Source: Pseudacidobacterium ailaaui
GTDB taxonomy: Bacteria > Acidobacteriota > Terriglobia > Terriglobales > Acidobacteriaceae
Direction of reading: 5' to 3'
Length of the DNA stretch: 64,000 nucleotides
NCBI RefSeq assembly: GCF_000688455.1
Contig: NZ_JIAL01000001.1
Span: forward strand, 1,643,001-1,707,000
Below are positions 1 to 64,000 of this stretch, piece by piece. The first letter of the stretch is position 1. Every line of letters begins with the position of its first letter. A program made the translations under genes and the position numbers. The notes under the pieces are model-generated. The model was given only the letters and a program-made list of their open reading frames with translations. It was not told where the DNA came from and made no database searches.

Positions 1-239
1 CTGCTCCGGTGATTGAAAAGATCGTGGAGGGCAAGATGAGCAAGTTCTATGAGGAAGTGTGCCTGCTCGAACAGCCCTTCATCAAGGACCAGACCGTTTC
101 CATCAAGGACCTGATTGCGCAGAAGGTAGGCAAGCTGGGTGAGAACATCACCGTCCGGCGCTTTGCCCGCTTCAAGGTCGGAGACCCGAACTGGACTGTG
201 GCACAGACCAAAGCTACGGCCACGGAAGAACAGCAATAA
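1..239 (+). CDS. tsf: Elongation factor Ts, C-terminal end (partial)
   Basis: The reading frame is open from the left edge of the window, so the true start lies outside. The visible 78 residues match the C-terminal part of EF-Ts: a segment beginning [18 protein letters not shown], then [27 protein letters not shown] and [13 protein letters not shown]-Ts is the guanine-nucleotide exchange factor that recycles EF-Tu in the cytoplasm. It is usually preceded by rpsB, which would lie to the left. The last dozen residues after the conserved end are a short polar tail. It is convergent with hslU. Confidence 0.93.
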
Positions 240-263
240 CCGCAGGACCGTTCCTGGTCCGAC

Positions 264-328
264 AGCAGGACCGCGCACTCTCTCTTGTTTCCGCGAGCAA
301 GGCAGAGGGGAGCGGTCCTACTGCTTTT
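264..328. terminator. Possible bidirectional hairpin between tsf and hslU
   Basis: Complementary arms AGCAGGACCGC (264-274) and GCGGTCCTACTGCT (312-325) flank about 37 nt, with a 3-nt bulge in the right arm, followed by TTTT. It sits between convergent genes, as expected for a shared terminator. The long loop makes it weaker than the other terminators in this window. A smaller hairpin (GGACC/GGTCC) lies just before it, at about 244-260. Confidence 0.4.
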
Positions 329-335
329 GCGGGGT

Positions 336-1835
336 TCAGAGAATGTAGCGGGAAAGGTCCTGGTCTTTCACAATGGACGCGACCATCTGGCGGACATACT
401 CTGCGCCGACGAGGGCCACTTTTTCCGTGCCGGATTCCGTTTCACGGTCTACGATCGGCAGCGGGACGGTGGCGCCGTTGTCCATCTCCTTGCCGTCGTT
501 CTTTTCTTTTGCGGCCTTCATCAGGTCCGGTGCGAGGAAGCTGATCTCGTCCAGCACGCGTTCCATGATGGTGTGCAGGCGGCGCGCACCGATGTTTTCT
601 GTTGTTTCATTTACGCGGAAGGCGAAGCGGGCCATCTCCTCGATGGCGTCGGGCGTAAATTCGAGCTTCAGTCCCTCGGTCTCAAGCAGTGCCGTGTATT
701 GCTTGGTGAGCGAGGACTTCGGCTCGGTCAGGATGCGGACAAAGTCCTCAACGGTGAGCGATTGCAGCTCCACGCGAATGGGGAAGCGTCCCTGCAATTC
801 CGGAATCAGGTCGCTGGGCTTGGAGACGTGGAAGGCCCCGGCGGCGATGAAGAGGATATGGTCTGTGCGCACCATGCCGTAGCGTGTGTTCACGGTGGTG
901 CCTTCGACGATAGGCAGGATGTCACGCTGCACACCTTCGCGGGAGACGTCCGGGCCGTGTCCGCCTTCTCGTCCGGCGATCTTGTCAATTTCGTCAAGAA
1001 AGACGATGCCTGAATTTTCCACGCGCTCAACGGCGATACGTGTGACCTGGTCCATGTCCACCAGACGGTTTTCTTCCTCCTGCACCAGGTACTCGAAGGC
1101 CTCGGCCACCTTCATTTTGCGCTTTTTCGTACGCTGGCCAAAGAGGTTGGGCAGCACGTCTTTCAGGTTGATGTCCATCTCCTCCACACCCTGACTGGAG
1201 ATGATCTCGAAGGCGGGCATATTGCGCTCGCGCACATCAATTTCTACCGTGCGGTCATCCAGCTTGCCCTCGCGGAACTGCTGACGCAGTTTTTCTCTTG
1301 TGCGCTGGTGTGAGTCAGAGGAGAGGGCGGTGCTCGTGCTCTGCTCTGCGCCCTGCGCTGCCGCTGCCGGTGCTGGTGGAGGAAGCAGCAGGTCCAGCAG
1401 GCGCTCTTCCGCGTTCAGCTCGGCCTTGTCTTCGACCTCTTCCAGCTTCTCCTCGCGCACCATGTCAATGGCAATCTCCACCAGGTCTCGCACGATGGAT
1501 TCAACGTCGCGGCCCACATAGCCGACCTCAGTGAATTTGGAAGCCTCAACTTTGAGGAAGGGAGAGTTGGTCAGCTTGGCCAGCCGCCGCGCAATTTCAG
1601 TCTTGCCCACGCCGGTAGGCCCGATCATGATGATGTTCTTGGGCATGATCTCCTCGGCAAGGTCCGGGGGCAGCTTCTGGCGGCGCATACGGTTGCGCAA
1701 TGCGATGGCGACGGCGCGTTTGGCCGCCTTCTGGCCGACGACGTATTTGTCCAACTCGGCAACGATCTCGCGCGGCGTCAGCTCTTCGAGCGCCAGCTCC
1801 TGGTCTTCAGCAGTTCCGGGTAAATAAATGGCCAT
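336..1835 (-). CDS. hslU: ATP-dependent protease ATPase subunit HslU
   Basis: HslU (ClpY) is the AAA+ unfoldase that feeds substrates into the HslV peptidase in the cytoplasm. The 499-residue protein has an N-terminal [17 protein letters not shown] segment, Walker A GPTGVGKT near residues 72-79, a divergent Ala/Pro-rich I-domain around 140-200, Walker [12 protein letters not shown] near 277-287 and the arginine-finger region [13 protein letters not shown] near 345-357. It ends in the RYIL-type C-terminus that docks into HslV. The ATG has a good AAGGAG 10 nt upstream. It lies 32 bp behind hslV in the same direction, forming the hslVU operon. Confidence 0.97.
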
Positions 1836-1867
1836 GTGCCTGCTCCTTTCTGAGAGGCGCGCAGAAA

Positions 1868-2467
1868 TTAAGCGTGCAGTTCTTCGATGGTGATCTGGTC
1901 GTTGGTGTAGATGCAGATCTGACCGGCAATGCGCAGTGATTTTTCGGCAATCTCGCGGGCGGACAGCTCTGTGTTCTGATACAGCGCACGCGCAGCGGCC
2001 AGAGCATACGATCCGCCGCTGCCGATGGCTGCGATGCCCTCGTCCGGCTCAATGACGTCCCCAGATCCACTGATGAGAAACGTCTGGTTGGGATCAGAGA
2101 CGATCAGCAGCGCCTGCAGATTGCGCAGAATTTTGTCCGTGCGCCAGTCTTTGGCCAGCTCTACGGCAGCGCGGCCAACATTACCGGCATATTGTTCCAG
2201 CTTGGATTCAAACCGGCTGAAGAGTGAGAATGCGTCGGCAGTGGAGCCGGCGAATCCAGCCAGGATCTTGTCCTGATAAAGGCGGCGGATTTTTCTGGCC
2301 GAGTGTTTGATGACCGACTCGCCCAGCGTTACCTGTCCGTCCGCAGCCATCACGACGCTGCCGTTGCGGCGGACGCAGACGACCGTAGTAGAGCGAATAC
2401 GCGGAGATGAGGCGGATACTTCCAGGCCACCGGAAGGTGTGCCCGCTGAGGACTTTGAATTCGACAT
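1868..2467 (-). CDS. hslV: ATP-dependent protease peptidase subunit HslV, with N-terminal extension
   Basis: HslV (ClpQ) is the threonine-protease core of the HslUV complex. The family motif [19 protein letters not shown] is present, with the catalytic Thr at about residue 27. The rest ([56 protein letters not shown]) follows E. coli HslV closely. In most family members the catalytic Thr follows Met directly, but here about 26 Ser/Gly/Pro-rich residues come first, and no start codon lies nearer the Thr. I chose the ATG at 2467. A TTG at 2479 is also in frame. No Shine-Dalgarno is visible and a -10-like TATACT sits just upstream, so the message may be nearly leaderless. Confidence 0.95.
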
Positions 2468-2470
2468 GCT

Positions 2471-2508
2471 CAAATTCAAGTATAAGATAGCGTGCTTGAA
2501 TTTGTCCG
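2471..2508 (-). promoter_or_regulatory. hslVU promoter region with perfect inverted repeat
   Basis: Reading the minus strand, CGGACA (2508-2503) and TATACT (2484-2479) are separated by 18 bp and look like a sigma70-type promoter starting transcription about 5 nt before the hslV ATG. The same stretch holds a perfect 10-bp inverted repeat, CAAATTCAAG and CTTGAATTTG (2495-2504 and 2471-2480), with a 14-bp spacer that brackets the -10 element. It is not a CIRCE element. It could be an operator for an unidentified regulator of hslVU. Confidence 0.5.
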
Positions 2509-2581
2509 TTCCGGGCCGATGCAGGCCGCGGCCCTGCTGCCGTGCATGGCGCGCACGCGAGGCAGGGCCTGGCGGTCTGGA

Positions 2582-3067
2582 TCAGGCGCCAGCTTGCCTG
2601 GCGGCAAATTCACCGATGAAAGGCAGTTTGAAGAATTCTCCCTTGCTTGCCTTCAGAATGGCCATCAGCCAGGCGAGGAAGAAGACCACGGCGATGCCCA
2701 GGTCGACCAGCACAAAAAGAAGCCCAATCAGGGGAACGACATGCAGCACGACCTGAAGGACCATGGTGGCCATCCACACAACAAACCAGGCCACATGCAA
2801 AGCAATGCACTGGATAGCATGGAATTTGACCAGACGCATCTTGTTGTAAGGCTCCATCACCAGAAAGACAATGGCGGGGATGATGGTGATGTAGGAGATG
2901 GCGGCGGCAGCATTGGCGGAGAGGCCACCGGCTGCGGCCGGCGTGACGGGAACAGCAGCGGTCCCGCCTCCGGTGGAAGCAGCAGCAGCCGCGCTGATGG
3001 GTGATCCACAAAAACCGCAGAATGTGGCCTGGGGGCTGACCTCGTTATGACACGAAGGGCACTGCAT
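2582..3067 (-). CDS. Zinc-ribbon membrane protein (DUF4870-like)
   Basis: The 161-residue protein begins with a zinc ribbon (MQCPSCHNEV, with FCGFCG near residues 16-21; Cys 3, 6, 17, 20), an Ala/Gly/Pro linker, and then three hydrophobic segments (about 56-71, 85-108 and 111-137). The motif MRLVKFHAIQ between segments 1 and 2 is typical of small DUF4870/Tic20-like membrane proteins. The function is unknown. The start is the ATG preceded by AGGAGAACC. An in-frame upstream extension lacks a ribosome site. It is a single gene behind hslV with a stem-loop (2530-2569) downstream. Confidence 0.8.
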   Translation of the reverse strand: MQCPSCHNEVSPQATFCGFCGSPISAAAAASTGGGTAAVPVTPAAAGGLSANAAAAISYITIIPAIVFLVMEPYNKMRLVKFHAIQCIALHVAWFVVWMATMVLQVVLHVVPLIGLLFVLVDLGIAVVFFLAWLMAILKASKGEFFKLPFIGEFAARQAGA

Positions 3068-3316
3068 AGGATGGTTCTCCTGGAGTTGAAAATTTCTAAG
3101 GACTGAGCGGGGGGACCTGTCTCGGAACGCCAACAGCATACGCCTGTTTCAGCACGGTGAGCAGAAATTTTTCCCGGACTGTCCTTTGCGCTCTCAGAGA
3201 TAGTTCCTGATGCGCGGCAGCCGTTTCATGGCATATTTTCGTGCCGGCCTGTGGAGAAGGGCCCTGCGAATCTGGGGTATTCTGCTATCAGGCACGAAGA
3301 GAGCAGGACATTTCCA

Positions 3317-3799
3317 ATGAGCAGCCTATCTCTACGCGATCCGGATGTGATTGGGACGCTTACCGTTGCCGCGCTCTTCCTCGCTGGCGCGGGGGCCTGG
3401 TTGCTGTTGAGAAAACGGCCCAGTGCGGAGGAAATGGAACGTACGCGGCGGTCCTATCTGGTCAATCATGGCCGCATTATTGACGGCACTTTGCTGGATA
3501 TTGCGGAGGTCGGGCCGGAAGAGGCCGGCCGACCAGCGGGGATGCATCTCATCCTTTACAAGTATGAAATCGGGGGCGTCGAGTATGAATGCTCCCAGGA
3601 CGTGACCGCGCTGCGCGATATCGTGAACATCCATGACTGCCGTATCGGATTTCCCTGCTCGGTCCGCTACGACACGCACAGGCCGGAAAACAGCATTGTG
3701 GTTGCTGAGAACTGGAGCGGACTGCGGGACGCGGCCAGTCCTCTTTCCCTGCTGCGGCCGTTGCCGCGGCGCGTGCGCACCTGGCGGCCGACCAGATAA
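3317..3799 (+). CDS. Hypothetical single-pass membrane protein (DUF3592-like)
   Basis: 160 residues: a short N-terminus, one transmembrane helix (about residues 12-31, GTLTVAALFLAGAGAWLLL) and a soluble domain with the pattern GRIIDGTLLDIAE...YKYEIGGVEYECSQDV...VRYDTHRPENSIV. This resembles the beta-rich DUF3592 fold of bacterial membrane-anchored proteins of unknown role. The start at MSSLSL is preceded by a purine-rich AAGAGAGCAGG stretch. It ends 9 bp before the CDF transporter, which may be driven by its own -10 element. Function not recognised. Confidence 0.7.
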   Translation: MSSLSLRDPDVIGTLTVAALFLAGAGAWLLLRKRPSAEEMERTRRSYLVNHGRIIDGTLLDIAEVGPEEAGRPAGMHLILYKYEIGGVEYECSQDVTALRDIVNIHDCRIGFPCSVRYDTHRPENSIVVAENWSGLRDAASPLSLLRPLPRRVRTWRPTR

Positions 3800-3808
3800 A
3801 CTAGGCTC

Positions 3809-4744
3809 ATGCATGTTCATGGCGCGCCTACGGGCAAAATGAAGCGCGTCCTGCGCCTTTCCTTGCTGGCGACGCTGGCTTATGTGGTCCTCACCTTTGC
3901 TGCCGGACTGCGCGCGCATTCCCTGGCCCTGATCTCCGAGGCCGGACACAATATTTCCGATGCCCTGGCGCTGCTGCTTTCCTTTGTGGCGGTCTATTTT
4001 CAAGGACGTCCGGCGACCGATGAGAAGACCTTTGGCTACCAGCGGGCCGGAGTGCTGGCCGGTTTTGTCAACGCGCTTTCGCTGATTGTGATCGCGGTGC
4101 TTCTGGGCATCGAGGCGGTCCACCGCCTGAGTGCTCCCGTGCAGGTGCAGCCCCGTCTGATGATGATGGTGGCCGCTGCCGGCGTGCTGATGAACGGCGT
4201 GATTGCCGCCCTGCTTTCGCGGGTCAATACCGATGTGAACATCCGCAGCGCCTTCATCCATATGCTGGGAGACACGCTTTCGACCGCTGCTGTGATTGCC
4301 GGCGGTGCGGCCATCCTCTGGACCGGCAGCACCTGGATTGATCCCGTCCTGTCACTGGGAATTGCCGCCCTGATCCTGTGGTCTTCGGTGGCCATCGTGC
4401 GCGAGACGCTGAACATCCTCCTTGAAGGAACGCCGCGCGGTATGTCCCTGTCAGAGATCCGCAAGGAGCTACAGAAGATTGAGGGCGTTGAGGACGTCCA
4501 TGATCTGCACGTATGGAGCCTGGGTTCGCAGACGCATGCTCTGGCCAGTCATGTGACCATTGCCGACATTCCCCCCTCAGAGAGCGGACGGATTCTCACC
4601 CAGATCAAAGTGGTCCTGCATGAGCGCTTTCACATTGATCACACCACCATTCAGTTTGAAAATGCCGGATGCGAGGTGACGCATGGATGTGTGATGGCGG
4701 TAGATGCCTTTCATGCCCATTCCCATCATGGCCATGGCCACTGA
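3809..4744 (+). CDS. Cation diffusion facilitator (CzcD/ZitB-type) efflux protein
   Basis: A proton-coupled exporter for Zn2+, Co2+ or Cd2+ in the inner membrane. The 311 residues contain six hydrophobic segments, the metal-site motif HNISD near residue 47 in TM2 and HMLGD near 151 in TM5 (the paired HxxxD signature). A cytoplasmic ferredoxin-like C-terminal domain includes EGVEDVHDLHVWSLGS. The protein ends in a His-rich tail (HAHSHHGHGH), suited to metal binding. TAAACT lies exactly 6 nt before the ATG and there is no good Shine-Dalgarno, pointing to leaderless expression. An internal ATG at residue 11 is an alternative start. Confidence 0.93.
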   Translation: MHVHGAPTGKMKRVLRLSLLATLAYVVLTFAAGLRAHSLALISEAGHNISDALALLLSFVAVYFQGRPATDEKTFGYQRAGVLAGFVNALSLIVIAVLLGIEAVHRLSAPVQVQPRLMMMVAAAGVLMNGVIAALLSRVNTDVNIRSAFIHMLGDTLSTAAVIAGGAAILWTGSTWIDPVLSLGIAALILWSSVAIVRETLNILLEGTPRGMSLSEIRKELQKIEGVEDVHDLHVWSLGSQTHALASHVTIADIPPSESGRILTQIKVVLHERFHIDHTTIQFENAGCEVTHGCVMAVDAFHAHSHHGHGH

Positions 4745-4776
4745 TGGCCCCCAGTTCTATCCGACCGGAGAAGAAT

Positions 4777-6573
4777 TCATTGCGATTGTTCTAGGGCTTT
4801 GTCCGGCTGGGCATGATAAAGCTCCTCCACACGCTGCAGCGTGTCAATCTCCTGCACGGGTTTGTCGTTCCGGATGCGCAGGATGCGTGGAAAGCGCAGT
4901 GCAAAGCCGCTGTCGTGGCGGTCTGAACGCATAATGTTGTTAAATGCGACTTCCAGGACCACCAACGGCTCCACGGTGCGGAAGTGGCCGTGGTCTTCGA
5001 GCGTGTGTGCCTTAAAAAAGTGTGAAAGCTGCTCGATCTCGGCGTCGGTAAGACCAGAATAGGCCTTGCCGATGTTTTTCAGGCGATCCCCATCGCGGAC
5101 GGCAAAAGTGTAGTCGCTCAACACGCCAGCGCGTCGGCCGTGGCCGTATTCGGCCGCGGTCACCACCACATCCAGCGTCGCCAGCTCGCGCTTCAGCTTG
5201 AGCCACGCCAGTCCGCGGCGGCCGGGCTGATAGGCACTGTTCCGGTCTTTGATCATGATGCCCTCATTGCCGCGTTCGCGCGCCTGGGTGTAAGCGCGCT
5301 CCAGTTGCTCTGCGCTTTCCAGCTGCATCGCCGGGGCCAGCAGCAGGCGTGGACATGGCGCGGGAGGGGCCTCAAACAGGGCCGCCTGTCCTTGCGGACG
5401 GACGTGCGATGTGGCGGGAGCGAGGCGCTTCACCAGCGTTTCCAGTGCCTGCCGACGCTCACGGAGTGGCCGCTCCAGAAGCAGCTCGCCGCCGAGGGAA
5501 AGCAAGTCGAATGCAATCCATACCACGGGAACACGTTCCCGCAACTCCTGTGCGACGCGCTTGCGCCCGAGGCGCTGCTGTAAGGAAGTAAAAGGCAGGG
5601 CGCGGTTTCCGGCGGGGTTCCAGGCGACAATCTCTCCATCCAGGATGACTGGCTCTGTGATTTGCGCGAAGGCCTCCACCAGCTCGGGAAAGCTCTCACT
5701 GATGTCTTCCCGGTTGCGGGAAAAAAGCGCGACGCGGCCCGGCTGGCCCGGATCGCCGCAATGCAGCTGCGCGCGGATACCGTCATACTTGTCTTCTACC
5801 TGCGCTTCGCGGATGGCCTCTGTGGGCCGTGTCTGGTGGCCGCCATGCTCTGCGCGCACCTCTTCCGTAAACCGCTCCAGCGCCTCTTCCACGGTGGCGA
5901 CAGGGCTGGCGAGCATGAATCCCAGCGGATGGAAGAGACGCATTCTTGCCTGGTCCACGGTTCCGGAAATGGCCCGGACTGTGACCTCAGCAAGGTCGCC
6001 GGTGAGCATGAGGGCGCGGCGCACCTGCGAGAGATCTGCGTTATAGGCCCGGGCGATGGCCTCTTCGACAAGGCTTTGCTTTACGCCGATGCGCATATCG
6101 CCGGTGACGAGCTTGATCAGGTATTTTGCTTCAAGAGGCGTCGCCCGGCCCAGCAGGTCAAGGAGCAGGCGCATCCTGGATGCCGTCCCGCTGGCCGAGG
6201 CAATTTGGGCAAAACTCTGCTCCAGCTCCTCCATCGTAAGCGCTTGAGCGCAAGGGGGCTTCCGGGAGTTTGCCAGAAGTTCCTCGGCGGCCGCGCCCAG
6301 GTCGCCGTGGCGGCGATAGGCGGCAGAGAGCGTTTCGGGGTCGGCCCCGGTCAGCTCGGCAAGGGCCTTGGACAGCAGCGAGCCGCCCACCTGGAGGGTG
6401 CGGCTGTCGGCTTCGGCAAAGGGCCTTCCGGAAAGATAGAGCGCGGTCCGGCCCGCGTCCCGGGCAGAGAGCTGCCTGAGGGAATCCACCATGAGGTCGC
6501 GCTTTTCCAGCTTCCGGGATGTGGAGGCCAGCGACTGGCACAATCGGGCGAATTGCAGGAAGCTGGCACTCAT
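4777..6573 (-). CDS. ATP-dependent DNA ligase
   Basis: Seals nicked DNA using ATP, unlike the NAD+-dependent LigA of bacterial replication. The 598 residues show the all-alpha DNA-binding N-terminal domain (about 1-225), motif I KYDGIR with the adenylated Lys near 262, motif III PVILDGEIVAW, motif IV EGIMIKD, motif V AWLKLK and an OB-fold C-terminus (FAVRDGDRLKNIGKAYSGL...PLVVLEVAFN). The domain order resembles archaeal/LigB-type ligases, not LigD. I chose the ATG at 6573 because GGAGG lies 3 nt upstream. No Ku or LigD partner is nearby. It is divergent from prfA. Confidence 0.93.
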   Translation of the reverse strand: MSASFLQFARLCQSLASTSRKLEKRDLMVDSLRQLSARDAGRTALYLSGRPFAEADSRTLQVGGSLLSKALAELTGADPETLSAAYRRHGDLGAAAEELLANSRKPPCAQALTMEELEQSFAQIASASGTASRMRLLLDLLGRATPLEAKYLIKLVTGDMRIGVKQSLVEEAIARAYNADLSQVRRALMLTGDLAEVTVRAISGTVDQARMRLFHPLGFMLASPVATVEEALERFTEEVRAEHGGHQTRPTEAIREAQVEDKYDGIRAQLHCGDPGQPGRVALFSRNREDISESFPELVEAFAQITEPVILDGEIVAWNPAGNRALPFTSLQQRLGRKRVAQELRERVPVVWIAFDLLSLGGELLLERPLRERRQALETLVKRLAPATSHVRPQGQAALFEAPPAPCPRLLLAPAMQLESAEQLERAYTQARERGNEGIMIKDRNSAYQPGRRGLAWLKLKRELATLDVVVTAAEYGHGRRAGVLSDYTFAVRDGDRLKNIGKAYSGLTDAEIEQLSHFFKAHTLEDHGHFRTVEPLVVLEVAFNNIMRSDRHDSGFALRFPRILRIRNDKPVQEIDTLQRVEELYHAQPDKALEQSQ

Positions 6574-6746
6574 GGTCCTCCGCGACAAAGGGGGAAATCT
6601 GGTTCTGCGTTAAAATAATAAAGATGCAACTGGCCTTGACCAACGACGCACTCCTCTAGCGGCAGCCAGCCGCCCATACCCGAGCCGCCCATATCTTTGT
6701 TCGTCTTTTTTGGAAACCCATCGAACCCCCTTGAGAGAAAGCTTGT

Positions 6747-7823
6747 ATGTTTGAACGTCTGGACCAGATTGCCGCCCGCTACGAAGAGCTCGGCGAACAG
6801 CTCGCCTTGCCCGAAGTTGTCTCCGATCCGCAAAAATACCAGAAGATTGCCAAGCAGCACCGCGAGCTGGAGCCGGTGGTCGAGAAATACCGCGAATACC
6901 GGCAGGTGCAGAGCGGCATCAGCGATGCCAAGGCCATGCTGAATGAAAGTGATGCAGAGATCCGCGCCATGGCCAGTGAGGAGCTGGCCGCACTCGAACA
7001 GCGCCTGCCCAAAATAGAAGAGGACCTGAAGCTGCTGCTGCTGCCAAAGGACCCGAACGACGAAAAAAACGTCATTCTGGAAATCCGCGCCGGGACCGGC
7101 GGTGATGAGGCCTCCCTGTTTGCAGCCGAGGTCTTCCGTATGTACTCGCGTTTTGCCGAGCAGCACCGGTGGAAGGTGGAGGTGCTTTCCAGCTCGGAGT
7201 CTTCCGTGGGCGGATTGAAGGAAGTCATCGCCATTATTGAAGGCGACCACGTTTATTCGCAGTTGAAGTATGAGAGCGGTGTGCACCGCGTGCAGCGCGT
7301 GCCCGCTACGGAAACGCAGGGCCGCGTGCACACCTCCGCGGTGACCGTCGCCGTGCTGCCGGAGGCCGAAGAGGTGGACATCAAGATTGAAGCCAAGGAC
7401 ATCCGCATTGACACTTTCTGCTCTTCCGGCCCGGGAGGCCAGTCCGTCAATACGACCTATTCGGCCGTCCGGATTACGCACCTGCCGACCAATACGGTTG
7501 TAAGCTGCCAGGACGAAAAGTCCCAGATTAAAAACCGCGAGAAGGCGATGCGTGTGCTGCGCGCCCGTCTTTATGAGGTGGAAATGGAAAAGCAGCAGCA
7601 GGCGCTGGCCAAGGAGCGCAAGCAGCAGGTCGGCTCCGGTGACCGCAGCGAGAAGATCCGCACCTACAACTTTCCGCAGAACCGGCTTACCGACCATCGT
7701 ATCGGACTGACCATTCACCAGCTGGCTGATGTGATGGAGGGCAAGCTCCAGCCTGTGATTGATGCCCTGATTGCGCATTTCAACGCGGAGCGGCTGAAGG
7801 CAGAGACAGCTTCTGCGGCGTAA
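6747..7823 (+). CDS. prfA: Peptide chain release factor 1
   Basis: RF1 recognises UAA and UAG stop codons and triggers peptide release. The 358-residue length is standard. The PAT tripeptide of the anticodon-like loop is at residues 186-188, and the catalytic GGQ is at 230-232 in [18 protein letters not shown], where PrmC methylates the Gln. The N-terminal helical domain begins [15 protein letters not shown]. It is followed 18 bp later by prmC, the usual pairing of release factor and its methyltransferase. Confidence 0.98.
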
Positions 7824-7841
7824 CGACTGGGACGCGCTAAG

Positions 7842-8687
7842 ATGTCAGGCAATCTTAGATTGGACGCTGCGCTCGCCCAGGGTGCAGCCCGGTTAGAGCG
7901 GGTTTCCGCGGAGCCGCGGCGAGATGCGGAGCTGCTCCTTATGGAAGCACTCCAATGCACTCGGGCATTTCTGCTTACGTACCCGGAAGCGGTCCTCACC
8001 AGCGACCAGGCGGTAATCTACGAGCGCTGGCTGTGCCGCCGCGCACGACAGGAACCCATCCAGTACATTCTGGGCCGGCAGGATTTTTTCGGACTTACCT
8101 TTACAGTTACGCCGGATGTGCTCATTCCACGACCGGAAACCGAGCACCTGGTGGAGGCGCTGCTCAAGCGTTTGCCCCACGACCGCCCTCTGCGCATCGC
8201 CGACGTAGGCACCGGCTCGGGGGCCATTGCCGTGGCGCTCGCCGTCCACCTGCCTCGCGCGCAGATTACGGCACTGGACATCTCCCGGGCGGCCTTGGCC
8301 GTTGCACAGCAGAATGCCGCGGCCCACTCGGTTGCAGACCAGGTCCGCTTTGTTGTCTCTGACCTGCTGGACGCTGTCGGTGGCGAAACCTACGATGCCG
8401 TCGTCTCGAATCCTCCCTATGTGGCGGAAACAGACCGGGAAACGCTCGAAGCACAGGTGCGCGACTACGAGCCGCACCAGGCGCTGTTTGCCGGCCGTTC
8501 CGGTCTGGAGATTTACGAACGGCTGGTCCCCCAGGCGCGCGGGCGGTTAGTTCCCGACGGATGGCTGGCGCTGGAGATTGGATATGGGCAACAGAACGCA
8601 CTGCTGCGTCTGCTTTCCGGTTGGAAACAGGTGGCCTTTCTTCCGGACCTGCAGGGTATTCCGCGGGTCGCCTGCGCCCAGCGATAG
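7842..8687 (+). CDS. prmC: Release factor glutamine methyltransferase
   Basis: Methylates the Gln of the GGQ motif in RF1 and RF2 using S-adenosylmethionine. The 281 residues contain the N-terminal helical domain, the linker YILGRQDFFGLTF (about 75-87), LIPRPETEHLVE, SAM-binding DVGTGSGAIA near 121-130 and the substrate-binding NPPY at 190-193. It sits immediately downstream of its substrate gene prfA and probably shares its transcript. The ribosome site is weak. Confidence 0.96.
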   Translation: MSGNLRLDAALAQGAARLERVSAEPRRDAELLLMEALQCTRAFLLTYPEAVLTSDQAVIYERWLCRRARQEPIQYILGRQDFFGLTFTVTPDVLIPRPETEHLVEALLKRLPHDRPLRIADVGTGSGAIAVALAVHLPRAQITALDISRAALAVAQQNAAAHSVADQVRFVVSDLLDAVGGETYDAVVSNPPYVAETDRETLEAQVRDYEPHQALFAGRSGLEIYERLVPQARGRLVPDGWLALEIGYGQQNALLRLLSGWKQVAFLPDLQGIPRVACAQR

Positions 8688-8702
8688 GCATACACTAAAA
8701 CC

Positions 8703-9959
8703 ATGACCACAGCAGCACTTGCCACTGAATCGCTTACGCACCAACAGAAACTCGACCGTCTTGCCGAAGTCGCCATCCGTGTCGGCCTGGGCCTGGAGCG
8801 CGGACAGGAACTTGTAATGACGGCATCGCTCGACGCTCTTCCGCTGGTGCGGCGTATCACCGAACATGCTTACCGCGCGGGGGCTTCCTTGGTCACGACG
8901 CTTTTCAGCGATGATGAAGCTACATTGATGCGTTACCGTTTCGCTCCGGATGAGAGCTTTGACCGTGCTCCGGGGTGGCTCTATGACGGGATGGGCGCGG
9001 CCTTCAAAAGCGGTGCGGCGCGGCTGGCCGTGGCCGGGACCAATCCATCGCTGCTCTCCAATGAAGATCCGGACAAAGTCGGACGCGCCAATCGTGCTGT
9101 TTCCCAGGCCTATCGTCCTGCTCTGGAACTGATTACGCGGCACGAGATTAACTGGACGATCGTCGCCAGCGCCACGCCTGCCTGGGCCGCAGCCGTCTTT
9201 CCCGAGGACACGCCGGAGATTGCTCTTGAAAAGCTATGGGACGCCATCTTCCGCGCCTCACGGGTCGATGTGGCCGATCCCGTCGCAGCCTGGAAGCAGC
9301 ACGACGCTACCCTGCACAAGCGCGCTGATTTCCTGAACCACAAGCGCTACTCTGCCCTGCAATACCGCGGCCCGGGTACGGACTTCCGCCTGGGGCTGGC
9401 CGATGACCACCTGTGGCTCGGTGGTGGAACCACTGCGGGGAATGGTCTTTATTGCATTCCGAATATGCCGACCGAGGAGGTCTTTACCACTCCGCATAAG
9501 GACCGCGCCGACGGCGTGGTGACCGCCACCAAGCCGCTCTCTCACCAGGGGACAATGATCGAGGGCATCCAGGTACGCTTTGAAAAAGGCCGGATCGTCG
9601 AGGCCCGCGCGACCAAAGGGCAGGAAGTCCTGCAAAAACTGATCGACACGGACGAAGGAGCGCGCCGCCTGGGAGAAGTGGCGCTGGTGCCGCACTCCTC
9701 ACCGATTGCATCGAGCGGACTGCTCTTTTTCAATACTCTGTTTGACGAGAATGCTGCCTGCCATATCGCACTGGGACAGGCTTACAGCTCATGCCTGCGC
9801 GACGGTGACAATCTCTCTCCGGAACAGTTGGCCGCACGCGGCGCAAACAGCAGTCTGATTCATGTGGACTGGATGATTGGCTCCGACAAGCTCGATATTG
9901 ACGGCATCACCGCCTCAGGAGTGGCAGAGCCGCTGATGCGTCAGGGAGAGTGGGTATAA
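8703..9959 (+). CDS. Aminopeptidase, M29 family (AmpS/AmpT type)
   Basis: A cytoplasmic metallo-aminopeptidase. The 418 residues carry the family's metal-site segments: NMPTEEVFTTP, SGLLFFNTLFDEN followed by AACHIALGQAY, and SSLIHVDWMIGSDKLDIDG near the C-terminus. The N-terminal domain contains the usual DKLAEVAIRVGL-like start. TACACT (8691-8696) lies 6 nt before the ATG and no Shine-Dalgarno is present, so a leaderless mRNA is likely. It is placed 15 bp after prmC but may be separately transcribed. Confidence 0.93.
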   Translation: MTTAALATESLTHQQKLDRLAEVAIRVGLGLERGQELVMTASLDALPLVRRITEHAYRAGASLVTTLFSDDEATLMRYRFAPDESFDRAPGWLYDGMGAAFKSGAARLAVAGTNPSLLSNEDPDKVGRANRAVSQAYRPALELITRHEINWTIVASATPAWAAAVFPEDTPEIALEKLWDAIFRASRVDVADPVAAWKQHDATLHKRADFLNHKRYSALQYRGPGTDFRLGLADDHLWLGGGTTAGNGLYCIPNMPTEEVFTTPHKDRADGVVTATKPLSHQGTMIEGIQVRFEKGRIVEARATKGQEVLQKLIDTDEGARRLGEVALVPHSSPIASSGLLFFNTLFDENAACHIALGQAYSSCLRDGDNLSPEQLAARGANSSLIHVDWMIGSDKLDIDGITASGVAEPLMRQGEWV

Positions 9960-10002
9960 GGGCCGCATCTTCTGATACACTGGAAAAAGCTTGCAGAACA
10001 AA

Positions 10003-10022
10003 GCCAGTCCGCCCGGACTGGC
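10003..10022. terminator. Perfect 8-bp hairpin between M29 gene and tRNA-Pro
   Basis: GCCAGTCC and GGACTGGC form an uninterrupted stem with a 4-nt GCCC loop, 10 bases before the mature tRNA-Pro. There is no T tract on the plus strand, while the minus strand continues TTTGTT. It may end aminopeptidase transcription or act as a processing structure in the tRNA precursor. Confidence 0.4.
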
Positions 10023-10031
10023 CTGCATCTT

Positions 10032-10108
<77 letters not shown>

Positions 10109-10413
10109 TTCTTTTCCACGATAACCTTCATCGATCAAGTAGTCTTTTGTGCTGGATTTCCCCTGAGGCGGTATGTCCGGAGTGTTATCTTGCCTGCGGC
10201 GTCAATCAGAAGCCGAAGATCGATCGCGAATCCTCCCATTTTTGGAAGATTGAATACAAAAAGGTGTCGTTTCCACCGAAGCTATCAACTAAAGAACTAC
10301 ATATATAGATAACTTTTCATATGGCAAGGTAATTGCAAAGTAAATAGCTATATTTCAATTTCCCCCACGGCTTCGAAATCGTTTATTCCGCTCGTCTTCT
10401 GGAGGAACTGCCT
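10109..10413 (+). other. Non-coding AT-rich region upstream of the first TonB receptor
   Basis: About 300 bp without a gene. It turns clearly AT-rich between 10240 and 10370, unlike its surroundings, and should contain the promoter of the receptor gene. I see no convincing TTGACA/TATAAT pair at 16-18 bp. The stretch GAAATCGTTT near 10376 has a central CG like a LacI site but its arms are not symmetric. A good GGAGG lies at 10401-10405 before the ATG. Confidence 0.6.
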
Positions 10414-12594
10414 ATGTTACGCCGCCTATTTACGACGGTCTTGTTTTTGAGCGTAGCCTGTGTGTCCTTTTGGGCAAAGGCACAAACAACAGCCACACTC
10501 ACGGGGGTGGTTACTGATCCCACTGGGGCGGTAATCCCAAACGTGACGGTTGAGATTACAAATCCCGCGACTGGGATCAGCTTTAAAGCTGTTACCAACT
10601 CTGCCGGATCCTATCGCATTGCCAATATTCCTCCAGGTCCCGGCTATCAATTGGTCTTTACCAGTCAGGGCTTTTCCCCTTATCGGGTGGACAACGTTTA
10701 TGTGAACGTAGCCAGCACTGGGACGCAGAATGCTCAACTGACTCCGGGACAGCAGGTTGAGATTACTGTCAATGCCGGGGAGGGCGCGACTCTCAACACA
10801 GAAGATGCCTCCATTGGCAATAACGTGCAGGTTTCCAAGTTGAATGAATTGCCCGTCCAGAACCGACTCTCTCCTACCGCGTTGTTAACGCTGGAACCAG
10901 GCATCACTCTTACGGGCGCGACGACTGGTGCACGCGTAGACCAGAACAACATCACAGTGGACGGACTGGATGTGAATGACTTTGGCACCGGGAATTTCGG
11001 GTCCATTGTGGCAAATGCTCCCGTGGATTCTGTGCAGGAATTTCGTGGCACCGTAGGGGGTTACACCGCTAATAGCGGGCCCAGCGGAGGGGGACAATTT
11101 CAGCTTGTCACGAAAAGCGGCAGTAATCAGTGGCACGGGCAGGCAAACCTCTACCATCGTGACAATTCAACGACCGCGAATGACTGGTTTAACGACCTGG
11201 CCGGTCTGCGTGCTCCGAAACTGGTACAAAACCAGTTTGGTGGCTCACTGGGCGGACCCATCAAGCACGACAAAGCATTTTTCTTTTTCGACTATTACAA
11301 CTCGCGCATCGCGCGTGCTGCTGCAACGCTGCGCACAGTGCCTCTGGCCTCCTATCTTGCAGGAAATGTCTCTTACATTAACAACAATCCTGGGTGCACT
11401 TACAGTAGTCGGCAAAATACAACGCCGAACTGTATCAGCTCGTTGACCCCTGCGCAGGTACAGGCACTCGATCCGGCCGGGATCGGAGAAAGTCCGGCGC
11501 TGTTCAGCCTCTTGAAGTCCCGGTATCCCGCGGTCAATGATCCAACTGCCGGAGATGGCATCAACACAGGTGGCTATCGATTCAATGCTCCGGAACCCCA
11601 ATACATTACCTCTTACGTAGGCAAGATCAATTACAACTTGACCAGCCGGATCAACCTCTGGGGCCGAGGTACGGTCTCCCGGGAAAACCAGGTCAATTCC
11701 GTAGCGCAATTCCCAGGTCTTCCACCAGCTGCACAATTTGTGGACCGCAGCTATGCTTACGTCGTAGGCATGGATTGGCAGATTTCTCCGAATAAAGTCA
11801 ATCAGTTCACATACGGTGCGACGGTGCAGGACTGGAGTTTCCCACGTCCGCAGAACCCCCTGGGGATTAATCAGATAGGTTTTTCCAGTGGAGTGACCAC
11901 TCTTTTGGACAGTCCTTACTCCAGTCCTTCTAATTCACAGAGCCGTCATATTCCGATTCCTCAGATTCAGGACAATTTGAGCTGGAACCTGGGACGGCAC
12001 TCGCTCTCGATTGGCGGCACTTACAAATGGATTACGGAAACCAGCAACACGGTCCTCGACTACAACTCTTACACAATTGGTTTAGGCGGTGAAGTGCAGG
12101 GCCTGGATGCTTCCATGCGTCCTGCGAATCTGCTGCGGCCTAGTTCTACGGCGCAGGTGACCTATGACAGTGCCTTTACCGCAGCTCTGGGCAGAGTCGG
12201 ATCTGTGGCTACAACTGTGAACTATGATGCGGCGGGCAATCCGCTGCCGCAAGGGACCGGTGCAAGACAAAATTACAAGTATTACCAGACGCTGGTATAC
12301 GTAAGTGATAGCTGGAAAATCACCCCGCACTTTACCCTGACCTATGGGCTGAATTATCAGTATTTCTCTGTGCCCTATGAAACAAACGGACTTGAAACCG
12401 TGCAGACCATGGGTTTTGACAAATACATGAGCGCACGTGTGGCGCAGAGCGCTGCCGGCATCAGCGGCCCCGGGTGTCATTCCCTTCATCACCTATGTAC
12501 TCGGAGGCCCCAAGAATCACGGCCCCGCTTTGTACAACCGCGACCCCAAAAACTTTGGTCCGCGGGTGGCCTTTGCCTGGAACCCGAAATTTGA
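10414..12594 (+). CDS. TonB-dependent receptor (Oar-like), N-terminal part of a frameshifted gene
   Basis: Outer-membrane receptor for TonB-driven uptake. It begins with a signal peptide (MLRRLFTTVLFLSVACVSF, ending AKAQ), followed by a carboxypeptidase-regulatory-like domain (ATLTGVVTDPTGAVIPNVTV, about residues 28-110), a plug domain with LTLEPGITL and ITVDGLDVNDFG, and part of the barrel. The frame is coding to about 12470. After the run CCCC at 12468-12471 it continues in the wrong frame until a stop at 12594. Removing one C joins it to the ORF at 12437-14113, giving a single protein of about 1,230 residues, the usual length for this family. GGAGG precedes the ATG. Confidence 0.85.
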   Translation: MLRRLFTTVLFLSVACVSFWAKAQTTATLTGVVTDPTGAVIPNVTVEITNPATGISFKAVTNSAGSYRIANIPPGPGYQLVFTSQGFSPYRVDNVYVNVASTGTQNAQLTPGQQVEITVNAGEGATLNTEDASIGNNVQVSKLNELPVQNRLSPTALLTLEPGITLTGATTGARVDQNNITVDGLDVNDFGTGNFGSIVANAPVDSVQEFRGTVGGYTANSGPSGGGQFQLVTKSGSNQWHGQANLYHRDNSTTANDWFNDLAGLRAPKLVQNQFGGSLGGPIKHDKAFFFFDYYNSRIARAAATLRTVPLASYLAGNVSYINNNPGCTYSSRQNTTPNCISSLTPAQVQALDPAGIGESPALFSLLKSRYPAVNDPTAGDGINTGGYRFNAPEPQYITSYVGKINYNLTSRINLWGRGTVSRENQVNSVAQFPGLPPAAQFVDRSYAYVVGMDWQISPNKVNQFTYGATVQDWSFPRPQNPLGINQIGFSSGVTTLLDSPYSSPSNSQSRHIPIPQIQDNLSWNLGRHSLSIGGTYKWITETSNTVLDYNSYTIGLGGEVQGLDASMRPANLLRPSSTAQVTYDSAFTAALGRVGSVATTVNYDAAGNPLPQGTGARQNYKYYQTLVYVSDSWKITPHFTLTYGLNYQYFSVPYETNGLETVQTMGFDKYMSARVAQSAAGISGPGCHSLHHLCTRRPQESRPRFVQPRPQKLWSAGGLCLEPEI

Positions 12595-14113
12595 CGAAAA
12601 GAGCGTCTTTAGCGGCGGTTTCGGGATTGTGTACGATCGTACCATCGTCAGTGCCGTGCAGTACCAGCAGGTCCAGTACTCCTATCTGTTTCAGCAGAAC
12701 TTTACCCAAAACTATGGCAATGGGACGGACCCGAGGAACTCTGTAAGGACCGACCCGCGTTATGACGCACCACCGGCTGCTCCTGTTCCGGCAACGCCCA
12801 GGCCGCCTTTCCAGCCGTATGTCGATGCAACCGGGACCCCATATGGGTTGCAGAATGGAGGTGCTTTCAATGAAACGGTCGATCCTAACCTGAAGACCCC
12901 TTACTCCATGACCCTTAGCTTCAACTTCCAGCATCAGTTTCCGGGTTCTACGCTGATGCGAATTGGCTATGCCGGTCGTCTTGGTCGACGGCTTCTGGCG
13001 CAGGCAGATGCGAACCAGTTGGTAGAGTTTCCAGACAAGGCCTCTGGTCAGTTGATGTCTCAGGCCATGGGAAATGTTACGAAGGAGCTTCGCGCCGGTG
13101 CCGATCCCACGAACCTTCCTGCAGAGCCATGGTTTGAAAACCAATTTGCACCGGGTGCTGGTGTGGCCAACGGTTATCCCAATAACACGTCGTACATCGC
13201 CAGTGCGTTGCAGTCGCTCATGTTTAAAGGAGATTTTGCCGACACAATCCAGGCGCTCTCCGGAGGGCTGGGCTACAACGTTGGTATGGGTGCACAGTTC
13301 TCTGAGAACACCTTTTACACCAACAAAGGGTTTTCCACTTATCACGGTCTGCTGGTCAGCGTGCAGAAAAATCTGACCCGCGGCCTGCAGTTTGATGCCA
13401 ACTATACCTGGTCGCATTCCATAGATAACGTGTCCGTGATCGCGAACAGTCCTGCGCTTGGCGGCTACGGTTTTGTATGCGACGTACTGCGGCCTCGCGC
13501 TTGCCGTGGAAACTCTGATTTTGATACGACACATTATCTCAACGGAGATTTCACCTACTCGCTGCCCTTCGGACGCGGGCGGGCCTTCGGAGGCAACATC
13601 CCCTGGGCGCTGAACGAGCTGATTGGTGGATGGGACCTGAGCGGCCTTGCTTACTGGCATAGCGGTACTGCTTACTCCACGGTTTCCAGTGCCTTCGTGG
13701 CTGGTTATGCCAACAATGCGCCTGCCATCTTTAATGGAGATGTCGGTGCCCTGCGGCATAAGATCCACAAGACATCCGGTGGACAGCTCTTTCTCTATGC
13801 GGACCCGCAGGCGGCAGTCAACGCCTTCCAGGGCCCGATTGGGTTTGAGATTGGAAGCCGCAACTCCCTTCGCGGACCTCAGTATTTCGACCTGGATTCC
13901 GGACTGGCCAAGACCTTTGCGCTCTGGCCAGACCGCGGATTGAACCTCAAGTTCAGGGCGGATGCATTCAACGTTCTCAACCATCCAAACTTCAGTTCGC
14001 CAGGCACAAATACCAATTACGATGACATTACACAGGCGAGCAATTTTGGCCAGTTGACGTCCATGAATGGAAGCCCTCGCGTCATGCAGCTGTCGGTGCG
14101 GGTGGAGTTCTGA
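12437..14113 (+). CDS. TonB-dependent receptor (Oar-like), C-terminal part of the frameshifted gene
   Basis: This frame carries the rest of the beta-barrel of the receptor that starts at 10414. True coding begins at about 12470 (GVIPFITYVLGG) and runs to an Oar-type C-terminus (FRADAFNVLNHPNFSSP, ending VMQLSVRVEF, with the terminal aromatic residue of outer-membrane proteins). It has no signal peptide or ribosome site of its own, so it is not an independent gene. The single-base shift in a C run could be a sequencing error or a real inactivating mutation. Confidence 0.85.
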   Translation: MWRRALPASAAPGVIPFITYVLGGPKNHGPALYNRDPKNFGPRVAFAWNPKFDEKSVFSGGFGIVYDRTIVSAVQYQQVQYSYLFQQNFTQNYGNGTDPRNSVRTDPRYDAPPAAPVPATPRPPFQPYVDATGTPYGLQNGGAFNETVDPNLKTPYSMTLSFNFQHQFPGSTLMRIGYAGRLGRRLLAQADANQLVEFPDKASGQLMSQAMGNVTKELRAGADPTNLPAEPWFENQFAPGAGVANGYPNNTSYIASALQSLMFKGDFADTIQALSGGLGYNVGMGAQFSENTFYTNKGFSTYHGLLVSVQKNLTRGLQFDANYTWSHSIDNVSVIANSPALGGYGFVCDVLRPRACRGNSDFDTTHYLNGDFTYSLPFGRGRAFGGNIPWALNELIGGWDLSGLAYWHSGTAYSTVSSAFVAGYANNAPAIFNGDVGALRHKIHKTSGGQLFLYADPQAAVNAFQGPIGFEIGSRNSLRGPQYFDLDSGLAKTFALWPDRGLNLKFRADAFNVLNHPNFSSPGTNTNYDDITQASNFGQLTSMNGSPRVMQLSVRVEF

Positions 14114-14176
14114 GACATAAAATGCAGCCATCCCCATAAGCTGGGGAAGGTGGATTGGCAAAGCAGCCGTGGTCCG

Positions 14177-14213
14177 GGCCTGCCTCTTGTTTGAGGGGCG
14201 GGCCTATTTCTTT
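14177..14213 (+). terminator. Probable rho-independent terminator after the first TonB receptor
   Basis: GGCCTGCCTC and GAGGGGCGGGCC form a 10-bp stem with a 2-nt bulge and a 6-nt TTGTTT loop, followed by TATTTCTTT. It lies 64 bp after the receptor stop codon and before the promoter of the next receptor, so it separates the two transcription units. Confidence 0.6.
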
Positions 14214-14241
14214 GGTGAAACTTGGGAAATGGAAGAGGAGA

Positions 14242-14271
14242 TTGACAGTGCTGGTGCGGGGATGGTACTTT
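14242..14271 (+). promoter_or_regulatory. Sigma70-like promoter of the TonB-GH39-GH144-lacI-GH3 operon
   Basis: A consensus -35 TTGACA (14242-14247) is followed after 18 bp by TACTTT (14266-14271). Predicted transcription starts near 14278, directly before the LacI-type palindrome at 14281, leaving a leader of about 125 nt before the receptor ATG. Confidence 0.6.
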
Positions 14272-14280
14272 TCGAATGCT

Positions 14281-14298
14281 TGCGCAATCGTTTGCGCA
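14281..14298. promoter_or_regulatory. LacI-family operator candidate at the transcription start
   Basis: The 18-bp sequence TGCGCAATCGTTTGCGCA is a palindrome with a central CG and a single mismatched pair, the typical form of LacI/GalR-family operators. It immediately follows the predicted start of transcription, where a bound repressor would block initiation. A lacI-family gene sits inside the same operon at 21757, so autoregulation with the transport and hydrolase genes is the simple reading. Confidence 0.65.
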
Positions 14299-14402
14299 GG
14301 CGGCGCCTATTTTTGTCGTACGCGCGCACCATCACGGGAGCAGAACTACAGGCGCGACGACGGTAGGTGGCTTAAAAGAAAGCAGCTTTCAAGGAGAGTC
14401 CG

Positions 14403-17400
14403 ATGCAAAAGAGTCCTTTCCGTTATTTCCCTGCGCAAAACACAGCCAAGAGATCTGCCTGGGCCGCGTTGCTGCTGTTTGCGCTCGCATGGTTTTCACC
14501 AGCGGTGATGCAGGCGCAGTTCCGCGGATCGTTGCGTGGTGTCGTCACAGATCCGCAGGGCGCTGTGATTCCAGGTGCTACGGTCACGCTCGCGAACAAA
14601 GACACTGGCCAGAACCAGACGGCCACCACCGACAATAACGGATTTTATATTTTCAACGGCCTGGCGCCGGCGAATTACAGCCTAACCGTAGATGCCACCG
14701 GGTTTAAGCAGAAGGTGCTCGAGCATGTACAGCTCATTCCGGAACAATTGAACTCGCTGAATGTTCAGCTTGAGGTGGGCGGAGCGGCGCAGACGGTCAC
14801 TGTCAGCGGGACAACTCAGGCCCTGGATTATGAAACGGCGACAGTGAGCGCCACGGTGAACAGCAATCAGATCCAACACTTGCCGTCGTTCAACCGCGAC
14901 ATCTTTCAGCTTGCACAATTGACGCCGGGGGTCTTCGGCGACGGTTCGCAGGCCGGCGGGGGAGGGACGTTCAATCTGCCGGGCAACCAGGGACCAGGGG
15001 GCAGCGGCAACGGGCAGGCAGGCATTTTTGCAACAGAAAACGGTCCGCAAATCCAGACGCGAGGCGGACAGTATGAAACCAATGGCATTTCGGTAGACGG
15101 AATCAGCACGGTCAGCGCGGTGTGGGGTGGGACTTCCGTCATTACGCCGAGTGAAGACTCGGTTGACAGCATGAAGGTCGTCTCCAATAGTTATGACGCG
15201 GAAAACGGGCGCTTCAGCGGCGCACAGATTGAAATCACGTCGAAGAGCGGCACCAATGACCTGCATGGGAGCGCGTTCTTCAAGATGTCGCGGCCGGGCC
15301 TGAATGCTTATCAGAGGTGGAATGGCGTCAGTTCCAATATTCCGGGCACGGCGGCCGAGCGCGGTGTGAACCGAGACAATGACCGGTTCAACAATTATGG
15401 CGGCAGCCTGGGCGGTCCAATCTGGAAGGACAGGATCTTTGCCTTCTTCAACTGGGAGAGCAGTCCATTGTCGGCAACCAACACGGCGCAGGGCTGGTAT
15501 GAGACTTCACAGTTTGACAAACTGACTGGGATTGCTCCGATCGCGTCGAAGTACCTGCAGTATCCGGGTGAGGCCGTGTCGGCGACCGGAATCTTGCAGC
15601 GTACGTGCGCGTCCATCGGCCTGCAGGAGGGTGTGAACTGCGCCACTACCTCGCAGGGTCTTGACGTGGGTTCTCCGCTGAAGAATGGGGTGGGGATGCA
15701 GGACCTGAGCTATGGCGGCAACTCAAACATGCCCGGCGTTGGCAGTGGTCTGGATGGTGTTGCGGACCTGGCGTACTTCAACTCGATCAATCCTTCCAAC
15801 ACCTCGCAGAACCAGTACAACGGGCGTCTGGATGCGAATGTCACCCAAAAGGACCATGTGGCGTTTGCGATTTACTGGGTCCCGGTCAATTCAACCTTTT
15901 ACAACGGGCCGGTGCGCTCTGCCAACCTATGGCACCATTCGCAGGTGAACGATGCATTTTCGCTGATCTGGAACCATACATTTTCGCCTACGTTGCTGAA
16001 CCAGGCGCGCGCCAATGCCGCTGGATGGCGATGGAACGAGGTTGCGACAAATCCGCAGGAACCGTTTGGTTTGCCGCAGGACAACATTGACAATATTGGG
16101 AGCATTGGAAACCAGGGCGGCTTCCAGTTTTTTGGCGCTCCGGGACCGTCCAACTTCAACCAATGGACCTACAGCTACAGCGATGTGCTGACCAAGGTGA
16201 TTGGCGGACACAGCATCAAGATGGGCGGGGAGCTGACGCGGCTCTATTATCTGAACAATCCGGTCTATGCGGCGCGGCCCAGCTTCAATTTCCATAACCT
16301 GTGGGACTTTGCCAATGATGCACCATATTTTGAAAGCGGACAGTTCGATTCCAAAACCGGCGTTCCTTTCGGCAACCGGCAGGACAACCGCGAAAACCTG
16401 TGGGGCTTTTTTGTGCAGGATGATTACAAGGTCCGGCCGAACCTGACCATCAACCTGGGTCTGCGCTGGTCTTATTTCGGAGCGTTCTATTCCAAGGAGA
16501 ACAATCTGGGAATTCTCCGTTTTGGCAGCGGCGCCGATCCTCTGGACGGGCTGAATATCAAGATTGGAGGAGGGATTTACACGCCGCAAAAGAACAACTG
16601 GGGGCCACAGGTTGGCTTTGCCTGGCAGCCCAAGCAAGGCAATGGGAACATCGTGGTCCGTGGCGGCTTTGGTATCAACTATAACCAGAATGAAATTGCC
16701 ATTACGGCCAACGGCAATGGCAATCCGCCATTCGTGGTGCAGGCGAACTATAGCTGCAACTATCCTTATACGAACAACCCTTCGTGCTCAGGCACGGGGA
16801 TTGTGTATCAGACCGCGAGCGACATCCATTCCTTGTTTGGCTACGCGCCGAACCCGAATGCGATTACGAATTTTGGTCCTGATAATCTGCCGCTTCCTGG
16901 GGCCTCACCGATTTTTGTTACCGGGTTCCTGTCCAATCCGAAGACCATCGCGAATTATCACTATTCTCTGGACACGCAGTACCAATTGCCTTTCAATCTA
17001 GTGGCATCGCTGGGATATCAGGGGAGCCAGACACGCCACCTGCTGGTGCAGAACAACTGGAACGCCATTGCCGCGGCCCGGGGCCTGGCGCTGAACCCGA
17101 AGGTCAACTTTCTGGACTTTTACCAGAACACGGGGACCGGAAACTACAACGCGATGATTGCGACGCTCAACCACACCTTTGCCCACAACTTCCAGGCGGA
17201 GGTGATGTATACATGGGCGAAAGCGATGGATGAAAACTCCGGGCCTTATTCGGAGGACTTCTATCCTTACGACACCCATGCGGCGTATGGACGGTCGGAC
17301 TACAACGTGGCCAATGCTGTGAAGATCTTCGGTCTGTGGCAGCCAGTCTTTTTCCACGGCAGCCATAGCTGGCTGGAGAAGGTGGCCGGCGGGTGGTCGC

Positions 17401-17957
17401 TGAGCGGCATCTGGAACTGGCACACAGGGTTTCCGTGGAACCCAGTCTATAACGCAACCGGAAGTCTGTATTATCCGGGAAGCGGTTATGGACAACTGCG
17501 GCCCGCGGCCAGATTGGGTGGATATGGAAGCAGCACCAGCAACAAAGTCTTCCAGCAGGCCACGAACCCCAATTTTGGCGGAGATGGAACCAAGTACTTC
17601 CCTGGTCCGACGTATGTTGCTGCTACGGGGTCCTCGTTCCTGGATACGGTGCCCGCGCCGCTGCCGGGGATCCAGAGAAACAGCTTGAACGGACCAAATT
17701 ACAACGACGTGGATGCCAGTCTGAGCAAGGCCTTTGGTCTGCCAAATATGCCGATTCTGGGCGAAAACGCCAGGTTTGAAGTCCGCGCCGACGCATACAA
17801 CCTGTTCAACAAAACAAACATTAACCCATCTTCGATTGACACCAATCTGGGATCGGTGAATCCGGATGGCTCCGTTTCACCCAATGCTGATTTCGGTGTG
17901 GCCGGTTCAGCTTTGGGCAGCCGGACGGTGCAGATCCAGGCACGGTTCAGCTTCTGA
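14403..17957 (+). CDS. TonB-dependent receptor (Oar-like, carboxypeptidase-regulatory domain)
   Basis: An intact 1,184-residue outer-membrane receptor, probably importing oligosaccharides released by the enzymes encoded downstream. It has a long N-terminus with a signal peptide (hydrophobic WAALLLFALAWFSPAVMQAQ, about 20-39), a carboxypeptidase-regulatory-like domain (RGVVTDPQGAVIPGATV, about 45-125), a plug with LAQLTPGVFGDG and ISVDGISTVS, then a large barrel ending RTVQIQARFSF. AAGGAGAG precedes the ATG. There is no SusD-like partner, which is normal for this acidobacterial receptor type. It is separated from the hydrolase genes by a terminator-like hairpin. Confidence 0.93.
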   Translation: MQKSPFRYFPAQNTAKRSAWAALLLFALAWFSPAVMQAQFRGSLRGVVTDPQGAVIPGATVTLANKDTGQNQTATTDNNGFYIFNGLAPANYSLTVDATGFKQKVLEHVQLIPEQLNSLNVQLEVGGAAQTVTVSGTTQALDYETATVSATVNSNQIQHLPSFNRDIFQLAQLTPGVFGDGSQAGGGGTFNLPGNQGPGGSGNGQAGIFATENGPQIQTRGGQYETNGISVDGISTVSAVWGGTSVITPSEDSVDSMKVVSNSYDAENGRFSGAQIEITSKSGTNDLHGSAFFKMSRPGLNAYQRWNGVSSNIPGTAAERGVNRDNDRFNNYGGSLGGPIWKDRIFAFFNWESSPLSATNTAQGWYETSQFDKLTGIAPIASKYLQYPGEAVSATGILQRTCASIGLQEGVNCATTSQGLDVGSPLKNGVGMQDLSYGGNSNMPGVGSGLDGVADLAYFNSINPSNTSQNQYNGRLDANVTQKDHVAFAIYWVPVNSTFYNGPVRSANLWHHSQVNDAFSLIWNHTFSPTLLNQARANAAGWRWNEVATNPQEPFGLPQDNIDNIGSIGNQGGFQFFGAPGPSNFNQWTYSYSDVLTKVIGGHSIKMGGELTRLYYLNNPVYAARPSFNFHNLWDFANDAPYFESGQFDSKTGVPFGNRQDNRENLWGFFVQDDYKVRPNLTINLGLRWSYFGAFYSKENNLGILRFGSGADPLDGLNIKIGGGIYTPQKNNWGPQVGFAWQPKQGNGNIVVRGGFGINYNQNEIAITANGNGNPPFVVQANYSCNYPYTNNPSCSGTGIVYQTASDIHSLFGYAPNPNAITNFGPDNLPLPGASPIFVTGFLSNPKTIANYHYSLDTQYQLPFNLVASLGYQGSQTRHLLVQNNWNAIAAARGLALNPKVNFLDFYQNTGTGNYNAMIATLNHTFAHNFQAEVMYTWAKAMDENSGPYSEDFYPYDTHAAYGRSDYNVANAVKIFGLWQPVFFHGSHSWLEKVAGGWSLSGIWNWHTGFPWNPVYNATGSLYYPGSGYGQLRPAARLGGYGSSTSNKVFQQATNPNFGGDGTKYFPGPTYVAATGSSFLDTVPAPLPGIQRNSLNGPNYNDVDASLSKAFGLPNMPILGENARFEVRADAYNLFNKTNINPSSIDTNLGSVNPDGSVSPNADFGVAGSALGSRTVQIQARFSF

Positions 17958-17973
17958 TGAGCCTCCTTTCGTA

Positions 17974-18008
17974 GGGTGCGTCGCAAAGGCGCGCCCTTAT
18001 TTTTCTTT
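17974..18008 (+). terminator. Rho-independent terminator/attenuator between the TonB receptor and GH39 genes
   Basis: GGGTGCGTC and GGCGCGCCC form a continuous 9-bp stem (two G-T pairs) around a 5-nt GCAAA loop, directly followed by TTATTTTTCTTT. It begins 16 bp after the receptor stop. The next gene starts only about 50 bp later and no separate promoter is evident, so partial read-through giving more receptor than enzyme is plausible. Confidence 0.75.
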
Positions 18009-18060
18009 CACCAGGCATCTGTGGGACGTACTTGCCTTTGTGTGCACAGGAGAGATCAGT

Positions 18061-19563
18061 TTGAGATTTTGGCGTTTATCCGTGGCTGTTCTGGCCCTGG
18101 AAGCTTTGCTTCTGCCAACGCACTGCATTTTCGCCCAGGAGCGAGTGGAGATCCATGCACAGGACCAAACCACGCCGTTGCCTCATTTCTGGGAAACCAT
18201 GTTCGGCTCAGGGCGGGCGAACCTTACGCTGCGCGAGAGCTACCGCGAAGACCTGCGCGCGGTCAAAAAGATTACCGGTTTTCAATATGTGCGTTTTCAC
18301 GCGATCCTGCATGATGAAAACGGCGTCTATAACGAGGACGAGCACGGGGACCCGGTCTACAACTTCCAGTATGTAGACCAGATCTATGACGGGCTGCTGA
18401 AGAACGGAGTGCGTCCGGTGGTGGAGATCAGCTTTATGCCGAAGAAGCTGGCGGCCAATCCGGACGCGCTGCACCCCTTCTGGTACAAGCAGAACGTTTC
18501 ACCGCCAAAGAGCATGGAGCGGTGGGACGATTTGATCCGGCACTTTGCACAGCATCTGGTGGAGCGCTACGGCATCGCGGAAGTTTCGCAGTGGTACTTC
18601 GAGGTGTGGAATGAGCCGAACATTGATTTTTGGGGCGGGGTGCCACGCCAACGTTCGTATTTTGAGCTGTATGCGCACACGGCGCGCGCGCTCAAGGAGG
18701 TGAGTCCGCGCCTGCGTGTGGGCGGCCCAGCGACGGCGGCGGCAGCCTGGGTGCCGGATTTTCTGAAGTTCGCCTCAGAAAACCATGTGCCGGTCGATTT
18801 TGTCTCCACGCATGGATACGCAGATGATACGGTCGAGGACCTGTTTGGAACACACGAACAGGTCCCCATGGATGACCGCGTATGTCGGGCTGTGGCCAAG
18901 GTGAAGAGGGAGATCAAAGCATCGGCCATGCCGGGACTTCCGCTGCTGTGGACGGAGTGGAATGTGCCGGGCGAGATGGAGGCGCGCGACACAATCTATG
19001 TGGGACCCGCCCTGGCCAACACGATTCGCGAATGCGCAGGCGAAGGTGTGGAGGCGATGTCGTTCTGGACATTTTCCGACGTATTTGAGGAAAACGGACC
19101 GATTCCTGCTCCACTGACGGGACAATTTGGTCTGCGGGCCGAGGGCGGCATCAACAAGCCAAGCTTTTATGCTTTTGCGCTGCTGCATCAGCTCGGGGAC
19201 CGACTGCTGCCGAATCCGGCCAAGGACGTGCTGGTGACGAAGACCGCGGAGGGTGGCTTGGCCGTGGCGGCATGGAACCTGGTGGACCCAGGAGAGCAGG
19301 GCGCAGCGAGGCAGATGACGCTGGTCTTTGACGGTGTGCGCCCGGATGCTCCGGTCACCATCCAGCGGGTCGATGAGGACCACGGCAATGTGCTGAAAGC
19401 GTATGCGGCGATGGGAAGGCCGGTGTATCTGACTACAGCGCAGGTGGAGGAATTAAACCGCGAAACCGCCCTGGGGCCCCCGGAAGAGCGTAGGCTGGAC
19501 CATGGCAGACTGACGCTGGATTTGGGGCCGAATGCACTGGTGCTGATGAAGATTGCAAGATGA
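18061..19563 (+). CDS. Glycoside hydrolase, GH39-like (beta-xylosidase family), secreted
   Basis: A retaining glycosidase of the GH39 type. After a signal peptide (about residues 1-25, ending CIFAQ), the TIM barrel contains YFEVWNEPN with the probable acid/base Glu at about 185 and LLWTEWNV with the probable nucleophile Glu at about 299, the two strands expected in clan GH-A. A C-terminal beta domain ends LTLDLGPNALVLMKIAR. The start is TTG at 18061, chosen because AGGAGAG lies upstream and the signal peptide begins there. The in-frame ATG at 17866 would overlap the receptor by 90 bp. It is followed 19 bp later by the GH144-like gene. Substrate could be xylosides or another beta-linked sugar. 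Confidence 0.85.
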   Translation: MRFWRLSVAVLALEALLLPTHCIFAQERVEIHAQDQTTPLPHFWETMFGSGRANLTLRESYREDLRAVKKITGFQYVRFHAILHDENGVYNEDEHGDPVYNFQYVDQIYDGLLKNGVRPVVEISFMPKKLAANPDALHPFWYKQNVSPPKSMERWDDLIRHFAQHLVERYGIAEVSQWYFEVWNEPNIDFWGGVPRQRSYFELYAHTARALKEVSPRLRVGGPATAAAAWVPDFLKFASENHVPVDFVSTHGYADDTVEDLFGTHEQVPMDDRVCRAVAKVKREIKASAMPGLPLLWTEWNVPGEMEARDTIYVGPALANTIRECAGEGVEAMSFWTFSDVFEENGPIPAPLTGQFGLRAEGGINKPSFYAFALLHQLGDRLLPNPAKDVLVTKTAEGGLAVAAWNLVDPGEQGAARQMTLVFDGVRPDAPVTIQRVDEDHGNVLKAYAAMGRPVYLTTAQVEELNRETALGPPEERRLDHGRLTLDLGPNALVLMKIAR

Positions 19564-19582
19564 AGAACGTGAGCGTGTCCGT

Positions 19583-21747
19583 ATGAAAGACCTTTTTCGT
19601 TTTGGCTCTTTTGCTTTGTTGTTGTGTTCCGTAGTTTCTGCCTTTGCTGACCGGAACGATTCGCAGCAGGTTTTCTTTGAGAACAGCCTTTCGCCGGATG
19701 CTTATTTCTACAGCGAGGGCCGGGTCTCGGCCCGAGCACATTACGGCTGGTGGACGGCAAACTGCCGGTCGAAACACAGGAGTTCATCAGCGGGCCCAAC
19801 GCCCTGGAGCTGCAATGGCAATCGATGCCGAACGGCGGGTGGGACGCCGAGATCAAACTCTATGTTTGGCGTAATCGCACGGTGGACTTCACTGGTGACA
19901 GTCTCTTCCTGTGGCTGTATGCCAAGGATGGCATCCGCGCTCAAGACCTTCCCCGGATCGCACTGGTAGACCTGGACAACAATTTTACGGCGCAGCTCTC
20001 TTTGGGCGGGTTTACTCACGATCTTGCGGCTGGCAAGTGGACGCGGGTGCGTATCCCGATGGCGAAGTTCAAAAGCGCATCCATGCGCCCTTTTCATCCC
20101 GAGCGGACAAGCACTCTTGTGCTGGCCCAGGGCGAGGGGGACGCCACACCGCACACTTTGGACATAGATGACATCCGTATCGAAAACGCAACGCCGGAGG
20201 GCGGGCCTGCTCCAGCGGCGCCGCGGCTGGTGGAAGCCAGGGGGTGGGAGCGGCATGTAGACCTTCGGTGGGAGGCCGAGGACGGGCCCACGGTGGCGCA
20301 GTATGTGATCTACCGATCGCTTCGCGGCGGACCGTTCCGGCCGATCGGGGTGCAGCGGAACGGGGTCCACCGGTATGCGGACTACCTGGGTGATCCTCAT
20401 GCCACGGCATCGTATCGGGTCTCGGCGCGGACGTCGTCACTGCGAGAGTCGGCGCTGTCGAATGTTCTTACGGCCTCCACGCATCCGATGACCGACGAGG
20501 AGCTGCTGACGATGGTGCAGGAGGCCTCGTTCCGCTACTACTGGGAGGCCAATGAGCCGCATTCGGGCATGGCGCGGGAAAACACTCCGGGCGACGATGA
20601 CATCATTGCGCTTGGGGCAAGCGGCTTCGGCGTGATGGCGATGATCGTGGGCGCGGAGCGCGGGTTTGCTCCGCGGGAGCAGATTGTGGACCGGCTCCTA
20701 CAGATCACGGACTTTCTCGCCCGTGCTGACCGCTTTCATGGCGCATGGCCGCATTTCCTCAGCGGACGGACCGGCCATGCGGTGGGAGTGTTTGACATCT
20801 TCGATGACGGCGCGGACCTGGTGGAGACTTCTTTCCTGATGCAAGGGCTGCTGGCTGCGCGGCAGTACTTCGGTGCTGCGAATGCGAAGGAGCAGCGGCT
20901 GCGGGAAAACATCACCAGGCTGTGGCAAGGCATTGAGTGGGACTGGTTCCGGGCCACGCCAAAGAGAGATGCCCTCTACTGGCACTGGTCGCCGGACTAT
21001 GCCTTCCATATTGCCAACCGCCTGGAAGGCTGGAACGAGGTCATGATTACCTACATGCTGGCCATTGCTTCGCCCACGCATCCGGTACCGCCCAGCCTGT
21101 ACTACACAGGCTATACAGCAGAGGGCACCGACCATGTGTACGGAGAAAAGCACACATACTTTGGTATCCAGTTGGACATGAACTATGTACCTGGATCGCC
21201 GGGGCCGCTCTTCTTCACCCAGTACTCCTATATGGGATACGATCCGCGCGGATGGCGGGACAAGTATGCAGACTATTTTGTCAACAACCGCAATGAGGCG
21301 CTGGTGAGCCAGGCATACAGCATCGCCAATCCACTGCATTGGAAAGGATACGGCGCGGACTGCTGGGGATTGACGGCCGTGGATGGGCCGGAAGGCTACC
21401 GCGAATACAAGCCATTTACAGAAGATGATGGCACGATTGCTCCCACTGGCGCAGTCAGCTCCTATGCGTATACACCACAGCAGTCATTGCTGGCCATCCG
21501 GCACTTCTACCGCGACCTGGGTGCGCAGCTATGGGACATCTATGGTTTCCGCGACGCCTTCAATCAACAGCAGGACTGGTATTCAGGCATTACGATGGGA
21601 CTGAACCAGGCCCCGATGACAGTGATGATTGAGAACGGACGCACGGGCCTGGTGTGGCGAAATTTCATGGCCAATCCGGAGATCAGGAAAATGCAGCAGG
21701 CAATTGGGCTCAAGCGCGAGGGAACAGAAGCCGGCTCCGCTCCGTAG
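19583..21747 (+). CDS. GH144-like beta-1,2-glucanase (glycoamylase domain), frameshifted near its 5' end
   Basis: The C-terminal 430 residues from MTDEELLTMVQEASFRYYWE match the glycoamylase-like (PF10091) fold of GH144, whose characterised members cleave beta-1,2-glucan: GLGASGFGVMAM-like, HFLSGRTGHAVGVFDIFDDG, WHWSPDYAFHIANRLEGWNE, SYMGYDPRGWRDKYADYF, WGLTAVDGPEGY and SSYAYTPQQS. Ahead of it lie a carbohydrate-binding-like beta domain and a fibronectin-III-like segment. The signal peptide (MKDLFRFGSFALLLCSVVSA) is encoded from 19583 in another frame. One base is missing in the C run at 19731-19733, and adding one C restores a continuous protein of about 720 residues. A shorter ORF from GTG 19750 would lack the export signal. 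Confidence 0.8.
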
Positions 21748-21756
21748 GAGAAGTAG

Positions 21757-22809
21757 ATGACCACCAACCATGCGAACGCTGTTGCAAGACCGCGCCTGAA
21801 GGAGCTGGCCCGCCATCTGGGTCTTTCTGAGGCCACGGTTTCGCGTGTGCTGAATGGGGCGGCGAAGGAGCATCGCATTTCCAAAGAGACGCAGGAGCGG
21901 GTGAAGAAGGCGGCGGCGCAGTTCAACTACACGGCCAACACACTGGCCCGGGGCCTGCGCAGCAGGCAGAGCAGGACGATCGGCATCATGGTGCCGGAGA
22001 TCAGCGAAGGATATTCGACCGCCGTGTTGGGCGGCGTAGAGGATGTGCTGCTCAATTCCGGATATTTCTATTTTGTCGTAAGCCACCGTCACCGCGCGGA
22101 ACTCCTGCGGGAGTATCCGTCTCTGCTGCTGGCGCGGGCGGTCGAAGGAATGATTGCAGTGGACTCGGCACTGGAAGAGGACCTCCCGATTCCTGTGGTG
22201 GCCGTGGCCGGACATCACCGGCGGCCGTCGGTGGTGAACATTGAACTGGACCATCTGCTGGCGGCGCGCTATGCACTGGAGCATTTGCAGCGGCTGGGGC
22301 ACAAAAAAATCGCCTTCATCAAAGGACAGCGCTCCAGTTCAGACACTCTGGTACGCTGGCGGGCCATTACAAAAGTGGCCGCAGAGACAGGCATTGAGAT
22401 CAACGAGCACCTGGTGGCGCAACTGGAAAGTGACGTCCCCGGATCGGAGCCGGGAAAAGCGGCAACGGTGCGTCTGCTTGAACGGGGAGAGCCTTTCACG
22501 GCCATCTTTGCTTTCAATGACCTCACAGCGATCGGCGCCATTAGTGTGCTGCGCGAAATGGGGGTCCGCGTGCCGGAGCATGTTTCCGTGGTGGGGTTCG
22601 ATGATATTCCGGGCGCGGCGACGAACATGCCGCCGCTGACCACGGTACGGCAGCCCATGCAGGAGATGGGGCGTGTGGCCGCCACTACGCTGCTGCGGAT
22701 GATCCAGGGAGGCAGGCAGGAGTGGCCGAAAAGCCCGATCCGAATCCTGCCTGCATTTGTGGAGCGGCAGTCTACTGCACCTGCCGTTGCCAGCAAACCG
22801 AAAGCTTAA
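21757..22809 (+). CDS. LacI-family transcriptional regulator
   Basis: 350 residues: an N-terminal helix-turn-helix (LKELARHLGLSEATVSRVLNG, about 14-34), hinge helix PNTLARGLRS-like (NTLARGLRSRQSRTIGIMVPE) and a periplasmic-binding-protein-like effector domain (HLQRLGHKKIAFIKG, AIFAFNDLTAIGAI, VSVVGFDDIPGA, PPLTTVRQPMQEMG). It is a likely sugar-responsive repressor. Sitting between the GH144 and GH3 genes in one operon, it is the obvious candidate to bind the palindrome at 14281-14298. A purine-rich AGGAGAAG lies before the ATG. Confidence 0.94.
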   Translation: MTTNHANAVARPRLKELARHLGLSEATVSRVLNGAAKEHRISKETQERVKKAAAQFNYTANTLARGLRSRQSRTIGIMVPEISEGYSTAVLGGVEDVLLNSGYFYFVVSHRHRAELLREYPSLLLARAVEGMIAVDSALEEDLPIPVVAVAGHHRRPSVVNIELDHLLAARYALEHLQRLGHKKIAFIKGQRSSSDTLVRWRAITKVAAETGIEINEHLVAQLESDVPGSEPGKAATVRLLERGEPFTAIFAFNDLTAIGAISVLREMGVRVPEHVSVVGFDDIPGAATNMPPLTTVRQPMQEMGRVAATTLLRMIQGGRQEWPKSPIRILPAFVERQSTAPAVASKPKA

Positions 22810-22826
22810 AGAAAAAGGAGCCTCTC

Positions 22827-25184
22827 TTGTTGCCTTCATTGTTTCGTACTGTGGTTCTGGGGCTGGGTGCAGCGCTGGTCTCCGGCGCGGCAGCGCAGAG
22901 CGTGCAGCCATCCAACCAGCAGCTCGCTTCGCCGGAAGTTGAGCGGAAAGTGGATGCGCTGCTGAAGCAGATGACCCTTGAGGAGAAGCTGGGGCAACTG
23001 GTGCAATACAACGATGCCGGGCATATTGCAGCGACAGCAGCACAACTGGCCATCAATCCTGAGGCGAAGGAACAGGTGGACGCGATGCAGCTGGCCGCCG
23101 AGGGCAGGCTCGGGTCCATGCTGAACACGGTCGGCGCGGAGCATACCAACGCATTCCAGCGCGCGGCCGTCGAGAAGAGCCGCCTGCATATTCCGCTGCT
23201 CTTTGGCGCTGACATCATCCATGGCTTTCGCACCATCTATCCGGAGCCGCTGGGACTGGCAGCAACCTTTGACCCGGAGCTGGTGAGAGAGTTGTCGCGC
23301 ATGTCGGCCGAAGAGGCCACGACGGCAGGCATCCGCTGGTTTTATTCGCCCATGGTAGACATCTCACGGGATGCGCGATGGGGCCGCACGGCAGAGGGTG
23401 CTGGCGAGGACCCCTATCTGGGCGCAGCGATGGCCCGCGCCTACGTGCAGGGCTACCAGCAGGACGATTTGTCCAAACCGGACAGCGTGGCTGCTTGCGT
23501 GAAACACTTTGCTGCGTATGGCGCAGTGGAGGCGGGACGCGAGTACAACGCGACGGACATGTCGGACATCCGGCTGCGGCAAGTGTATCTACCGCCCTAT
23601 CAGGCGGCCGTGGAGGCCGGGGCCGCGACCATCATGAGCGCTTTCAATGCGCTGAATGGCGTGCCGGCAACGGCAAATCCATACCTCCTGCAGCAGATTC
23701 TGCGCAAAGAATGGGGATTCAACGGCTTTGTCGTCAGCGACTACACCGCCGTCATGGAATTACAGAACCATGGCATTGCGCTCACCCCGGCGGAGGCGGC
23801 CCGCAAGGCGATTCTGGCCGGAGTAGATGTGGACATGATGTCCCACTACTATGACACGCAGCTGCCGGAGCTGGTCCGCACCGGGCAGGTCCCCATGAGT
23901 GTAGTGGATGAAGCAGTGAGGCGCGTGCTGCGCGTCAAGTTTGCTCTAGGCCTGTTTGAGCACCCTTATGCGCGGGGGACGGAGGTGACCTCTGCTGTGC
24001 CCGAACATCGCGCCCTGGTGCGGCGCGCGGCGGAAGAATCGTTTGTCCTGCTTAAAAACGAGCAGGACACGCTGCCTCTTGCAAAGAAGGCCCTGAAGAT
24101 TGCACTGATTGGTCCGCTGGGCGACGATCCGCTCCAGATGCTGGGCGCGTGGTCAGGCGGCCCGGAACTGCGCGAAGTGGTCACCGTGCGCGCGGCGCTG
24201 GAAGCGCGTGCAAAACAATATGGTGGCAGCCTCACCGTCGTGAAGGGGACAGAGATCCAGGGCACCTCCAATGCGGGGTTTGCCCAGTCCGTGCAGGCGG
24301 CCCGGCAGGCCGACGTGGTGGTGATGGCGCTGGGAGAATCAGGGACGATGAGCGGCGAGGCCGGTTCCCGCGCTTTTCTGGGCCTGCCCGGAAACCAGGA
24401 GTCGCTGCTGGAGGCCGTGGCGCAGACGGGGCGTCCGGTGGTGCTGCTGGTCTTTTCGGGGCGGCCGCTGGAGCTGAGACAGGCAGCGCGTCATGCGGCC
24501 GCGGTCCTCGAAGTGTGGTTTCCCGGAACAGAGGCGGGCAATGCCATTGCCGATGTTCTCTATGGAGATGTGTCGCCCAGCGGCAAGCTGCCCATGAGCT
24601 TTCCGTGGACGGTGGGCCAGGAGCCGCTGTACTACAACCAGTTTCCGACAGGGCGGCCGCCTGCCCCGGGCATGGACCTGACGCAGCCTCCGGGACCGGA
24701 CTCTCGCTTTGTTTCGCGCTACATCGATGCTCCGAATGCCGCGCTCTTTCCCTTTGGATTTGGCCTGAGCTATACCCGGTTTTCTTATAGCAAGGTCACG
24801 CTTTCCCGCAGGGCGGTGCCGCTCAGTGAGGCCACACGCGAGGACGCAAAAAAGCTGATTACTGCAACTGTTACGGTTACAAATACAGGAGACCGCGAAG
24901 CCACAGAAGTGGTCCAGTGCTATGTGCGCAACCTGGGAGCGAGTGTGGAACAGCCAGTACGCAGCCTGGAAGGCTTCCGACGGGTGACGTTGAAGCCCGG
25001 AGAAGCAAAGGTGGTTTCGTTTGATCTGGGCTTTCCCGAGCTTGCGTTCTACAACAAGGACAGCAGGAAGGTCATCGAACCGACGCACTACACGGTCTGG
25101 ATCGGAGGGAGCTCGCTGGCCAATCAGGAAGCCAGCTTTGACATTACATCGGATGCGGGGGCCGGACACACTCCTGGCCGCTGA
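22827..25184 (+). CDS. Beta-glucosidase, GH3 family (BglX-like), exported
   Basis: Removes glucose from beta-linked oligosaccharides, probably in the periplasm. The 785 residues comprise a signal peptide (MLPSLFRTVVLGLGAAL, ending SGAAAQ), the GH3 N-terminal barrel with KHFAAYGAVEAGREYNATDM and the nucleophile Asp near 305 in FVVSDYTAVM, the C-terminal alpha/beta sandwich (LVFSGRPLEL, EVWFPGTEAGNAIADVLYG, GFGLSYTRF) and a fibronectin-III-like tail. The start is TTG at 22827 with AAGGAG at 22815-22820, and it follows lacI by 17 bp. With GH144 next door, sophorose (beta-1,2) is a plausible substrate. Bacteroides beta-1,2-glucan loci show the same pairing. Confidence 0.92.
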   Translation: MLPSLFRTVVLGLGAALVSGAAAQSVQPSNQQLASPEVERKVDALLKQMTLEEKLGQLVQYNDAGHIAATAAQLAINPEAKEQVDAMQLAAEGRLGSMLNTVGAEHTNAFQRAAVEKSRLHIPLLFGADIIHGFRTIYPEPLGLAATFDPELVRELSRMSAEEATTAGIRWFYSPMVDISRDARWGRTAEGAGEDPYLGAAMARAYVQGYQQDDLSKPDSVAACVKHFAAYGAVEAGREYNATDMSDIRLRQVYLPPYQAAVEAGAATIMSAFNALNGVPATANPYLLQQILRKEWGFNGFVVSDYTAVMELQNHGIALTPAEAARKAILAGVDVDMMSHYYDTQLPELVRTGQVPMSVVDEAVRRVLRVKFALGLFEHPYARGTEVTSAVPEHRALVRRAAEESFVLLKNEQDTLPLAKKALKIALIGPLGDDPLQMLGAWSGGPELREVVTVRAALEARAKQYGGSLTVVKGTEIQGTSNAGFAQSVQAARQADVVVMALGESGTMSGEAGSRAFLGLPGNQESLLEAVAQTGRPVVLLVFSGRPLELRQAARHAAAVLEVWFPGTEAGNAIADVLYGDVSPSGKLPMSFPWTVGQEPLYYNQFPTGRPPAPGMDLTQPPGPDSRFVSRYIDAPNAALFPFGFGLSYTRFSYSKVTLSRRAVPLSEATREDAKKLITATVTVTNTGDREATEVVQCYVRNLGASVEQPVRSLEGFRRVTLKPGEAKVVSFDLGFPELAFYNKDSRKVIEPTHYTVWIGGSSLANQEASFDITSDAGAGHTPGR

Positions 25185-25191
25185 GTGACCA

Positions 25192-25228
25192 GAGGCCGAG
25201 CGGCCGCGGGCTTTTGGCCGGCGGCCTC
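25192..25228 (+). terminator. Stem-loop after the GH3 gene
   Basis: GAGGCCG and CGGCCTC pair across an inner CGGCC/GGCCG stem, starting 8 bp after the GH3 stop codon. There is no strong T tract. It probably ends the saccharide operon at the point where it converges on rplI. Confidence 0.45.
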
Positions 25229-25258
25229 CTCCGGCGCATCTTGTTTGCGGATAAATCT

Positions 25259-25280
25259 CTTCCTGCGAACAGGCAGGAAG
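25259..25280 (-). terminator. Stem-loop after rplI
   Basis: CTTCCTGC and GCAGGAAG form a perfect 8-bp stem with a 6-nt loop, located 4 bp beyond the rplI stop codon on the minus strand and followed there by AGATTTATC. It is a likely end of the ribosomal-protein transcript, though the U run is poor. Confidence 0.5.
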
Positions 25281-25284
25281 GCAA

Positions 25285-25737
25285 TCAGGCCGCTTCCTCG
25301 CCCTTGACGGTCACTTTAATGTGGGCCGTAACTTCACGATGCAGCCGGACCGGGATGAGGAACTCACCCACGGACTTGAGCGGTTCGTCGAGCTGGACCT
25401 TGCGGCGATCAATATTGAAGCCCTTGGCTTCCAGCGCCTGCGCGATGTCTGCCGATGTGACCGAGCCAAAAAGGTGATCATGCTCACCCACCTTGCGCTC
25501 GAAGACCAGAGCAACCTCATTGAGTTGAGCAAGAAGCTGTTCGGCCTCTGCCTTTTCCCGTGCGGAGCGGCGCACGGCGGCGGCCTTCATCTGCTCGATG
25601 ACGGCCTTGTTGGCGGGCGTCGCTTCCAGGGCGAGCTTTTTAGGCAAAAGGTAGTTGCGGCCATAGCCGTCGGCCACCTTCACCACGTCACCGCGGTGGC
25701 CCAGGTTGTGAATGTCTTCTTTTAAAATGACTTCCAT
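25285..25737 (-). CDS. rplI: 50S ribosomal protein L9
   Basis: 150 residues starting MEVILKEDIHNLGHRGDVVKV, the L9 signature, then GYGRNYLLPKKLA and the C-terminal domain ending HIKVTVKGEEAA. The ATG at 25737 is preceded by GGAGA and matches the universal L9 start; an in-frame upstream extension is rejected. It is the last gene of the rpsF-rpsR-rplI cluster. Confidence 0.97.
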   Translation of the reverse strand: MEVILKEDIHNLGHRGDVVKVADGYGRNYLLPKKLALEATPANKAVIEQMKAAAVRRSAREKAEAEQLLAQLNEVALVFERKVGEHDHLFGSVTSADIAQALEAKGFNIDRRKVQLDEPLKSVGEFLIPVRLHREVTAHIKVTVKGEEAA

Positions 25738-25825
25738 TGCAAAATCTCCAAAGAACGCTGGCAGCGCCGGACCGGCGCGCTGATGGGCTGACAACCTGCG
25801 CAGCAGGCGCTGGCCCGCAAAATAC

Positions 25826-26143
25826 CTAGTACTTTACGGCAAAGGGCAACAGCGCAATGTTGCGCGCCTGTTTGATGGCCCGCGTCAGGCGGCGCTGATG
25901 CGTAGTGCAGACGCCGGTCAGGCGGCGGGGGACGATCTTACCGCGCTCGGCCACAAACTGCTTCAGCAGATTGACATCGCGGTATGAGATGGCGTCAATT
26001 TTTTCGGTGCAGAACTTGCACACCTTTTTCCGGCGGAAGAACTTCCGCGCACCTGGTGCTGCTGCGGCACCGGCTGCCGGGGCGGCGGCGGCGGCGCGCG
26101 GCGCTGCAGTTGCCGTTACATTCTGTGTGGTTTCGTCAGACAT
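25826..26143 (-). CDS. rpsR: 30S ribosomal protein S18, with Ala/Pro-rich N-terminal extension
   Basis: The S18 core begins near residue 34 ([13 protein letters not shown]) and contains [19 protein letters not shown] and [20 protein letters not shown]. Before it are about 33 residues of low complexity rich in Ala, Pro and Gly, absent from E. coli S18 (75 aa). The ATG has a plausible GGTAGGAA upstream and no later start fits. CKFC and the later Cys in GVCTTHQ may bind zinc. The gene lies between rpsF and rplI. Confidence 0.96.
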
Positions 26144-26205
26144 AATTCCTACCTTTTCTCCTGTGTCCCTGCCATAGGGCGGGGCACACTGTTCCTGATG
26201 GTGCT

Positions 26206-26619
26206 TTACGCGCTGGCCTGGGCTGCTTCTGCCGCCGGAGCTTCAGCGGCTTCCGGAGCAGGGGCCGGCTCGGCGCTGAGCTTCCTGCGCTGGGCGCGGA
26301 TGGCCTTGATCTTGTCCAGGCGCTTCTGTTCTTCGTCCATACGCACGGTGATGAACTTGATCACCTGTTCAGAGACGCGGAGACGGCGCTCCAGCTCGTG
26401 CACCAGCTCTCCATCGGCATCAATGGTCATCAGAACATAATTGCCTTCGCTGAATTTGCGTACCAGATAGGCCAGCTTGCGCCGTCCGAGTTTTTCCGTC
26501 GAACGGACGGTCCCGCCGCCATTGGTCACCGTGGCTTCAAAGCCGGAAACCAGCTTGTCCAGCTCTTCGTCCTGCACATCGGGCCGGACGATATACATCA
26601 CTTCATAAAAGCGTTGCAT
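26206..26619 (-). CDS. rpsF: 30S ribosomal protein S6, with acidic Ala/Pro-rich C-terminal tail
   Basis: S6 binds S18 in the 30S platform. The ATG at 26619 gives [20 protein letters not shown], the family start. [19 protein letters not shown] and [16 protein letters not shown] follow, then about 30 residues rich in Ala, Glu and Pro ([18 protein letters not shown]). An in-frame GTG at 26670 would add 17 residues but has no ribosome site. The gene sits between pth and rpsR. Confidence 0.95.
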
Positions 26620-26676
26620 CGTTTCTCTCTTCTCTGCCGCCGCGTCTGCGGTTGCAACCGCGGAGCTCACAAATTT

Positions 26677-27291
26677 TCATTCCGCCTGGCTGTTTGGCTC
26701 CCGGCGGTTTAACTCGTTCATCGCAGCCGTAATGCCTTGCGACACAATCATCTCCACTGCTCTGGCCGCCTTATCGAGCACCGGATCCAGCTCGGCCAGA
26801 TCTGCCTTCCGCATGGGCGTCAGCAGATAATCCTTTCCCCGGCGACCGTCCGTCTCACCCGGTCTGGGCCCGACGCCGATCCGGACCCGCGCCCATTCCT
26901 GTGTTCGCAGGGCGCCGTTGATGGACTTTGCGCCGTTGTGGCCGCCATCGCTGCCGCCAGTCCGCACGCGAATCGTTCCCAGAGGCAGCGCCAGCTCGTC
27001 ATAGACCACAACCAGATCTTTCGCCGGGTCCACCTCCAGCTCGCGTACCAGCTCCTCTACGGAAATCCCGCTGAGGTTCATATAGGTCTCCGGCTTGGCC
27101 AGGACCACTTCGCGTCCCCCCAGCCGGATGGTTGCTGTTACCGCCCGGCACCGACGATTGATCACCTGCACGCCGAAGTTGTCTGCGATGCGATCAATCG
27201 CCAAAAACCCGGCGTTGTGCGGCGTGAACTGATACTCAATTCCGGGATTACCCAGACCGACGACCAGAAACACGCCTGATTCCACCTGCAA
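26677..27291 (-). CDS. pth: Peptidyl-tRNA hydrolase
   Basis: Frees tRNA from peptidyl-tRNA dropped by stalled ribosomes. 204 residues with the family signatures FLVVGLGNPGIEYQFTPHN (catalytic His in HNAG), KPETYMNLSG, VVYDELALPLGTIRV and GGHNGAKSI. The outermost start is TTG at 27291, directly abutting the rplY stop. A GTG at 27273 would start at FLVVGLGNPG and fits the usual protein length equally well. It is translationally close-coupled to rplY. Confidence 0.95.
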   Translation of the reverse strand: MQVESGVFLVVGLGNPGIEYQFTPHNAGFLAIDRIADNFGVQVINRRCRAVTATIRLGGREVVLAKPETYMNLSGISVEELVRELEVDPAKDLVVVYDELALPLGTIRVRTGGSDGGHNGAKSINGALRTQEWARVRIGVGPRPGETDGRRGKDYLLTPMRKADLAELDPVLDKAARAVEMIVSQGITAAMNELNRREPNSQAE

Positions 27292-27960
27292 TTACTTCTT
27301 CGCCTCGCCCTCGGTCGATTCCTGCTTGCCCTTCTTGGCCACTTCAGGCTCAACGGGAGTGGCCGCAGCCCCCGCTTCCGCAGTCGCCGGCACCTCTTCC
27401 TTCACAGAGACGATATGGGCCACGGTGGCGTTTTCGTCGGTGAGGAACTTCAGCTTGCCGGCGTGAGGCAGGTCAGAGACGCGCAGCACGTCGCCAAAAG
27501 CAAGGTTAGTAATGTCTACATCAATATGGCTCGGGATGTCTCCCGGAAGGCACTCGACTTCCACTTCGCGCAGCACCTGGTCCAGAATGCCGCCCTGGGT
27601 CTTGACGCCGACCGGCACGCCTACAAGTTGGATCGGCACTTCCACACGGATGGCCTTGTCCATCGCAATGCGCTTGAAGTCAATGTGGAGCAGGGAGCCT
27701 TTCACCGGCTCATACTGCCAGTCCACAATCATGGCCTTGGCCTTCTTGGCGCCAATTTCCAGGTCGAAGATCGAGTTGTGGCCGGCCTCGGAGTGCAAAA
27801 TGCGAAGGATCTGCTTAGGGTCGACTTCCACGGCCACAGAAGGCTCCTGCGCGCCATACACCACAGCAGGGATCTTTCCTTTGGCGCGCACGCGGCGGGC
27901 CGCATTCTTGTTGAACCTGCCCTCGCGGGGGGTTGCTGTAACGACTTCCTGTGTAATCAT
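27292..27960 (-). CDS. rplY: 50S ribosomal protein L25 (general stress protein Ctc type)
   Basis: Binds 5S rRNA. The 222 residues contain the N-terminal L25 domain (GRFNKNAARRVRAKGKIPAV, YGAQEPSVAVEVDP, VDWQYEPVKGSLLHIDFKRI) and the CTC-type C-terminal domain (LDQVLREVEVECLPGDIPSHI). A charged Ala/Glu/Lys-rich tail of about 40 residues follows. GGAAAGGAAAGC precedes the ATG. The order prs-rplY-pth is widespread in bacteria. Confidence 0.96.
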   Translation of the reverse strand: MITQEVVTATPREGRFNKNAARRVRAKGKIPAVVYGAQEPSVAVEVDPKQILRILHSEAGHNSIFDLEIGAKKAKAMIVDWQYEPVKGSLLHIDFKRIAMDKAIRVEVPIQLVGVPVGVKTQGGILDQVLREVEVECLPGDIPSHIDVDITNLAFGDVLRVSDLPHAGKLKFLTDENATVAHIVSVKEEVPATAEAGAAATPVEPEVAKKGKQESTEGEAKK

Positions 27961-28129
27961 GCTTTCCTTTCCCTTCGGGCACGGAGAAAAAAGTTCCTTT
28001 TCTCGTCGCTCCCTTTGGACTGCCCGGGCAGCCCGGTTTCAAATGTTTCGCCCTTAAGGCCGCGGCCCTGGCCCACGGCCCTGCGAAATCAGAATCTGTT
28101 TCCGCGGGCACATACAAGCGGCAGCCATA

Positions 28130-29179
28130 CTAGCTGAACAACGTACTCACGCTCGTTTCCATGTGGATGTTCTCAATCGCTGCGCCTAACAGGCCGGCCA
28201 CTGAGAGCACCCGGATCTTGGACACCTTTTTTGCCTCTTCACTCAAAGGAATGGAGTCGGTGACCACCACTTCCTCAAGTCTGGAATTGGCAATGCGCTC
28301 CACGGCCTGCCCGGAGAGCACGGCGTGTGAAGCCCCGGCATAGACCCTGGTGGCGCCCTTTTCCAGCAGCGCGTCCACGGTTTTCACCAGAGTGCCGGCA
28401 GTGTCAATAATGTCGTCAATGATCAGACACGTCCTTCCCTGAACATCTCCGATCACGTGCATCACTTCCGTCACATTGATGTCCGTCCGGCGCTTGTCCA
28501 CAATCGCCAGAGGGACCCCCATTTTGGTTGCGAAGTGGCGCGCACGTTCTACGCCTCCCGCATCGGGTGAAACCACGGTCAGGTCTGGCAGGTCCAGTTC
28601 CTTAAAATGACTCACCATCACCGGACTGGCGAACACATGGTCCACCGGAATATTGAAAAAACCCTGGATCTGCGCTGCATGCAGGTCCATGAACAAAGCG
28701 CGGTTGGCCCCCGCCGTCGTCAGCAGGTCCGCCACCAGCTTGGACGAAATGGCCACCCGCGGACGGTCCTTCCGGTCCTGCCGGGCATAGCCATAATAGG
28801 GGACCACCACGGTAATTCTGCCGGCCGAAGCGCGCTTCAGCGCGTCAATCATAATCAGCAGCTCGACCAGGTGCTGGTCCACCGGATAGCACGTCGGCTG
28901 GACCACAAACACATCCGCGCCGCGCACATTTTCAAGCAGCTGGAAGTAGACCTCTCCATCGGAGAAGCGCTGCATTCTGGTTTCTCCCAGCGTCACCCCG
29001 ATGTGCTTGCATATGTCCAGGGCAAGCTGGTGGTTGGCCGAACCGGAAAAGATCTTAAACCGGCGGCCTTCATGAAACCCGCGTGGCCGTTTGCGCTCTG
29101 CCGTTGGCTTTCCTCGTCCGTCCGAGGGTTCTTTTCCTGCAGCGGACGCAATGTCTTCTACCGGTGCTTCGTTCTTCAC
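28130..29179 (-). CDS. prs: Ribose-phosphate pyrophosphokinase (PRPP synthetase)
   Basis: Makes PRPP from ribose 5-phosphate and ATP for nucleotide, His and Trp synthesis. The core begins at RRFKIFSGSANHQLALDI, with FSDGEVYFQLLENVRG, PYYGYARQDRKDRPR, the catalytic loop DKRRTDINVTEV and the PRPP-binding LIIDDIIDTAGT. I chose the GTG at 29179 because GGGAGG lies 5 nt upstream, giving 349 residues with about 37 charged residues before the core. Longer in-frame starts toward the tRNA lack a ribosome site. tRNA-Gln lies 130 bp upstream on the same strand. Confidence 0.95.
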   Translation of the reverse strand: MKNEAPVEDIASAAGKEPSDGRGKPTAERKRPRGFHEGRRFKIFSGSANHQLALDICKHIGVTLGETRMQRFSDGEVYFQLLENVRGADVFVVQPTCYPVDQHLVELLIMIDALKRASAGRITVVVPYYGYARQDRKDRPRVAISSKLVADLLTTAGANRALFMDLHAAQIQGFFNIPVDHVFASPVMVSHFKELDLPDLTVVSPDAGGVERARHFATKMGVPLAIVDKRRTDINVTEVMHVIGDVQGRTCLIIDDIIDTAGTLVKTVDALLEKGATRVYAGASHAVLSGQAVERIANSRLEEVVVTDSIPLSEEAKKVSKIRVLSVAGLLGAAIENIHMETSVSTLFS

Positions 29180-29308
29180 AAGAACCTCCCAAGCTGGTTT
29201 GCGTTGGTTGTCCTCATGCTGGCCATCTGCAAAAACCGGCCAGCGGCTTCTCAATCGGTTGTCCTGCTGCCCCATGATCGTTGGCCCTGAGGCAGCAGAA
29301 GCCAAAAC

Positions 29309-29382
29309 TGGCTGGGCGACTAGGATTCGAACCTAGACAAAGTGCTCCAAAGGCACTTGACCTACCATTAGTCGATCGCCCA
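29309..29382 (-). tRNA. tRNA-Gln (anticodon TTG)
   Basis: On the minus strand, acceptor TGGGCGA pairs with TCGCCCA, followed by discriminator G and an encoded CCA. The anticodon stem AGTGC/GCACT carries loop CTTTGGA with anticodon TTG (plus-strand 348-350 within 29348-29350). The T-arm CTAGG-TTCGAAT-CCTAG is perfect. It decodes CAA (and CAG by wobble) and probably shares a transcript with prs. Confidence 0.97.
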
Positions 29383-29533
29383 GTAACAAAACTTTTTACC
29401 GCCACAGCACTCGACCTACGGGCACCCATTCTGGCCAGCATTGGGCCGGAATGGGCAGGAAAGGCACTTGACCTACCATGAGTCGATCGCCCAGTAACAA
29501 AACTTTTTACAGCCACAGCACTCGACCTACGGG
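29349..29533. repeat. 74-bp direct duplication covering the tRNA-Gln 5' half and its upstream flank
   Basis: Positions 29349-29422 and 29460-29533 are the same sequence with only two mismatches (29369/29480 and 29400/29511), offset by 111 bp. Each copy holds the first 34 nt of tRNA-Gln plus 40 bp of the region upstream of the gene. A 37-bp unique spacer separates them. Confidence 0.93.
29460..29493 (-). pseudogene. tRNA-Gln 5'-half fragment
   Basis: This copy in the duplication contains the acceptor 5' strand, D-arm and anticodon stem 5' strand of tRNA-Gln, ending inside the anticodon, then diverges. It lacks the 3' half and cannot form a tRNA. The upstream flank is duplicated with it, so the fragment could be transcribed from a copied promoter toward the intact gene. 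Confidence 0.85.
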
Positions 29534-29535
29534 TC

Positions 29536-30498
29536 TCAGCGCGTTTCCACCATGGTCTGCCAATACTCCCGGCGAGACAACGTCTTCGTCCGCAAACAGG
29601 CCGTACCTTGTCCGGCCAGGGCCTCTTCCGCCTTTCGAGCTGCCTCCTCCGTCTGATAGAGGCCGAAAACAGCCGAGCCTGAGCCAGAGAGTGCTGCATA
29701 CACAGCCCCTGGTTCCAGAATGCGCTTGATTTCTCCGAGAAAGGGATACTGACGGAAGACGACCTTTTCAAAATCGTTTTCAATCCCGGTCCGGACAAGC
29801 GCGAGAAGAGGATCCTCGGGCCGGCCTTCTTCTGTGAAGAAGGCACCGGAAAGGCCCGCGCTCAAGACGCGGCCTAACTCTTTGAGTCTATCGAAGTTGG
29901 CCTCTGCGGTCAATTGCTTCCCTTCTGTAAGGTCCCACTCCTGAAAAGCCAGCGGGGTGGAGACCCCGATGGAAGGCAGGGCCACGACGCAATGGATCGG
30001 TTCCAGATCGGGCATCGGATAGACCTCCTCGCCCCGGCCCAGGCCAAGAACGGTGCCTCCAATCAGGAAGAGCGGGACATCGGAGCCAACGGCGGCGGCG
30101 ATTTCCAGGCGCTCGGCACCGGAAAACTGGCGCCGCAGCTCCCGTTCCAGGCCTATCAGGGCCGCTACCGCATTGGCTGACCCTGCCCCGAGGCCTCCCT
30201 GCACCGGAAGCCCTTTCTCAATATGCACGCTGACCTCGGCGGAAAATTCGGGGAGCAGCCGCTTCATTGCCTGGTCGAGCATCTTCCAGACCGTGTTGCG
30301 CGAGTCTGTAGGAACACGGGCATCATTGGATGTGAGGAGGACCCTGTTCTGCTCGGAGGGGTTTGCCTCTACTGTGACGACATCATGGGCTTCCAGGGTC
30401 TGGTAAAGGGTCACCAGTTCATGAAAGCCATCCGGACGCGGAGGTCCAATGGCCAGCCCCAGGTTGATCTTGGAAAATGAGCGGACACTCGTAGCCAT
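29536..30498 (-). CDS. ispE: 4-diphosphocytidyl-2-C-methyl-D-erythritol kinase
   Basis: GHMP-family kinase of the non-mevalonate isoprenoid pathway, acting on CDP-methylerythritol. 320 residues: N-terminal RSFSKINLGLAIGPPRPDGFHEL (substrate site), ATP loop PVQGGLGAGSANAVAAL, GSDVPLFLIGGTVLGLGRGE and the C-terminal ALSGSGSAVFGLY. TACAAT lies 10 nt before the ATG. It is upstream of, and codirectional with, tRNA-Gln and prs, a common bacterial neighbourhood (ispE-prs-rplY-pth). Confidence 0.96.
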   Translation of the reverse strand: MATSVRSFSKINLGLAIGPPRPDGFHELVTLYQTLEAHDVVTVEANPSEQNRVLLTSNDARVPTDSRNTVWKMLDQAMKRLLPEFSAEVSVHIEKGLPVQGGLGAGSANAVAALIGLERELRRQFSGAERLEIAAAVGSDVPLFLIGGTVLGLGRGEEVYPMPDLEPIHCVVALPSIGVSTPLAFQEWDLTEGKQLTAEANFDRLKELGRVLSAGLSGAFFTEEGRPEDPLLALVRTGIENDFEKVVFRQYPFLGEIKRILEPGAVYAALSGSGSAVFGLYQTEEAARKAEEALAGQGTACLRTKTLSRREYWQTMVETR

Positions 30499-30528
30499 GC
30501 AGATAAGGATTGTAAAGGCTAGGCCCTG

Positions 30529-31794
30529 TCACTCATAGCGGAGCGCCTCAATGGGATCAAGGTTCGCCGCTTTCCATGCCGGATAAATGCCGAAGACCAG
30601 CCCGATGAGACATGAGACGGTAAAGCCCACCATGGCCCAGAGGCTGGACATGCTGGCCGGCAGGGCGCTCACCAGAAAACGTATCAGCAGGGTCATGATG
30701 CCGCCGGCAAAGATGCCAATCACACCTCCGATGGCACACAGCGTGACTGCCTCAATGGTGAACTGGAGCAGAATGTTCCGTTTCGTTGCGCCAATCGCCT
30801 TGCGCACGCCAATTTCGCGCGTCCGCTCGGTGACCGAGACCAGCATGATGTTCATGACGCCAACCCCACCGACCATGAGTCCCACGCTGGAAACGGCAAC
30901 CATGAAGATGGCAAGGCCGCCAGTGAGCTGGTTCCATAGGCGCGTGAGCGAATCGGGTGCAAAGATCTCAAAATCATCCGGCTGCTCCACCCGCACTTTG
31001 CGGCGGCGGCGCAGCAGCTCGCGGATCTCATCTTCTACCAGCGTGCGGTTGCGCTGATCGTCAAATTTCACGCTTACCCAGACCCCGCCATTGACGGCGT
31101 CTTCTGGATGCAGCTTCATAAAGGTGCCAATCGGAAAGAAGGCCGCATTGTCCTCCTGGTTGCGTCCGCCGCCGAAGACCTGCTTCTGCTTGTTGAAGAC
31201 GCCGATGACCGTAAAGACGCTGCCCTCGATTTCCACTTCCTTTCCCAGGGCGCTGGCATTGCCAAAGAGGGTTTCGGCCGTGTCATAACCCAGGATCGTG
31301 ACATTGGCGCGGCGGTCGGCCTCTTCCTGCGTCCAGACGCGGCCTTCCTTAAAGCTGAGATCGGCCACATCGGCAATGGCCGTGCTGTCCCCTTGCAGCA
31401 TGACGCCCTGGGCCTTTTTGTTGCCGTACTTTACGCCAATGATGCCGGCCTGGAAGATGGGGTTGACGTGGCGCACGCCGCCATCGGCCGCCACTACATG
31501 AGGGAGCTGGCTGATGGCGGCAACATCATCAAAGGTGAGTCGTTTTCGCGCCAGCATTTCGGCCGTGGGACGCACACCAATGACCGGCATATGAAAGACC
31601 CACAGGACATTTGTTCCCAGAGAATTGACCCACTGCTGCACATTGTTGTTCAGGCCGTTGATGACGGACGAGATCGTGATCACCGTGGTGACGCCGATGA
31701 CAATTCCGAGAATCGTCAGCCCGGACCGCAGCTTGTTGGCGCGCAGGGTCTCCAGGGCCATGCGCACGGCTTCACGCGAATCTGTGATTCTCAT
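30529..31794 (-). CDS. ABC transporter permease, MacB/FtsX type
   Basis: 421 residues: TM1 near 18-45 (LTILGIVIGVTTVITISSVI), a MacB-type periplasmic core domain, then three C-terminal helices with VGGVGVMNIMLVSVTERTREIGVRKAIGA, the FtsX signature. Such proteins work as mechanotransmitters for export or lipoprotein-like substrates and need an ATPase, which is not encoded here. The start MRITDSREAV at 31794 overlaps the stop of the upstream permease by 4 bp (ATGA), indicating coupled translation. Confidence 0.92.
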   Translation of the reverse strand: MRITDSREAVRMALETLRANKLRSGLTILGIVIGVTTVITISSVINGLNNNVQQWVNSLGTNVLWVFHMPVIGVRPTAEMLARKRLTFDDVAAISQLPHVVAADGGVRHVNPIFQAGIIGVKYGNKKAQGVMLQGDSTAIADVADLSFKEGRVWTQEEADRRANVTILGYDTAETLFGNASALGKEVEIEGSVFTVIGVFNKQKQVFGGGRNQEDNAAFFPIGTFMKLHPEDAVNGGVWVSVKFDDQRNRTLVEDEIRELLRRRRKVRVEQPDDFEIFAPDSLTRLWNQLTGGLAIFMVAVSSVGLMVGGVGVMNIMLVSVTERTREIGVRKAIGATKRNILLQFTIEAVTLCAIGGVIGIFAGGIMTLLIRFLVSALPASMSSLWAMVGFTVSCLIGLVFGIYPAWKAANLDPIEALRYE

Positions 31795-33017
31795 AGCTCC
31801 GACCTCAGCGCCACGATGGGGTCCAGCATTGCTGCCTTGCGCGCCGGATACACCCCGAAGAAGATACCAACGCCGCCTGAGACAAACAGCGCCAGCAGTA
31901 CGGACCAGACCTGAATGTCGGAAGGGAAGCCGATGGCCAGCGTCACCATTTTGGCCACGCCTGCACCGCACAGCACCCCAATGGCCCCGCCAATCAGCGA
32001 CATGGTGGCCGACTCAATCAGGAATTGCAGCAGAATGTCGGTATAGCGTGCGCCCAGCGCCTTGCGCACGCCAATTTCGCGTGTCCGCTCGGTCACGCTC
32101 ACCAGCATGATGTTCATAATGACGATGCCGCCGACGACCAGGGAGATAGAAGCAATGCCAATCACGACAAAGAAAAACGTCTGGCTGATGCTGGTCCACA
32201 GGCCCACGAAGGTTGCGTTGGTGTCCAGGGAAAAGCTGTCCTCGGCCCCCGGCGCGTCGTGCCGCCGGGAACGCAGGATGGCGCGGGCCTCGTCAGAAGC
32301 GCGGTCAAGCGCAGCGCCCACTGACCCGGCCTTCACATAAATGATGATGCTCTTGTTGGTGCCATATTTGCGCTGGTACGTGGTAATGGGCACGGCGACA
32401 TAATTGTCCTGGCTGACGCCCAGGGTCTTTCCTTGCCGTTCCCCGACGCCAATCACCGTGTACGGTTCGCCGTCCACGCGGATCTCTTTGCCCAGCGGAT
32501 CGGTGTCTGGCATCAGGTTGTCTACAATGTCATATCCAATAATGGCGGTATGGGTCGCATATTGCTCGTCGGTTGGAGTGAAGCTGCGGCCCAGCACCAC
32601 ATTCAGATTGGAAAGCGCCGGCATGTTCCAGCTCCAACCGCGGATGTTTGTGTCTGTACTGGAATGCGATCCGTAGACGACCTTGCCTGTGGTGCTTTGC
32701 AGCGCCCCCACATCCACACAGGATTTGCAGAGGTCGCGGATGGCCTGGTAGTCCTCAAGATGAATGTCCTTGCGCTTTTGGTATTTCTCGTATTCTTCGT
32801 AGCTAAAGATGACGGAAGGCTGCTTGCTCAGCGTAAAAACGTCGGCCCCATAGCTGTATACCTTGGTGGCGACATACTTGTTCACGCCATTCGTCAGCGT
32901 AATGACGGCAATGACGGACGCTACTCCAATCACCACACCAATGAGGGTAAGAATGGAGCGCAGCTTGTTCGCCCACAGCGATTGGAGCGCAATCTTAATG
33001 GCCTCAATGAATTCCAC
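31791..33017 (-). CDS. ABC transporter permease, MacB/FtsX type
   Basis: 408 residues with the same layout as its downstream neighbour: N-terminal TM (LTLIGVVIGVASVIAVITL), a periplasmic core domain (about 45-270) and three C-terminal helices with IVIMNIMLVSVTERTREIGVRKALGARY. The two permeases differ in their periplasmic domains and probably form a heterodimer. No ATPase or membrane-fusion protein is adjacent, so the energising subunit must lie elsewhere. First gene of a two-gene unit. Confidence 0.92.
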   Translation of the reverse strand: MEFIEAIKIALQSLWANKLRSILTLIGVVIGVASVIAVITLTNGVNKYVATKVYSYGADVFTLSKQPSVIFSYEEYEKYQKRKDIHLEDYQAIRDLCKSCVDVGALQSTTGKVVYGSHSSTDTNIRGWSWNMPALSNLNVVLGRSFTPTDEQYATHTAIIGYDIVDNLMPDTDPLGKEIRVDGEPYTVIGVGERQGKTLGVSQDNYVAVPITTYQRKYGTNKSIIIYVKAGSVGAALDRASDEARAILRSRRHDAPGAEDSFSLDTNATFVGLWTSISQTFFFVVIGIASISLVVGGIVIMNIMLVSVTERTREIGVRKALGARYTDILLQFLIESATMSLIGGAIGVLCGAGVAKMVTLAIGFPSDIQVWSVLLALFVSGGVGIFFGVYPARKAAMLDPIVALRSEL

Positions 33018-33144
33018 AACGAGGGTCCTGGTTCCGCTGGAAAGACCGGCGTGTTCTTAAGCATACGCTATGCAGCGGTGCGGAGACACGCCTCATCATG
33101 GAGGAATACGCAGGCGGGGACGGTTTCGTTCCCTCCCGCCGCGC

Positions 33145-34212
33145 TCAGTGCTCGTGCTGCATGACTACGGCGGCCACGAAGGCATCCAGGGCGGAACTCT
33201 GGCTGCCTGCGCTTCCGGCGTCAAACGGTCCGGACCAGACCTGTCCAAATTCATGGTCCGGTCCTTGGGCATGTTCCCAGATGCTCTCTGCATTGGCCCG
33301 GGCAAACTTCGCATAACGGGGATTGGGAAATACCGCATCGAGCGCCATCAGGTTGCGCACAAAGATGCCTTTGAACTGCACCCCGTCGGCCCCGCAGTTG
33401 GGCTCACAGGTGTCGTGCAGGATGCCGTTGGCGTCGGTCAGGTGCGTAAGCGCGGCATCGGCAACCGCCTGCGCCGCTGCGGGAAGCGAGGGGTCCGGAG
33501 CAGCGCGATACAGCTCGGTCAGCCCTCCCAGAATGACACCCTGGTTATAGGTCCAGGTGTTCTGCTGGTTGTTATGGCACGATGAATCCAACCCATCATT
33601 GATGAGCTTCTGCTGGTTGATCATGCCGGAGTTGCTGAACCACTCCCACTCCTTCCGCGCCCAGGCCAGATATTGTCCGCGCTGGTCGGCCGTTGCCCGG
33701 CGCGCCAGATGGGCAGCCACGGAAAGAAAGAGTTCATTGGCGATGGCGTTCTTGTATTGCCTGTCCTTGTTCCACCAGATGCCGCCGCCGCAGGTCGAGT
33801 CCCAGCCTGTGGTCATGTCAGAAAAAATGGCCGCGGCCATTGCCAGATATTCCGGTCTTTGGGTCAGGTCATAGACGTCCACCCAGGCCAGCGCCCACCA
33901 GCCTTCATCGTCATAGTATTTGTTGAGGAACTGGGCGGAGGTCTTCTGGGCCTGCGTGAAGGTATTGGAAAAAACCGGCAGAAATTCCCGGCTGTGCGCC
34001 GCACGCGAGTAGTTGGCCAGGACCGTGATGGCGTTGGCGGCGTTCCACCAGCCTGTGGTCTGATAAAGTCCCGTCTCCGGCGCATACCAGGATTGCAGGG
34101 TCCGGATGCCGTCGCGGGCCTGTTCCAGCAGGTCCGGAGCAGGCTGCTGTGCGCAGGCGGCAAAGGGTGCGGCAAGCAGGATGGCGGAAAGAAGCAAGCG
34201 GGGGAGGGCCAC
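33145..34212 (-). CDS. Glycoside hydrolase GH76-like (alpha-1,6-mannanase), secreted
   Basis: 355 residues with a signal peptide (MALPRLLLSAILLAAPFAAC, cleavage near ACAQ; a lipoprotein site is less likely). The double-Asp catalytic motif of GH76 appears as YYDDEGWWALAW near 99-110, with WWNAANAITVLANYS, GGGIWWNKDRQYKNAIANEL and TYNQGVILGGLTEL. GH76 enzymes cut alpha-1,6-mannan backbones such as fungal cell-wall mannan. The GTG start has AAGGAG 5 nt upstream. The promoter and an operator-like palindrome lie directly in front. Confidence 0.88.
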   Translation of the reverse strand: MALPRLLLSAILLAAPFAACAQQPAPDLLEQARDGIRTLQSWYAPETGLYQTTGWWNAANAITVLANYSRAAHSREFLPVFSNTFTQAQKTSAQFLNKYYDDEGWWALAWVDVYDLTQRPEYLAMAAAIFSDMTTGWDSTCGGGIWWNKDRQYKNAIANELFLSVAAHLARRATADQRGQYLAWARKEWEWFSNSGMINQQKLINDGLDSSCHNNQQNTWTYNQGVILGGLTELYRAAPDPSLPAAAQAVADAALTHLTDANGILHDTCEPNCGADGVQFKGIFVRNLMALDAVFPNPRYAKFARANAESIWEHAQGPDHEFGQVWSGPFDAGSAGSQSSALDAFVAAVVMQHEH

Positions 34213-34223
34213 CGTGTCTCCTT

Positions 34224-34278
34224 ATGGGAACGTTTCCATCTACGCAGAAAGACTAGCCCCGGGCCAGAGGAATGTCAA
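34224..34278 (-). promoter_or_regulatory. GH76 promoter with overlapping LacI-type operator
   Basis: On the minus strand, TTGACA (34278-34273) and TAGTCT (34255-34250) are 17 bp apart, a near-consensus sigma70 promoter with a start near 34243. Directly downstream, 34224-34239 is a 16-bp palindrome with central CG and one mismatched pair (plus strand ATGGGAACGTTTCCAT), the form bound by LacI-family repressors. Its half-sites differ from those at 14281, so a different regulator is expected. Confidence 0.65.
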
Positions 34279-34345
34279 TCCATGCTTCCAGGAGCAAGGC
34301 TGGGGCTCCATGCATGTCAAATCTCATGTAGGCTTTTGCTCAGAA

Positions 34346-34960
34346 ATGAATTTCTCAGCCGTCGAAATTGCGCAGCTTCAGGACCGCTACACGGCGCTGT
34401 GGCATGAGCAGGATGCTGTGATGCCGGAAGAGGACCTGCCGGCGGATTTTCTGAAAACGGTCGTGGCCCAGCATCGGGCAAATTTTGAGTTGTGGCATAC
34501 CGAGGACCGGGCGCGGACTCCGGACGCGACAGACCACGATCTTGCTGCAGTAAAGCGGGCGATTGACCGCATCAACCAGAGACGCAATGATTTGGCCGAG
34601 CGCTGCGATCTGCTGCTGCTGGAGGCCCTTGACCGGCTTGGTCTGCCCAGGCCGGATGCGGAGCTGCATTCAGAAAGTCCCGGACTCATGATTGACCGGC
34701 TCTCCATCCTGGCGCTCAAGCTCTTCCATACGAAAGAGGAAATCCACCGCGCGGGCGCTCCAGAGGGCCATGCCGAGCGGAATCGCCAGCGCTATGCCAT
34801 TCTGCAGCAGCAGCGCGAAGACCTGGTCGGCTGTCTGGACCGTCTCTGGCAGCAGACCCTGGGTGGCGAGCGTCGCTTCAAACTCTACCGGCAGCTCAAG
34901 ATGTACAACGATCCGGCGCTGAATCCGGCGGTGTATCAGAGCAGGCAGAAGGAAAAATGA
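34346..34960 (+). CDS. DUF4254 family protein
   Basis: 204 residues, highly charged and mostly helical. Segments such as FELWHTEDRARTPDATDH, AVKRAIDRINQRRNDLAERCD and SPGLMIDRLSILALKLFH are typical of DUF4254, a family often found beside glycosyltransferases but without known function. I chose the ATG at 34346, close to the family's usual start. An in-frame ATG at 34310 is possible. It is divergent from the GH76 gene, and no glycosyltransferase is near. Confidence 0.75.
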   Translation: MNFSAVEIAQLQDRYTALWHEQDAVMPEEDLPADFLKTVVAQHRANFELWHTEDRARTPDATDHDLAAVKRAIDRINQRRNDLAERCDLLLLEALDRLGLPRPDAELHSESPGLMIDRLSILALKLFHTKEEIHRAGAPEGHAERNRQRYAILQQQREDLVGCLDRLWQQTLGGERRFKLYRQLKMYNDPALNPAVYQSRQKEK

Positions 34961-35003
34961 ATGCGGTTGGAGTGAAGAGAGAACCAGGCGGGACACCTGA
35001 GAT

Positions 35004-35032
35004 TTGACTCTGGCCCCGCTTCTGCGTATAAA
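35004..35032 (+). promoter_or_regulatory. Sigma70-like promoter of the TPR gene
   Basis: TTGACT (35004-35009) and TATAAA (35027-35032) with a 17-bp spacer make one of the best promoter matches in the window. Predicted transcription starts near 35039. The leader contains the short palindrome GGGAAAATTTCCC (35047-35059). Confidence 0.7.
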
Positions 35033-35114
35033 AACGAGTTCAACGGGAAAATTTCCCACATGTGCGCGCACTAGCACGGCATGTTTCAATAAAAATCAGG
35101 GAAAATCATTAAGT

Positions 35115-35675
35115 ATGCAAGAGATTCGTCAGGCTGGTTCCCCCCGGCGCAACGCCCGTGCCGTTGCCAGCCAGGGACACTCGACCATCGGCAAAGACCA
35201 TGAGCAGGCACTCAAGCTGTATCAGGGCGCGGTACAACTGATGCAGGAGTCCAGGTTTGATAAAGCGCGCGCTGCGTTTGAGAAGCTGTTGCCGGTAGCG
35301 CCTCCGGAGCTGGTGGAGCGGACAAAGGTCTACCTTGCCGCCTGCGAGCGCCAGATGCGGCAGGAGCGCCGCTCCTTTGCGACGCTGGGTGAAGAGTATG
35401 ATTACGCCATCTCTCTTCTGAACACGGGTGACTATGAAGAGGCGCGCGATCATCTGGAGGGTATTCTCAGAAAAGATCAGAACGCTGATTTTGCCCATTA
35501 TGGCCTTGCCGTCCTGAACAGCATGACGGGTCAGGCAGAAGAATGCCTGGAGCATCTGGCCGCGGCCATTCAGTTGAATCCGCAAAACCGCATCATGGCC
35601 CGCACGGACTCCGACTTTCAGGACATGGCGGATGATCCGCGTTTTACTGAGCTGCTCTATCCGGAAGCGCCGTGA
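35115..35675 (+). CDS. TPR-repeat protein, unknown function
   Basis: 186 residues with tetratricopeptide-like helical pairs: KDHEQALKLYQGAVQLMQESRFDKARAAFEKLL (about 26-58), ATLGEEYDYAISLLNTGDYEEARDHLEGIL and ADFAHYGLAVLNSMTGQAEECLEHLAAAIQLNP. No signal peptide, so probably a cytoplasmic scaffold. The ATG at 35115 follows AGGGAAAA. It precedes the YvcK-like gene by 48 bp. Specific partner not recognised. Confidence 0.8.
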   Translation: MQEIRQAGSPRRNARAVASQGHSTIGKDHEQALKLYQGAVQLMQESRFDKARAAFEKLLPVAPPELVERTKVYLAACERQMRQERRSFATLGEEYDYAISLLNTGDYEEARDHLEGILRKDQNADFAHYGLAVLNSMTGQAEECLEHLAAAIQLNPQNRIMARTDSDFQDMADDPRFTELLYPEAP

Positions 35676-35723
35676 GAGGGGCGCACCGCATCCGCGTCAC
35701 CTGCAGAACAGGAGCGCGCGCTG

Positions 35724-36797
35724 TTGAAGCCTACACCAGTCATGCATTCTGCCCTTTCCGCATCTGCGCCTGAAGCGGCCCCTTCGCCGGCACAGGCAGG
35801 GCTGCGGGTGGTGGCCCTCGGCGGGGGCACCGGTCTTTCTACGCTGCTGCGAGGGCTGAAAAAATATGCCCCGCCGGCAGGTGCACCCGCGGAAGATCAT
35901 TCCGGGCCAATTCGCGACCTGGCGGCGGTGGTTACGGTCACCGACGATGGAGGGTCCAGCGGACGCCTGCGCAAGGACTTCAACATGCTTCCTCCGGGCG
36001 ACCTGCGCAACTGCATGGTGGCGCTCTCTGAGGACGAGCACCTGCTTTCCCGCCTATTCAGTCACCGGTTTCAGTCTGGAGGCGATCTCGAAGGCCACAG
36101 CTTCGGTAATCTTTTCGTGATTGCGCTCACCGAGATGACCGGGGACTTTGCAGAAGCGGTCCGGCTTTCGGCGGAGATCCTGGCCACGCGCGGGCATATT
36201 TATCCGGCGACCACGGCCAACGTCACTTTGGCCGCAGAGATGGACGATGGCGAGATCGTGCGCGGAGAAACCAGAATCACGGCGTGTCGGAAGCAGATTG
36301 TTGAGCTGACCATGGAGCCGCCGGATGCGGCGCCCCTGCCGGAGACGCTGCATGCGATTGCTCATGCCGACCTGATTACGGTCGGGCCTGGCTCTCTCTA
36401 TACCAGTGTCATCACAAACCTGCTGGTGCGGGGAATCCCGGAGGCCCTGGCCCAGGCGCGGGGCCTGCGTGTCTACATCTGCAACCTGATGACCCAGGCC
36501 AATGAAAGCCTGCATCTCACAGCATCGCAGCACATCGAGCGCATCTATGAACACACTGGGATGCCGGTTTTTGATTACGCACTCATCCATACGGGTGAGG
36601 TCTCAGAAGTGCTGCGGCAGCGCTACGCTGCAGAAGGGGCCGAGCCAATCCGCCCCGACATTGAGCGGATTGAAGCCATGGGGATCCGCTGCATCACCGG
36701 CGATTTTGCTGCTGAAGGCGATGTTCTGCGTCATGATTCCGAGCGCGTGGCCAAGCAGGTCCTGGATCTGGCGCTCAAAGCCAGGGCCGGGCGCTGA
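35724..36797 (+). CDS. yvcK: YvcK/CofD-like protein (gluconeogenesis factor family)
   Basis: 357 residues with the YvcK signature VVALGGGTGLSTLLRGLKKY, VTVTDDGGSSGRLRKDF, GDLRNCMVALSE, HSFGNLFVIALTEMTGDF and VGPGSLYTSVITNLLV. B. subtilis YvcK binds UDP-sugars and is needed for growth on gluconeogenic carbon and for normal cell-wall synthesis. An Ala/Pro-rich stretch of about 25 residues precedes the core. The TTG at 35724 has GGAG 9 nt upstream; an ATG at 35742 is the alternative. The usual neighbours rapZ and whiA are absent. Confidence 0.9.
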   Translation: MKPTPVMHSALSASAPEAAPSPAQAGLRVVALGGGTGLSTLLRGLKKYAPPAGAPAEDHSGPIRDLAAVVTVTDDGGSSGRLRKDFNMLPPGDLRNCMVALSEDEHLLSRLFSHRFQSGGDLEGHSFGNLFVIALTEMTGDFAEAVRLSAEILATRGHIYPATTANVTLAAEMDDGEIVRGETRITACRKQIVELTMEPPDAAPLPETLHAIAHADLITVGPGSLYTSVITNLLVRGIPEALAQARGLRVYICNLMTQANESLHLTASQHIERIYEHTGMPVFDYALIHTGEVSEVLRQRYAAEGAEPIRPDIERIEAMGIRCITGDFAAEGDVLRHDSERVAKQVLDLALKARAGR

Positions 36798-36852
36798 GTG
36801 CCTTTGCTGTACTGAGAGGGTATTTCTCCCTGTGCTTCTAAAATAGATTGCT

Positions 36853-39774
36853 GTGACGGCTATATCTGGGCTCCCTGTCCTGAACAACACAGTCCATTCG
36901 CATGAGAGTTTCCGCGCTTCGCAGGAGCTGGAGAAAAGGCTGCGGGCCGTGGTCCGCGGCGAGGTGCGTTTTGATGCCGGCTCCCGTGCGCTGTACGCGA
37001 CCGATGCCTCCAACTATCGGCAGGTGCCGATTGGGCTGGTGGTTCCGCGGGACGCAGAGGACGTCATCGCTGCCCTGGCCTGTTGTCGCGAATTTGGCGC
37101 CCCGGTATTGGCGCGGGGTGGAGGGACGAGTCTGGCTGGACAGTGCTGTAACGTTGCCGTGGTGCTTGATTTTTCCAAGTACATGCGCGGCATCCACTGG
37201 CTTGATCCGGAGAGGAAGCTGGCGCATGTGGAGCCTGGCATCGTGCTGGACCGTGTCCGTGAAGCGGCCGAGGAGCACCATCTGACCTTTGCCCCGGACC
37301 CGGCCACCCACAGCCGGTGCACGCTGGGAGGCATGATTGGCAACAACTCCTGCGGCGTCCATGCCCTGATGGGCGGCAAGACGGTGGACAACATTCATTC
37401 GCTCGATGTGCTGCTGTATGACGGGACGCGCATGACGGTCGGCGCGACGCCGGAAGAGGAGCTGCAAGCCATCATGGCTGCAGGCGGCCGCAGGGGCGAA
37501 ATCTATGCGGGGCTGCGCCGTATCCGTGACCAGTATGCGGAGCTGGTCCGCCAGAAGTTTCCACGCATTCCGCGCCGCGTTTCTGGATACAACCTGGACG
37601 AACTGCTACCGGAAAACGGCTTTCATGTAGCGCGTGCTCTGGTGGGGACCGAAGGGACCTGTGTGACCGTGCTGGGGGCCACGCTGCATCTGACGCCCAG
37701 CCCTCCGCACCGCCGCCTGGTGGGACTCGGCTTCGCCGACCCCTTCATCGCGGCCGACCATGTTCCGTTTGTGCTGGAATGGAAGCCCATCGGGCTGGAG
37801 GGCTTCGATGGAATGCTGGTGGACTTCATGCGCCGCAAGCGATTGGCGCTGGATGACATCACGCTACTGCCGGAAGGTCGCGGCCATCTGCTGGTCGAGT
37901 TCGGAGGCTGGACGCCGGAAGATGCCGAGGCCCAGGTCGATCGCTTTCTGACAGCAGTCAAGGAAGTCCCCACGCAGGCGCGCCGGTATACACAGGAAGA
38001 AGCGCCGCGGGTCTGGCATGTGCGCGAATCGGCGCTTGGCTCAACGGTATTTGTTCCCGGTGAGCCGCACGGATGGGAAGGCTGGGAGGACTCTGCTGTT
38101 CCGCCGGAAAAGCTGGGCGCGTATCTGCGGGAAATTTTTCATCTCCTGGACGAGTTTGGCTATCGCACGCCGATGTATGGGCATTTCGGGCAGGGCTGCG
38201 TGCATATGCGCATCAATTTTGACCTGGAGAGCGGGGCGGGCATTGGCAAATTCCGCGCCTTCCTCGACCGCGCAACGGACATCGTTCTGAAGCACGGAGG
38301 CTCGATCTCCGGCGAGCACGGTGATGGGCAGGCGCGCGGGGCGCTTTTGCCAAAGATGTTTGGCCCGGAGCTGATGCAGGCCTTCCGCGAATTCAAGGCG
38401 CTGTGGGACCCCGAAAACAGGATGAACCCCGGCAAGATGGTCGATCCGGTTGCCGTCTATGAGCCGCACGAAAATCTGCGCCTGGGGGCGGGCCATCGTC
38501 CGGCAAAACCAGAGACCTACTTCCAGTTTCCCCAGGACCAAGGCTCATTTGGCGAGGCCACGCTGCGCTGTGTGGGAGTGGGAGCATGCCGGAAGCAGGG
38601 GCCGGGAACGATGTGCCCGAGCTATATGGCGACGCGCGAAGAGATGCACTCTACGCGCGGACGCGCGCATCTTTTGTGGGAGGCGCTCGAAGGCGGAGTG
38701 CTCACGAAGGGATGGGACGACGACCACGTGCGGGAAGCTCTGGACCTGTGCCTTTCCTGCAAGGCCTGCAAGAGGGAGTGCCCCGTCAACGTGGACATCG
38801 CAACATACAAGGCCGAGTTCCTGGCCCACTATTATGAGCGCCACCGCCACCCCCTGCGCGACTATGCCTTCGGGTTCATGGACCGCTGGGCACATCTGGC
38901 TTCGGTGCTTCCTGGTCTCACGCCGCGGCTTGCAAACCTGCCGCTACGGCTGCCCGGTGTGAGTGACATGGCCAAGGGCCTGCTTGGCATCGCTCCACAG
39001 CGCAGGCTGCCGCGTTTTGCACCCCGCAGCTACCAGAGCGGATTGAGAGAAAACAACCGTCCTGCGCAGGTGCTACTGTGGCCTGATACCTGGAACAACT
39101 ACTACCATCCAGAGGTGCTTGCTGCCGCCCGCCAGGTGCTTGAGGATGCCGGATTCTCTGTTACCAGCCCGAAACGGCATGTCTGCTGCGGGCGGCCTTT
39201 GTACGACTTCGGATTTCTTCGCCAGGCCCGCGCTTATCTGGAAAACACCCTGCGCCTCTTCGCCCGGGAGATTGATGCCGGAATGCCTTTTGTCTTTCTG
39301 GAGCCGAGCTGCGCCAGCGTCTTCCGCGATGAGCTGCAGAATTTTTTCCCGTCCGATGCGCGCGCCCGGCGGCTGGGAGAGCAGTCTTTGCTGCTCAGCG
39401 AGTTTCTGGTCCGGCACGCGCGGGAATACCGACCACCCTCGCTGGCCGGCAGACGCATCCTGCTGCATGGCCACTGTCACCACAAATCGCTGATGAAGAT
39501 GAGAGATGAAGTGGCGCTGCTCCATGCGGCGGGCGCCGAAGTCGAGCTGCTTGATTCAGGATGCTGCGGCATGGCCGGCCCATTCGGTTTTGAGAGGGAA
39601 AAGTACGAGATTTCGCAGGCGCTCGGCGAGCGTGTCCTGCTGCCGGCCGTGCGTCAGGCGGCCCCGGAGACCTGGATCGTGAGCGACGGCTTCAGTTGCC
39701 GCGAGCAGGTGGCGCAGAGCACAGAGCGGCGTGCTCTGCACCTGGCCGAGGTGCTGGCGGCGGGATCGCGCTGA
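36853..39774 (+). CDS. FAD-linked oxidase/Fe-S protein, YdiJ-like (D-2-hydroxyacid dehydrogenase)
   Basis: A 973-residue fusion. FAD_binding_4 domain (VLARGGGTSLAGQCCN, LGGMIGNNSCGVHAL), FAD-oxidase C domain (YGHFGQGCVHMRINFD, SGEHGDGQARG), Fe-S region (VGVGACRKQGPGTMCPSY and LCLSCKACKRECPVNV) and two CCG-type cysteine motifs (VCCGRPLYDFG, GCCGMAGPFGFE). This order matches E. coli YdiJ, a D-2-hydroxyglutarate dehydrogenase; a D-lactate-type substrate is also possible. The start is GTG at 36853. TAAAAT ends 8 nt before it and no Shine-Dalgarno is visible. Confidence 0.9.
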   Translation: MTAISGLPVLNNTVHSHESFRASQELEKRLRAVVRGEVRFDAGSRALYATDASNYRQVPIGLVVPRDAEDVIAALACCREFGAPVLARGGGTSLAGQCCNVAVVLDFSKYMRGIHWLDPERKLAHVEPGIVLDRVREAAEEHHLTFAPDPATHSRCTLGGMIGNNSCGVHALMGGKTVDNIHSLDVLLYDGTRMTVGATPEEELQAIMAAGGRRGEIYAGLRRIRDQYAELVRQKFPRIPRRVSGYNLDELLPENGFHVARALVGTEGTCVTVLGATLHLTPSPPHRRLVGLGFADPFIAADHVPFVLEWKPIGLEGFDGMLVDFMRRKRLALDDITLLPEGRGHLLVEFGGWTPEDAEAQVDRFLTAVKEVPTQARRYTQEEAPRVWHVRESALGSTVFVPGEPHGWEGWEDSAVPPEKLGAYLREIFHLLDEFGYRTPMYGHFGQGCVHMRINFDLESGAGIGKFRAFLDRATDIVLKHGGSISGEHGDGQARGALLPKMFGPELMQAFREFKALWDPENRMNPGKMVDPVAVYEPHENLRLGAGHRPAKPETYFQFPQDQGSFGEATLRCVGVGACRKQGPGTMCPSYMATREEMHSTRGRAHLLWEALEGGVLTKGWDDDHVREALDLCLSCKACKRECPVNVDIATYKAEFLAHYYERHRHPLRDYAFGFMDRWAHLASVLPGLTPRLANLPLRLPGVSDMAKGLLGIAPQRRLPRFAPRSYQSGLRENNRPAQVLLWPDTWNNYYHPEVLAAARQVLEDAGFSVTSPKRHVCCGRPLYDFGFLRQARAYLENTLRLFAREIDAGMPFVFLEPSCASVFRDELQNFFPSDARARRLGEQSLLLSEFLVRHAREYRPPSLAGRRILLHGHCHHKSLMKMRDEVALLHAAGAEVELLDSGCCGMAGPFGFEREKYEISQALGERVLLPAVRQAAPETWIVSDGFSCREQVAQSTERRALHLAEVLAAGSR

Positions 39775-39936
39775 GAGGCCGTGCCGTTTGGCCGATGCAG
39801 TCGGGCGGTATATCATCAGAAATTGGGGTGTTACTCCCCCGCGATTCCGGCACAGACCCTCAAGCCTGCTTTTCGTTCCAGTCATCTGAACGCTCCAGCC
39901 GCAAGAGGGAAAGTGTGCAAAGCAGGCATTAGGGTG

Positions 39937-41253
39937 ATGCGAGCAAAGACAGCGGTCGTACTGGGCGCCCAGTGGGGCGATGAAGGCAAGGGCAAGATTG
40001 TAGACGTGCTTTCCGGCGGATTTTCTGCCGTGGCGCGCTATGCCGGCGGGCACAATGCCGGCCACACGGTCATCATTGGTGGTCAGAAGTTTATTCTGCA
40101 GCTGATTCCCTGCGGCATTCTGCGTCCTGGCTGCAAGGCCGTCATCGGCAATGGCGTGGTGCTGGACCCCATGGCCTTCCTAAAGGAAGTGGGCAAGCTG
40201 CGCGAACTGGGCGTGGACGTGGACCGGCATCTGTTTGTCTCCAACCGCGCACAGGTCATTCTGGAATACCATCGCATGATCGAGCTGGCGGCCGAGAGTG
40301 CTCCCGGACGGCAGAAGATCGGCACGACCAGCCGCGGCATTGGCCCTGCGTATGAAGACAAGATGGCCCGCAATGGCCTGCGCGTGGTGGACCTGCTGAA
40401 TACCAATCTGCTGAAGACGCACATTGAAAACGCCTGCCACGAGAAAAACACGATTGCGAATGCGCTCTTTGGGGCCAAGCCCCTCGATCCCGCCAAGATG
40501 TACGATGAGTACGCCAAGGCGGCCGAGCAAATTGCTCCCTTTGTGACCGATACGGCTGCGCTGCTGAACAAGACCATCAGCGAAGGCGGCAGCGTGATGT
40601 TCGAGGGTGCGCAGGGAACCATGCTCGACATCGACCACGGAACGTATCCGTTTGTGACTTCGTCGTCGGCGACTGCAGGCGGGGCCGTTACCGGCACCGG
40701 GGTGGGGCCGACGAAGATCGGCACCGTGATTGGCGTGACCAAAGCCTATGTTACGCGGGTGGGCGAAGGGCCTTTTCCGACGGAAATCTTTGACGGCGCC
40801 GGCGAAACGCTGCGCGCCCGCGGGCAGGAGTTCGGCGCGGTGACCGGGCGTCCGCGGCGCTGCGGATGGCTCGACCTGCCGCTGCTGCGCTACTCCAACC
40901 AGATCAACGGGACCGAGTGGCTGGTTGTCACGAAGCTCGACGTGCTCGACACCCTGGAAGAAATTCCGGTCTGCACCGGTTACAAGATCAACGGCAAGCT
41001 GGTGGAGACGATGCCGGCCGATGTCCGTGGACTGGAAGCCATTGAGCCTGTCTATACCAGGCTGAAAGGCTGGCAGTCCTCAACCGAAGGCATTACGGAG
41101 TTTGAGAAGCTGCCAAGGCTGGCGCAGGAGTATCTGCGTTTTCTGGAGAAAGAGTCGGGGGCAAAAATCGGAATGATCTCCACCGGCCCGGACCGCGACC
41201 AGACCATGCTGCTGCCGGAGTTTGCTGCGGCGCTCGCAGAAATACGCGGATAA
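39937..41253 (+). CDS. purA: Adenylosuccinate synthetase
   Basis: First committed step from IMP to AMP, joining aspartate with GTP hydrolysis. The 438-residue protein starts MRAKTAVVLGAQWGDEGKGK with the phosphate-binding loop, then AGHNAGHTVI, GTTSRGIGPAYEDK, FEGAQGTMLDIDHGTYPFVT, VTGRPRRCGWLDL and ISTGPDRDQT. I used the ATG at 39937, where the family begins; the frame is open 156 bp further upstream but that part is not conserved sequence. GCAGG lies 10 nt upstream. Convergent with lipA. Confidence 0.97.
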   Translation: MRAKTAVVLGAQWGDEGKGKIVDVLSGGFSAVARYAGGHNAGHTVIIGGQKFILQLIPCGILRPGCKAVIGNGVVLDPMAFLKEVGKLRELGVDVDRHLFVSNRAQVILEYHRMIELAAESAPGRQKIGTTSRGIGPAYEDKMARNGLRVVDLLNTNLLKTHIENACHEKNTIANALFGAKPLDPAKMYDEYAKAAEQIAPFVTDTAALLNKTISEGGSVMFEGAQGTMLDIDHGTYPFVTSSSATAGGAVTGTGVGPTKIGTVIGVTKAYVTRVGEGPFPTEIFDGAGETLRARGQEFGAVTGRPRRCGWLDLPLLRYSNQINGTEWLVVTKLDVLDTLEEIPVCTGYKINGKLVETMPADVRGLEAIEPVYTRLKGWQSSTEGITEFEKLPRLAQEYLRFLEKESGAKIGMISTGPDRDQTMLLPEFAAALAEIRG

Positions 41254-41284
41254 CGGGAAACGGTCCCGAAGCTGGCGGCAATTC

Positions 41285-42202
41285 CTACTGAAGGACGGTT
41301 ACGCCGGAAGCATTGGCCTGCTCGTGCGCATGGTAGGATGAGCGCACCAGCGGGCCGGACTCCACATGGCGGAAGCCCATCTTGAGCGCCTCCTGCTTCA
41401 TGAAAGCGAACTCATCCGGAGTATAGTAGCGGGCCATGGGCAGGTGGTCCCTGGAGGGCCGCAGGTATTGCCCGATGGTAAGCACATCGGTCCCCACTGC
41501 CGCCAGGTCGCGGTAGACCTGCAAGAGCTCCTCCATCTCCTCACCCAGGCCAACCATCACGCCGGATTTGGTGGTAATCGTCGGGTCCTGCTCCTTGGCG
41601 TATTCGAGCAGGCGAAGCGTACGCTCATATCGTGCGCCCGAGCGGACTGCGCGATAGAGCCGCGGTACGGTTTCGGTGTTATGGTTAAGGATCTCCGGAC
41701 GTGCTGCAACGACCGTACGGATGGCCTCTTCATTTCCCTGAAAGTCGGGAACCAGCACTTCCACCTGGCATCCGGGTGCCTGTTTGCGGATCTCCTCGAT
41801 CACCATGGCGAAGGCGCGCGCGCCGCCGAGGATATCGTCGTCGCGATTCACGCTGGTGATCACAGCAAACTTCAGTCCCAAAGTCGCGACCGCTTCGGCC
41901 ACACGGCGCGGCTCATCAAAGTCAATGGCGTCGGGACGGCCCTTGGGTACGGCGCAGAAGCCGCATCGCCGCGTACAAGTGTTGCCCAGCATCATGAAGG
42001 TGGCCGTGCGATGGTTCCAGCATTCGCCGATATTCGGGCAATGGGCCGACTCGCAGACCGTATGCAGATGGAGGCTGCGCGCCAGCTTCTTAAGATCGTG
42101 ATAGTTGTCGCCCATCGGGGCGCGGGCCTTCAGCCATTCAGGCTTGGGGGCGGGCTTGCGGGGAGCAAGATCAATCTGTACCAGTTCGACGGCTGTGGCC
42201 AT
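41285..42202 (-). CDS. lipA: Lipoyl synthase
   Basis: Radical-SAM enzyme that inserts two sulfurs into octanoylated domains of 2-oxoacid dehydrogenases and GcvH. 305 residues with the auxiliary-cluster motif CESAHCPNIGEC (about 50-61), the radical-SAM CTRRCGFC (about 76-83) and the C-terminal VRSSYHA serine ligand. The ATG at 42202 is preceded by AAGG and by TACAAT 11 nt upstream. lipB is not adjacent. Confidence 0.97.
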   Translation of the reverse strand: MATAVELVQIDLAPRKPAPKPEWLKARAPMGDNYHDLKKLARSLHLHTVCESAHCPNIGECWNHRTATFMMLGNTCTRRCGFCAVPKGRPDAIDFDEPRRVAEAVATLGLKFAVITSVNRDDDILGGARAFAMVIEEIRKQAPGCQVEVLVPDFQGNEEAIRTVVAARPEILNHNTETVPRLYRAVRSGARYERTLRLLEYAKEQDPTITTKSGVMVGLGEEMEELLQVYRDLAAVGTDVLTIGQYLRPSRDHLPMARYYTPDEFAFMKQEALKMGFRHVESGPLVRSSYHAHEQANASGVTVLQ

Positions 42203-42224
42203 GGCAACCTTCTATTGTACAAGG

Positions 42225-44429
42225 TCATTCGGACGGGCCTTTTTTCTCGGGCAGTACAGGGAAAGAAAAGCGCGGGTAATAAACCAGGTCCATCGTGGCG
42301 CGGCCTTCTTTGATATGGAAAGCCTGGTCCACTGCAACATGGGAAAAGACCTGCGTGGTCTTTGAGACGGGCCAGAAAATCTCCAGTTTCTCAATGGAAG
42401 CGGCCTTGCCCACTCCAATATGCTGGCGCAGGGGATTTCCTCCAAAACTGGAGCCATATCCCACGGTGCGATACACATGACGTACCGTGCCCTGATCGCG
42501 GAAGGTCAGCGCAATGCGTGCTCCAAAGGCTGCGCGGTTGGTCTGTACGCCTTCCAGCTTGAGTGTGATCCAGTGGTTACCGTGTCCGGGATTGCGATAG
42601 AGGACCGGCTGGTAGGTGTCGCCGGGAAATGCGCCGCCCATCTCTTCAATGACGTCTTCGTTGCCGTTGTTTTCGATGTCGGCAAAGGCGATGCCATGGC
42701 CTTTCTGCAGGTGGCCAAATCCGCCTGATGTTGTCACATCCTGAAAGTCCTTGCCGTTGTGGTTGCGAAACATGCGATTGGGAAGCAGTGCTTCATATTC
42801 CGGCTCTCCGGTACCGAGATAAATGTCGAGCCAGCCATCGTTGTCGAGATCGCCAAAGTTTGCGCCCATGGGAAGGATGGCGCGGTCAAGATGTGCTTCC
42901 TTTGCGACTTCTCTGAATGTTCCATCGTGATGGTTGAGATAAAGACGCGGCGTGCCAGCGCGAAAAGGGTTTCCAACTTCAAAGGCCCCTACGTCGTTCA
43001 GAGTGAAAGCGTAATAGCCAAGGTCAACGATATCGGGCCATCCGTCGTTGTTGTAGTCGAAAAACCACGCAGCAAAATGGTCGCCATGGTCTGACAGCTG
43101 CGCCTGCGCCGTCACATCCGTAAATCTGCAATTGCCTCCGGGAGCGGTCTCGTTGCGAAAGAGATGGTTGTCGCCGCCCTTGACGGAGACATAAAGGTCC
43201 GGGCGCCCGTCGTTGTTGTAGTCTCCCCAGGCCACGCCCTTTACATATCCGAGGTTGGCCAGCCCGCACTGCGCGCCCATTTCCGTGAATGTACCGTCGT
43301 GGTTGTTGTGGAAAAGCAGCGACGGTCGCGATTCGCGGCCGATGAAGAGGTCGAGCCAGCCGTCATTGTCATAATCCGCCCAGGCCGCCGTCTGCGTAGG
43401 TCCGTTGTAGAGCAGCCCTGCTTCCTCTGTGACATCATCGAATGTTCCGTTGCCGTTGTTTTTCAAAAGCGACACAGGATATTCGCCGAACTTGTCCCAC
43501 CATCCCCCGCGCAAGACCAACACATCAGGATGGCCGTCATTGTTGTAGTCGGTCTCCACGATGTTGAGGCCGCCGAGTTCGCCGATGAGGCCTGCCTGGC
43601 GGGTGCGATCGCTGAAAGTCCCATCGCCGTTATTGTGGAAGAAGCGTATCTGGTCCAGCGGACCGGACGAGGAAAGCACCACATCCAGCAGGCCGTCGCC
43701 ATCAAAATCGTCCACAAGGATGCCCCCGGCATGTTCTGTTACTCCCAGGTTCGCCTGCGGGGCCACATCTGGAAATTCACCAATGTCATCTTCAGAGGCA
43801 AAGCGGCTTTCCGGAACGAGCCACTGCTTGGGTACCTTCGCCGGATACTGTCCCAACTGCATGTAAGCAATGTTCAACAGCCATCGAGAAATGTCGTCCT
43901 TCGCATCATGCTGCAGAAGCCAGGTGTATTCGCGCACCGCGCCTTCGGCCCCGCGCGTCCGCATATGCACGCCTGTGCCTTTGATGGGGAAAATGCAGGA
44001 CTTCTGCATGTGCATGTCATTACAGTTTTCTTGCTCGCCCAGACGCAGATAGGCGATGGCAAGACTTCTGTGCCAGTCGCGCTCGGCTTCGGGAGGCAGA
44101 CGCAGGCCGCGCTGGCGGACGAAGCTGCCAAGCTGTTCGAGTTCGTCGACCGACGCGGCGCTGTCTCCGGCGCGCAAAAGCTCTTTGCCCAGTTCCAGAC
44201 GAACGGTGAACTGTTGTTCCGGGGTCAGGTCTTTCTGTAACAGTGCGCGATAGTATCGCGTGCGCTCGGAAGGCTTGTTCGGATCGCTCTTCCAGTCGCT
44301 CTGCGCATAGATCCGGCGGAGCCGCGCCTCCATCTTCGCTGTTCCCGGCGACTGATAGAACCCCGCCTGCTGTGGCACCGCGGCCGCAGCCGCTCCGATG
44401 GCAAGGGAAAGGAACAGCGCGTAACGCAT
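42225..44429 (-). CDS. CRTAC1-type FG-GAP/ASPIC-UnbV repeat protein, exported
   Basis: 734 residues: signal peptide (MRYALFLSLAIGAAAAAVPQQ), a helical TPR-like N-terminal part (about 30-200) containing CNDMHMQKSCIFPI, then FG-GAP/VCBS repeats with calcium-binding-like DxDxDG loops (VDDFDGDGLLDVVL, TDYNNDGHPDVLVL, ADYDNDGWLDLFIG, GDYNNDGRPDLYV, DLDNDGWLDIYLG) and a C-terminal ASPIC/UnbV domain (RAFGARIALTF-like, EKLEIFWP). A probable extracellular beta-propeller; function unknown. TAAAGT lies 7 nt before the ATG. The small membrane protein and cytochrome c genes lie just upstream on the same strand. Confidence 0.88.
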   Translation of the reverse strand: MRYALFLSLAIGAAAAAVPQQAGFYQSPGTAKMEARLRRIYAQSDWKSDPNKPSERTRYYRALLQKDLTPEQQFTVRLELGKELLRAGDSAASVDELEQLGSFVRQRGLRLPPEAERDWHRSLAIAYLRLGEQENCNDMHMQKSCIFPIKGTGVHMRTRGAEGAVREYTWLLQHDAKDDISRWLLNIAYMQLGQYPAKVPKQWLVPESRFASEDDIGEFPDVAPQANLGVTEHAGGILVDDFDGDGLLDVVLSSSGPLDQIRFFHNNGDGTFSDRTRQAGLIGELGGLNIVETDYNNDGHPDVLVLRGGWWDKFGEYPVSLLKNNGNGTFDDVTEEAGLLYNGPTQTAAWADYDNDGWLDLFIGRESRPSLLFHNNHDGTFTEMGAQCGLANLGYVKGVAWGDYNNDGRPDLYVSVKGGDNHLFRNETAPGGNCRFTDVTAQAQLSDHGDHFAAWFFDYNNDGWPDIVDLGYYAFTLNDVGAFEVGNPFRAGTPRLYLNHHDGTFREVAKEAHLDRAILPMGANFGDLDNDGWLDIYLGTGEPEYEALLPNRMFRNHNGKDFQDVTTSGGFGHLQKGHGIAFADIENNGNEDVIEEMGGAFPGDTYQPVLYRNPGHGNHWITLKLEGVQTNRAAFGARIALTFRDQGTVRHVYRTVGYGSSFGGNPLRQHIGVGKAASIEKLEIFWPVSKTTQVFSHVAVDQAFHIKEGRATMDLVYYPRFSFPVLPEKKGPSE

Positions 44430-44457
44430 CAATCGAACTTTAGCACTGATGCAGCCA

Positions 44458-44793
44458 TTATCGCAGCCGCTCCAGCACTTCCGGCCGCACCAGGTAGAGA
44501 AAGAAGATCAGGTTCACCACCACCATGACGATTAGCTGCGCCTGGTGGAACCGGAAGACCATATATGTCCCATAACACAGAGAAAGGAACGCGGCGGACA
44601 GGGCCAGCGCCCAGCCCCATCGCCGTTGCTGCAGCAGGCCGCTGGCCGCAGCAGCAAAAAGCGCACACACGATAATGACCATCCAGGGAAAGCGGTGTGT
44701 GATGACTCCAAACAGTCCGATGCCGCACAGCAGCAGCAGCCACAGTGCGATGACGGCCATTCCTGGAAGTGGACCTGAGATTTCTTTGTTCAT
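44458..44793 (-). CDS. Small three- or four-helix membrane protein, unknown function
   Basis: 111 residues with hydrophobic segments at about 12-33, 36-53, 60-80 and 86-103. No recognised motif. The ATG overlaps the stop of the upstream cytochrome c gene by 4 bp (ATGA), so the two are translationally coupled. This suggests a membrane role next to the lipoprotein cytochrome. Confidence 0.75.
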   Translation of the reverse strand: MNKEISGPLPGMAVIALWLLLLCGIGLFGVITHRFPWMVIIVCALFAAAASGLLQQRRWGWALALSAAFLSLCYGTYMVFRFHQAQLIVMVVVNLIFFLYLVRPEVLERLR

Positions 44794-45143
44794 AACGTAT
44801 GCAGGTAAGCCAGAAGCGCCTGCAACTGCTCCTCGTCCATCGTATTCCCCATGGCGGGCATCATGCCGCGACCATGCTCAATGATATCGGTCACCCGATC
44901 ATCGTTCGCAGGAGCACCGTTGCGCAGATATTTCTTTCGATACAGCCCAAAGAGCCCCGGCCCGTTCAGGCCGGAGGTGCTGTCTACACGATGGCAGCGT
45001 GCGCAGCGTCCCACAAAGACCTGCCTGCCTTGCGCTTCCAAGGGAGTGAGCTGGTCCAGCGGCTTGGATGGCGGCAGAGAGGGGCCGCATCCCAGCGCCG
45101 CCAGGACCATCAGCAAAACAAACCACCATTGCATGCGAAGCAA
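44790..45143 (-). CDS. Cytochrome c, lipoprotein type
   Basis: 117 residues. N-terminal lipoprotein signal with lipobox LAALGC (about residues 14-19). A single c-type heme site CARCH near residue 48 and a distal Met in the MMPAMGNTMDEEQ segment place it in class I mono-heme cytochromes. It is probably anchored in a membrane and facing the periplasm as an electron carrier. The start is TTG with AAGGTGG 7 nt upstream; an in-frame ATG three codons later lacks one. Coupled to the downstream membrane protein. Confidence 0.85.
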   Translation of the reverse strand: MLRMQWWFVLLMVLAALGCGPSLPPSKPLDQLTPLEAQGRQVFVGRCARCHRVDSTSGLNGPGLFGLYRKKYLRNGAPANDDRVTDIIEHGRGMMPAMGNTMDEEQLQALLAYLHTL

Positions 45144-45166
45144 GCCAGGACCACCTTCTGATATCT

Positions 45167-45745
45167 TTACCGGATTTCGTCCAGAAACTGAAGCACCCGT
45201 TTCAGGACCAGCGTCGTCGCGGCTTCATCGTAGGAGGGAAGACTGCTGTCGGTAAAGATGTGTCCTTTACCCGGATAGAGGAACAACTCTGCCGCATTCG
45301 CATTGGCTACGAGTTTGCGTGCGGCAAACAGATCGCCGCCGTCCATAAAGACCTTGTCGGTGTCGTAGGCGTGGATCTGGACCGGCACGTGCAGCGGCCA
45401 GTAGGGGCCAAACTGGGACACCGGGGCGCATCCGTGAAAGAAGAGCGCTCCGGCCGCTCCCCGGCGGGTCTGCGCCAGTTTCTGAGCAGGCAGTACGCCG
45501 AGTGAAAAGCCAGCGTAAACCAGGTTTTCCGGCAGCATGTCGGCGGCCCGTACCCCGCGTTCCACAATGGCCTGGATCCCGATTTTCATCGCATAGTGAA
45601 GCCCGCCCTTCATCTCTTCAAAGATGCGGCCTTCGTAAAGGTCAGGGACATGTACGGTGTGGCCCGCCTGCCTGAGTCTTTCAGCGAACCTCAGGACGCC
45701 GGCTGTGCGCCCGTGCGCATGATGGAATAGCAGTACTTCGGCCAA
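45167..45745 (-). CDS. Dienelactone hydrolase-family alpha/beta hydrolase
   Basis: 192 residues. The family start VLLFHHAHGRTAGVLRFAERL is followed by the nucleophile elbow GFSLGV (Ser near 80, where classic dienelactone hydrolases have Cys), DTDKVFMDGGD (probable Asp) and PGKGHIFTDSS (probable His). Such proteins hydrolyse small esters or lactones, and the substrate cannot be told from sequence. The start is TTG at 45745. It lies upstream of the cytochrome c gene, 23 bp away, and may head that operon. Confidence 0.82.
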   Translation of the reverse strand: MAEVLLFHHAHGRTAGVLRFAERLRQAGHTVHVPDLYEGRIFEEMKGGLHYAMKIGIQAIVERGVRAADMLPENLVYAGFSLGVLPAQKLAQTRRGAAGALFFHGCAPVSQFGPYWPLHVPVQIHAYDTDKVFMDGGDLFAARKLVANANAAELFLYPGKGHIFTDSSLPSYDEAATTLVLKRVLQFLDEIR

Positions 45746-45933
45746 GTTGGTCTTCTTTTCGGGGCTTTGAATCTTACAGTAGTGCGCGGAAGTCTCTCAT
45801 TATTTCATGTTCAGAAGAATTTCTTTGGCGCAGATCCAAAGGGGGGTTAAAACGAAAGTAACGTCATCGGCCCTCGTTTTCAGCTAAATTTAAGCGATGC
45901 GTGGACCTGGTTTGATGAATCTGCGTTCCAAAA

Positions 45934-45949
45934 TGTTCCACGTGGAACA
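45934..45949. promoter_or_regulatory. parS-type centromere site 1 (ParB binding)
   Basis: TGTTCCACGTGGAACA is a perfect 16-bp palindrome matching the conserved bacterial parS consensus (TGTTYCACGTGRAACA). Here the symmetry extends to 24 bp (45930-45953) with A/T flanks. ParB loads at such sites for chromosome segregation. No parA or parB gene is in the window. Confidence 0.88.
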
Positions 45950-46036
45950 TTTTGAGTAAAGAACCAAATCTCCTGTCTCGGCCCAACGCTTGCTCCAATT
46001 CCAATATGGACGATTCCAGCTCGCAGCGTGGGGGAA

Positions 46037-46052
46037 TGTTCCACGTGGAACA
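46037..46052. promoter_or_regulatory. parS-type centromere site 2 (ParB binding)
   Basis: A second exact copy of TGTTCCACGTGGAACA, 103 bp from the first, with symmetry extending to 20 bp (46035-46054). Clustered parS sites usually lie in the origin-proximal part of a chromosome. Confidence 0.88.
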
Positions 46053-46088
46053 TTTTATTGTGCCAGCGGAGGCGCACAATCGCAAAAC

Positions 46089-47675
46089 TCAGTTCCCTGC
46101 GGCAATGGCCTCCGCGATCCTGTCCATGGCCTCGCGGGTGGTGTCTGTTCCGGGTGAGTGCTGATTGCACAGAATGGAAAACACCAGGGTGCGCCCGCTG
46201 GCAGCAATCAGATACCCACTTAAACTGCGCACCTCCGCCAGTGTTCCGGTCTTGGCAAAAATTCTGCCCTTGAGCGGGCTGGTTTGAAAACGGTTGGCGA
46301 GAGTGCCATCGACTCCTCCCACTGGTAACGACGAGCGGTAAACATCGCTCCAGGGCTGGTGTGCCGCATAGAGCAACAGAGTGGTGGCTGCGCGTGGCGT
46401 AATGACGTCCTGTGGTGAAAGTCCGCTTCCATCCACGAAGAAAAAATCCTCCGGAGAGACCCCGGCCGAGATGAGAAACTGCCGCACCACGCGCGCTCCC
46501 TGCGCAATCGAGCCGTCGTCGCCCTCGGCCTTGCCCAGGATGCGCAGGAGCATTTCGGCGTGCAGGTTCTGGCTCACTTTATTGACTACCGTCACAAGCT
46601 GGCCCAGTGGGGGCGAGGAGCGTTGGGCCACAATCTGTGCGCCTGCGGGTGGAGAGAAAGGCAGTTGCTTGTCCGTCCAGGGCCTTAGCGTAAGCGGCTG
46701 GTGGGTCTCTGCTGTAAAGTCCGTGGTATCTCCTGAGAGCCGGTGGGCCACCTGGACCAGGCCCGATGCGGGAATGCCCTTGGCCTCCAGTGCCTGCACA
46801 AAGGCCTGTCCGGCGAACCGGGCCGGGTCCTGTACGGCGATTCCGTATTCCTGCTGTTTGCTGCCCTCCGGGAGAGAGCCATAAATGCGCAGCAGGCGCT
46901 GGTCTACCTGCCGGTCCAGGCCCAGGTGCGGCTGCGGGCCCATCGGCGCGGTGACTGCTTCATTTTTGAGCAAGGTCGAGTCGTCCGGCAGCGCAGGGTC
47001 CCAGGCAGGAATGACCTCATCGCCTGCCCTGACTCCGGGACGGACCGTCAGCAGCCGCGCGTTGTCATTAAATGCCAGCGCGGAGACCGGCGCACCATAG
47101 TCCCACATCAGGTCGTCCTGCCCCCAGCCCTGCCCATAGCGCTCGTAAACGAAGAGACTGTCGTCGGCAACCAGGGTCCCGTCGAGTGCCCGGATTCCTT
47201 TCTCCGCCACCTGGCTGGCTAGCTCTTCAAGCGGTTGCAGTGCATCTGGCGAGAACTCGGTGTGACTGCTATAGGGGTAGGTCCGGCCGGAAAGCGAAGG
47301 GTCTCCGCCGCCGATAAGGCGCAGCGAACCGTGCAGATGTCCGGCGGGGTCTACCGGACCTTCAGCCACGACATAGGTGTTCAGACGGAAATCCGGTCCC
47401 AGCAGGGCGAGCGCAGCGGCCGTAGTAAAGAGCTTTGCATTGGATGCGGGCTGGAAGTACTGCTTGTCGTTCAGTGCGTAGACCGGCGTACCATCCAGTC
47501 GGACCACGGAGATGCCCCAGTGTGCGCGCGCCACCATCGGGTCACTCAGAATGGCCTGGACCTGCTGCGCCAGAGACTTTGGCTTCGCATGATGTCGCGT
47601 CTTTCCGCAGACCGGCAGCGTAGAGCCAAGAACCATCAGGCAGGCGAGGAAGGAGTGGAGGGCCTTCGTGAGCAT
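46089..47675 (-). CDS. dacB: D-alanyl-D-alanine carboxypeptidase/endopeptidase (PBP4, DacB)
   Basis: Low-molecular-mass penicillin-binding protein that trims peptidoglycan cross-links in the periplasm. 528 residues with a signal peptide (MLTKALHSFLACLMVLGS) and the three active-site motifs: SxxK as SNAK (about 78-81), SxN as SQN in VNKVSQNLHAEML, and KTG in AKTGTLAEVRSLSGY. The large insertion typical of class C PBP4 lies between the first two. The ATG at 47675 with AAGGA upstream was chosen; the frame stays open far into folP on the other strand but has no signal peptide there. Divergent from folP, 33 bp apart. Confidence 0.95.
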   Translation of the reverse strand: MLTKALHSFLACLMVLGSTLPVCGKTRHHAKPKSLAQQVQAILSDPMVARAHWGISVVRLDGTPVYALNDKQYFQPASNAKLFTTAAALALLGPDFRLNTYVVAEGPVDPAGHLHGSLRLIGGGDPSLSGRTYPYSSHTEFSPDALQPLEELASQVAEKGIRALDGTLVADDSLFVYERYGQGWGQDDLMWDYGAPVSALAFNDNARLLTVRPGVRAGDEVIPAWDPALPDDSTLLKNEAVTAPMGPQPHLGLDRQVDQRLLRIYGSLPEGSKQQEYGIAVQDPARFAGQAFVQALEAKGIPASGLVQVAHRLSGDTTDFTAETHQPLTLRPWTDKQLPFSPPAGAQIVAQRSSPPLGQLVTVVNKVSQNLHAEMLLRILGKAEGDDGSIAQGARVVRQFLISAGVSPEDFFFVDGSGLSPQDVITPRAATTLLLYAAHQPWSDVYRSSLPVGGVDGTLANRFQTSPLKGRIFAKTGTLAEVRSLSGYLIAASGRTLVFSILCNQHSPGTDTTREAMDRIAEAIAAGN

Positions 47676-47708
47676 TTTTGTCCTTGCCGCGAAGTGTAGC
47701 ATTTTCCT

Positions 47709-48632
47709 ATGGGCTTTACGCGGCGAGAAGAACTCTGCTGGAAGGTGCGGGGCCGCTCTCTGATGCTGGGCAGGCGGACGCTGGTCATGGGCGTGCTCAA
47801 CGTGACCCCCGACTCCTTCTCTGACGGTGGGCGATTTTCGGACCCAGATGCTGCCATTGCCTATGGCCTGCGGATGCTGGAGGAGGGTGCCGACATCCTC
47901 GACATTGGCGGCGAGTCCACCCGCCCCGGTCGCGCTCAGGCCCTCTCTGCCGGTGAAGAGCAGGAGCGCGTCCTTCCGGTCCTGGAAGGCATTCTGAAGG
48001 CCCGGCCGGATGCCGTCGTTTCTGTGGACACCTACCGGGCATCTACGGCCCGGGCCGCGGTGCTGGCCGGAGCGGAAATCATCAATGACGTCAGCGGATT
48101 TCTCTGGGACCCGGAGATGGCCGCGACCTGCGCACAACTGAGGTGCGGCGTCGTACTCATGCACACCCGCGGCAGGCCGGAGGAGTGGAACCAGCTTGCC
48201 TCTCTTGCTCATTGCGAGGTCCTGCCCCTGGTCCTGCGCGGGCTGCGGGAGAGAATGCAGGCCGCCCTGGCGGCAGGCGTTGCGGAAGAGAACATCGTCC
48301 TCGATCCGGGATATGGGTTTGGCAAACGCCTTGACGAGAACTGGCCCCTGCTGGCCGGGCAGGACCGCCTTTTGGAGCTTGGACGGCCTCTGCTGGCCGG
48401 GGTATCACGAAAGTCGTTCCTGGCTGCTGCGCTGGGCCCTTTCTACAGGCAGAAGGATGTTCCGGTAGATCAGCGGCTCCATGCCACCGTCGCGGCTTCT
48501 ACGGCAGCCATCCTGGCCGGGGCCTCTCTTGTGCGCGTGCACGATGTCCGTCCTGTTGCTGAGGCGGCGCGGGTGGCGGATGCCATTCTGGACGCCGCAG
48601 ACAACGCAGCCACGCACCCGGGCTGCCGATAG
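47709..48632 (+). CDS. folP: Dihydropteroate synthase
   Basis: Joins p-aminobenzoate to the dihydropterin in folate synthesis; the sulfonamide target. 307 residues with MGVLNVTPDSFSDGGRF, DIGGESTRPGRAQ, SVDTYRASTARAAV, INDVSGF, VLDPGYGFGKRLDENW, GVSRKSFL and the C-terminal RVHDV. TAGCAT ends 6 nt before the ATG and there is no Shine-Dalgarno, so it is probably leaderless. No glmM or ftsH neighbour. Confidence 0.96.
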   Translation: MGFTRREELCWKVRGRSLMLGRRTLVMGVLNVTPDSFSDGGRFSDPDAAIAYGLRMLEEGADILDIGGESTRPGRAQALSAGEEQERVLPVLEGILKARPDAVVSVDTYRASTARAAVLAGAEIINDVSGFLWDPEMAATCAQLRCGVVLMHTRGRPEEWNQLASLAHCEVLPLVLRGLRERMQAALAAGVAEENIVLDPGYGFGKRLDENWPLLAGQDRLLELGRPLLAGVSRKSFLAAALGPFYRQKDVPVDQRLHATVAASTAAILAGASLVRVHDVRPVAEAARVADAILDAADNAATHPGCR

Positions 48633-48638
48633 GATGTG

Positions 48639-49163
48639 CTAGTGCTTTTCCCGCTCACCGGCATCGTGCATACGGCTGGCCTCAAAGCTGACGATTTTCC
48701 ATTGCCCCAGCCTTCGGTTGTAGACCCGGGTATAGCGGTACTTTCCGCTGATGTCGCGCGAGCCATTGGTGCCGGTCAGATCCGCACGCGAGGTGACGAC
48801 GGCAGTATCGCCATAGATGCGAACCTTCATGTCATTGAGGTCCAGCGACGTGATGTGAAGCGTCCCGGCGCGGCGTAAAGCCAGGGCCTCGGCCTTGGTT
48901 TCGATGGTGCCATTGGCGCTGATGCCGATGTAGTCCTCGGCCAGCAGCCGGTCCATCACACTCACGTCGTTGTTCAGTTGCGCCTGGCGCCATTGCATCT
49001 CCAGCGCCTCGATCTCTTTGTGTGCTTCACGCCCGCCGTGGTGCGGCAGAGAAGCCATGGCCGACTGGGGAGCGAGCCAGAGCCAGGCCGCGAGAAGAAA
49101 GAACAGGCCCCCCACGTCTTTCATGGCTGAAAGTGAGGTGCGGACGCGAAAAAATGTGCGCAT
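48639..49163 (-). CDS. Exported DUF4440/NTF2-like protein
   Basis: 174 residues. A signal sequence (hydrophobic GGLFFLLAAWLWLAPQSAMA, about 18-37) is followed by a DUF4440-type SnoaL/NTF2 fold: EIEALEMQWRQAQLNNDVSVMDRLLAEDYIGISANGTI, YGDTAVVTSRADLTG and YTRVYNRRLGQWKIVSFEAS. The ligand is unknown. A shorter start at the ATG at 49124 (MKDVGG) also gives a good signal peptide, and neither has a clear ribosome site. Tail-to-tail with folP. Confidence 0.78.
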   Translation of the reverse strand: MRTFFRVRTSLSAMKDVGGLFFLLAAWLWLAPQSAMASLPHHGGREAHKEIEALEMQWRQAQLNNDVSVMDRLLAEDYIGISANGTIETKAEALALRRAGTLHITSLDLNDMKVRIYGDTAVVTSRADLTGTNGSRDISGKYRYTRVYNRRLGQWKIVSFEASRMHDAGEREKH

Positions 49164-49338
49164 GTGCGTATCGGATGTTATTCCGGATTTCCGCTGTGAG
49201 TCAAAAAGAAATTCCAGAGCGACCATTTTCGACTTTGAATGCGGAATCCAGTGGACTGGATGGAAACCAGTCAGCATATTCTCTTGGACGCGGCCCGCTG
49301 CGGTTCCGTGGTATTCGCCCGGCCCCGCTGCTTCCTGT

Positions 49339-50637
49339 TTAGGCAAGGCTGCGCGTCGCCAGGTCCACCGTGACCTGATCATCCGGGGTCTTGGTGGTGG
49401 CCCCATCATAGGCCGGGTGGTATTCCACGCGCAGGGTCTGCGGATTCACAACCACCCTCAGATAGCCATAATTTGTATCGTCATAACTCTCCAGCGTCAG
49501 CGAGCTGTCAATCGGATACGGCGTGCGTATCGGACTTCCATTGACATCTGTGCGCATTTTGGCCAGCGCATGGCCACCGTTTCCGCATACAAGATAGGGG
49601 ACCTGCATATTGTTCACCCTCCGCGTGTAGCGCTGGTAGTTGTGGGCGTGTCCGGAAAAGACAGCGTGGGGCCAGAAGCCGGCCGCCTGCGCCGCTGTAT
49701 CCAGGTCCTGCGACATCCGCGGGCTCCCGCCGTGATTGGTCCCGCCTGTATAGGGCGGATGATGGACCGCAACAATCACCGCTCCGGCGTAGTTTTCCGT
49801 CCTGCATCGGGACAGCGCCGCCTGCAGAAAGTTGAGCTGCACATCACTCAGAGGCCGCGTGCCGCCTTCGCTGGAAATCACTCCGGGGTCTTCCAGCACA
49901 TTCGAGTACAGGCCGAGAATGCGCACAAAGGGCGCATCCAGGGTAAAGTACACTCCCGGCGCTGTCATCGCCGTGCGCAGCAGGCCCCCCGCTTCACTGG
50001 TGTGGGTGGGCGAACTGGCGCAGAAGTTGCGTAGAAAGGCATCGAGTGAAGGAGCGGAGTCGCCGGAATAGACCAGTCCATCATGGTTGCCGGCAATGGC
50101 GATGATCGGCCCCTGGTAGTTCCGATATGGCTCATAGAACTGGTCGTAATAGTATTTCGCCTCCCCGAAGCTGTAGACCACATCGCCCAGGTGGAAGAAG
50201 AAAGAGGGAACGTCGGCCGGATTGGATTCACTGAAATCGGAGACCATTTTGTCGGCCACCAGTGACTGGGTTTGGGGACCGATGACGCTGCCTGTGTCTC
50301 CCACAGAGTGAAAGACAATCTGCCCTGCCTGCTGGAGCGTACTTACTTTGGCCGCGCCCTGGCTCCCATAGACCTCCTCCAGCGTCAGCACCGGTTCCGT
50401 GGCTCCTCCGCGCGCTGTGGGAATGGGCTGCACCAGGCTGTTGTTGACCTTCTTGTAGAGGCCGGAGTCGGACGGGTGCGGCGTTTTGAAAGACGAAGGG
50501 TCTGGACTGGGCTGTGGTTGCCCGAAGACCGGGTCCGTCGCATCAAGAGTGGGCGAAGGGGTTGGCCTTTTCTCAGGGTGGGATTTTTTAGGGTGGGACG
50601 GTTTTTGAGAGTGGTGCGGCGGTGAGTGTTTTTTCAT
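49339..50637 (-). CDS. Metallophosphoesterase (purple acid phosphatase-like)
   Basis: 432 residues. Calcineurin-type dimetal motifs are in order: VGDTG, FHLGDVVYSFGEAKYYYDQF, IAGNHDG, VAVHHPPYTGG and SGHAHNYQRYTR. The substrate is probably a phosphoester. The N-terminal 60 residues are unusual: rich in His, Lys, Pro and Ser (MKKHSPPHHSQKPSHPKK and on) with no signal peptide or transmembrane helix. A GTG at 50718 would add 27 residues. I prefer the ATG at 50637, though neither start has a strong ribosome site. Confidence 0.85.
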   Translation of the reverse strand: MKKHSPPHHSQKPSHPKKSHPEKRPTPSPTLDATDPVFGQPQPSPDPSSFKTPHPSDSGLYKKVNNSLVQPIPTARGGATEPVLTLEEVYGSQGAAKVSTLQQAGQIVFHSVGDTGSVIGPQTQSLVADKMVSDFSESNPADVPSFFFHLGDVVYSFGEAKYYYDQFYEPYRNYQGPIIAIAGNHDGLVYSGDSAPSLDAFLRNFCASSPTHTSEAGGLLRTAMTAPGVYFTLDAPFVRILGLYSNVLEDPGVISSEGGTRPLSDVQLNFLQAALSRCRTENYAGAVIVAVHHPPYTGGTNHGGSPRMSQDLDTAAQAAGFWPHAVFSGHAHNYQRYTRRVNNMQVPYLVCGNGGHALAKMRTDVNGSPIRTPYPIDSSLTLESYDDTNYGYLRVVVNPQTLRVEYHPAYDGATTKTPDDQVTVDLATRSLA

Positions 50638-50837
50638 GGAAGTGCTTCTGGATTTAAGATGCTCAACCCTGAAGATACGCCCATCGTCATAGTGAAAGTC
50701 ATGAAAAAAACGTGACACGTGTTCTATGGAGAAGGTTGCGCACTCTGCCGATGAAAGTGCTAAGAAAATTTGGCGGAATCAAAGAAGTCTCTTGTACTTT
50801 ATGGAATTTTCATACATCACTAAACCAGGAAGAATGA

Positions 50838-50901
50838 CTTTCCCGAGGAAAGAGGGTCCTTTTCGATAGGTGCTTTCCTCAGGCAGGAAGCAAGGAGGAA
50901 G
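50838..50901 (+). promoter_or_regulatory. Leader with mutually exclusive stem-loops next to the ribosome site
   Basis: CTTTCC (50838-50843) can pair with GGAAAG (50847-50852). The overlapping GAGGAAAG (50845-50852) can instead pair with CTTTCCTC (50873-50880), which is also complementary to GAGGAAG (50895-50901), the Shine-Dalgarno of the next gene. The three alternatives exclude each other, as in translational switches. This is a paper fold only. Confidence 0.4.
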
Positions 50902-50907
50902 TCAACG

Positions 50908-51453
50908 ATGGTGCCAGAAGACCATGCCCTGCGCCAGTTCTTTCATGAAGTAGTGGGCGAGTGCTACAGCGAATATCTCCGCATGGAGGACAACGAAATT
51001 GCCGCCTATGTTGCAGATCTGCTGACGGATTTCTGCTCCGCTGACCGGTTGTATCCCATCCGGGACGCTGAAGGCCGGCGGCTGAGGGACGTAGGAGAGA
51101 TGCTACTGGCATCTGATCCGGTGAACGGTACGGCCGCATCGTTTAATGTGGAGCGGCGCATCCGCAAGCATATCGGTGATTACGCACTCTTCTGCACAGG
51201 CATGTATCCGGAGGCGGTCCACAAATGGCGGGAAAACGAAAGCGCCAATCTGTACGAGATGATTCGCACCGGCAAGGAGAGCTACTACATCGTCTCTCAG
51301 TTTGACCTCTTTGAATATGCGGAGGAGGCCCCGCTTTTCGGACGCCTTTCAGAAAACTTTGAAAGCTGTATGTATGGTCTGAACTACGTGCGGGAGGAAC
51401 TGGAGCGCAGGCTGCCGGGACGGCCGAATCCCGGCCAGAAATTTCTGATGTGA
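50908..51453 (+). CDS. Conserved-looking hypothetical protein
   Basis: 181 residues, no signal peptide, no transmembrane helix. Acidic and helical, with segments ALRQFFHEVVGECYSEYL, EIAAYVADLLTDFCSADRLYPI and FNVERRIRKHIGDYALFCTGMYPEAVH. The composition and clean Shine-Dalgarno (GGAGGAAG, 6 nt before the ATG) support a real gene. I recognise no family. It is a single gene with a structured leader and a strong terminator shared with frr. Confidence 0.75.
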   Translation: MVPEDHALRQFFHEVVGECYSEYLRMEDNEIAAYVADLLTDFCSADRLYPIRDAEGRRLRDVGEMLLASDPVNGTAASFNVERRIRKHIGDYALFCTGMYPEAVHKWRENESANLYEMIRTGKESYYIVSQFDLFEYAEEAPLFGRLSENFESCMYGLNYVREELERRLPGRPNPGQKFLM

Positions 51454-51477
51454 TGGAAGCACAACCGGTACAGAAAT

Positions 51478-51503
51478 GAAAGCCGCCTGGTCTGGCGGCT
51501 TTC
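51478..51503. terminator. Bidirectional terminator between the hypothetical gene and frr
   Basis: GAAAGCCGCC and GGCGGCTTTC form a perfect 10-bp stem with a 6-nt loop between converging genes. A/T-rich ends on both sides (GTCTTC on the plus strand, ATTTC on the minus) fit termination in both directions. Confidence 0.8.
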
Positions 51504-51507
51504 GTCT

Positions 51508-52095
51508 TCATACCTGCATGATTTCGGCTTCCTTCTTTTTGGCCATCTCATCCATGCGTTTGATTTCCTCATCGGTGAGCTTCTGGATCTCTTCAAGCGA
51601 ACGCTTCTCTTCGTCTTCTGAGATCTTCTTTTCCTTCGCTGCCTTCTTAATCAGCTCATTCCCATCGCGGCGGATATTGCGCACCGCAGTCTTGTGATCT
51701 TCCAGCACACGGCTTAGGTGTTTTACCACTTCCCGCCGGCGTTCTTCAGTCATGGGCGGCACAGGTACGCGGATGATCTTGCCATCGTTCTGGGGGTTAA
51801 AACCCAGGTCTGAGGCACGCAGGGCCTTTTCAATCTCGGCCAGAATGCTCACGTCCCAGGGCTGGATCACAATCGTGTTGGCGTCGGGAGTGTTCAACTG
51901 CGCCACCTGGTTCAGCGGAGTGGGCGTGCCATAGTACTCGACCTTGACCTGGTCGAGCATGGCCACGTTCGCCCGTCCGGTGCGGGTGGAGGCCAGATGC
52001 GCCTGAAAGTCCTTGACTGCCTTGTCCATGCGCGTCTTCAGTTGCTGATGCACTTCCTTGAGGGCCGGAATGCCGGCCATAACTGAAACTGCCAT
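51508..52095 (-). CDS. frr: Ribosome recycling factor
   Basis: Splits post-termination ribosomes together with EF-G. The 195 residues show the family core: MDKAVKDFQAHLASTRTGRAN, VEYYGTPTPLNQVAQL, IVIQPWDVSILAEIEKALRAS, GFNPQNDGKIIRVPVPPMTEERR and the long C-terminal helix. AAGGAAGAAG precedes the ATG. The frequent partner pyrH is not adjacent here. Confidence 0.97.
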   Translation of the reverse strand: MAVSVMAGIPALKEVHQQLKTRMDKAVKDFQAHLASTRTGRANVAMLDQVKVEYYGTPTPLNQVAQLNTPDANTIVIQPWDVSILAEIEKALRASDLGFNPQNDGKIIRVPVPPMTEERRREVVKHLSRVLEDHKTAVRNIRRDGNELIKKAAKEKKISEDEEKRSLEEIQKLTDEEIKRMDEMAKKKEAEIMQV

Positions 52096-52175
52096 TGTCT
52101 TCTTCCTTTGAAATAAGAAGCTGCAAAAGCAGTATTTTACTTGTCAGACGGGGCCAGCGTCATCTGCCTGCCTGA

Positions 52176-52853
52176 CTAGGGCTTGTCTTGCGTGTCTGCA
52201 TCGTCGTCCTCCACCAATACCGCCGATGCTCCCATCAGATTAAAGCTCACTGCGGCCTGTCCGTCGGGCTGGAAGGTGATGCGCAAAGGCTCGCGCTGCC
52301 AGACGGGGGGCCCGCAAGCGCCAGCAGAGTGGCTGGACGGGTCCCAGGGGCCGAGCTTTTTGGCCAGCACTGGTTTACGCGCTGCCACCTGCGCCACAAC
52401 GGCATACAACTGGCGTCCGCTGGCGGAGAGGCCGCAATAGGCAGCATAATCGCGAAACCAGGAAACACGGGAGACGGCCGGGTCGTAGTCCGGAAGCCTG
52501 ACGGCGGTGATGTGTCCGGTGGACCGGTCTACAAGCAGCCACGGACCGCGCTGCCATATCCATTGCCCGGATTTGTCACCTGGCAGCGCATCGTTCAAGC
52601 GGAGTGCGCGGCGCACGGCAAAGGTGCGGTCGGTCACGTCGTGGACCTCGCCCGTAGTCCATTCCTTCAGTTTTCCATCTACCAAAAGGGGGCGCACGCG
52701 CAGCTCTTTCTCATCAGCGTTGGCTCCGGCTGGGTCGCCTTGCACCGAATAGGGCACCCGTCGCACCGTTCCCAGGCCCACAGTGTGAGACTTTGAAACT
52801 GCGAATGCAGAAATTGCAATCAGAAAGCAGAGGAGGAGCAACGGCCGGGTCAT
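52176..52853 (-). CDS. Exported hypothetical protein
   Basis: 225 residues with a clear signal peptide (MTRPLLLLCFLIAISAFA). The mature part is beta-rich: VRRVPYSVQGDPAG, LRVRPLLVDGKLKEWTTGEVHDVTDRTFAVRRALRLND, WIWQRGPWLLVDRSTGHITAVRLPDYD and a Cys-containing AAYCGLSASGRQLYAVVA segment. It ends in an acidic tail. No family recognised. Divergent from the gene at 52954. Confidence 0.72.
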   Translation of the reverse strand: MTRPLLLLCFLIAISAFAVSKSHTVGLGTVRRVPYSVQGDPAGANADEKELRVRPLLVDGKLKEWTTGEVHDVTDRTFAVRRALRLNDALPGDKSGQWIWQRGPWLLVDRSTGHITAVRLPDYDPAVSRVSWFRDYAAYCGLSASGRQLYAVVAQVAARKPVLAKKLGPWDPSSHSAGACGPPVWQREPLRITFQPDGQAAVSFNLMGASAVLVEDDDADTQDKP

Positions 52854-52953
52854 GCCCTTACAGGCTAGGGGCCGGAAAAAGCAATTCCAAGTTACGGAAG
52901 TGACTTGACGGACAGCGGGCAGCAGCAGGCCGTTTCGGAGTAAAGTATCGGCA

Positions 52954-53406
52954 ATGAGGAAACACTGGGTATGGTGGGCCGCCGGAGTGGCCGTGCTGGT
53001 CCTTGTTTTCTACCCCAAGGAACTGATGGTTGTGCCTGCCTATCGTGTGACGCTGGAGGACCAGTTTGGCAAGCCGCTGGTCCATGCTGGGGTCAGCGAA
53101 CTGTGGCAGCAGACCTCGGCAGAACGTCAGGAGAACCTGGCCCAGGCTTTTACCAACGCTCAGGGGGTGGTTGAGTTTCCAGAGCGCGCAATCCGCGCGT
53201 CCCTGGCCCGGCGCATGGTGGGATGCTTTGCGTACCTTGCCCGCGAGGGGCTGGCCGCAACCTGCGGTAACCGGTGGTCCATCACGGCAGCAGGGGACTA
53301 CAAGGAGCTGGACCGCACGGAAACGGTGACCGGGATCTTCAGGAAAGAACACTCGCTGGTGCTGACGCTGAAGCAGTGCGACCTGAATGAGCCTGGGGTC
53401 TGCTAG
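52954..53406 (+). CDS. Hypothetical membrane-anchored protein with transthyretin-like domain
   Basis: 150 residues: an N-terminal transmembrane or signal-anchor segment (WVWWAAGVAVLVLVFY, about 5-20), then RVTLEDQFGKPLVHAGVSELW and NAQGVVEFPERAIRAS, a pattern like carboxypeptidase-regulatory/transthyretin folds. TAAAGT (52941-52946) ends 7 nt before the ATG with no Shine-Dalgarno. Function unknown. Confidence 0.68.
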   Translation: MRKHWVWWAAGVAVLVLVFYPKELMVVPAYRVTLEDQFGKPLVHAGVSELWQQTSAERQENLAQAFTNAQGVVEFPERAIRASLARRMVGCFAYLAREGLAATCGNRWSITAAGDYKELDRTETVTGIFRKEHSLVLTLKQCDLNEPGVC

Positions 53407-53436
53407 CGACGGGACTGATACAATCATCAGTTCACT

Positions 53437-54384
53437 ATGCCAGTTTCACCTGTACTGCTGGTCCACGGAGGCGCGTGGGCCATTCCCGATGAGATGACGG
53501 AAGCGCACGAACGCGGCGTCCGCCGCGCCCTTGAAGCCGGCCATGCGCAGCTGGCCCGCGGAGGCCATGCCCTGGATGCGGTGGAGGCTGCCGTCGCCGT
53601 TCTGGAGGACGACGATACCTTCGACGCCGGACGAGGCAGCTTTCTCACCCGGGACGGGCGTGTCCAGATGGATGCGTTGCTGATGGATGGTGCGACGATG
53701 CGCGCCGGCGGCGTGGCCTGCGTGGAACGGTTGCGCAACCCAATCCACGCGGCGCGTCTGGTGCTGGAAAAAAGCCCGCACGTTTACTTCGTCGGACCGG
53801 GCGCCGAGGAGTTCGCGCAATCGCATGGAATGGAGCTCATCCAGAATTCCGAGCTGGTGCTGGAGCGCGAACAAAGGCGTCTAAAAGAAGCGCAGGCCAA
53901 GGAGCGCGCCGGACTGCCTGACCTTACCTTTGCCGGTGACGATAAGTCCCCGGAAACTGCCGCGCATCTTGCCTCCCATGACACAGTAGGTGCGGTGGCC
54001 CTGGATGAAAAGGGAAATCTGGCTGCCGCCACTTCGACGGGAGGCACCCTGAACAAGGCCCCGGGCCGTGTAGGGGATTCCTCGCTTATCGGATGCGGAT
54101 GCTACGCCGACAATCTGAGCGCTGCCGTGTCGCTGACAGGATGGGGTGAACCCGTCATGAAGCTGGTCTTAGGAAAATGGGCCACGGACCGTGTGCAGCA
54201 GGGCCGTTCGCCGGAACAGGTGGCGCCGGAGGCCATCGCTTATCTTTACAAACGTATGGGCGGACACGGCGGCATCATTCTGCTGGACCCAAACGGCCGG
54301 TATGGTCTGGCCCACAATACTCCGCGGATGGCCTGGGGAATTTATGATGCGCAGGGGATACGGACAGGGACCGCCATCGAATAG
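53437..54384 (+). CDS. Isoaspartyl peptidase/L-asparaginase (Ntn hydrolase)
   Basis: 315 residues of the plant-type asparaginase family, which self-cleaves to expose a catalytic Thr. The site is HDTVGAVALDEKGNLAAATSTGG, with Thr near 183. Other signatures are LVHGGAWAIPDEM, ALDAVEAAVAVLEDD, FDAGRGSFLTRDG and RVGDSSLIGCGCYAD. It removes isoaspartyl dipeptides and possibly asparagine. There is no signal peptide, so it is cytoplasmic. TACAAT lies 12 nt before the ATG. Confidence 0.93.
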   Translation: MPVSPVLLVHGGAWAIPDEMTEAHERGVRRALEAGHAQLARGGHALDAVEAAVAVLEDDDTFDAGRGSFLTRDGRVQMDALLMDGATMRAGGVACVERLRNPIHAARLVLEKSPHVYFVGPGAEEFAQSHGMELIQNSELVLEREQRRLKEAQAKERAGLPDLTFAGDDKSPETAAHLASHDTVGAVALDEKGNLAAATSTGGTLNKAPGRVGDSSLIGCGCYADNLSAAVSLTGWGEPVMKLVLGKWATDRVQQGRSPEQVAPEAIAYLYKRMGGHGGIILLDPNGRYGLAHNTPRMAWGIYDAQGIRTGTAIE

Positions 54385-54400
54385 CGTCTACGGAGGGACG

Positions 54401-54436
54401 AAACAGAGGCCCTCGCCGGAACGAGGGCCTCTGTTT
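54401..54436. terminator. Strong bidirectional terminator between the isoaspartyl peptidase gene and rpmA
   Basis: AAACAGAGGCCCTCG and CGAGGGCCTCTGTTT form a perfect 15-bp stem with a 6-nt loop. AAA and TTT ends give a U run in both directions, suiting the convergent genes. Confidence 0.88.
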
Positions 54437-54451
54437 GCAGGGAGAAACCTG

Positions 54452-54712
54452 TTACTCAGTCGCGGCTTCGACGGCCACAAAACGACCAAGGTTTCCGCGG
54501 TCTACGAATTTGACGATGCCGTCAATCTTAGCGAAGAGCGTATCGTCACTGCCGCGGCCCACATTGCGGCCAGGCTTAATGCGTGTTCCGCGCTGGCGGA
54601 CGATGATGGACCCGCCAGTGACGAACTGGCCGCCGAAGGCCTTCACACCAAGCCGCTGCGCATTGGAATCGCGGCCGTTACTGGAGCTTCCACCGCCTTT
54701 TTTATGTGCCAT
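54452..54712 (-). CDS. rpmA: 50S ribosomal protein L27
   Basis: 86 residues with the L27 signature [43 protein letters not shown] and [14 protein letters not shown]. The N-terminus near the peptidyl-transferase centre starts directly at MAHKKG, without the cleaved extension seen in Firmicutes. It follows rplU by 40 bp. Confidence 0.97.
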
Positions 54713-54752
54713 TTGCTAATCCCTCGTATCAAAAATCTGGGCGCAGCCTGTG

Positions 54753-55076
54753 CTACGCGGTATAGGTGTTGCCGTCCACCTGAATTTCGTTGATGCGGAC
54801 CTGGGTGAATGCCTGGCGGTGCCCCTGCAGCTTTTTGTACTGCTTCTTCCGTTTGTAGTGGAAGACCAGGACCTTGTCACCACGTCCTTCACCGAGCACC
54901 GTAGCCACCACTTTGGCAGAAGAAGGCTTTGCTACTTGTCCTGCGTCTCCGGAGACGGCCAGTACATCACTGAACTCAATCGCGCCATTTTCGCCCGCAG
55001 CGGTTTTCTCAATCTTCACCACGTCGCCGGGTGCGACACGATATTGCTTACCACCTGTGCGGATGACCGCGTACAT
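54753..55076 (-). CDS. rplU: 50S ribosomal protein L21
   Basis: 107 residues: MYAVIRTGGKQYRVAPGDVV, KIEKTAAGENGAIEF, VLVFHYKRKKQYKKLQGHRQAFTQVRI. GGAGG lies 4 nt before the ATG. The leader is long and structured, with its own promoter just after the preceding gene. Transcribed with rpmA. Confidence 0.97.
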   Translation of the reverse strand: MYAVIRTGGKQYRVAPGDVVKIEKTAAGENGAIEFSDVLAVSGDAGQVAKPSSAKVVATVLGEGRGDKVLVFHYKRKKQYKKLQGHRQAFTQVRINEIQVDGNTYTA

Positions 55077-55218
55077 AAATCCTCCAGCGCCTGGCTACAG
55101 GCGCGCAAACTTATTGAAAAATGGGCAGATACATGCTTGCCTCGCAATCATCTGATGCGTCATCAGGAAGTGCGCAAAGCCTTAGGCGCGCACGAGGCAA
55201 CAGGCAGGACCGCCAAAC
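55077..55218 (-). promoter_or_regulatory. Structured leader of rplU with predicted three-way junction
   Basis: On the minus strand, P1 TTGCCTCG/CGAGGCAA (55200-55193 with 55144-55137) encloses two hairpins: P3 TGCGC-GCC/GGC-GCGCA (about 55192-55171) and P2 CTGATG/CATCAG with a 3-nt loop (55166-55152). Nearer the gene, GCGCCT/AGGCGC (55104-55087) forms a hairpin ending one base before the GGAGG. The layout suggests autoregulation by L21 or L27, as known for other r-protein leaders. The class is not one I can match to a known family. Confidence 0.55.
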
Positions 55219-55224
55219 CAGATT

Positions 55225-55253
55225 AGTTTACTGGTTTCCGCGTCCAAGGTCAA
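55225..55253 (-). promoter_or_regulatory. Sigma70-like promoter of rplU-rpmA
   Basis: On the minus strand, TTGACC (55253-55248) and TAAACT (55230-55225) are 17 bp apart. The -35 begins 2 bp after the stop codon of the upstream gene. Transcription would start near 55218, just ahead of the three-way junction, giving a leader of about 140 nt. Confidence 0.7.
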
Positions 55254-55254
55254 T

Positions 55255-56082
55255 TCAGAACGGCATTCGCGCTGAAAAGATCAGACCGTGGTCGTAGCTG
55301 TGGTAGGCAGAGGTGGCAATCTGCATTCCCGCTCCCAGAGTAAGCCCGACCCGGTGGTGGAGCGGCCAGCGGGACACAATCCCGGGCGTGACAAAGTTCT
55401 GGACCTTTCCGTCATTCGGGCCGCCCTTGAAGAAGGTGGAATTAAATTCCGTCTCCGGCCACCAGTGCGGATTCGCCTTCCATTGCAGCGTGGTGTTCCA
55501 GGCAATGGGGCGACCCAGTTTGTCTGCGTTGGCGACGGGCAGGGTAGCGCCCAGCGTAGATTGCACATCAAAGCGGCCGAAGCCTTTGCCGCCGGCCAGA
55601 GTGGGCGAGATGGTCGCATCGGTGCTTCCATTGCTGTAGCTTCCGGTCGGAATGCTTCCTCCTAGGAAGGCAGTCAAGATGGCATTGTGGGCCTCTTCAT
55701 TGCTTGCGTAAAAGCGGTACTTCATGACAAAGGAAACGTCGCCGAAGCCGTCTTTCGCGGTGGGTGCGTTGTGCTGAATATAAGGAGGCACGTTCAGCAG
55801 CAGTTCGATCCGCCGCGCGGGGATCAGCTCCAGGCCCTTACCACCGCCGTAGTTCCAGGTGTCTGTATGCTTCGGCGTAATCTGACGGTTAAAGTCCGTG
55901 CGGAACTCCTGCTCCAGGCGCGGTGTAACAGTGGCCAGTGGAGTGACCCAGTGAGGTTGCTCGGACTGGGTACGGCTGACCCTCTGCTGCCAGCGGTCAA
56001 CAAACGATTGCTGCGCATTCGCAGAAAACAGGGTGCAGACGGAAAGCAGGACGAGAAAAACTTTCTGGTGGAAGTTTTGCAA
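55255..56082 (-). CDS. Outer-membrane beta-barrel protein (phenol_MetA_deg/transporter-like)
   Basis: 275 residues with a signal peptide (about 1-23, LLSVCTLFSANAQQ). The mature protein is a string of amphipathic beta strands: ATVTPRLEQEFRTDFNRQ, GLELIPARRIELLLNVPPYI, GFGDVSFVMKYRFYA, LTAFLGGSIPTGSY and a C-terminal LIFSARMPF with terminal Phe, as in outer-membrane barrels of the MetA-pathway type. The start is TTG at 56082 with GGGAG 7 nt upstream; the longer frame from 56121 would include that ribosome site. Divergent from the molybdoenzyme operon. Confidence 0.78.
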   Translation of the reverse strand: MQNFHQKVFLVLLSVCTLFSANAQQSFVDRWQQRVSRTQSEQPHWVTPLATVTPRLEQEFRTDFNRQITPKHTDTWNYGGGKGLELIPARRIELLLNVPPYIQHNAPTAKDGFGDVSFVMKYRFYASNEEAHNAILTAFLGGSIPTGSYSNGSTDATISPTLAGGKGFGRFDVQSTLGATLPVANADKLGRPIAWNTTLQWKANPHWWPETEFNSTFFKGGPNDGKVQNFVTPGIVSRWPLHHRVGLTLGAGMQIATSAYHSYDHGLIFSARMPF

Positions 56083-56106
56083 ACTTAATCTCCCGGGAAG
56101 ACTTAA

Positions 56107-56132
56107 AACGATTCTATACAAATTGAATCGTT
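56107..56132. promoter_or_regulatory. Inverted repeat overlapping a -10 element in the divergent region
   Basis: AACGATTC (56107-56114) and GAATCGTT (56125-56132) are perfect 8-bp arms with a 10-bp spacer. On the minus strand the repeat contains TATAGAAT, a likely -10 of the outer-membrane gene. A second perfect palindrome, TCGCTATAGCGA, lies at 56169-56180 toward the Mo-enzyme operon. Both are possible operators for one regulator. Confidence 0.45.
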
Positions 56133-56312
56133 ATTCATGCATCATTTCAGCTTGTTTTCGATTGTTTGTCGCTATAGCGAAATGGAGAGGCCCTGCACAC
56201 TACACAATTTGGGCGCCAAGTGGCATTCTGGAAGCGTCGAATCCTGCGTCTTGAGCGCATCTCCGAAATGTAGTCAGGCCAGACTACCCCAACCGCGACA
56301 AAGGACAAATGC

Positions 56313-56948
56313 ATGTCTCCATCGCACGACTCCGAAGGATCCAGACCCGTATTCGGGAAATTTACCCGGCGTTCGTTTCTCACCCAGCTGGGTGCTGCCG
56401 GACTTGCTGTCACGACGGCGCCGCTGGCCAACGCTGCTCCGGCCGCCCCGCAGGCGGAAGCAGAGACTGCCACGACCATTCCTGGTGCCGTACCTGTCAC
56501 GCTTAAGGTCAATGGGCAGGTGCACAGGCTGATGCTGGAGCCGCGGGTGACGCTGCTGGATGCACTGCGAGAAAATCTCCAGCTCCCTGGCACCAAGAAG
56601 GGATGCGACCATGGCCAGTGCGGTGCCTGTACGGTCCACGTGAATGGACGGCGCGTGAACTCGTGCCTGAGTTTTGCCATCATGCACCAGGAGGATGAAA
56701 TCACCACGGTGGAAGGGCTGGCGCAGAATGGCGAGCTGCATCCGATTCAGGCAGCGTTTATCGAGCACGATGGCTATCAGTGCGGCTACTGTACCTCGGG
56801 GCAGATCATGTCTGCGACGGCCTTGCTGAAGGAGCCTGTCGGCAAGGAAGACAGCGATGTGCGCGAGGCCATGTCCGGCAACATCTGCCGCTGTGGCGCG
56901 TACAACAATATTGTTGCCGCCGTGCAGCAGGTGCGGCGCTCGGCCTGA
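56313..56948 (+). CDS. paoA: Periplasmic aldehyde oxidoreductase 2Fe-2S subunit (PaoA/YagT-like)
   Basis: 211 residues. A Tat signal ([15 protein letters not shown], twin Arg at 19-20, then an Ala-rich region to about 45) exports the folded protein. The first cluster is bound by Cys 98, 103, 106 and 118 ([16 protein letters not shown]), the second by Cys 157, 160, 192 and 194 (QCGYC and CRCG). It passes electrons from the Mo site to FAD in xanthine-oxidase-family enzymes. AAGGAC lies upstream of the ATG. First gene of a four-gene operon. Confidence 0.93.
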
Positions 56949-56962
56949 AAGGAGAAGTGGCG

Positions 56963-57943
56963 ATGCAGAGCTTTGAATATCGTCAGGCAAAATCGCTGGA
57001 CCTGGCCGTCCAGAACGCCGGACAAACAACGCGCTTTATTGCAGGCGGCACGACCCTGGTGGACCTGATGAAGCTCAATGTGGAGAGACCGGCTTCGATC
57101 ATCGACATCCATGGCCTGCCCCTTGACCGTATTGAGACCACGTCTGAAGGCGGGCTGAGGATTGGTGCCTTGGTCCGCAACAGTGACCTTGCCTGGAATG
57201 AGGAGGTAAAGCAGCGGTATCCGGTGCTTTCTGAGGCGCTGCTTTCCGGAGCGTCTCCGCAATTGCGAAATATGGCGACGACCGGCGGCAATCTGTTGCA
57301 ACGGACGCGGTGTTACTACTTCCGTGACACAAATTACAAGTGCAATAAGCGCGAACCCGGCTCGGGTTGTTCCGCCATCGACGGACATCACCGCATTCAT
57401 GCCATTCTGGGCACGAGCGAGCACTGCATTGCAACACATCCGTCTGATATGGCAGTGGCGATGATGGCGCTTGAGGCCACGGTACATACACGCGGGGCCA
57501 AGGGGGAGCGCAACATCGCGCTCAATGATTTTTATCTTGTTCCGGGCACGACACCGGAGAAAGAAAATGTGCTGGAGCCAGGCGAGCTGATTACTGCCGT
57601 TACGCTGCCAAAGCTGCCGCCCGGGACAAAGTCGCATTATCTGAAGCTGCGCGACCGGGCTTCCTATGAGTTTGCGCTGGCTTCAGCGGCAGTTGTCATC
57701 CAGACCCACGGCGGAAAGGTCCAGTTTGTGCGCGTGGCCCTCGGAGGGGTTGGGACGAAACCGTGGCGGTCCAGAGAGGCCGAGCAGGAGCTGCACGGAC
57801 GCGAGGCGAACGAGCGCACTTTTCGCGCTGCGGCAGAAGCGGCGCTGAAACCGGCAAAGCCATTGCGCGACAACGCATTCAAGGTAGAGCTGGCCAAGCG
57901 TGTCCTGGTCCGCGCCTTGCAGACAGCAACCCAAACCGCGTGA
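56963..57943 (+). CDS. paoB: Periplasmic aldehyde oxidoreductase FAD subunit (PaoB/YagS-like)
   Basis: 326 residues of the CO-dehydrogenase medium-subunit type: [14 protein letters not shown] (FAD phosphate loop), [13 protein letters not shown] and a C-terminal CO_deh_flav_C domain. It carries the extra Cys set of PaoB (117, 127, 136, 155 in [20 protein letters not shown] and [10 protein letters not shown]), which in E. coli binds a [4Fe-4S] cluster. It has no signal peptide of its own and would be co-exported with the Tat subunit. AAAGGAG precedes the ATG. 14 bp after paoA. Confidence 0.92.
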
Positions 57944-57950
57944 GGAAAAG

Positions 57951-60167
57951 ATGAGCACATCCATCATCGGAGCAGCAGTCGCCAGGGTGGACGGCAGGCT
58001 GAAGGTCAGCGGAGCGGCGCGCTATGCCGTAGACCATCCACTCGAAAACATGGCGTATGGCGCGGGTGTCTTCAGCACCATTGCGAATGGAAAAATTGTC
58101 CGCATCGACACCTCTGAGGCGGAAACGATGCCCGGGGTGATTGCCATTCTGCATCATGGCAATGCGGACCCCATCTACCGTCCGGCCGGGCAGTTTGAAC
58201 ACAGCCGTGCCAGCGAAGCGCGGCCTCCTTTTGAAGACGACCGTGTTTACTACTATGGCCAATTTGTAGCTGTTGTGGTTGCAAATACGCTTGAGCAGGC
58301 GCAGGACGCGGCTGCGCGCGTGCGGGTGAGCTATGCGGAAGAAAAGCCGCTGGTACGTTTGGAAGACGCGCCCTTAGGAGAACAGGTGGCCAGCTACTCG
58401 CGCGGGAATGCAGAGGGTGCCTTTGCCAGCGCCCCGGTGCAGATTGATGAGACCTACACGACGCCGGCCGAGACCCACAATCCAATGGAGATGCACGGCA
58501 CCATTGCGGTGTGGAATGGCGACAAGGTCACTCTCTATGAAACAACGCAGGGTGTGGTGAACCACCAGCAGGTCATGTCCGAGATGCTGGGCATTCCGCT
58601 GGAAAATATTCATGTCATCTCCCCGTTCTGTGGGTCGGGTTTCGGAGGCAAGCTCTTTCCCTGGCCGCATTCCATGCTGGCGGCGATTGCGGCGCGAAGA
58701 GTAAAGCGTCCGGTAAAGCTGTATGTGCCGCGTGCGATGATGTTCACAACGGTGGGTCATCGCCCCTTCACCAAACAAAGGATGCGTTTGGGGGCAACCA
58801 GAGACGGCAAGCTGCTTTCCATACAGCACGAGGTACTCTCAACCACCTCGAAGGTCGATACATACGTTGAACATTGCACAGCGGCCACGCCCATGCTCTA
58901 TAGCTGCCCGAATGTAAAAGCGGTGCAGCATGTGGTGCCGTTGCATATTGGTACGCCCACGCCCATGCGTGGTCCCGGCACAGTTCCCGGGCTGTTTCCA
59001 CTGGAGTCAGCGATGGACGAGCTTGCCATCAAGCTGGAGATGGACCCCCTGGAGCTGCGCCTGCGCAATTATGCGGAGAAAGACGAAAGCCAGGACCTGC
59101 CATTTTCCGGTAAGCACTTGCGCGAGGCGTATCAGGCGGGAGCAGAGCGCTTTGGATGGAGCAAACGCAATCCGAAAGTCGGTTCGATGCGCAACGGCAA
59201 TCTGGTACTGGGATGGGGCATGGCCACGGCCACGTGGCATGCGGGCCGCGGCGGAGCGACCGTGCGCGTCCGCCTGAATGCAGACGGCACCGCACGCGCT
59301 TCCAGTGCGACCCAGGACATCGGGACGGGGACCTATACGGTCATTGCCCAAGCGGTTGCGGACAAGACAGGAATCCCTCTGGACAAGATCGAAGTCGTAC
59401 TGGGCGACAGTTCGCTTCCTCCCGGACCCATGTCTGGTGGCTCTACGGCAACGGCCTCGGTGATGCCTGCTGTGGCGGGCGCAACAAGCAATGCCGTCAA
59501 CACGCTCATTCAGATAGCGCAGCGCACACCGGGCTCACCCTTTTATGTAAAGGAAACGCCGGGCGGCGATCCTCCTGCTCTGAAGATGACCCGAGGGTAT
59601 ATCCATGCAGCGGACAAAGCGCCTGACAGTGGCGTGCCCTTCCATGAAATTCTGGCCATGCGCAGACTGAGCGGGATTGACGGCGAAGCCAGGACGGGGC
59701 CTTCTGAAGAGATGCGCAAATTTTCCGGCCACAGTTTTGGCTCGCATTTCTGTGAAGTGACCTGGGACCCTGGTATTGCGCGTCTACGCGTTTCCCGCTG
59801 GGTGACGGTGATGGACGCCGGCCGCATCATCAATCAGAAGACGGCCAGAAACCAGATCCTGGGGGGCGTGGTGATGGGTATCGGTATGGCGCTGTTTGAA
59901 GAGACGTTTTATGATCCGCGCAACGGGAAGCCGCTCAATAACAACTTTGCCGACTATCTGGTTGCCACCAACGCTGATGTTCCGCAAATGGAGTGCATCT
60001 TCGTCGAATATCCCGATCTGAATCTCAATGAATACGGTGCACGCGGCGTGGGTGAGATCGGTTTGGCGGGCGTGGCTTCTGCGCTGACCATGGCTGTCTA
60101 TCATGCCACAGGGGTCCGTGTGCGCAATCTGCCGGTCCGGATTGAGGACCTGCTCGAACATGCGTAG
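57951..60167 (+). CDS. paoC: Periplasmic aldehyde oxidoreductase molybdenum subunit (PaoC/YagR-like)
   Basis: 738 residues of the xanthine-oxidase large subunit. Ald_Xan_dh_C domain (RVDGRLKVSGAARYAVDH), Mo-cofactor segments SPFCGSGFGGKLFPWPH, TPMRGPGTVPGLFPLESAMDEL and ATQDIGTGTYTV, and the catalytic Glu in RGVGEIGLAG near the C-terminus. It oxidises aldehydes to acids, with molybdopterin cytosine dinucleotide expected by analogy with PaoC. No own export signal. The ATG at 57951 follows GAGGAAAAG and starts 7 bp after paoB ends. Confidence 0.93.
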   Translation: MSTSIIGAAVARVDGRLKVSGAARYAVDHPLENMAYGAGVFSTIANGKIVRIDTSEAETMPGVIAILHHGNADPIYRPAGQFEHSRASEARPPFEDDRVYYYGQFVAVVVANTLEQAQDAAARVRVSYAEEKPLVRLEDAPLGEQVASYSRGNAEGAFASAPVQIDETYTTPAETHNPMEMHGTIAVWNGDKVTLYETTQGVVNHQQVMSEMLGIPLENIHVISPFCGSGFGGKLFPWPHSMLAAIAARRVKRPVKLYVPRAMMFTTVGHRPFTKQRMRLGATRDGKLLSIQHEVLSTTSKVDTYVEHCTAATPMLYSCPNVKAVQHVVPLHIGTPTPMRGPGTVPGLFPLESAMDELAIKLEMDPLELRLRNYAEKDESQDLPFSGKHLREAYQAGAERFGWSKRNPKVGSMRNGNLVLGWGMATATWHAGRGGATVRVRLNADGTARASSATQDIGTGTYTVIAQAVADKTGIPLDKIEVVLGDSSLPPGPMSGGSTATASVMPAVAGATSNAVNTLIQIAQRTPGSPFYVKETPGGDPPALKMTRGYIHAADKAPDSGVPFHEILAMRRLSGIDGEARTGPSEEMRKFSGHSFGSHFCEVTWDPGIARLRVSRWVTVMDAGRIINQKTARNQILGGVVMGIGMALFEETFYDPRNGKPLNNNFADYLVATNADVPQMECIFVEYPDLNLNEYGARGVGEIGLAGVASALTMAVYHATGVRVRNLPVRIEDLLEHA

Positions 60168-60254
60168 CCAGCACGGGGAAGGTTGAGCGGGGCGGAGTGC
60201 CTGCTTTCGGAGCCTGAACAGATTTGCTGCGACGTTACGGTGACTTCATCGACC

Positions 60255-61313
60255 ATGTCTGAATTGAAGCAGATCGTCTCCCTCTGGCGCGCCGCGAAGG
60301 CGCGCGGCGAGGAGGTGTGCGTGGCCACAGTAGTCAGGACGGAAGGTCCGTCCTACCGCAAGGCCGGCGCACGTATGTTGCTTACCCGCAGCGGACAGCG
60401 CGCGGGCACCATCAGCGGCGGATGCCTGGAGGGCGAGGTCTCGAAAAAGGCATGGTGGCTTACCCAAGATGGGCCGACGGTGCAGCGCTATAGCAGCTTT
60501 TTTGATGATGATTCTCCTCTGCCCTATGGTTCCGGCTGCGGGGGAACGGTGTATGTTCAGCTTGAACGGGGAGCTGCGGCCCGTGCCGTGCTGGACGCCA
60601 TGGAGGCCAGCTTCACAGAGCGGCGCGCATTCGTATCTGTCATTGATACAGATACCGGGGAGACCCAGATGGTGCAGCTAGGCAACGGCACCATCTTGTT
60701 TGGGGACAGCCAGCAGGCAGCAGATCTCGCCGAGCGGGCGCTTCGTCAACGCTGTTCCTTCTATGCTCCAGAAGTGCCGCACCGATTTGTGGAATATGCT
60801 GCACCTCCAGCGGCCCTGACCATCTTCGGCGCAGGCGATGACGCCAGGCCCCTATCAGAATTTGCCGAGAGCATTGGCTGGCATGTGATCATCGCCGACG
60901 GCCGCTCGCACCTGGCCAGGAAAGAGCGCTTTCCCGCGGCCAGCCGCGTGCACGTGCTTGATTATGCATCGGCCGCGCCGCTCCGGGAGCTGGACCCTGA
61001 TCCGGAGAACGCTTATGTTCTGATGACCCACAGCTATGAGCAGGACCGCGCGCTTCTGCGCGAGCTGTTGCCGTTGGCGCCGAAATATCTCGGCGTTCTT
61101 GGCCCGCGGGCGCGTACGGAACGCCTGGTCTCCGAGGTCGGGCCTTCCATCGATCTCACCCCGGAAGAGTGCATGGACCGCCTGCATGCTCCTGTGGGAT
61201 TTGATCTGGGCGCCCACTCCCCGGAAGGGATCGCTCTGGCCATTGCTGCTGAGATCTTTGCGACATTCGAGGGCCGGATGGCAAACAAGTTTGCAGTGCA
61301 GAACGCCCTCTGA
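60255..61313 (+). CDS. XdhC/CoxI-family molybdenum cofactor chaperone (PaoD-like)
   Basis: 352 residues. XdhC N-terminal domain (VCVATVVRTEGPSYRKAGARM, GTISGGCLEGEV, LPYGSGCGGTVYV) and a Rossmann-type C-terminal domain (ALTIFGAGDDARPL, HVIIADGRSHLA, VLMTHSYEQDRALLRELLPL, YLGVLGPRART, GFDLGAHSPEGIALAIAAEI). Such proteins bind, sulfurate-protect and insert the Mo cofactor into their partner enzyme, here the upstream PaoC-like subunit. The ATG at 60255 fits the family start. A TTG at 60183 would add 24 residues. Confidence 0.9.
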   Translation: MSELKQIVSLWRAAKARGEEVCVATVVRTEGPSYRKAGARMLLTRSGQRAGTISGGCLEGEVSKKAWWLTQDGPTVQRYSSFFDDDSPLPYGSGCGGTVYVQLERGAAARAVLDAMEASFTERRAFVSVIDTDTGETQMVQLGNGTILFGDSQQAADLAERALRQRCSFYAPEVPHRFVEYAAPPAALTIFGAGDDARPLSEFAESIGWHVIIADGRSHLARKERFPAASRVHVLDYASAAPLRELDPDPENAYVLMTHSYEQDRALLRELLPLAPKYLGVLGPRARTERLVSEVGPSIDLTPEECMDRLHAPVGFDLGAHSPEGIALAIAAEIFATFEGRMANKFAVQNAL

Positions 61314-61354
61314 TGGCCCCGCCGATCCAATGGTCCACGCGCAGGCGCGACGGA

Positions 61355-63124
61355 CTAGTGTGCTGCTGACGGGGCGATTTCTTTTGGCGTTACCTCACCC
61401 TTTCCTTCCAGAATCGAATAGAGGCGGTCCACAGCCAGATTGCTGAGCCTGTCTTGGGTGCCGGATGGCCAGCGAATTTCCACCTGATCAACTTTGGTGG
61501 CCGTTCCCAGTCCGAAATGGACGCGCAGATCATTCTGCGAGAGATAGCTGCCTCCGCTGCGGACTTCATCGGTCTGGGTCACCTTTCCTGCGGTAATGGT
61601 GATGCGGGCGCCGAGGGCGAGACGGTTGCTCTTGGTCCCGGCAAGTTCAAAGCTGATCCAATGGTTGTCGGGCACGCCCTGGTTGCGGAGAACCATTGGC
61701 TTGCCATCGATGTCTGAAACGACCACATCCATCTGGCCGTCGTTGAAGAGATCGGCCACGGCCAGCCCGCGGCTGACCCGGGGTTGCTGAAGAGCAGGGC
61801 CGGCCTGCAGACTGGCATCACAGAAGGTGCCGTCGTGCTGGTTCATGAAAAGATTTTTGGGCTGGCGGTAGCGCGCTCCGGAAGGAAGTGAATCCACCTG
61901 GGGGTAGACCTGGCCATTGACGGAGATGAGATCGACCCAACCATCATTGTCAAGGTCTACGAAGGCATCTCCCCACTTGACCCAGGGCAGCGAGGGCAGA
62001 CCGACCCCGGCGTCATAGGAAACATCGCTGAAGTCATCATTGCCGTTGTTCTTGTAGAGGGCATTGTTTTCGTCGGCAAAATTGGTGACGTAAATGGAGA
62101 AGCGTCCGCTGTGGTCGTAGTCGCCGACAGTGACGCCCATAGAGCCCTGCTCGGAGCCGTCGGCACTGACGGCGGTCCCGGATTCAAGCCCAATCTCAGT
62201 AAATTTTCCATGGCCGTCGTTTCTGTAGAGAAAATTTGGCGTTGAGTCATTGGCGACGTAGATGTCCGGACGACCGGTGTGATTGAAGTCTGACCAGATG
62301 ACGCCAAGACCGAAATATCCATTGGGATCATCCACGCCTGCGGCCTTTGAGACATCAGTAAAGGTGCCATCGCCATTGTTGTGAAAAAGGGAGTCGCCCG
62401 CCCCTTTCAGTCCGCGGGGACCGCACTGCACATCAATGCCGCGATATTTGCAGGTAGGCGCCTTGCCGAATCCGGGAAGGTCGTTCAGTTTGAAGTCCAC
62501 ATAATTTGTGACCATCAGGTCTACAAATCCGTCGCCGTCGTAATCTCCGAAGGCCGCGCCGGTAGACCAGCGGCCATCAGCGACGCCAGCCTGTTTGGTG
62601 ACGTCGGTAAAGGTGCCGTCTCCGTTGTTGCGGTAGAGGACATTGCCTCCGAGGCAGGTGACGTAGATGTCGGGCCAGCCATCGTTGTTATAGTCGCCGA
62701 CGGCCCCGCCCATGGCAAAGCATGGAGTGGCAACCCCGGCCCGGGTGGAGACGTCGGTAAAGGTGCCGTCGTGATTGTTGTGGTAGAGTGCGCTGCGGGC
62801 CTTTTCACCTTTGAGGGCCATGTCCACGGTAGGCGCATTGGTGAAGTAGATGTCCGGCCATCCATCGCGGTCGTAATCGAGGATGAGCACGCCACCGCTC
62901 ATGGATTCGACGATGTATTTCTTTTCCGGAGCAGAAAGGTGCCGGAAGGTGATGCCGGCCTTGTCGGTGATGTCTACTAGCTGAGGCACGGGGCGGTCTT
63001 TGCAGACGCGGGTTTTCACGCCGGGAGGCGGAGGCGAGGCAGGACTGTGCGCCTGGGCAATCAGGCTGGCAGTCCATGCGGCTTGAAGCAGGCAGGCAAT
63101 CAGAGGGCGGAGATGGATGGGCAC
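61355..63124 (-). CDS. CRTAC1-type FG-GAP/ASPIC-UnbV repeat protein, exported
   Basis: 589 residues: a signal peptide (IHLRPLIACLLQAAWTASLIAQA), then SGGVLILDYDRDGWPDIYFTN and a series of FG-GAP repeats (GDYNNDGWPDIYVT, GDYDGDGFVDLMVTN, SDFNHTGRPDIYVAND, VDLDNDGWVDLIS, ADLFNDGQMDVVVSD) ending in ASPIC/UnbV (LALGARITITAG, VDQVEIRWPSG). It lacks the helical N-terminal part of the paralogue at 42225. I chose the GTG at 63124 because AGGA precedes it; the frame is open to 63262. Divergent from the GH2 gene. Confidence 0.87.
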   Translation of the reverse strand: MPIHLRPLIACLLQAAWTASLIAQAHSPASPPPPGVKTRVCKDRPVPQLVDITDKAGITFRHLSAPEKKYIVESMSGGVLILDYDRDGWPDIYFTNAPTVDMALKGEKARSALYHNNHDGTFTDVSTRAGVATPCFAMGGAVGDYNNDGWPDIYVTCLGGNVLYRNNGDGTFTDVTKQAGVADGRWSTGAAFGDYDGDGFVDLMVTNYVDFKLNDLPGFGKAPTCKYRGIDVQCGPRGLKGAGDSLFHNNGDGTFTDVSKAAGVDDPNGYFGLGVIWSDFNHTGRPDIYVANDSTPNFLYRNDGHGKFTEIGLESGTAVSADGSEQGSMGVTVGDYDHSGRFSIYVTNFADENNALYKNNGNDDFSDVSYDAGVGLPSLPWVKWGDAFVDLDNDGWVDLISVNGQVYPQVDSLPSGARYRQPKNLFMNQHDGTFCDASLQAGPALQQPRVSRGLAVADLFNDGQMDVVVSDIDGKPMVLRNQGVPDNHWISFELAGTKSNRLALGARITITAGKVTQTDEVRSGGSYLSQNDLRVHFGLGTATKVDQVEIRWPSGTQDRLSNLAVDRLYSILEGKGEVTPKEIAPSAAH

Positions 63125-63247
63125 GAATCCTATTGTTGCCAGCCAGGGCCTTGCCTGCAAGTGGCGACGGAAAGCGAGGGTCCCTGTACCGTGCGTTTCT
63201 CTGCTGCAGCAGACGGCCTGAATCATGTATCGTTTTGGGTGTGGAAG

Positions 63248-63261
63248 TGAAAGCGGTTTCA
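63248..63261. promoter_or_regulatory. LacI-type operator candidate upstream of GH2
   Basis: TGAAAGCGGTTTCA is a 14-bp palindrome with central CG and one mismatched pair, close to the TGAAACCGGTTTCA form common for LacI-family sites. It ends 16 bp before the GH2 start codon and lies in the divergent intergenic region. A good promoter is not evident. Confidence 0.4.
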
Positions 63262-63277
63262 TTCAAACGAGGGACAC

Positions 63278-64000
63278 ATGGACAGGCGTGATTTTATGAA
63301 AGCCAGCGGAGCGTTGCTGGCAGGGGCTGCAGTAGCCAGGCATGGGTTTGCGCAGCATGAGAAGCAAACACACGGAGGTCGTTTGGTGCTGGCCATCAAC
63401 CGTGGCTGGCGCTATCATCCGAAATTTGTCGAGGGCGGCCATGAGGCGCAATTTGACGATTCAGGCTTTGATCGGGTGGTCGTGCCGCATACCAATGTCC
63501 GGCTGCCCTGGCATGGTTTCGATGACAAAGAATATGAATTTGTCTCCTTATATCGGAGAAAGTTCCGTCTGCCCGCGGAGGCGCGGGGAAAGCATGTGTT
63601 TGTGGATTTTGAGGGGGTGATGACCGCCTCGACGGTCTGGATCAATGGTCAGCGTCTGGGCGAATACAAAGGGGGATACACTCCATTTTCCTTTGAACTG
63701 ACGCAGCATGTGGATTTTGATGGAGAAAATGTACTGGCCGTGGATGTGGATTCGACTGAGCGGCCCGATATTCCTCCTTTTGGATACCGGATCGATTATT
63801 TGACTTTTGGCGGAATCTATCGCGAGGTCGCGCTGCGCATCGTGCCCTCAACATTCATCGAGAACATTTTTGCCCAACCCAAAGACGTTCTGAGCGGAAG
63901 CCCTTCCCTGGATGTGCTGTGCTATGTGCAGTCCCTGGAGCCGGAGAGCGGGGCGCTCCAGCTCGAAGCCCTGCTGCTCGATGGCGATCACACCATCGCA
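63278..64000 (+). CDS. Glycoside hydrolase GH2-like (beta-galactosidase family), Tat-exported, partial
   Basis: The frame stays open to the right edge, giving 241 residues so far. A Tat signal begins MDRRDFMKASGALLAGAAVA (RRDFMK). The N-terminal GH2 sugar-binding domain follows: NRGWRYHPKFVEGGHEA, VVVPHTNVRLPWHGFDD, YRRKFRLPAEARGKHVFVDFEG, VWINGQRLGEYKGGYTPFSFEL, then RIDYLTFGGIYREVALRIV and the beginning of the immunoglobulin-like domain. The catalytic barrel lies beyond the window. GAGGGA precedes the ATG at 63278. Confidence 0.88.
   Translation, partial: MDRRDFMKASGALLAGAAVARHGFAQHEKQTHGGRLVLAINRGWRYHPKFVEGGHEAQFDDSGFDRVVVPHTNVRLPWHGFDDKEYEFVSLYRRKFRLPAEARGKHVFVDFEGVMTASTVWINGQRLGEYKGGYTPFSFELTQHVDFDGENVLAVDVDSTERPDIPPFGYRIDYLTFGGIYREVALRIVPSTFIENIFAQPKDVLSGSPSLDVLCYVQSLEPESGALQLEALLLDGDHTIA

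Follow-up and report, generated by a model that had tools for sequence, protein, structure and literature searches.

A structured RNA element of about 96 nt precedes rplU, the gene for ribosomal protein L21, on the minus strand of the window (the whole 64,000-nucleotide stretch of Pseudacidobacterium ailaaui DNA analyzed here). We favor, with moderate confidence, its interpretation as a ribosomal-protein leader that acts in cis and belongs to no class listed in Rfam, present in the Acidobacteriota family to which the window belongs, through which L21 (or L27) would repress its own synthesis. Ribosomal-protein leaders are a main source of natural RNA–protein recognition sites and appear to have arisen independently in different phyla. 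If our interpretation is correct, an Acidobacteriota L21 leader that is unlike the Firmicutes one would show quick turnover of the site while the regulated gene stays, with replacement by other architectures inside one family as part of that turnover; it would also provide a defined point at which control of ribosome production can be tested in the Acidobacteriota, in which, to our knowledge, little gene regulation has been studied.

Results

Architecture of the element upstream of rplU

In the window, rplU (TIGR00061, PF00829) lies at 54753–55076 and rpmA, encoding ribosomal protein L27 (TIGR00062, PF01016), at 54452–54712; the two adjoining genes are both on the minus strand, are separated by 40 nt and presumably form one operon. 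A terminator-like hairpin with a T run is found between them (54758–54741, minus strand) and might uncouple expression of L27 from that of L21; three terminator-like sites were found in the stretch, against 2.6 expected.

The leader element itself extends from 55218 to 55123. It belongs to a group of leaders termed class A (GUUUGGCG ... UGCCC) and is matched by covariance model R1 with 57.5 bits, the window's own sequence being among the 28 used to build that model; it is the sole match in its genome. The most conserved part is an outer stem, P1 (GGCG..YGCC), which encloses a second stem, P2, and was absent from the sequence-only reading of this DNA that preceded our analysis. P1 appears in both the minimum-energy fold and the comparative model, with GGCGGU (55209–55214) as its 5′ strand and AU-C-UGCC (55124–55130) as its 3′ strand, the two descriptions differing at C55128. 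This base is paired in the window's fold, where 55214–55210 pair with 55128–55124 (GGCGG with CUGCC), and is left bulged in the comparative model, where 55211 pairs with 55127 and 55210–55209 pair with 55129–55130. Relatives mostly have A as the fifth base of P1, with the C opposite bulged; in the 28 aligned sequences the fourth pair is G-C in 17, G-U in eight, A-U in one and something else in two.

Inside P1, the alignment of 28 class-A leaders reveals a conserved CUGCCUGU (55200–55207), the last base of which is the outermost base of an 8-bp stem between UUGCCUCG (55200–55193) and CGAGGCAA (55144–55137). The P2 strands UGCCUCG (55193–55199) and CGAGGCA (55138–55144) retain their complementarity between species, and in the minimum-energy fold the 8-bp stem loses its innermost pair to the first of the inner hairpins, which gains a pair between 55193 and 55170. 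Two inner hairpins fold within the stem: a P3-like hairpin at 55171–55192, which has a UUU bulge on its 3′ side (55178–55176), and CUGAUGACGCAUCAG at 55152–55166, which is not general in class A. A second conserved sequence in the class-A alignment, AAGCAUGUAUC (55128–55138), lies between P2 and P1 and overlaps both with its ends; Terracidiphilus-like members carry GGAAGUWUC in its place. Downstream of the element, the hairpin GCGCCUG-UAGC-CAGGCGC (55087–55104) ends one base before the Shine–Dalgarno sequence GGAGG (55081–55085), and a hairpin ending ≤2 nt from the Shine–Dalgarno is present in 72 of 78 class-A leaders. The 8-bp stem with its two inner hairpins and the further hairpin beside the Shine–Dalgarno had all been described in the sequence-only reading, which likewise placed a promoter just ahead of the compact structure; each of these features is borne out by the sequence and folds of the minus strand.

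That promoter consists of a −35 box, TTGACC (55248–55253), and a −10 box, TAAACT (55225–55230), separated by a 17-nt spacer and scoring 9 of 12. Alone it is unimpressive, with 0.7 such promoters expected from shuffled sequences for the one found, yet it is kept in relatives: a match of at least 5/6 to TTGACC is present at −35 in 75/81 class-A and 55/57 class-B leaders (class B is described below). Among distances of 4 to 8 nt tried, with 12 later loci added to the earlier regions, the element starts exactly 6 nt past the −10 box in 78/80 class-A and 55/57 class-B leaders, and class membership demanded some −10 box but not any given spacing. Since the spacing to the −10 box is fixed, the rplU mRNA very probably begins with the element, with a predicted transcription start at about 55219–55218; judged from sequence, the element is probably the 5′ end of the message.

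Folding energy was modest. The element (55218–55123) has a folding z of −2.40, with 5/200 shuffles as stable, and the 144-nt leader one of −1.19 (28/200 shuffles as stable); the full 177-nt region folded on the other strand scores below both (z = −3.15), and 9 of the 12 elements folded have z above −2. As stability alone is modest, the case rests on comparison, not on folding energy. No terminator-like site was found on either strand of 55077–55253.

Related leaders take three architectures

Of 100 genomes of the family searched for L21, 89 yielded the gene; to these were added loci from a scan of named genomes, comprising Acidobacterium, Acidipila, Edaphobacter, Terracidiphilus, Silvibacterium, Terriglobus, Granulicella and Sulfotelmatobacter, alongside other MAGs. 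Removal of 22 duplicates and two sequences that were too short left 145 distinct upstream regions, which, assigned to classes by motif plus a TA...T box, comprise 69 of class A (here including class C), 57 of class B and 19 unclassified, several of the last carrying visible variants. In class-A leaders the first strand of P1 is followed by the conserved CUGCCYGU, by P2 with an interior that varies, by AAGCAUGUAUC (in some a variant of it) and again by P1; what is retained is P1, P2 and the flanks UGCCYGU and AAGCAUGUAUC (or variants), and in many relatives P2 encloses a single bulged hairpin, not two. A pattern scan identified 34/85 class-A regions with the inner hairpin GYUC-RC...GY-UY-GAGC, which has a bulge of two bases; the pairs beside the bulge are GC/GC in 19, AC/GU in 11 and others in four, a split for which one or two evolutionary events may account in regions that the GYUC-RC pattern itself selected. 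The window does not fit this pattern; its hairpin 1, comparable but with a UUU bulge, may be the equivalent of the GYUC-RC hairpin. In class B, GUUUGC(C)UGU pairs with ACAGCAAGC to close a three-way junction, and class C has P1 plus additional stems; one genus (g9) contains both class A and class C. One contig (L163), filed as a Rhodanobacteraceae MAG, encodes an L21 that is 64% identical to that of the window and has a leader starting with GUUCGGCAG; it looks mis-binned.

Related elements stand before rplU in the window's family, and the proposal passes the check, named in the sequence-only reading, of conservation upstream of rplU. The three-way junction that the sequence-only reading had proposed is the rule in class B, but it is not the conserved core of class A, to which the window belongs.

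The bases that follow the rplU GGAGG (55085–55077 in the window, and in relatives) also vary by class. The sequence AGGCA is found there in 42/57 class-B, 0/69 class-A and 5/19 unclassified regions, and is retained even where GGAGG is lost (L042, L063, L072); before rpmA it occurs in 0/13 class-B and 10/63 class-A cases. Pairing of the 5′ element with the Shine–Dalgarno, which these counts had suggested, is not supported, as the duplex test showed no species-specific preference (permutation p 0.87 for class A and 0.79 for class B), so the AGGCA pattern is only a between-class difference. Shine–Dalgarno accessibility was uninformative, the mean unpaired value being 0.37 against 0.28 for shuffled leaders in class A and 0.35 against 0.30 in class B.

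Compensatory changes in P2 and the Shine–Dalgarno-proximal hairpin

The strand windows used for P2 were set by flanking conserved sequence, not by structure, and 41 class-A leaders of 157 regions fit them. In these leaders native pairing of the strands gives −10.6 kcal/mol compared with −7.57 kcal/mol for pairing with partners from other species (0/10,000 permutations), and the result persists among 30 representatives with <80% identity (−9.92 versus −6.76, 0/10,000 permutations), such thinning to representatives being the sole way in which relatedness is taken into account in the shuffles and permutations. Inner windows adjacent to P2 show only a slight difference (p about 0.02). Pairing of P2 in a fixed register is 71% versus 62% (0/2,000).

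In the alignment of 28 class-A sequences, from which six two-hairpin relatives of 34 were omitted, 84.0% of cells are paired against 36–52% in slid registers, and 21 cells are changed on both sides compared with 11.8 in shuffles (2/500). The number of pairs changed on both sides (129/500 shuffles as high) and of further pair types (212/500 as high) shows no excess in this alignment. For class B, with two of 32 sequences omitted, the corresponding values are 88.8% paired versus 37–46% in slid registers and 16 both-side changes versus 3.6 (0/500); covariation in class C is not significant. The strands of the Shine–Dalgarno-proximal hairpin covary in class A (52 representatives, 0/10,000 permutations) and are unsupported in class B, where 2,943/10,000 permutations were as good. 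A fixed-register count on the rplU tree is weak, with nine double compensations versus 0–7 in slid registers, and 57 breaks. The sequence-only reading had named compensatory changes in relatives as a check on its proposal, and P2 passes it at 0/10,000 permutations: on this comparison, P2 and the class-A Shine–Dalgarno-proximal hairpin are kept by compensatory change, and covarying secondary structure is found in P2 of classes A and B and in that hairpin.

Variation in P1 is too slight, especially in class B, for its pairing to be proven in this way. RNAalifold, applied to the class-A alignment, returned neither P1 nor P2 but a short 5′ hairpin of GGCG and a nearby UGCC; P1 thus has a competitor, in which columns 5–8 of alignment A1 pair with columns 14–17 (55214–55211 with 55206–55203 in the window) to the exclusion of P1. 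This GGCG/near-UGCC alternative, modeled from the alignment, is a possible switch.

Matches fall in one family and, at the loci examined, before one gene

Covariance models R1, R2 and R3 match 38, 76 and 7 of 300 family genomes, respectively, with no genome common to their match lists and a total of 121/300, which is a lower bound because the search filters were strict. Each genome has one match in 38/38 (R1), 75/76 (R2) and 7/7 (R3) cases, or 120/121 overall, the exception (G268, 7% contamination) having two R2 matches. Searched against samples of 396 genomes from the phylum, R1 gave six matches and R2 three, all inside the window's family and none outside it. The loci examined, a fetched subset of 67 drawn from the matches in the 121 genomes, place the element upstream of rplU, on the same strand and within about 200 nt, in 30/30 (R1), 30/30 (R2) and 7/7 (R3) instances. 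Upstream sequences of 12 of the 30 R1 loci were new to the analysis, many of the other R1 loci, and many R2 and R3 matches, having been in the models themselves. A structured element thus stands consistently before one ribosomal-protein operon (67/67 loci).

Comparison with known RNAs

No Rfam 15 family matches the leader or its homologues. Neither the window nor, at E ≤ 1, the interval 55000–55300 matches the L21 leader of that database (RF00559, L21_leader), and the same holds for 20 homologous loci at the gathering score and 12 at E ≤ 1 (29 distinct loci, three being in both sets); the weak Rfam matches that did occur, one in the window region and two among the 12 loci, all lie outside the leaders. 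The sequence-only reading could not match the shape to a described class, and no Rfam family matches it here, the Firmicutes L21 leader included. RF00559 resembles the present element in its position in the 5′ UTR upstream of the L21 gene. It is, however, a predicted cis-regulatory leader reported from Firmicutes and Thermotogales (PMC3766115, in part), whereas the nearest named relatives of the present element are Acidobacteriota. Known ribosomal-protein leaders have a strict link to one ribosomal-protein gene (PMC3766115, in part), and Eckert and Weinberg 2020 (PMC7247131) based their 20 leader candidates on evidence like that used here, namely conserved structure linked to a single ribosomal-protein operon. 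Term searches of the main text of PMC7247131 found no L21, L27 or Acidobacteria, and rplU only in a reference, and a term search of the main text of PMC11109978 found no mention of an acidobacterial L21 leader; none appeared among the open-access papers listed by literature searches. In a Shewanella study, rplU is among the predicted leaders (PMC2659441, in part). The RNAs Acido-1 (RF01686) and Acido-Lenti-1 (RF01687) are also structured RNAs from Acidobacteria, but are marked as not cis-regulatory (PMC2864571, in part), and have no Rfam match to the present leader. Escherichia coli has the identical two genes, rplU-rpmA, in identical order, and there the pair is reported as unresponsive to raised synthesis of its products (PMC10931766, in part). 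By sequence comparison, the leader most likely forms a new class among ribosomal-protein leaders, themselves a known kind of element, and is not a member of RF00559.

Discussion

Translational self-repression is the likeliest mechanism because the element is tied to one ribosomal-protein gene, has conserved unpaired segments, lacks a terminator and is followed by a Shine–Dalgarno sequence with a hairpin that covaries in class A. Free L21 (or, less likely, L27) would bind the folded element, the likely contact site being the conserved strands CUGCCYGU and AAGCAUGUAUC together with the bulged inner hairpin, and binding would lower ribosome loading at the Shine–Dalgarno about 40 nt downstream, beside the covarying hairpin. 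New 23S rRNA would take up L21, leaving the leader free and allowing the genes to be translated. The ligand, its binding and the direction of control are all proposals of this model; counting against it are the reported unresponsiveness of the E. coli rplU-rpmA pair and the failure to find a convincing likeness to E. coli 23S helix 46. The absence of a terminator-like site from the leader favors translational control over attenuation, and an attenuator was rejected on the lack of an intrinsic terminator.

A further, tentative possibility, which we rate as somewhat doubtful, is that one old L21 leader has taken on three or more architectures with its start locked at +1 of the same promoter, namely an extended rod or junction (A), a three-way junction (B) and a multi-stem junction (C), and that it may act as a switch in which the first bases change partners. 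The switch in class A would pair GGCG either with the UGCC close by or with the distant YGCC, and that in class B would pair GUUUGC with GCAAGC, or UUGCCU with the AGGCA of the Shine–Dalgarno.

The structure might instead be a constitutive 5′ UTR element that protects the mRNA or gives steady, strong translation while sensing nothing. Stabilizing stems at 5′ termini begin right at the transcription start, and here too the structure starts a few bases from the predicted start with near-invariant spacing, the interiors differ widely, three architectures occur at one place, and the hairpin beside the Shine–Dalgarno may merely keep that region open. A plain stabilizer, however, needs no conserved unpaired sequence, and CUGCCYGU, AAGCAUGUAUC and the UY bulge are widely conserved; moreover, all 67 loci examined have the element before rplU and 120/121 of the genomes matched have a single match, and we consider this explanation rather unlikely. 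Less probable still is that the leader responds to some factor other than L21 or L27, be it another protein, a metabolite or antisense RNA. Unpaired segments as highly conserved as these would be compatible with any ligand, and no mimicry of the L21 region of E. coli 23S rRNA was found, but riboswitch classes usually spread to several genes, and this element precedes rplU in all 67 loci. The search for mimicry covered the motif halves in E. coli 23S rRNA, where L21 binds what we take to be the helix around 1195–1250 (helix 46), and yielded no convincing likeness to that helix; an apparent one at ~1195–1250 (CGUUCUG, GAGGCA..GUAUC) failed against the Rfam consensus pairing, since that consensus lacks GUAUC and has most of the letters in common within base pairs.

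It could also be argued that only the promoter and the initially transcribed GUUUGG (at +1) are conserved, the structure being incidental, as GUUUGG and its spacing rank with the best-conserved features. Against this, the stems far downstream covary and the 3′ strand of P1 is conserved about 90 nt away. A genome-wide promoter motif was rejected, the −10 box plus GUUUGGC not being enriched in the genome (73 and 62 matches on the two strands versus 81 and 67 for the reversed control, ≤1 mismatch). We regard the promoter explanation as very improbable, and improbable in the extreme is an upstream open reading frame encoding a leader peptide from the AUG within AAGCAUGUAUCYGCC. In the window this AUG opens a seven-codon frame, MYLPIFQ (55134–55111, minus strand), but just 16 of the 157 upstream regions have it, and these are divided among the three frames relative to rplU (6, 4 and 6), on which grounds the upstream reading frame was rejected.

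The surroundings of the leader and its operon contain other genes. A 288-amino-acid open reading frame lies directly upstream on the same strand (55255–56121), its stop abutting the −35 box; at E 0.001 it matches nothing in Pfam or NCBIfam. On the plus strand, 56313–60167 holds an apparent molybdenum hydroxylase cluster, in which the 2Fe-2S subunit was recognized by Pfam and the two larger open reading frames that follow it were named by eye only.
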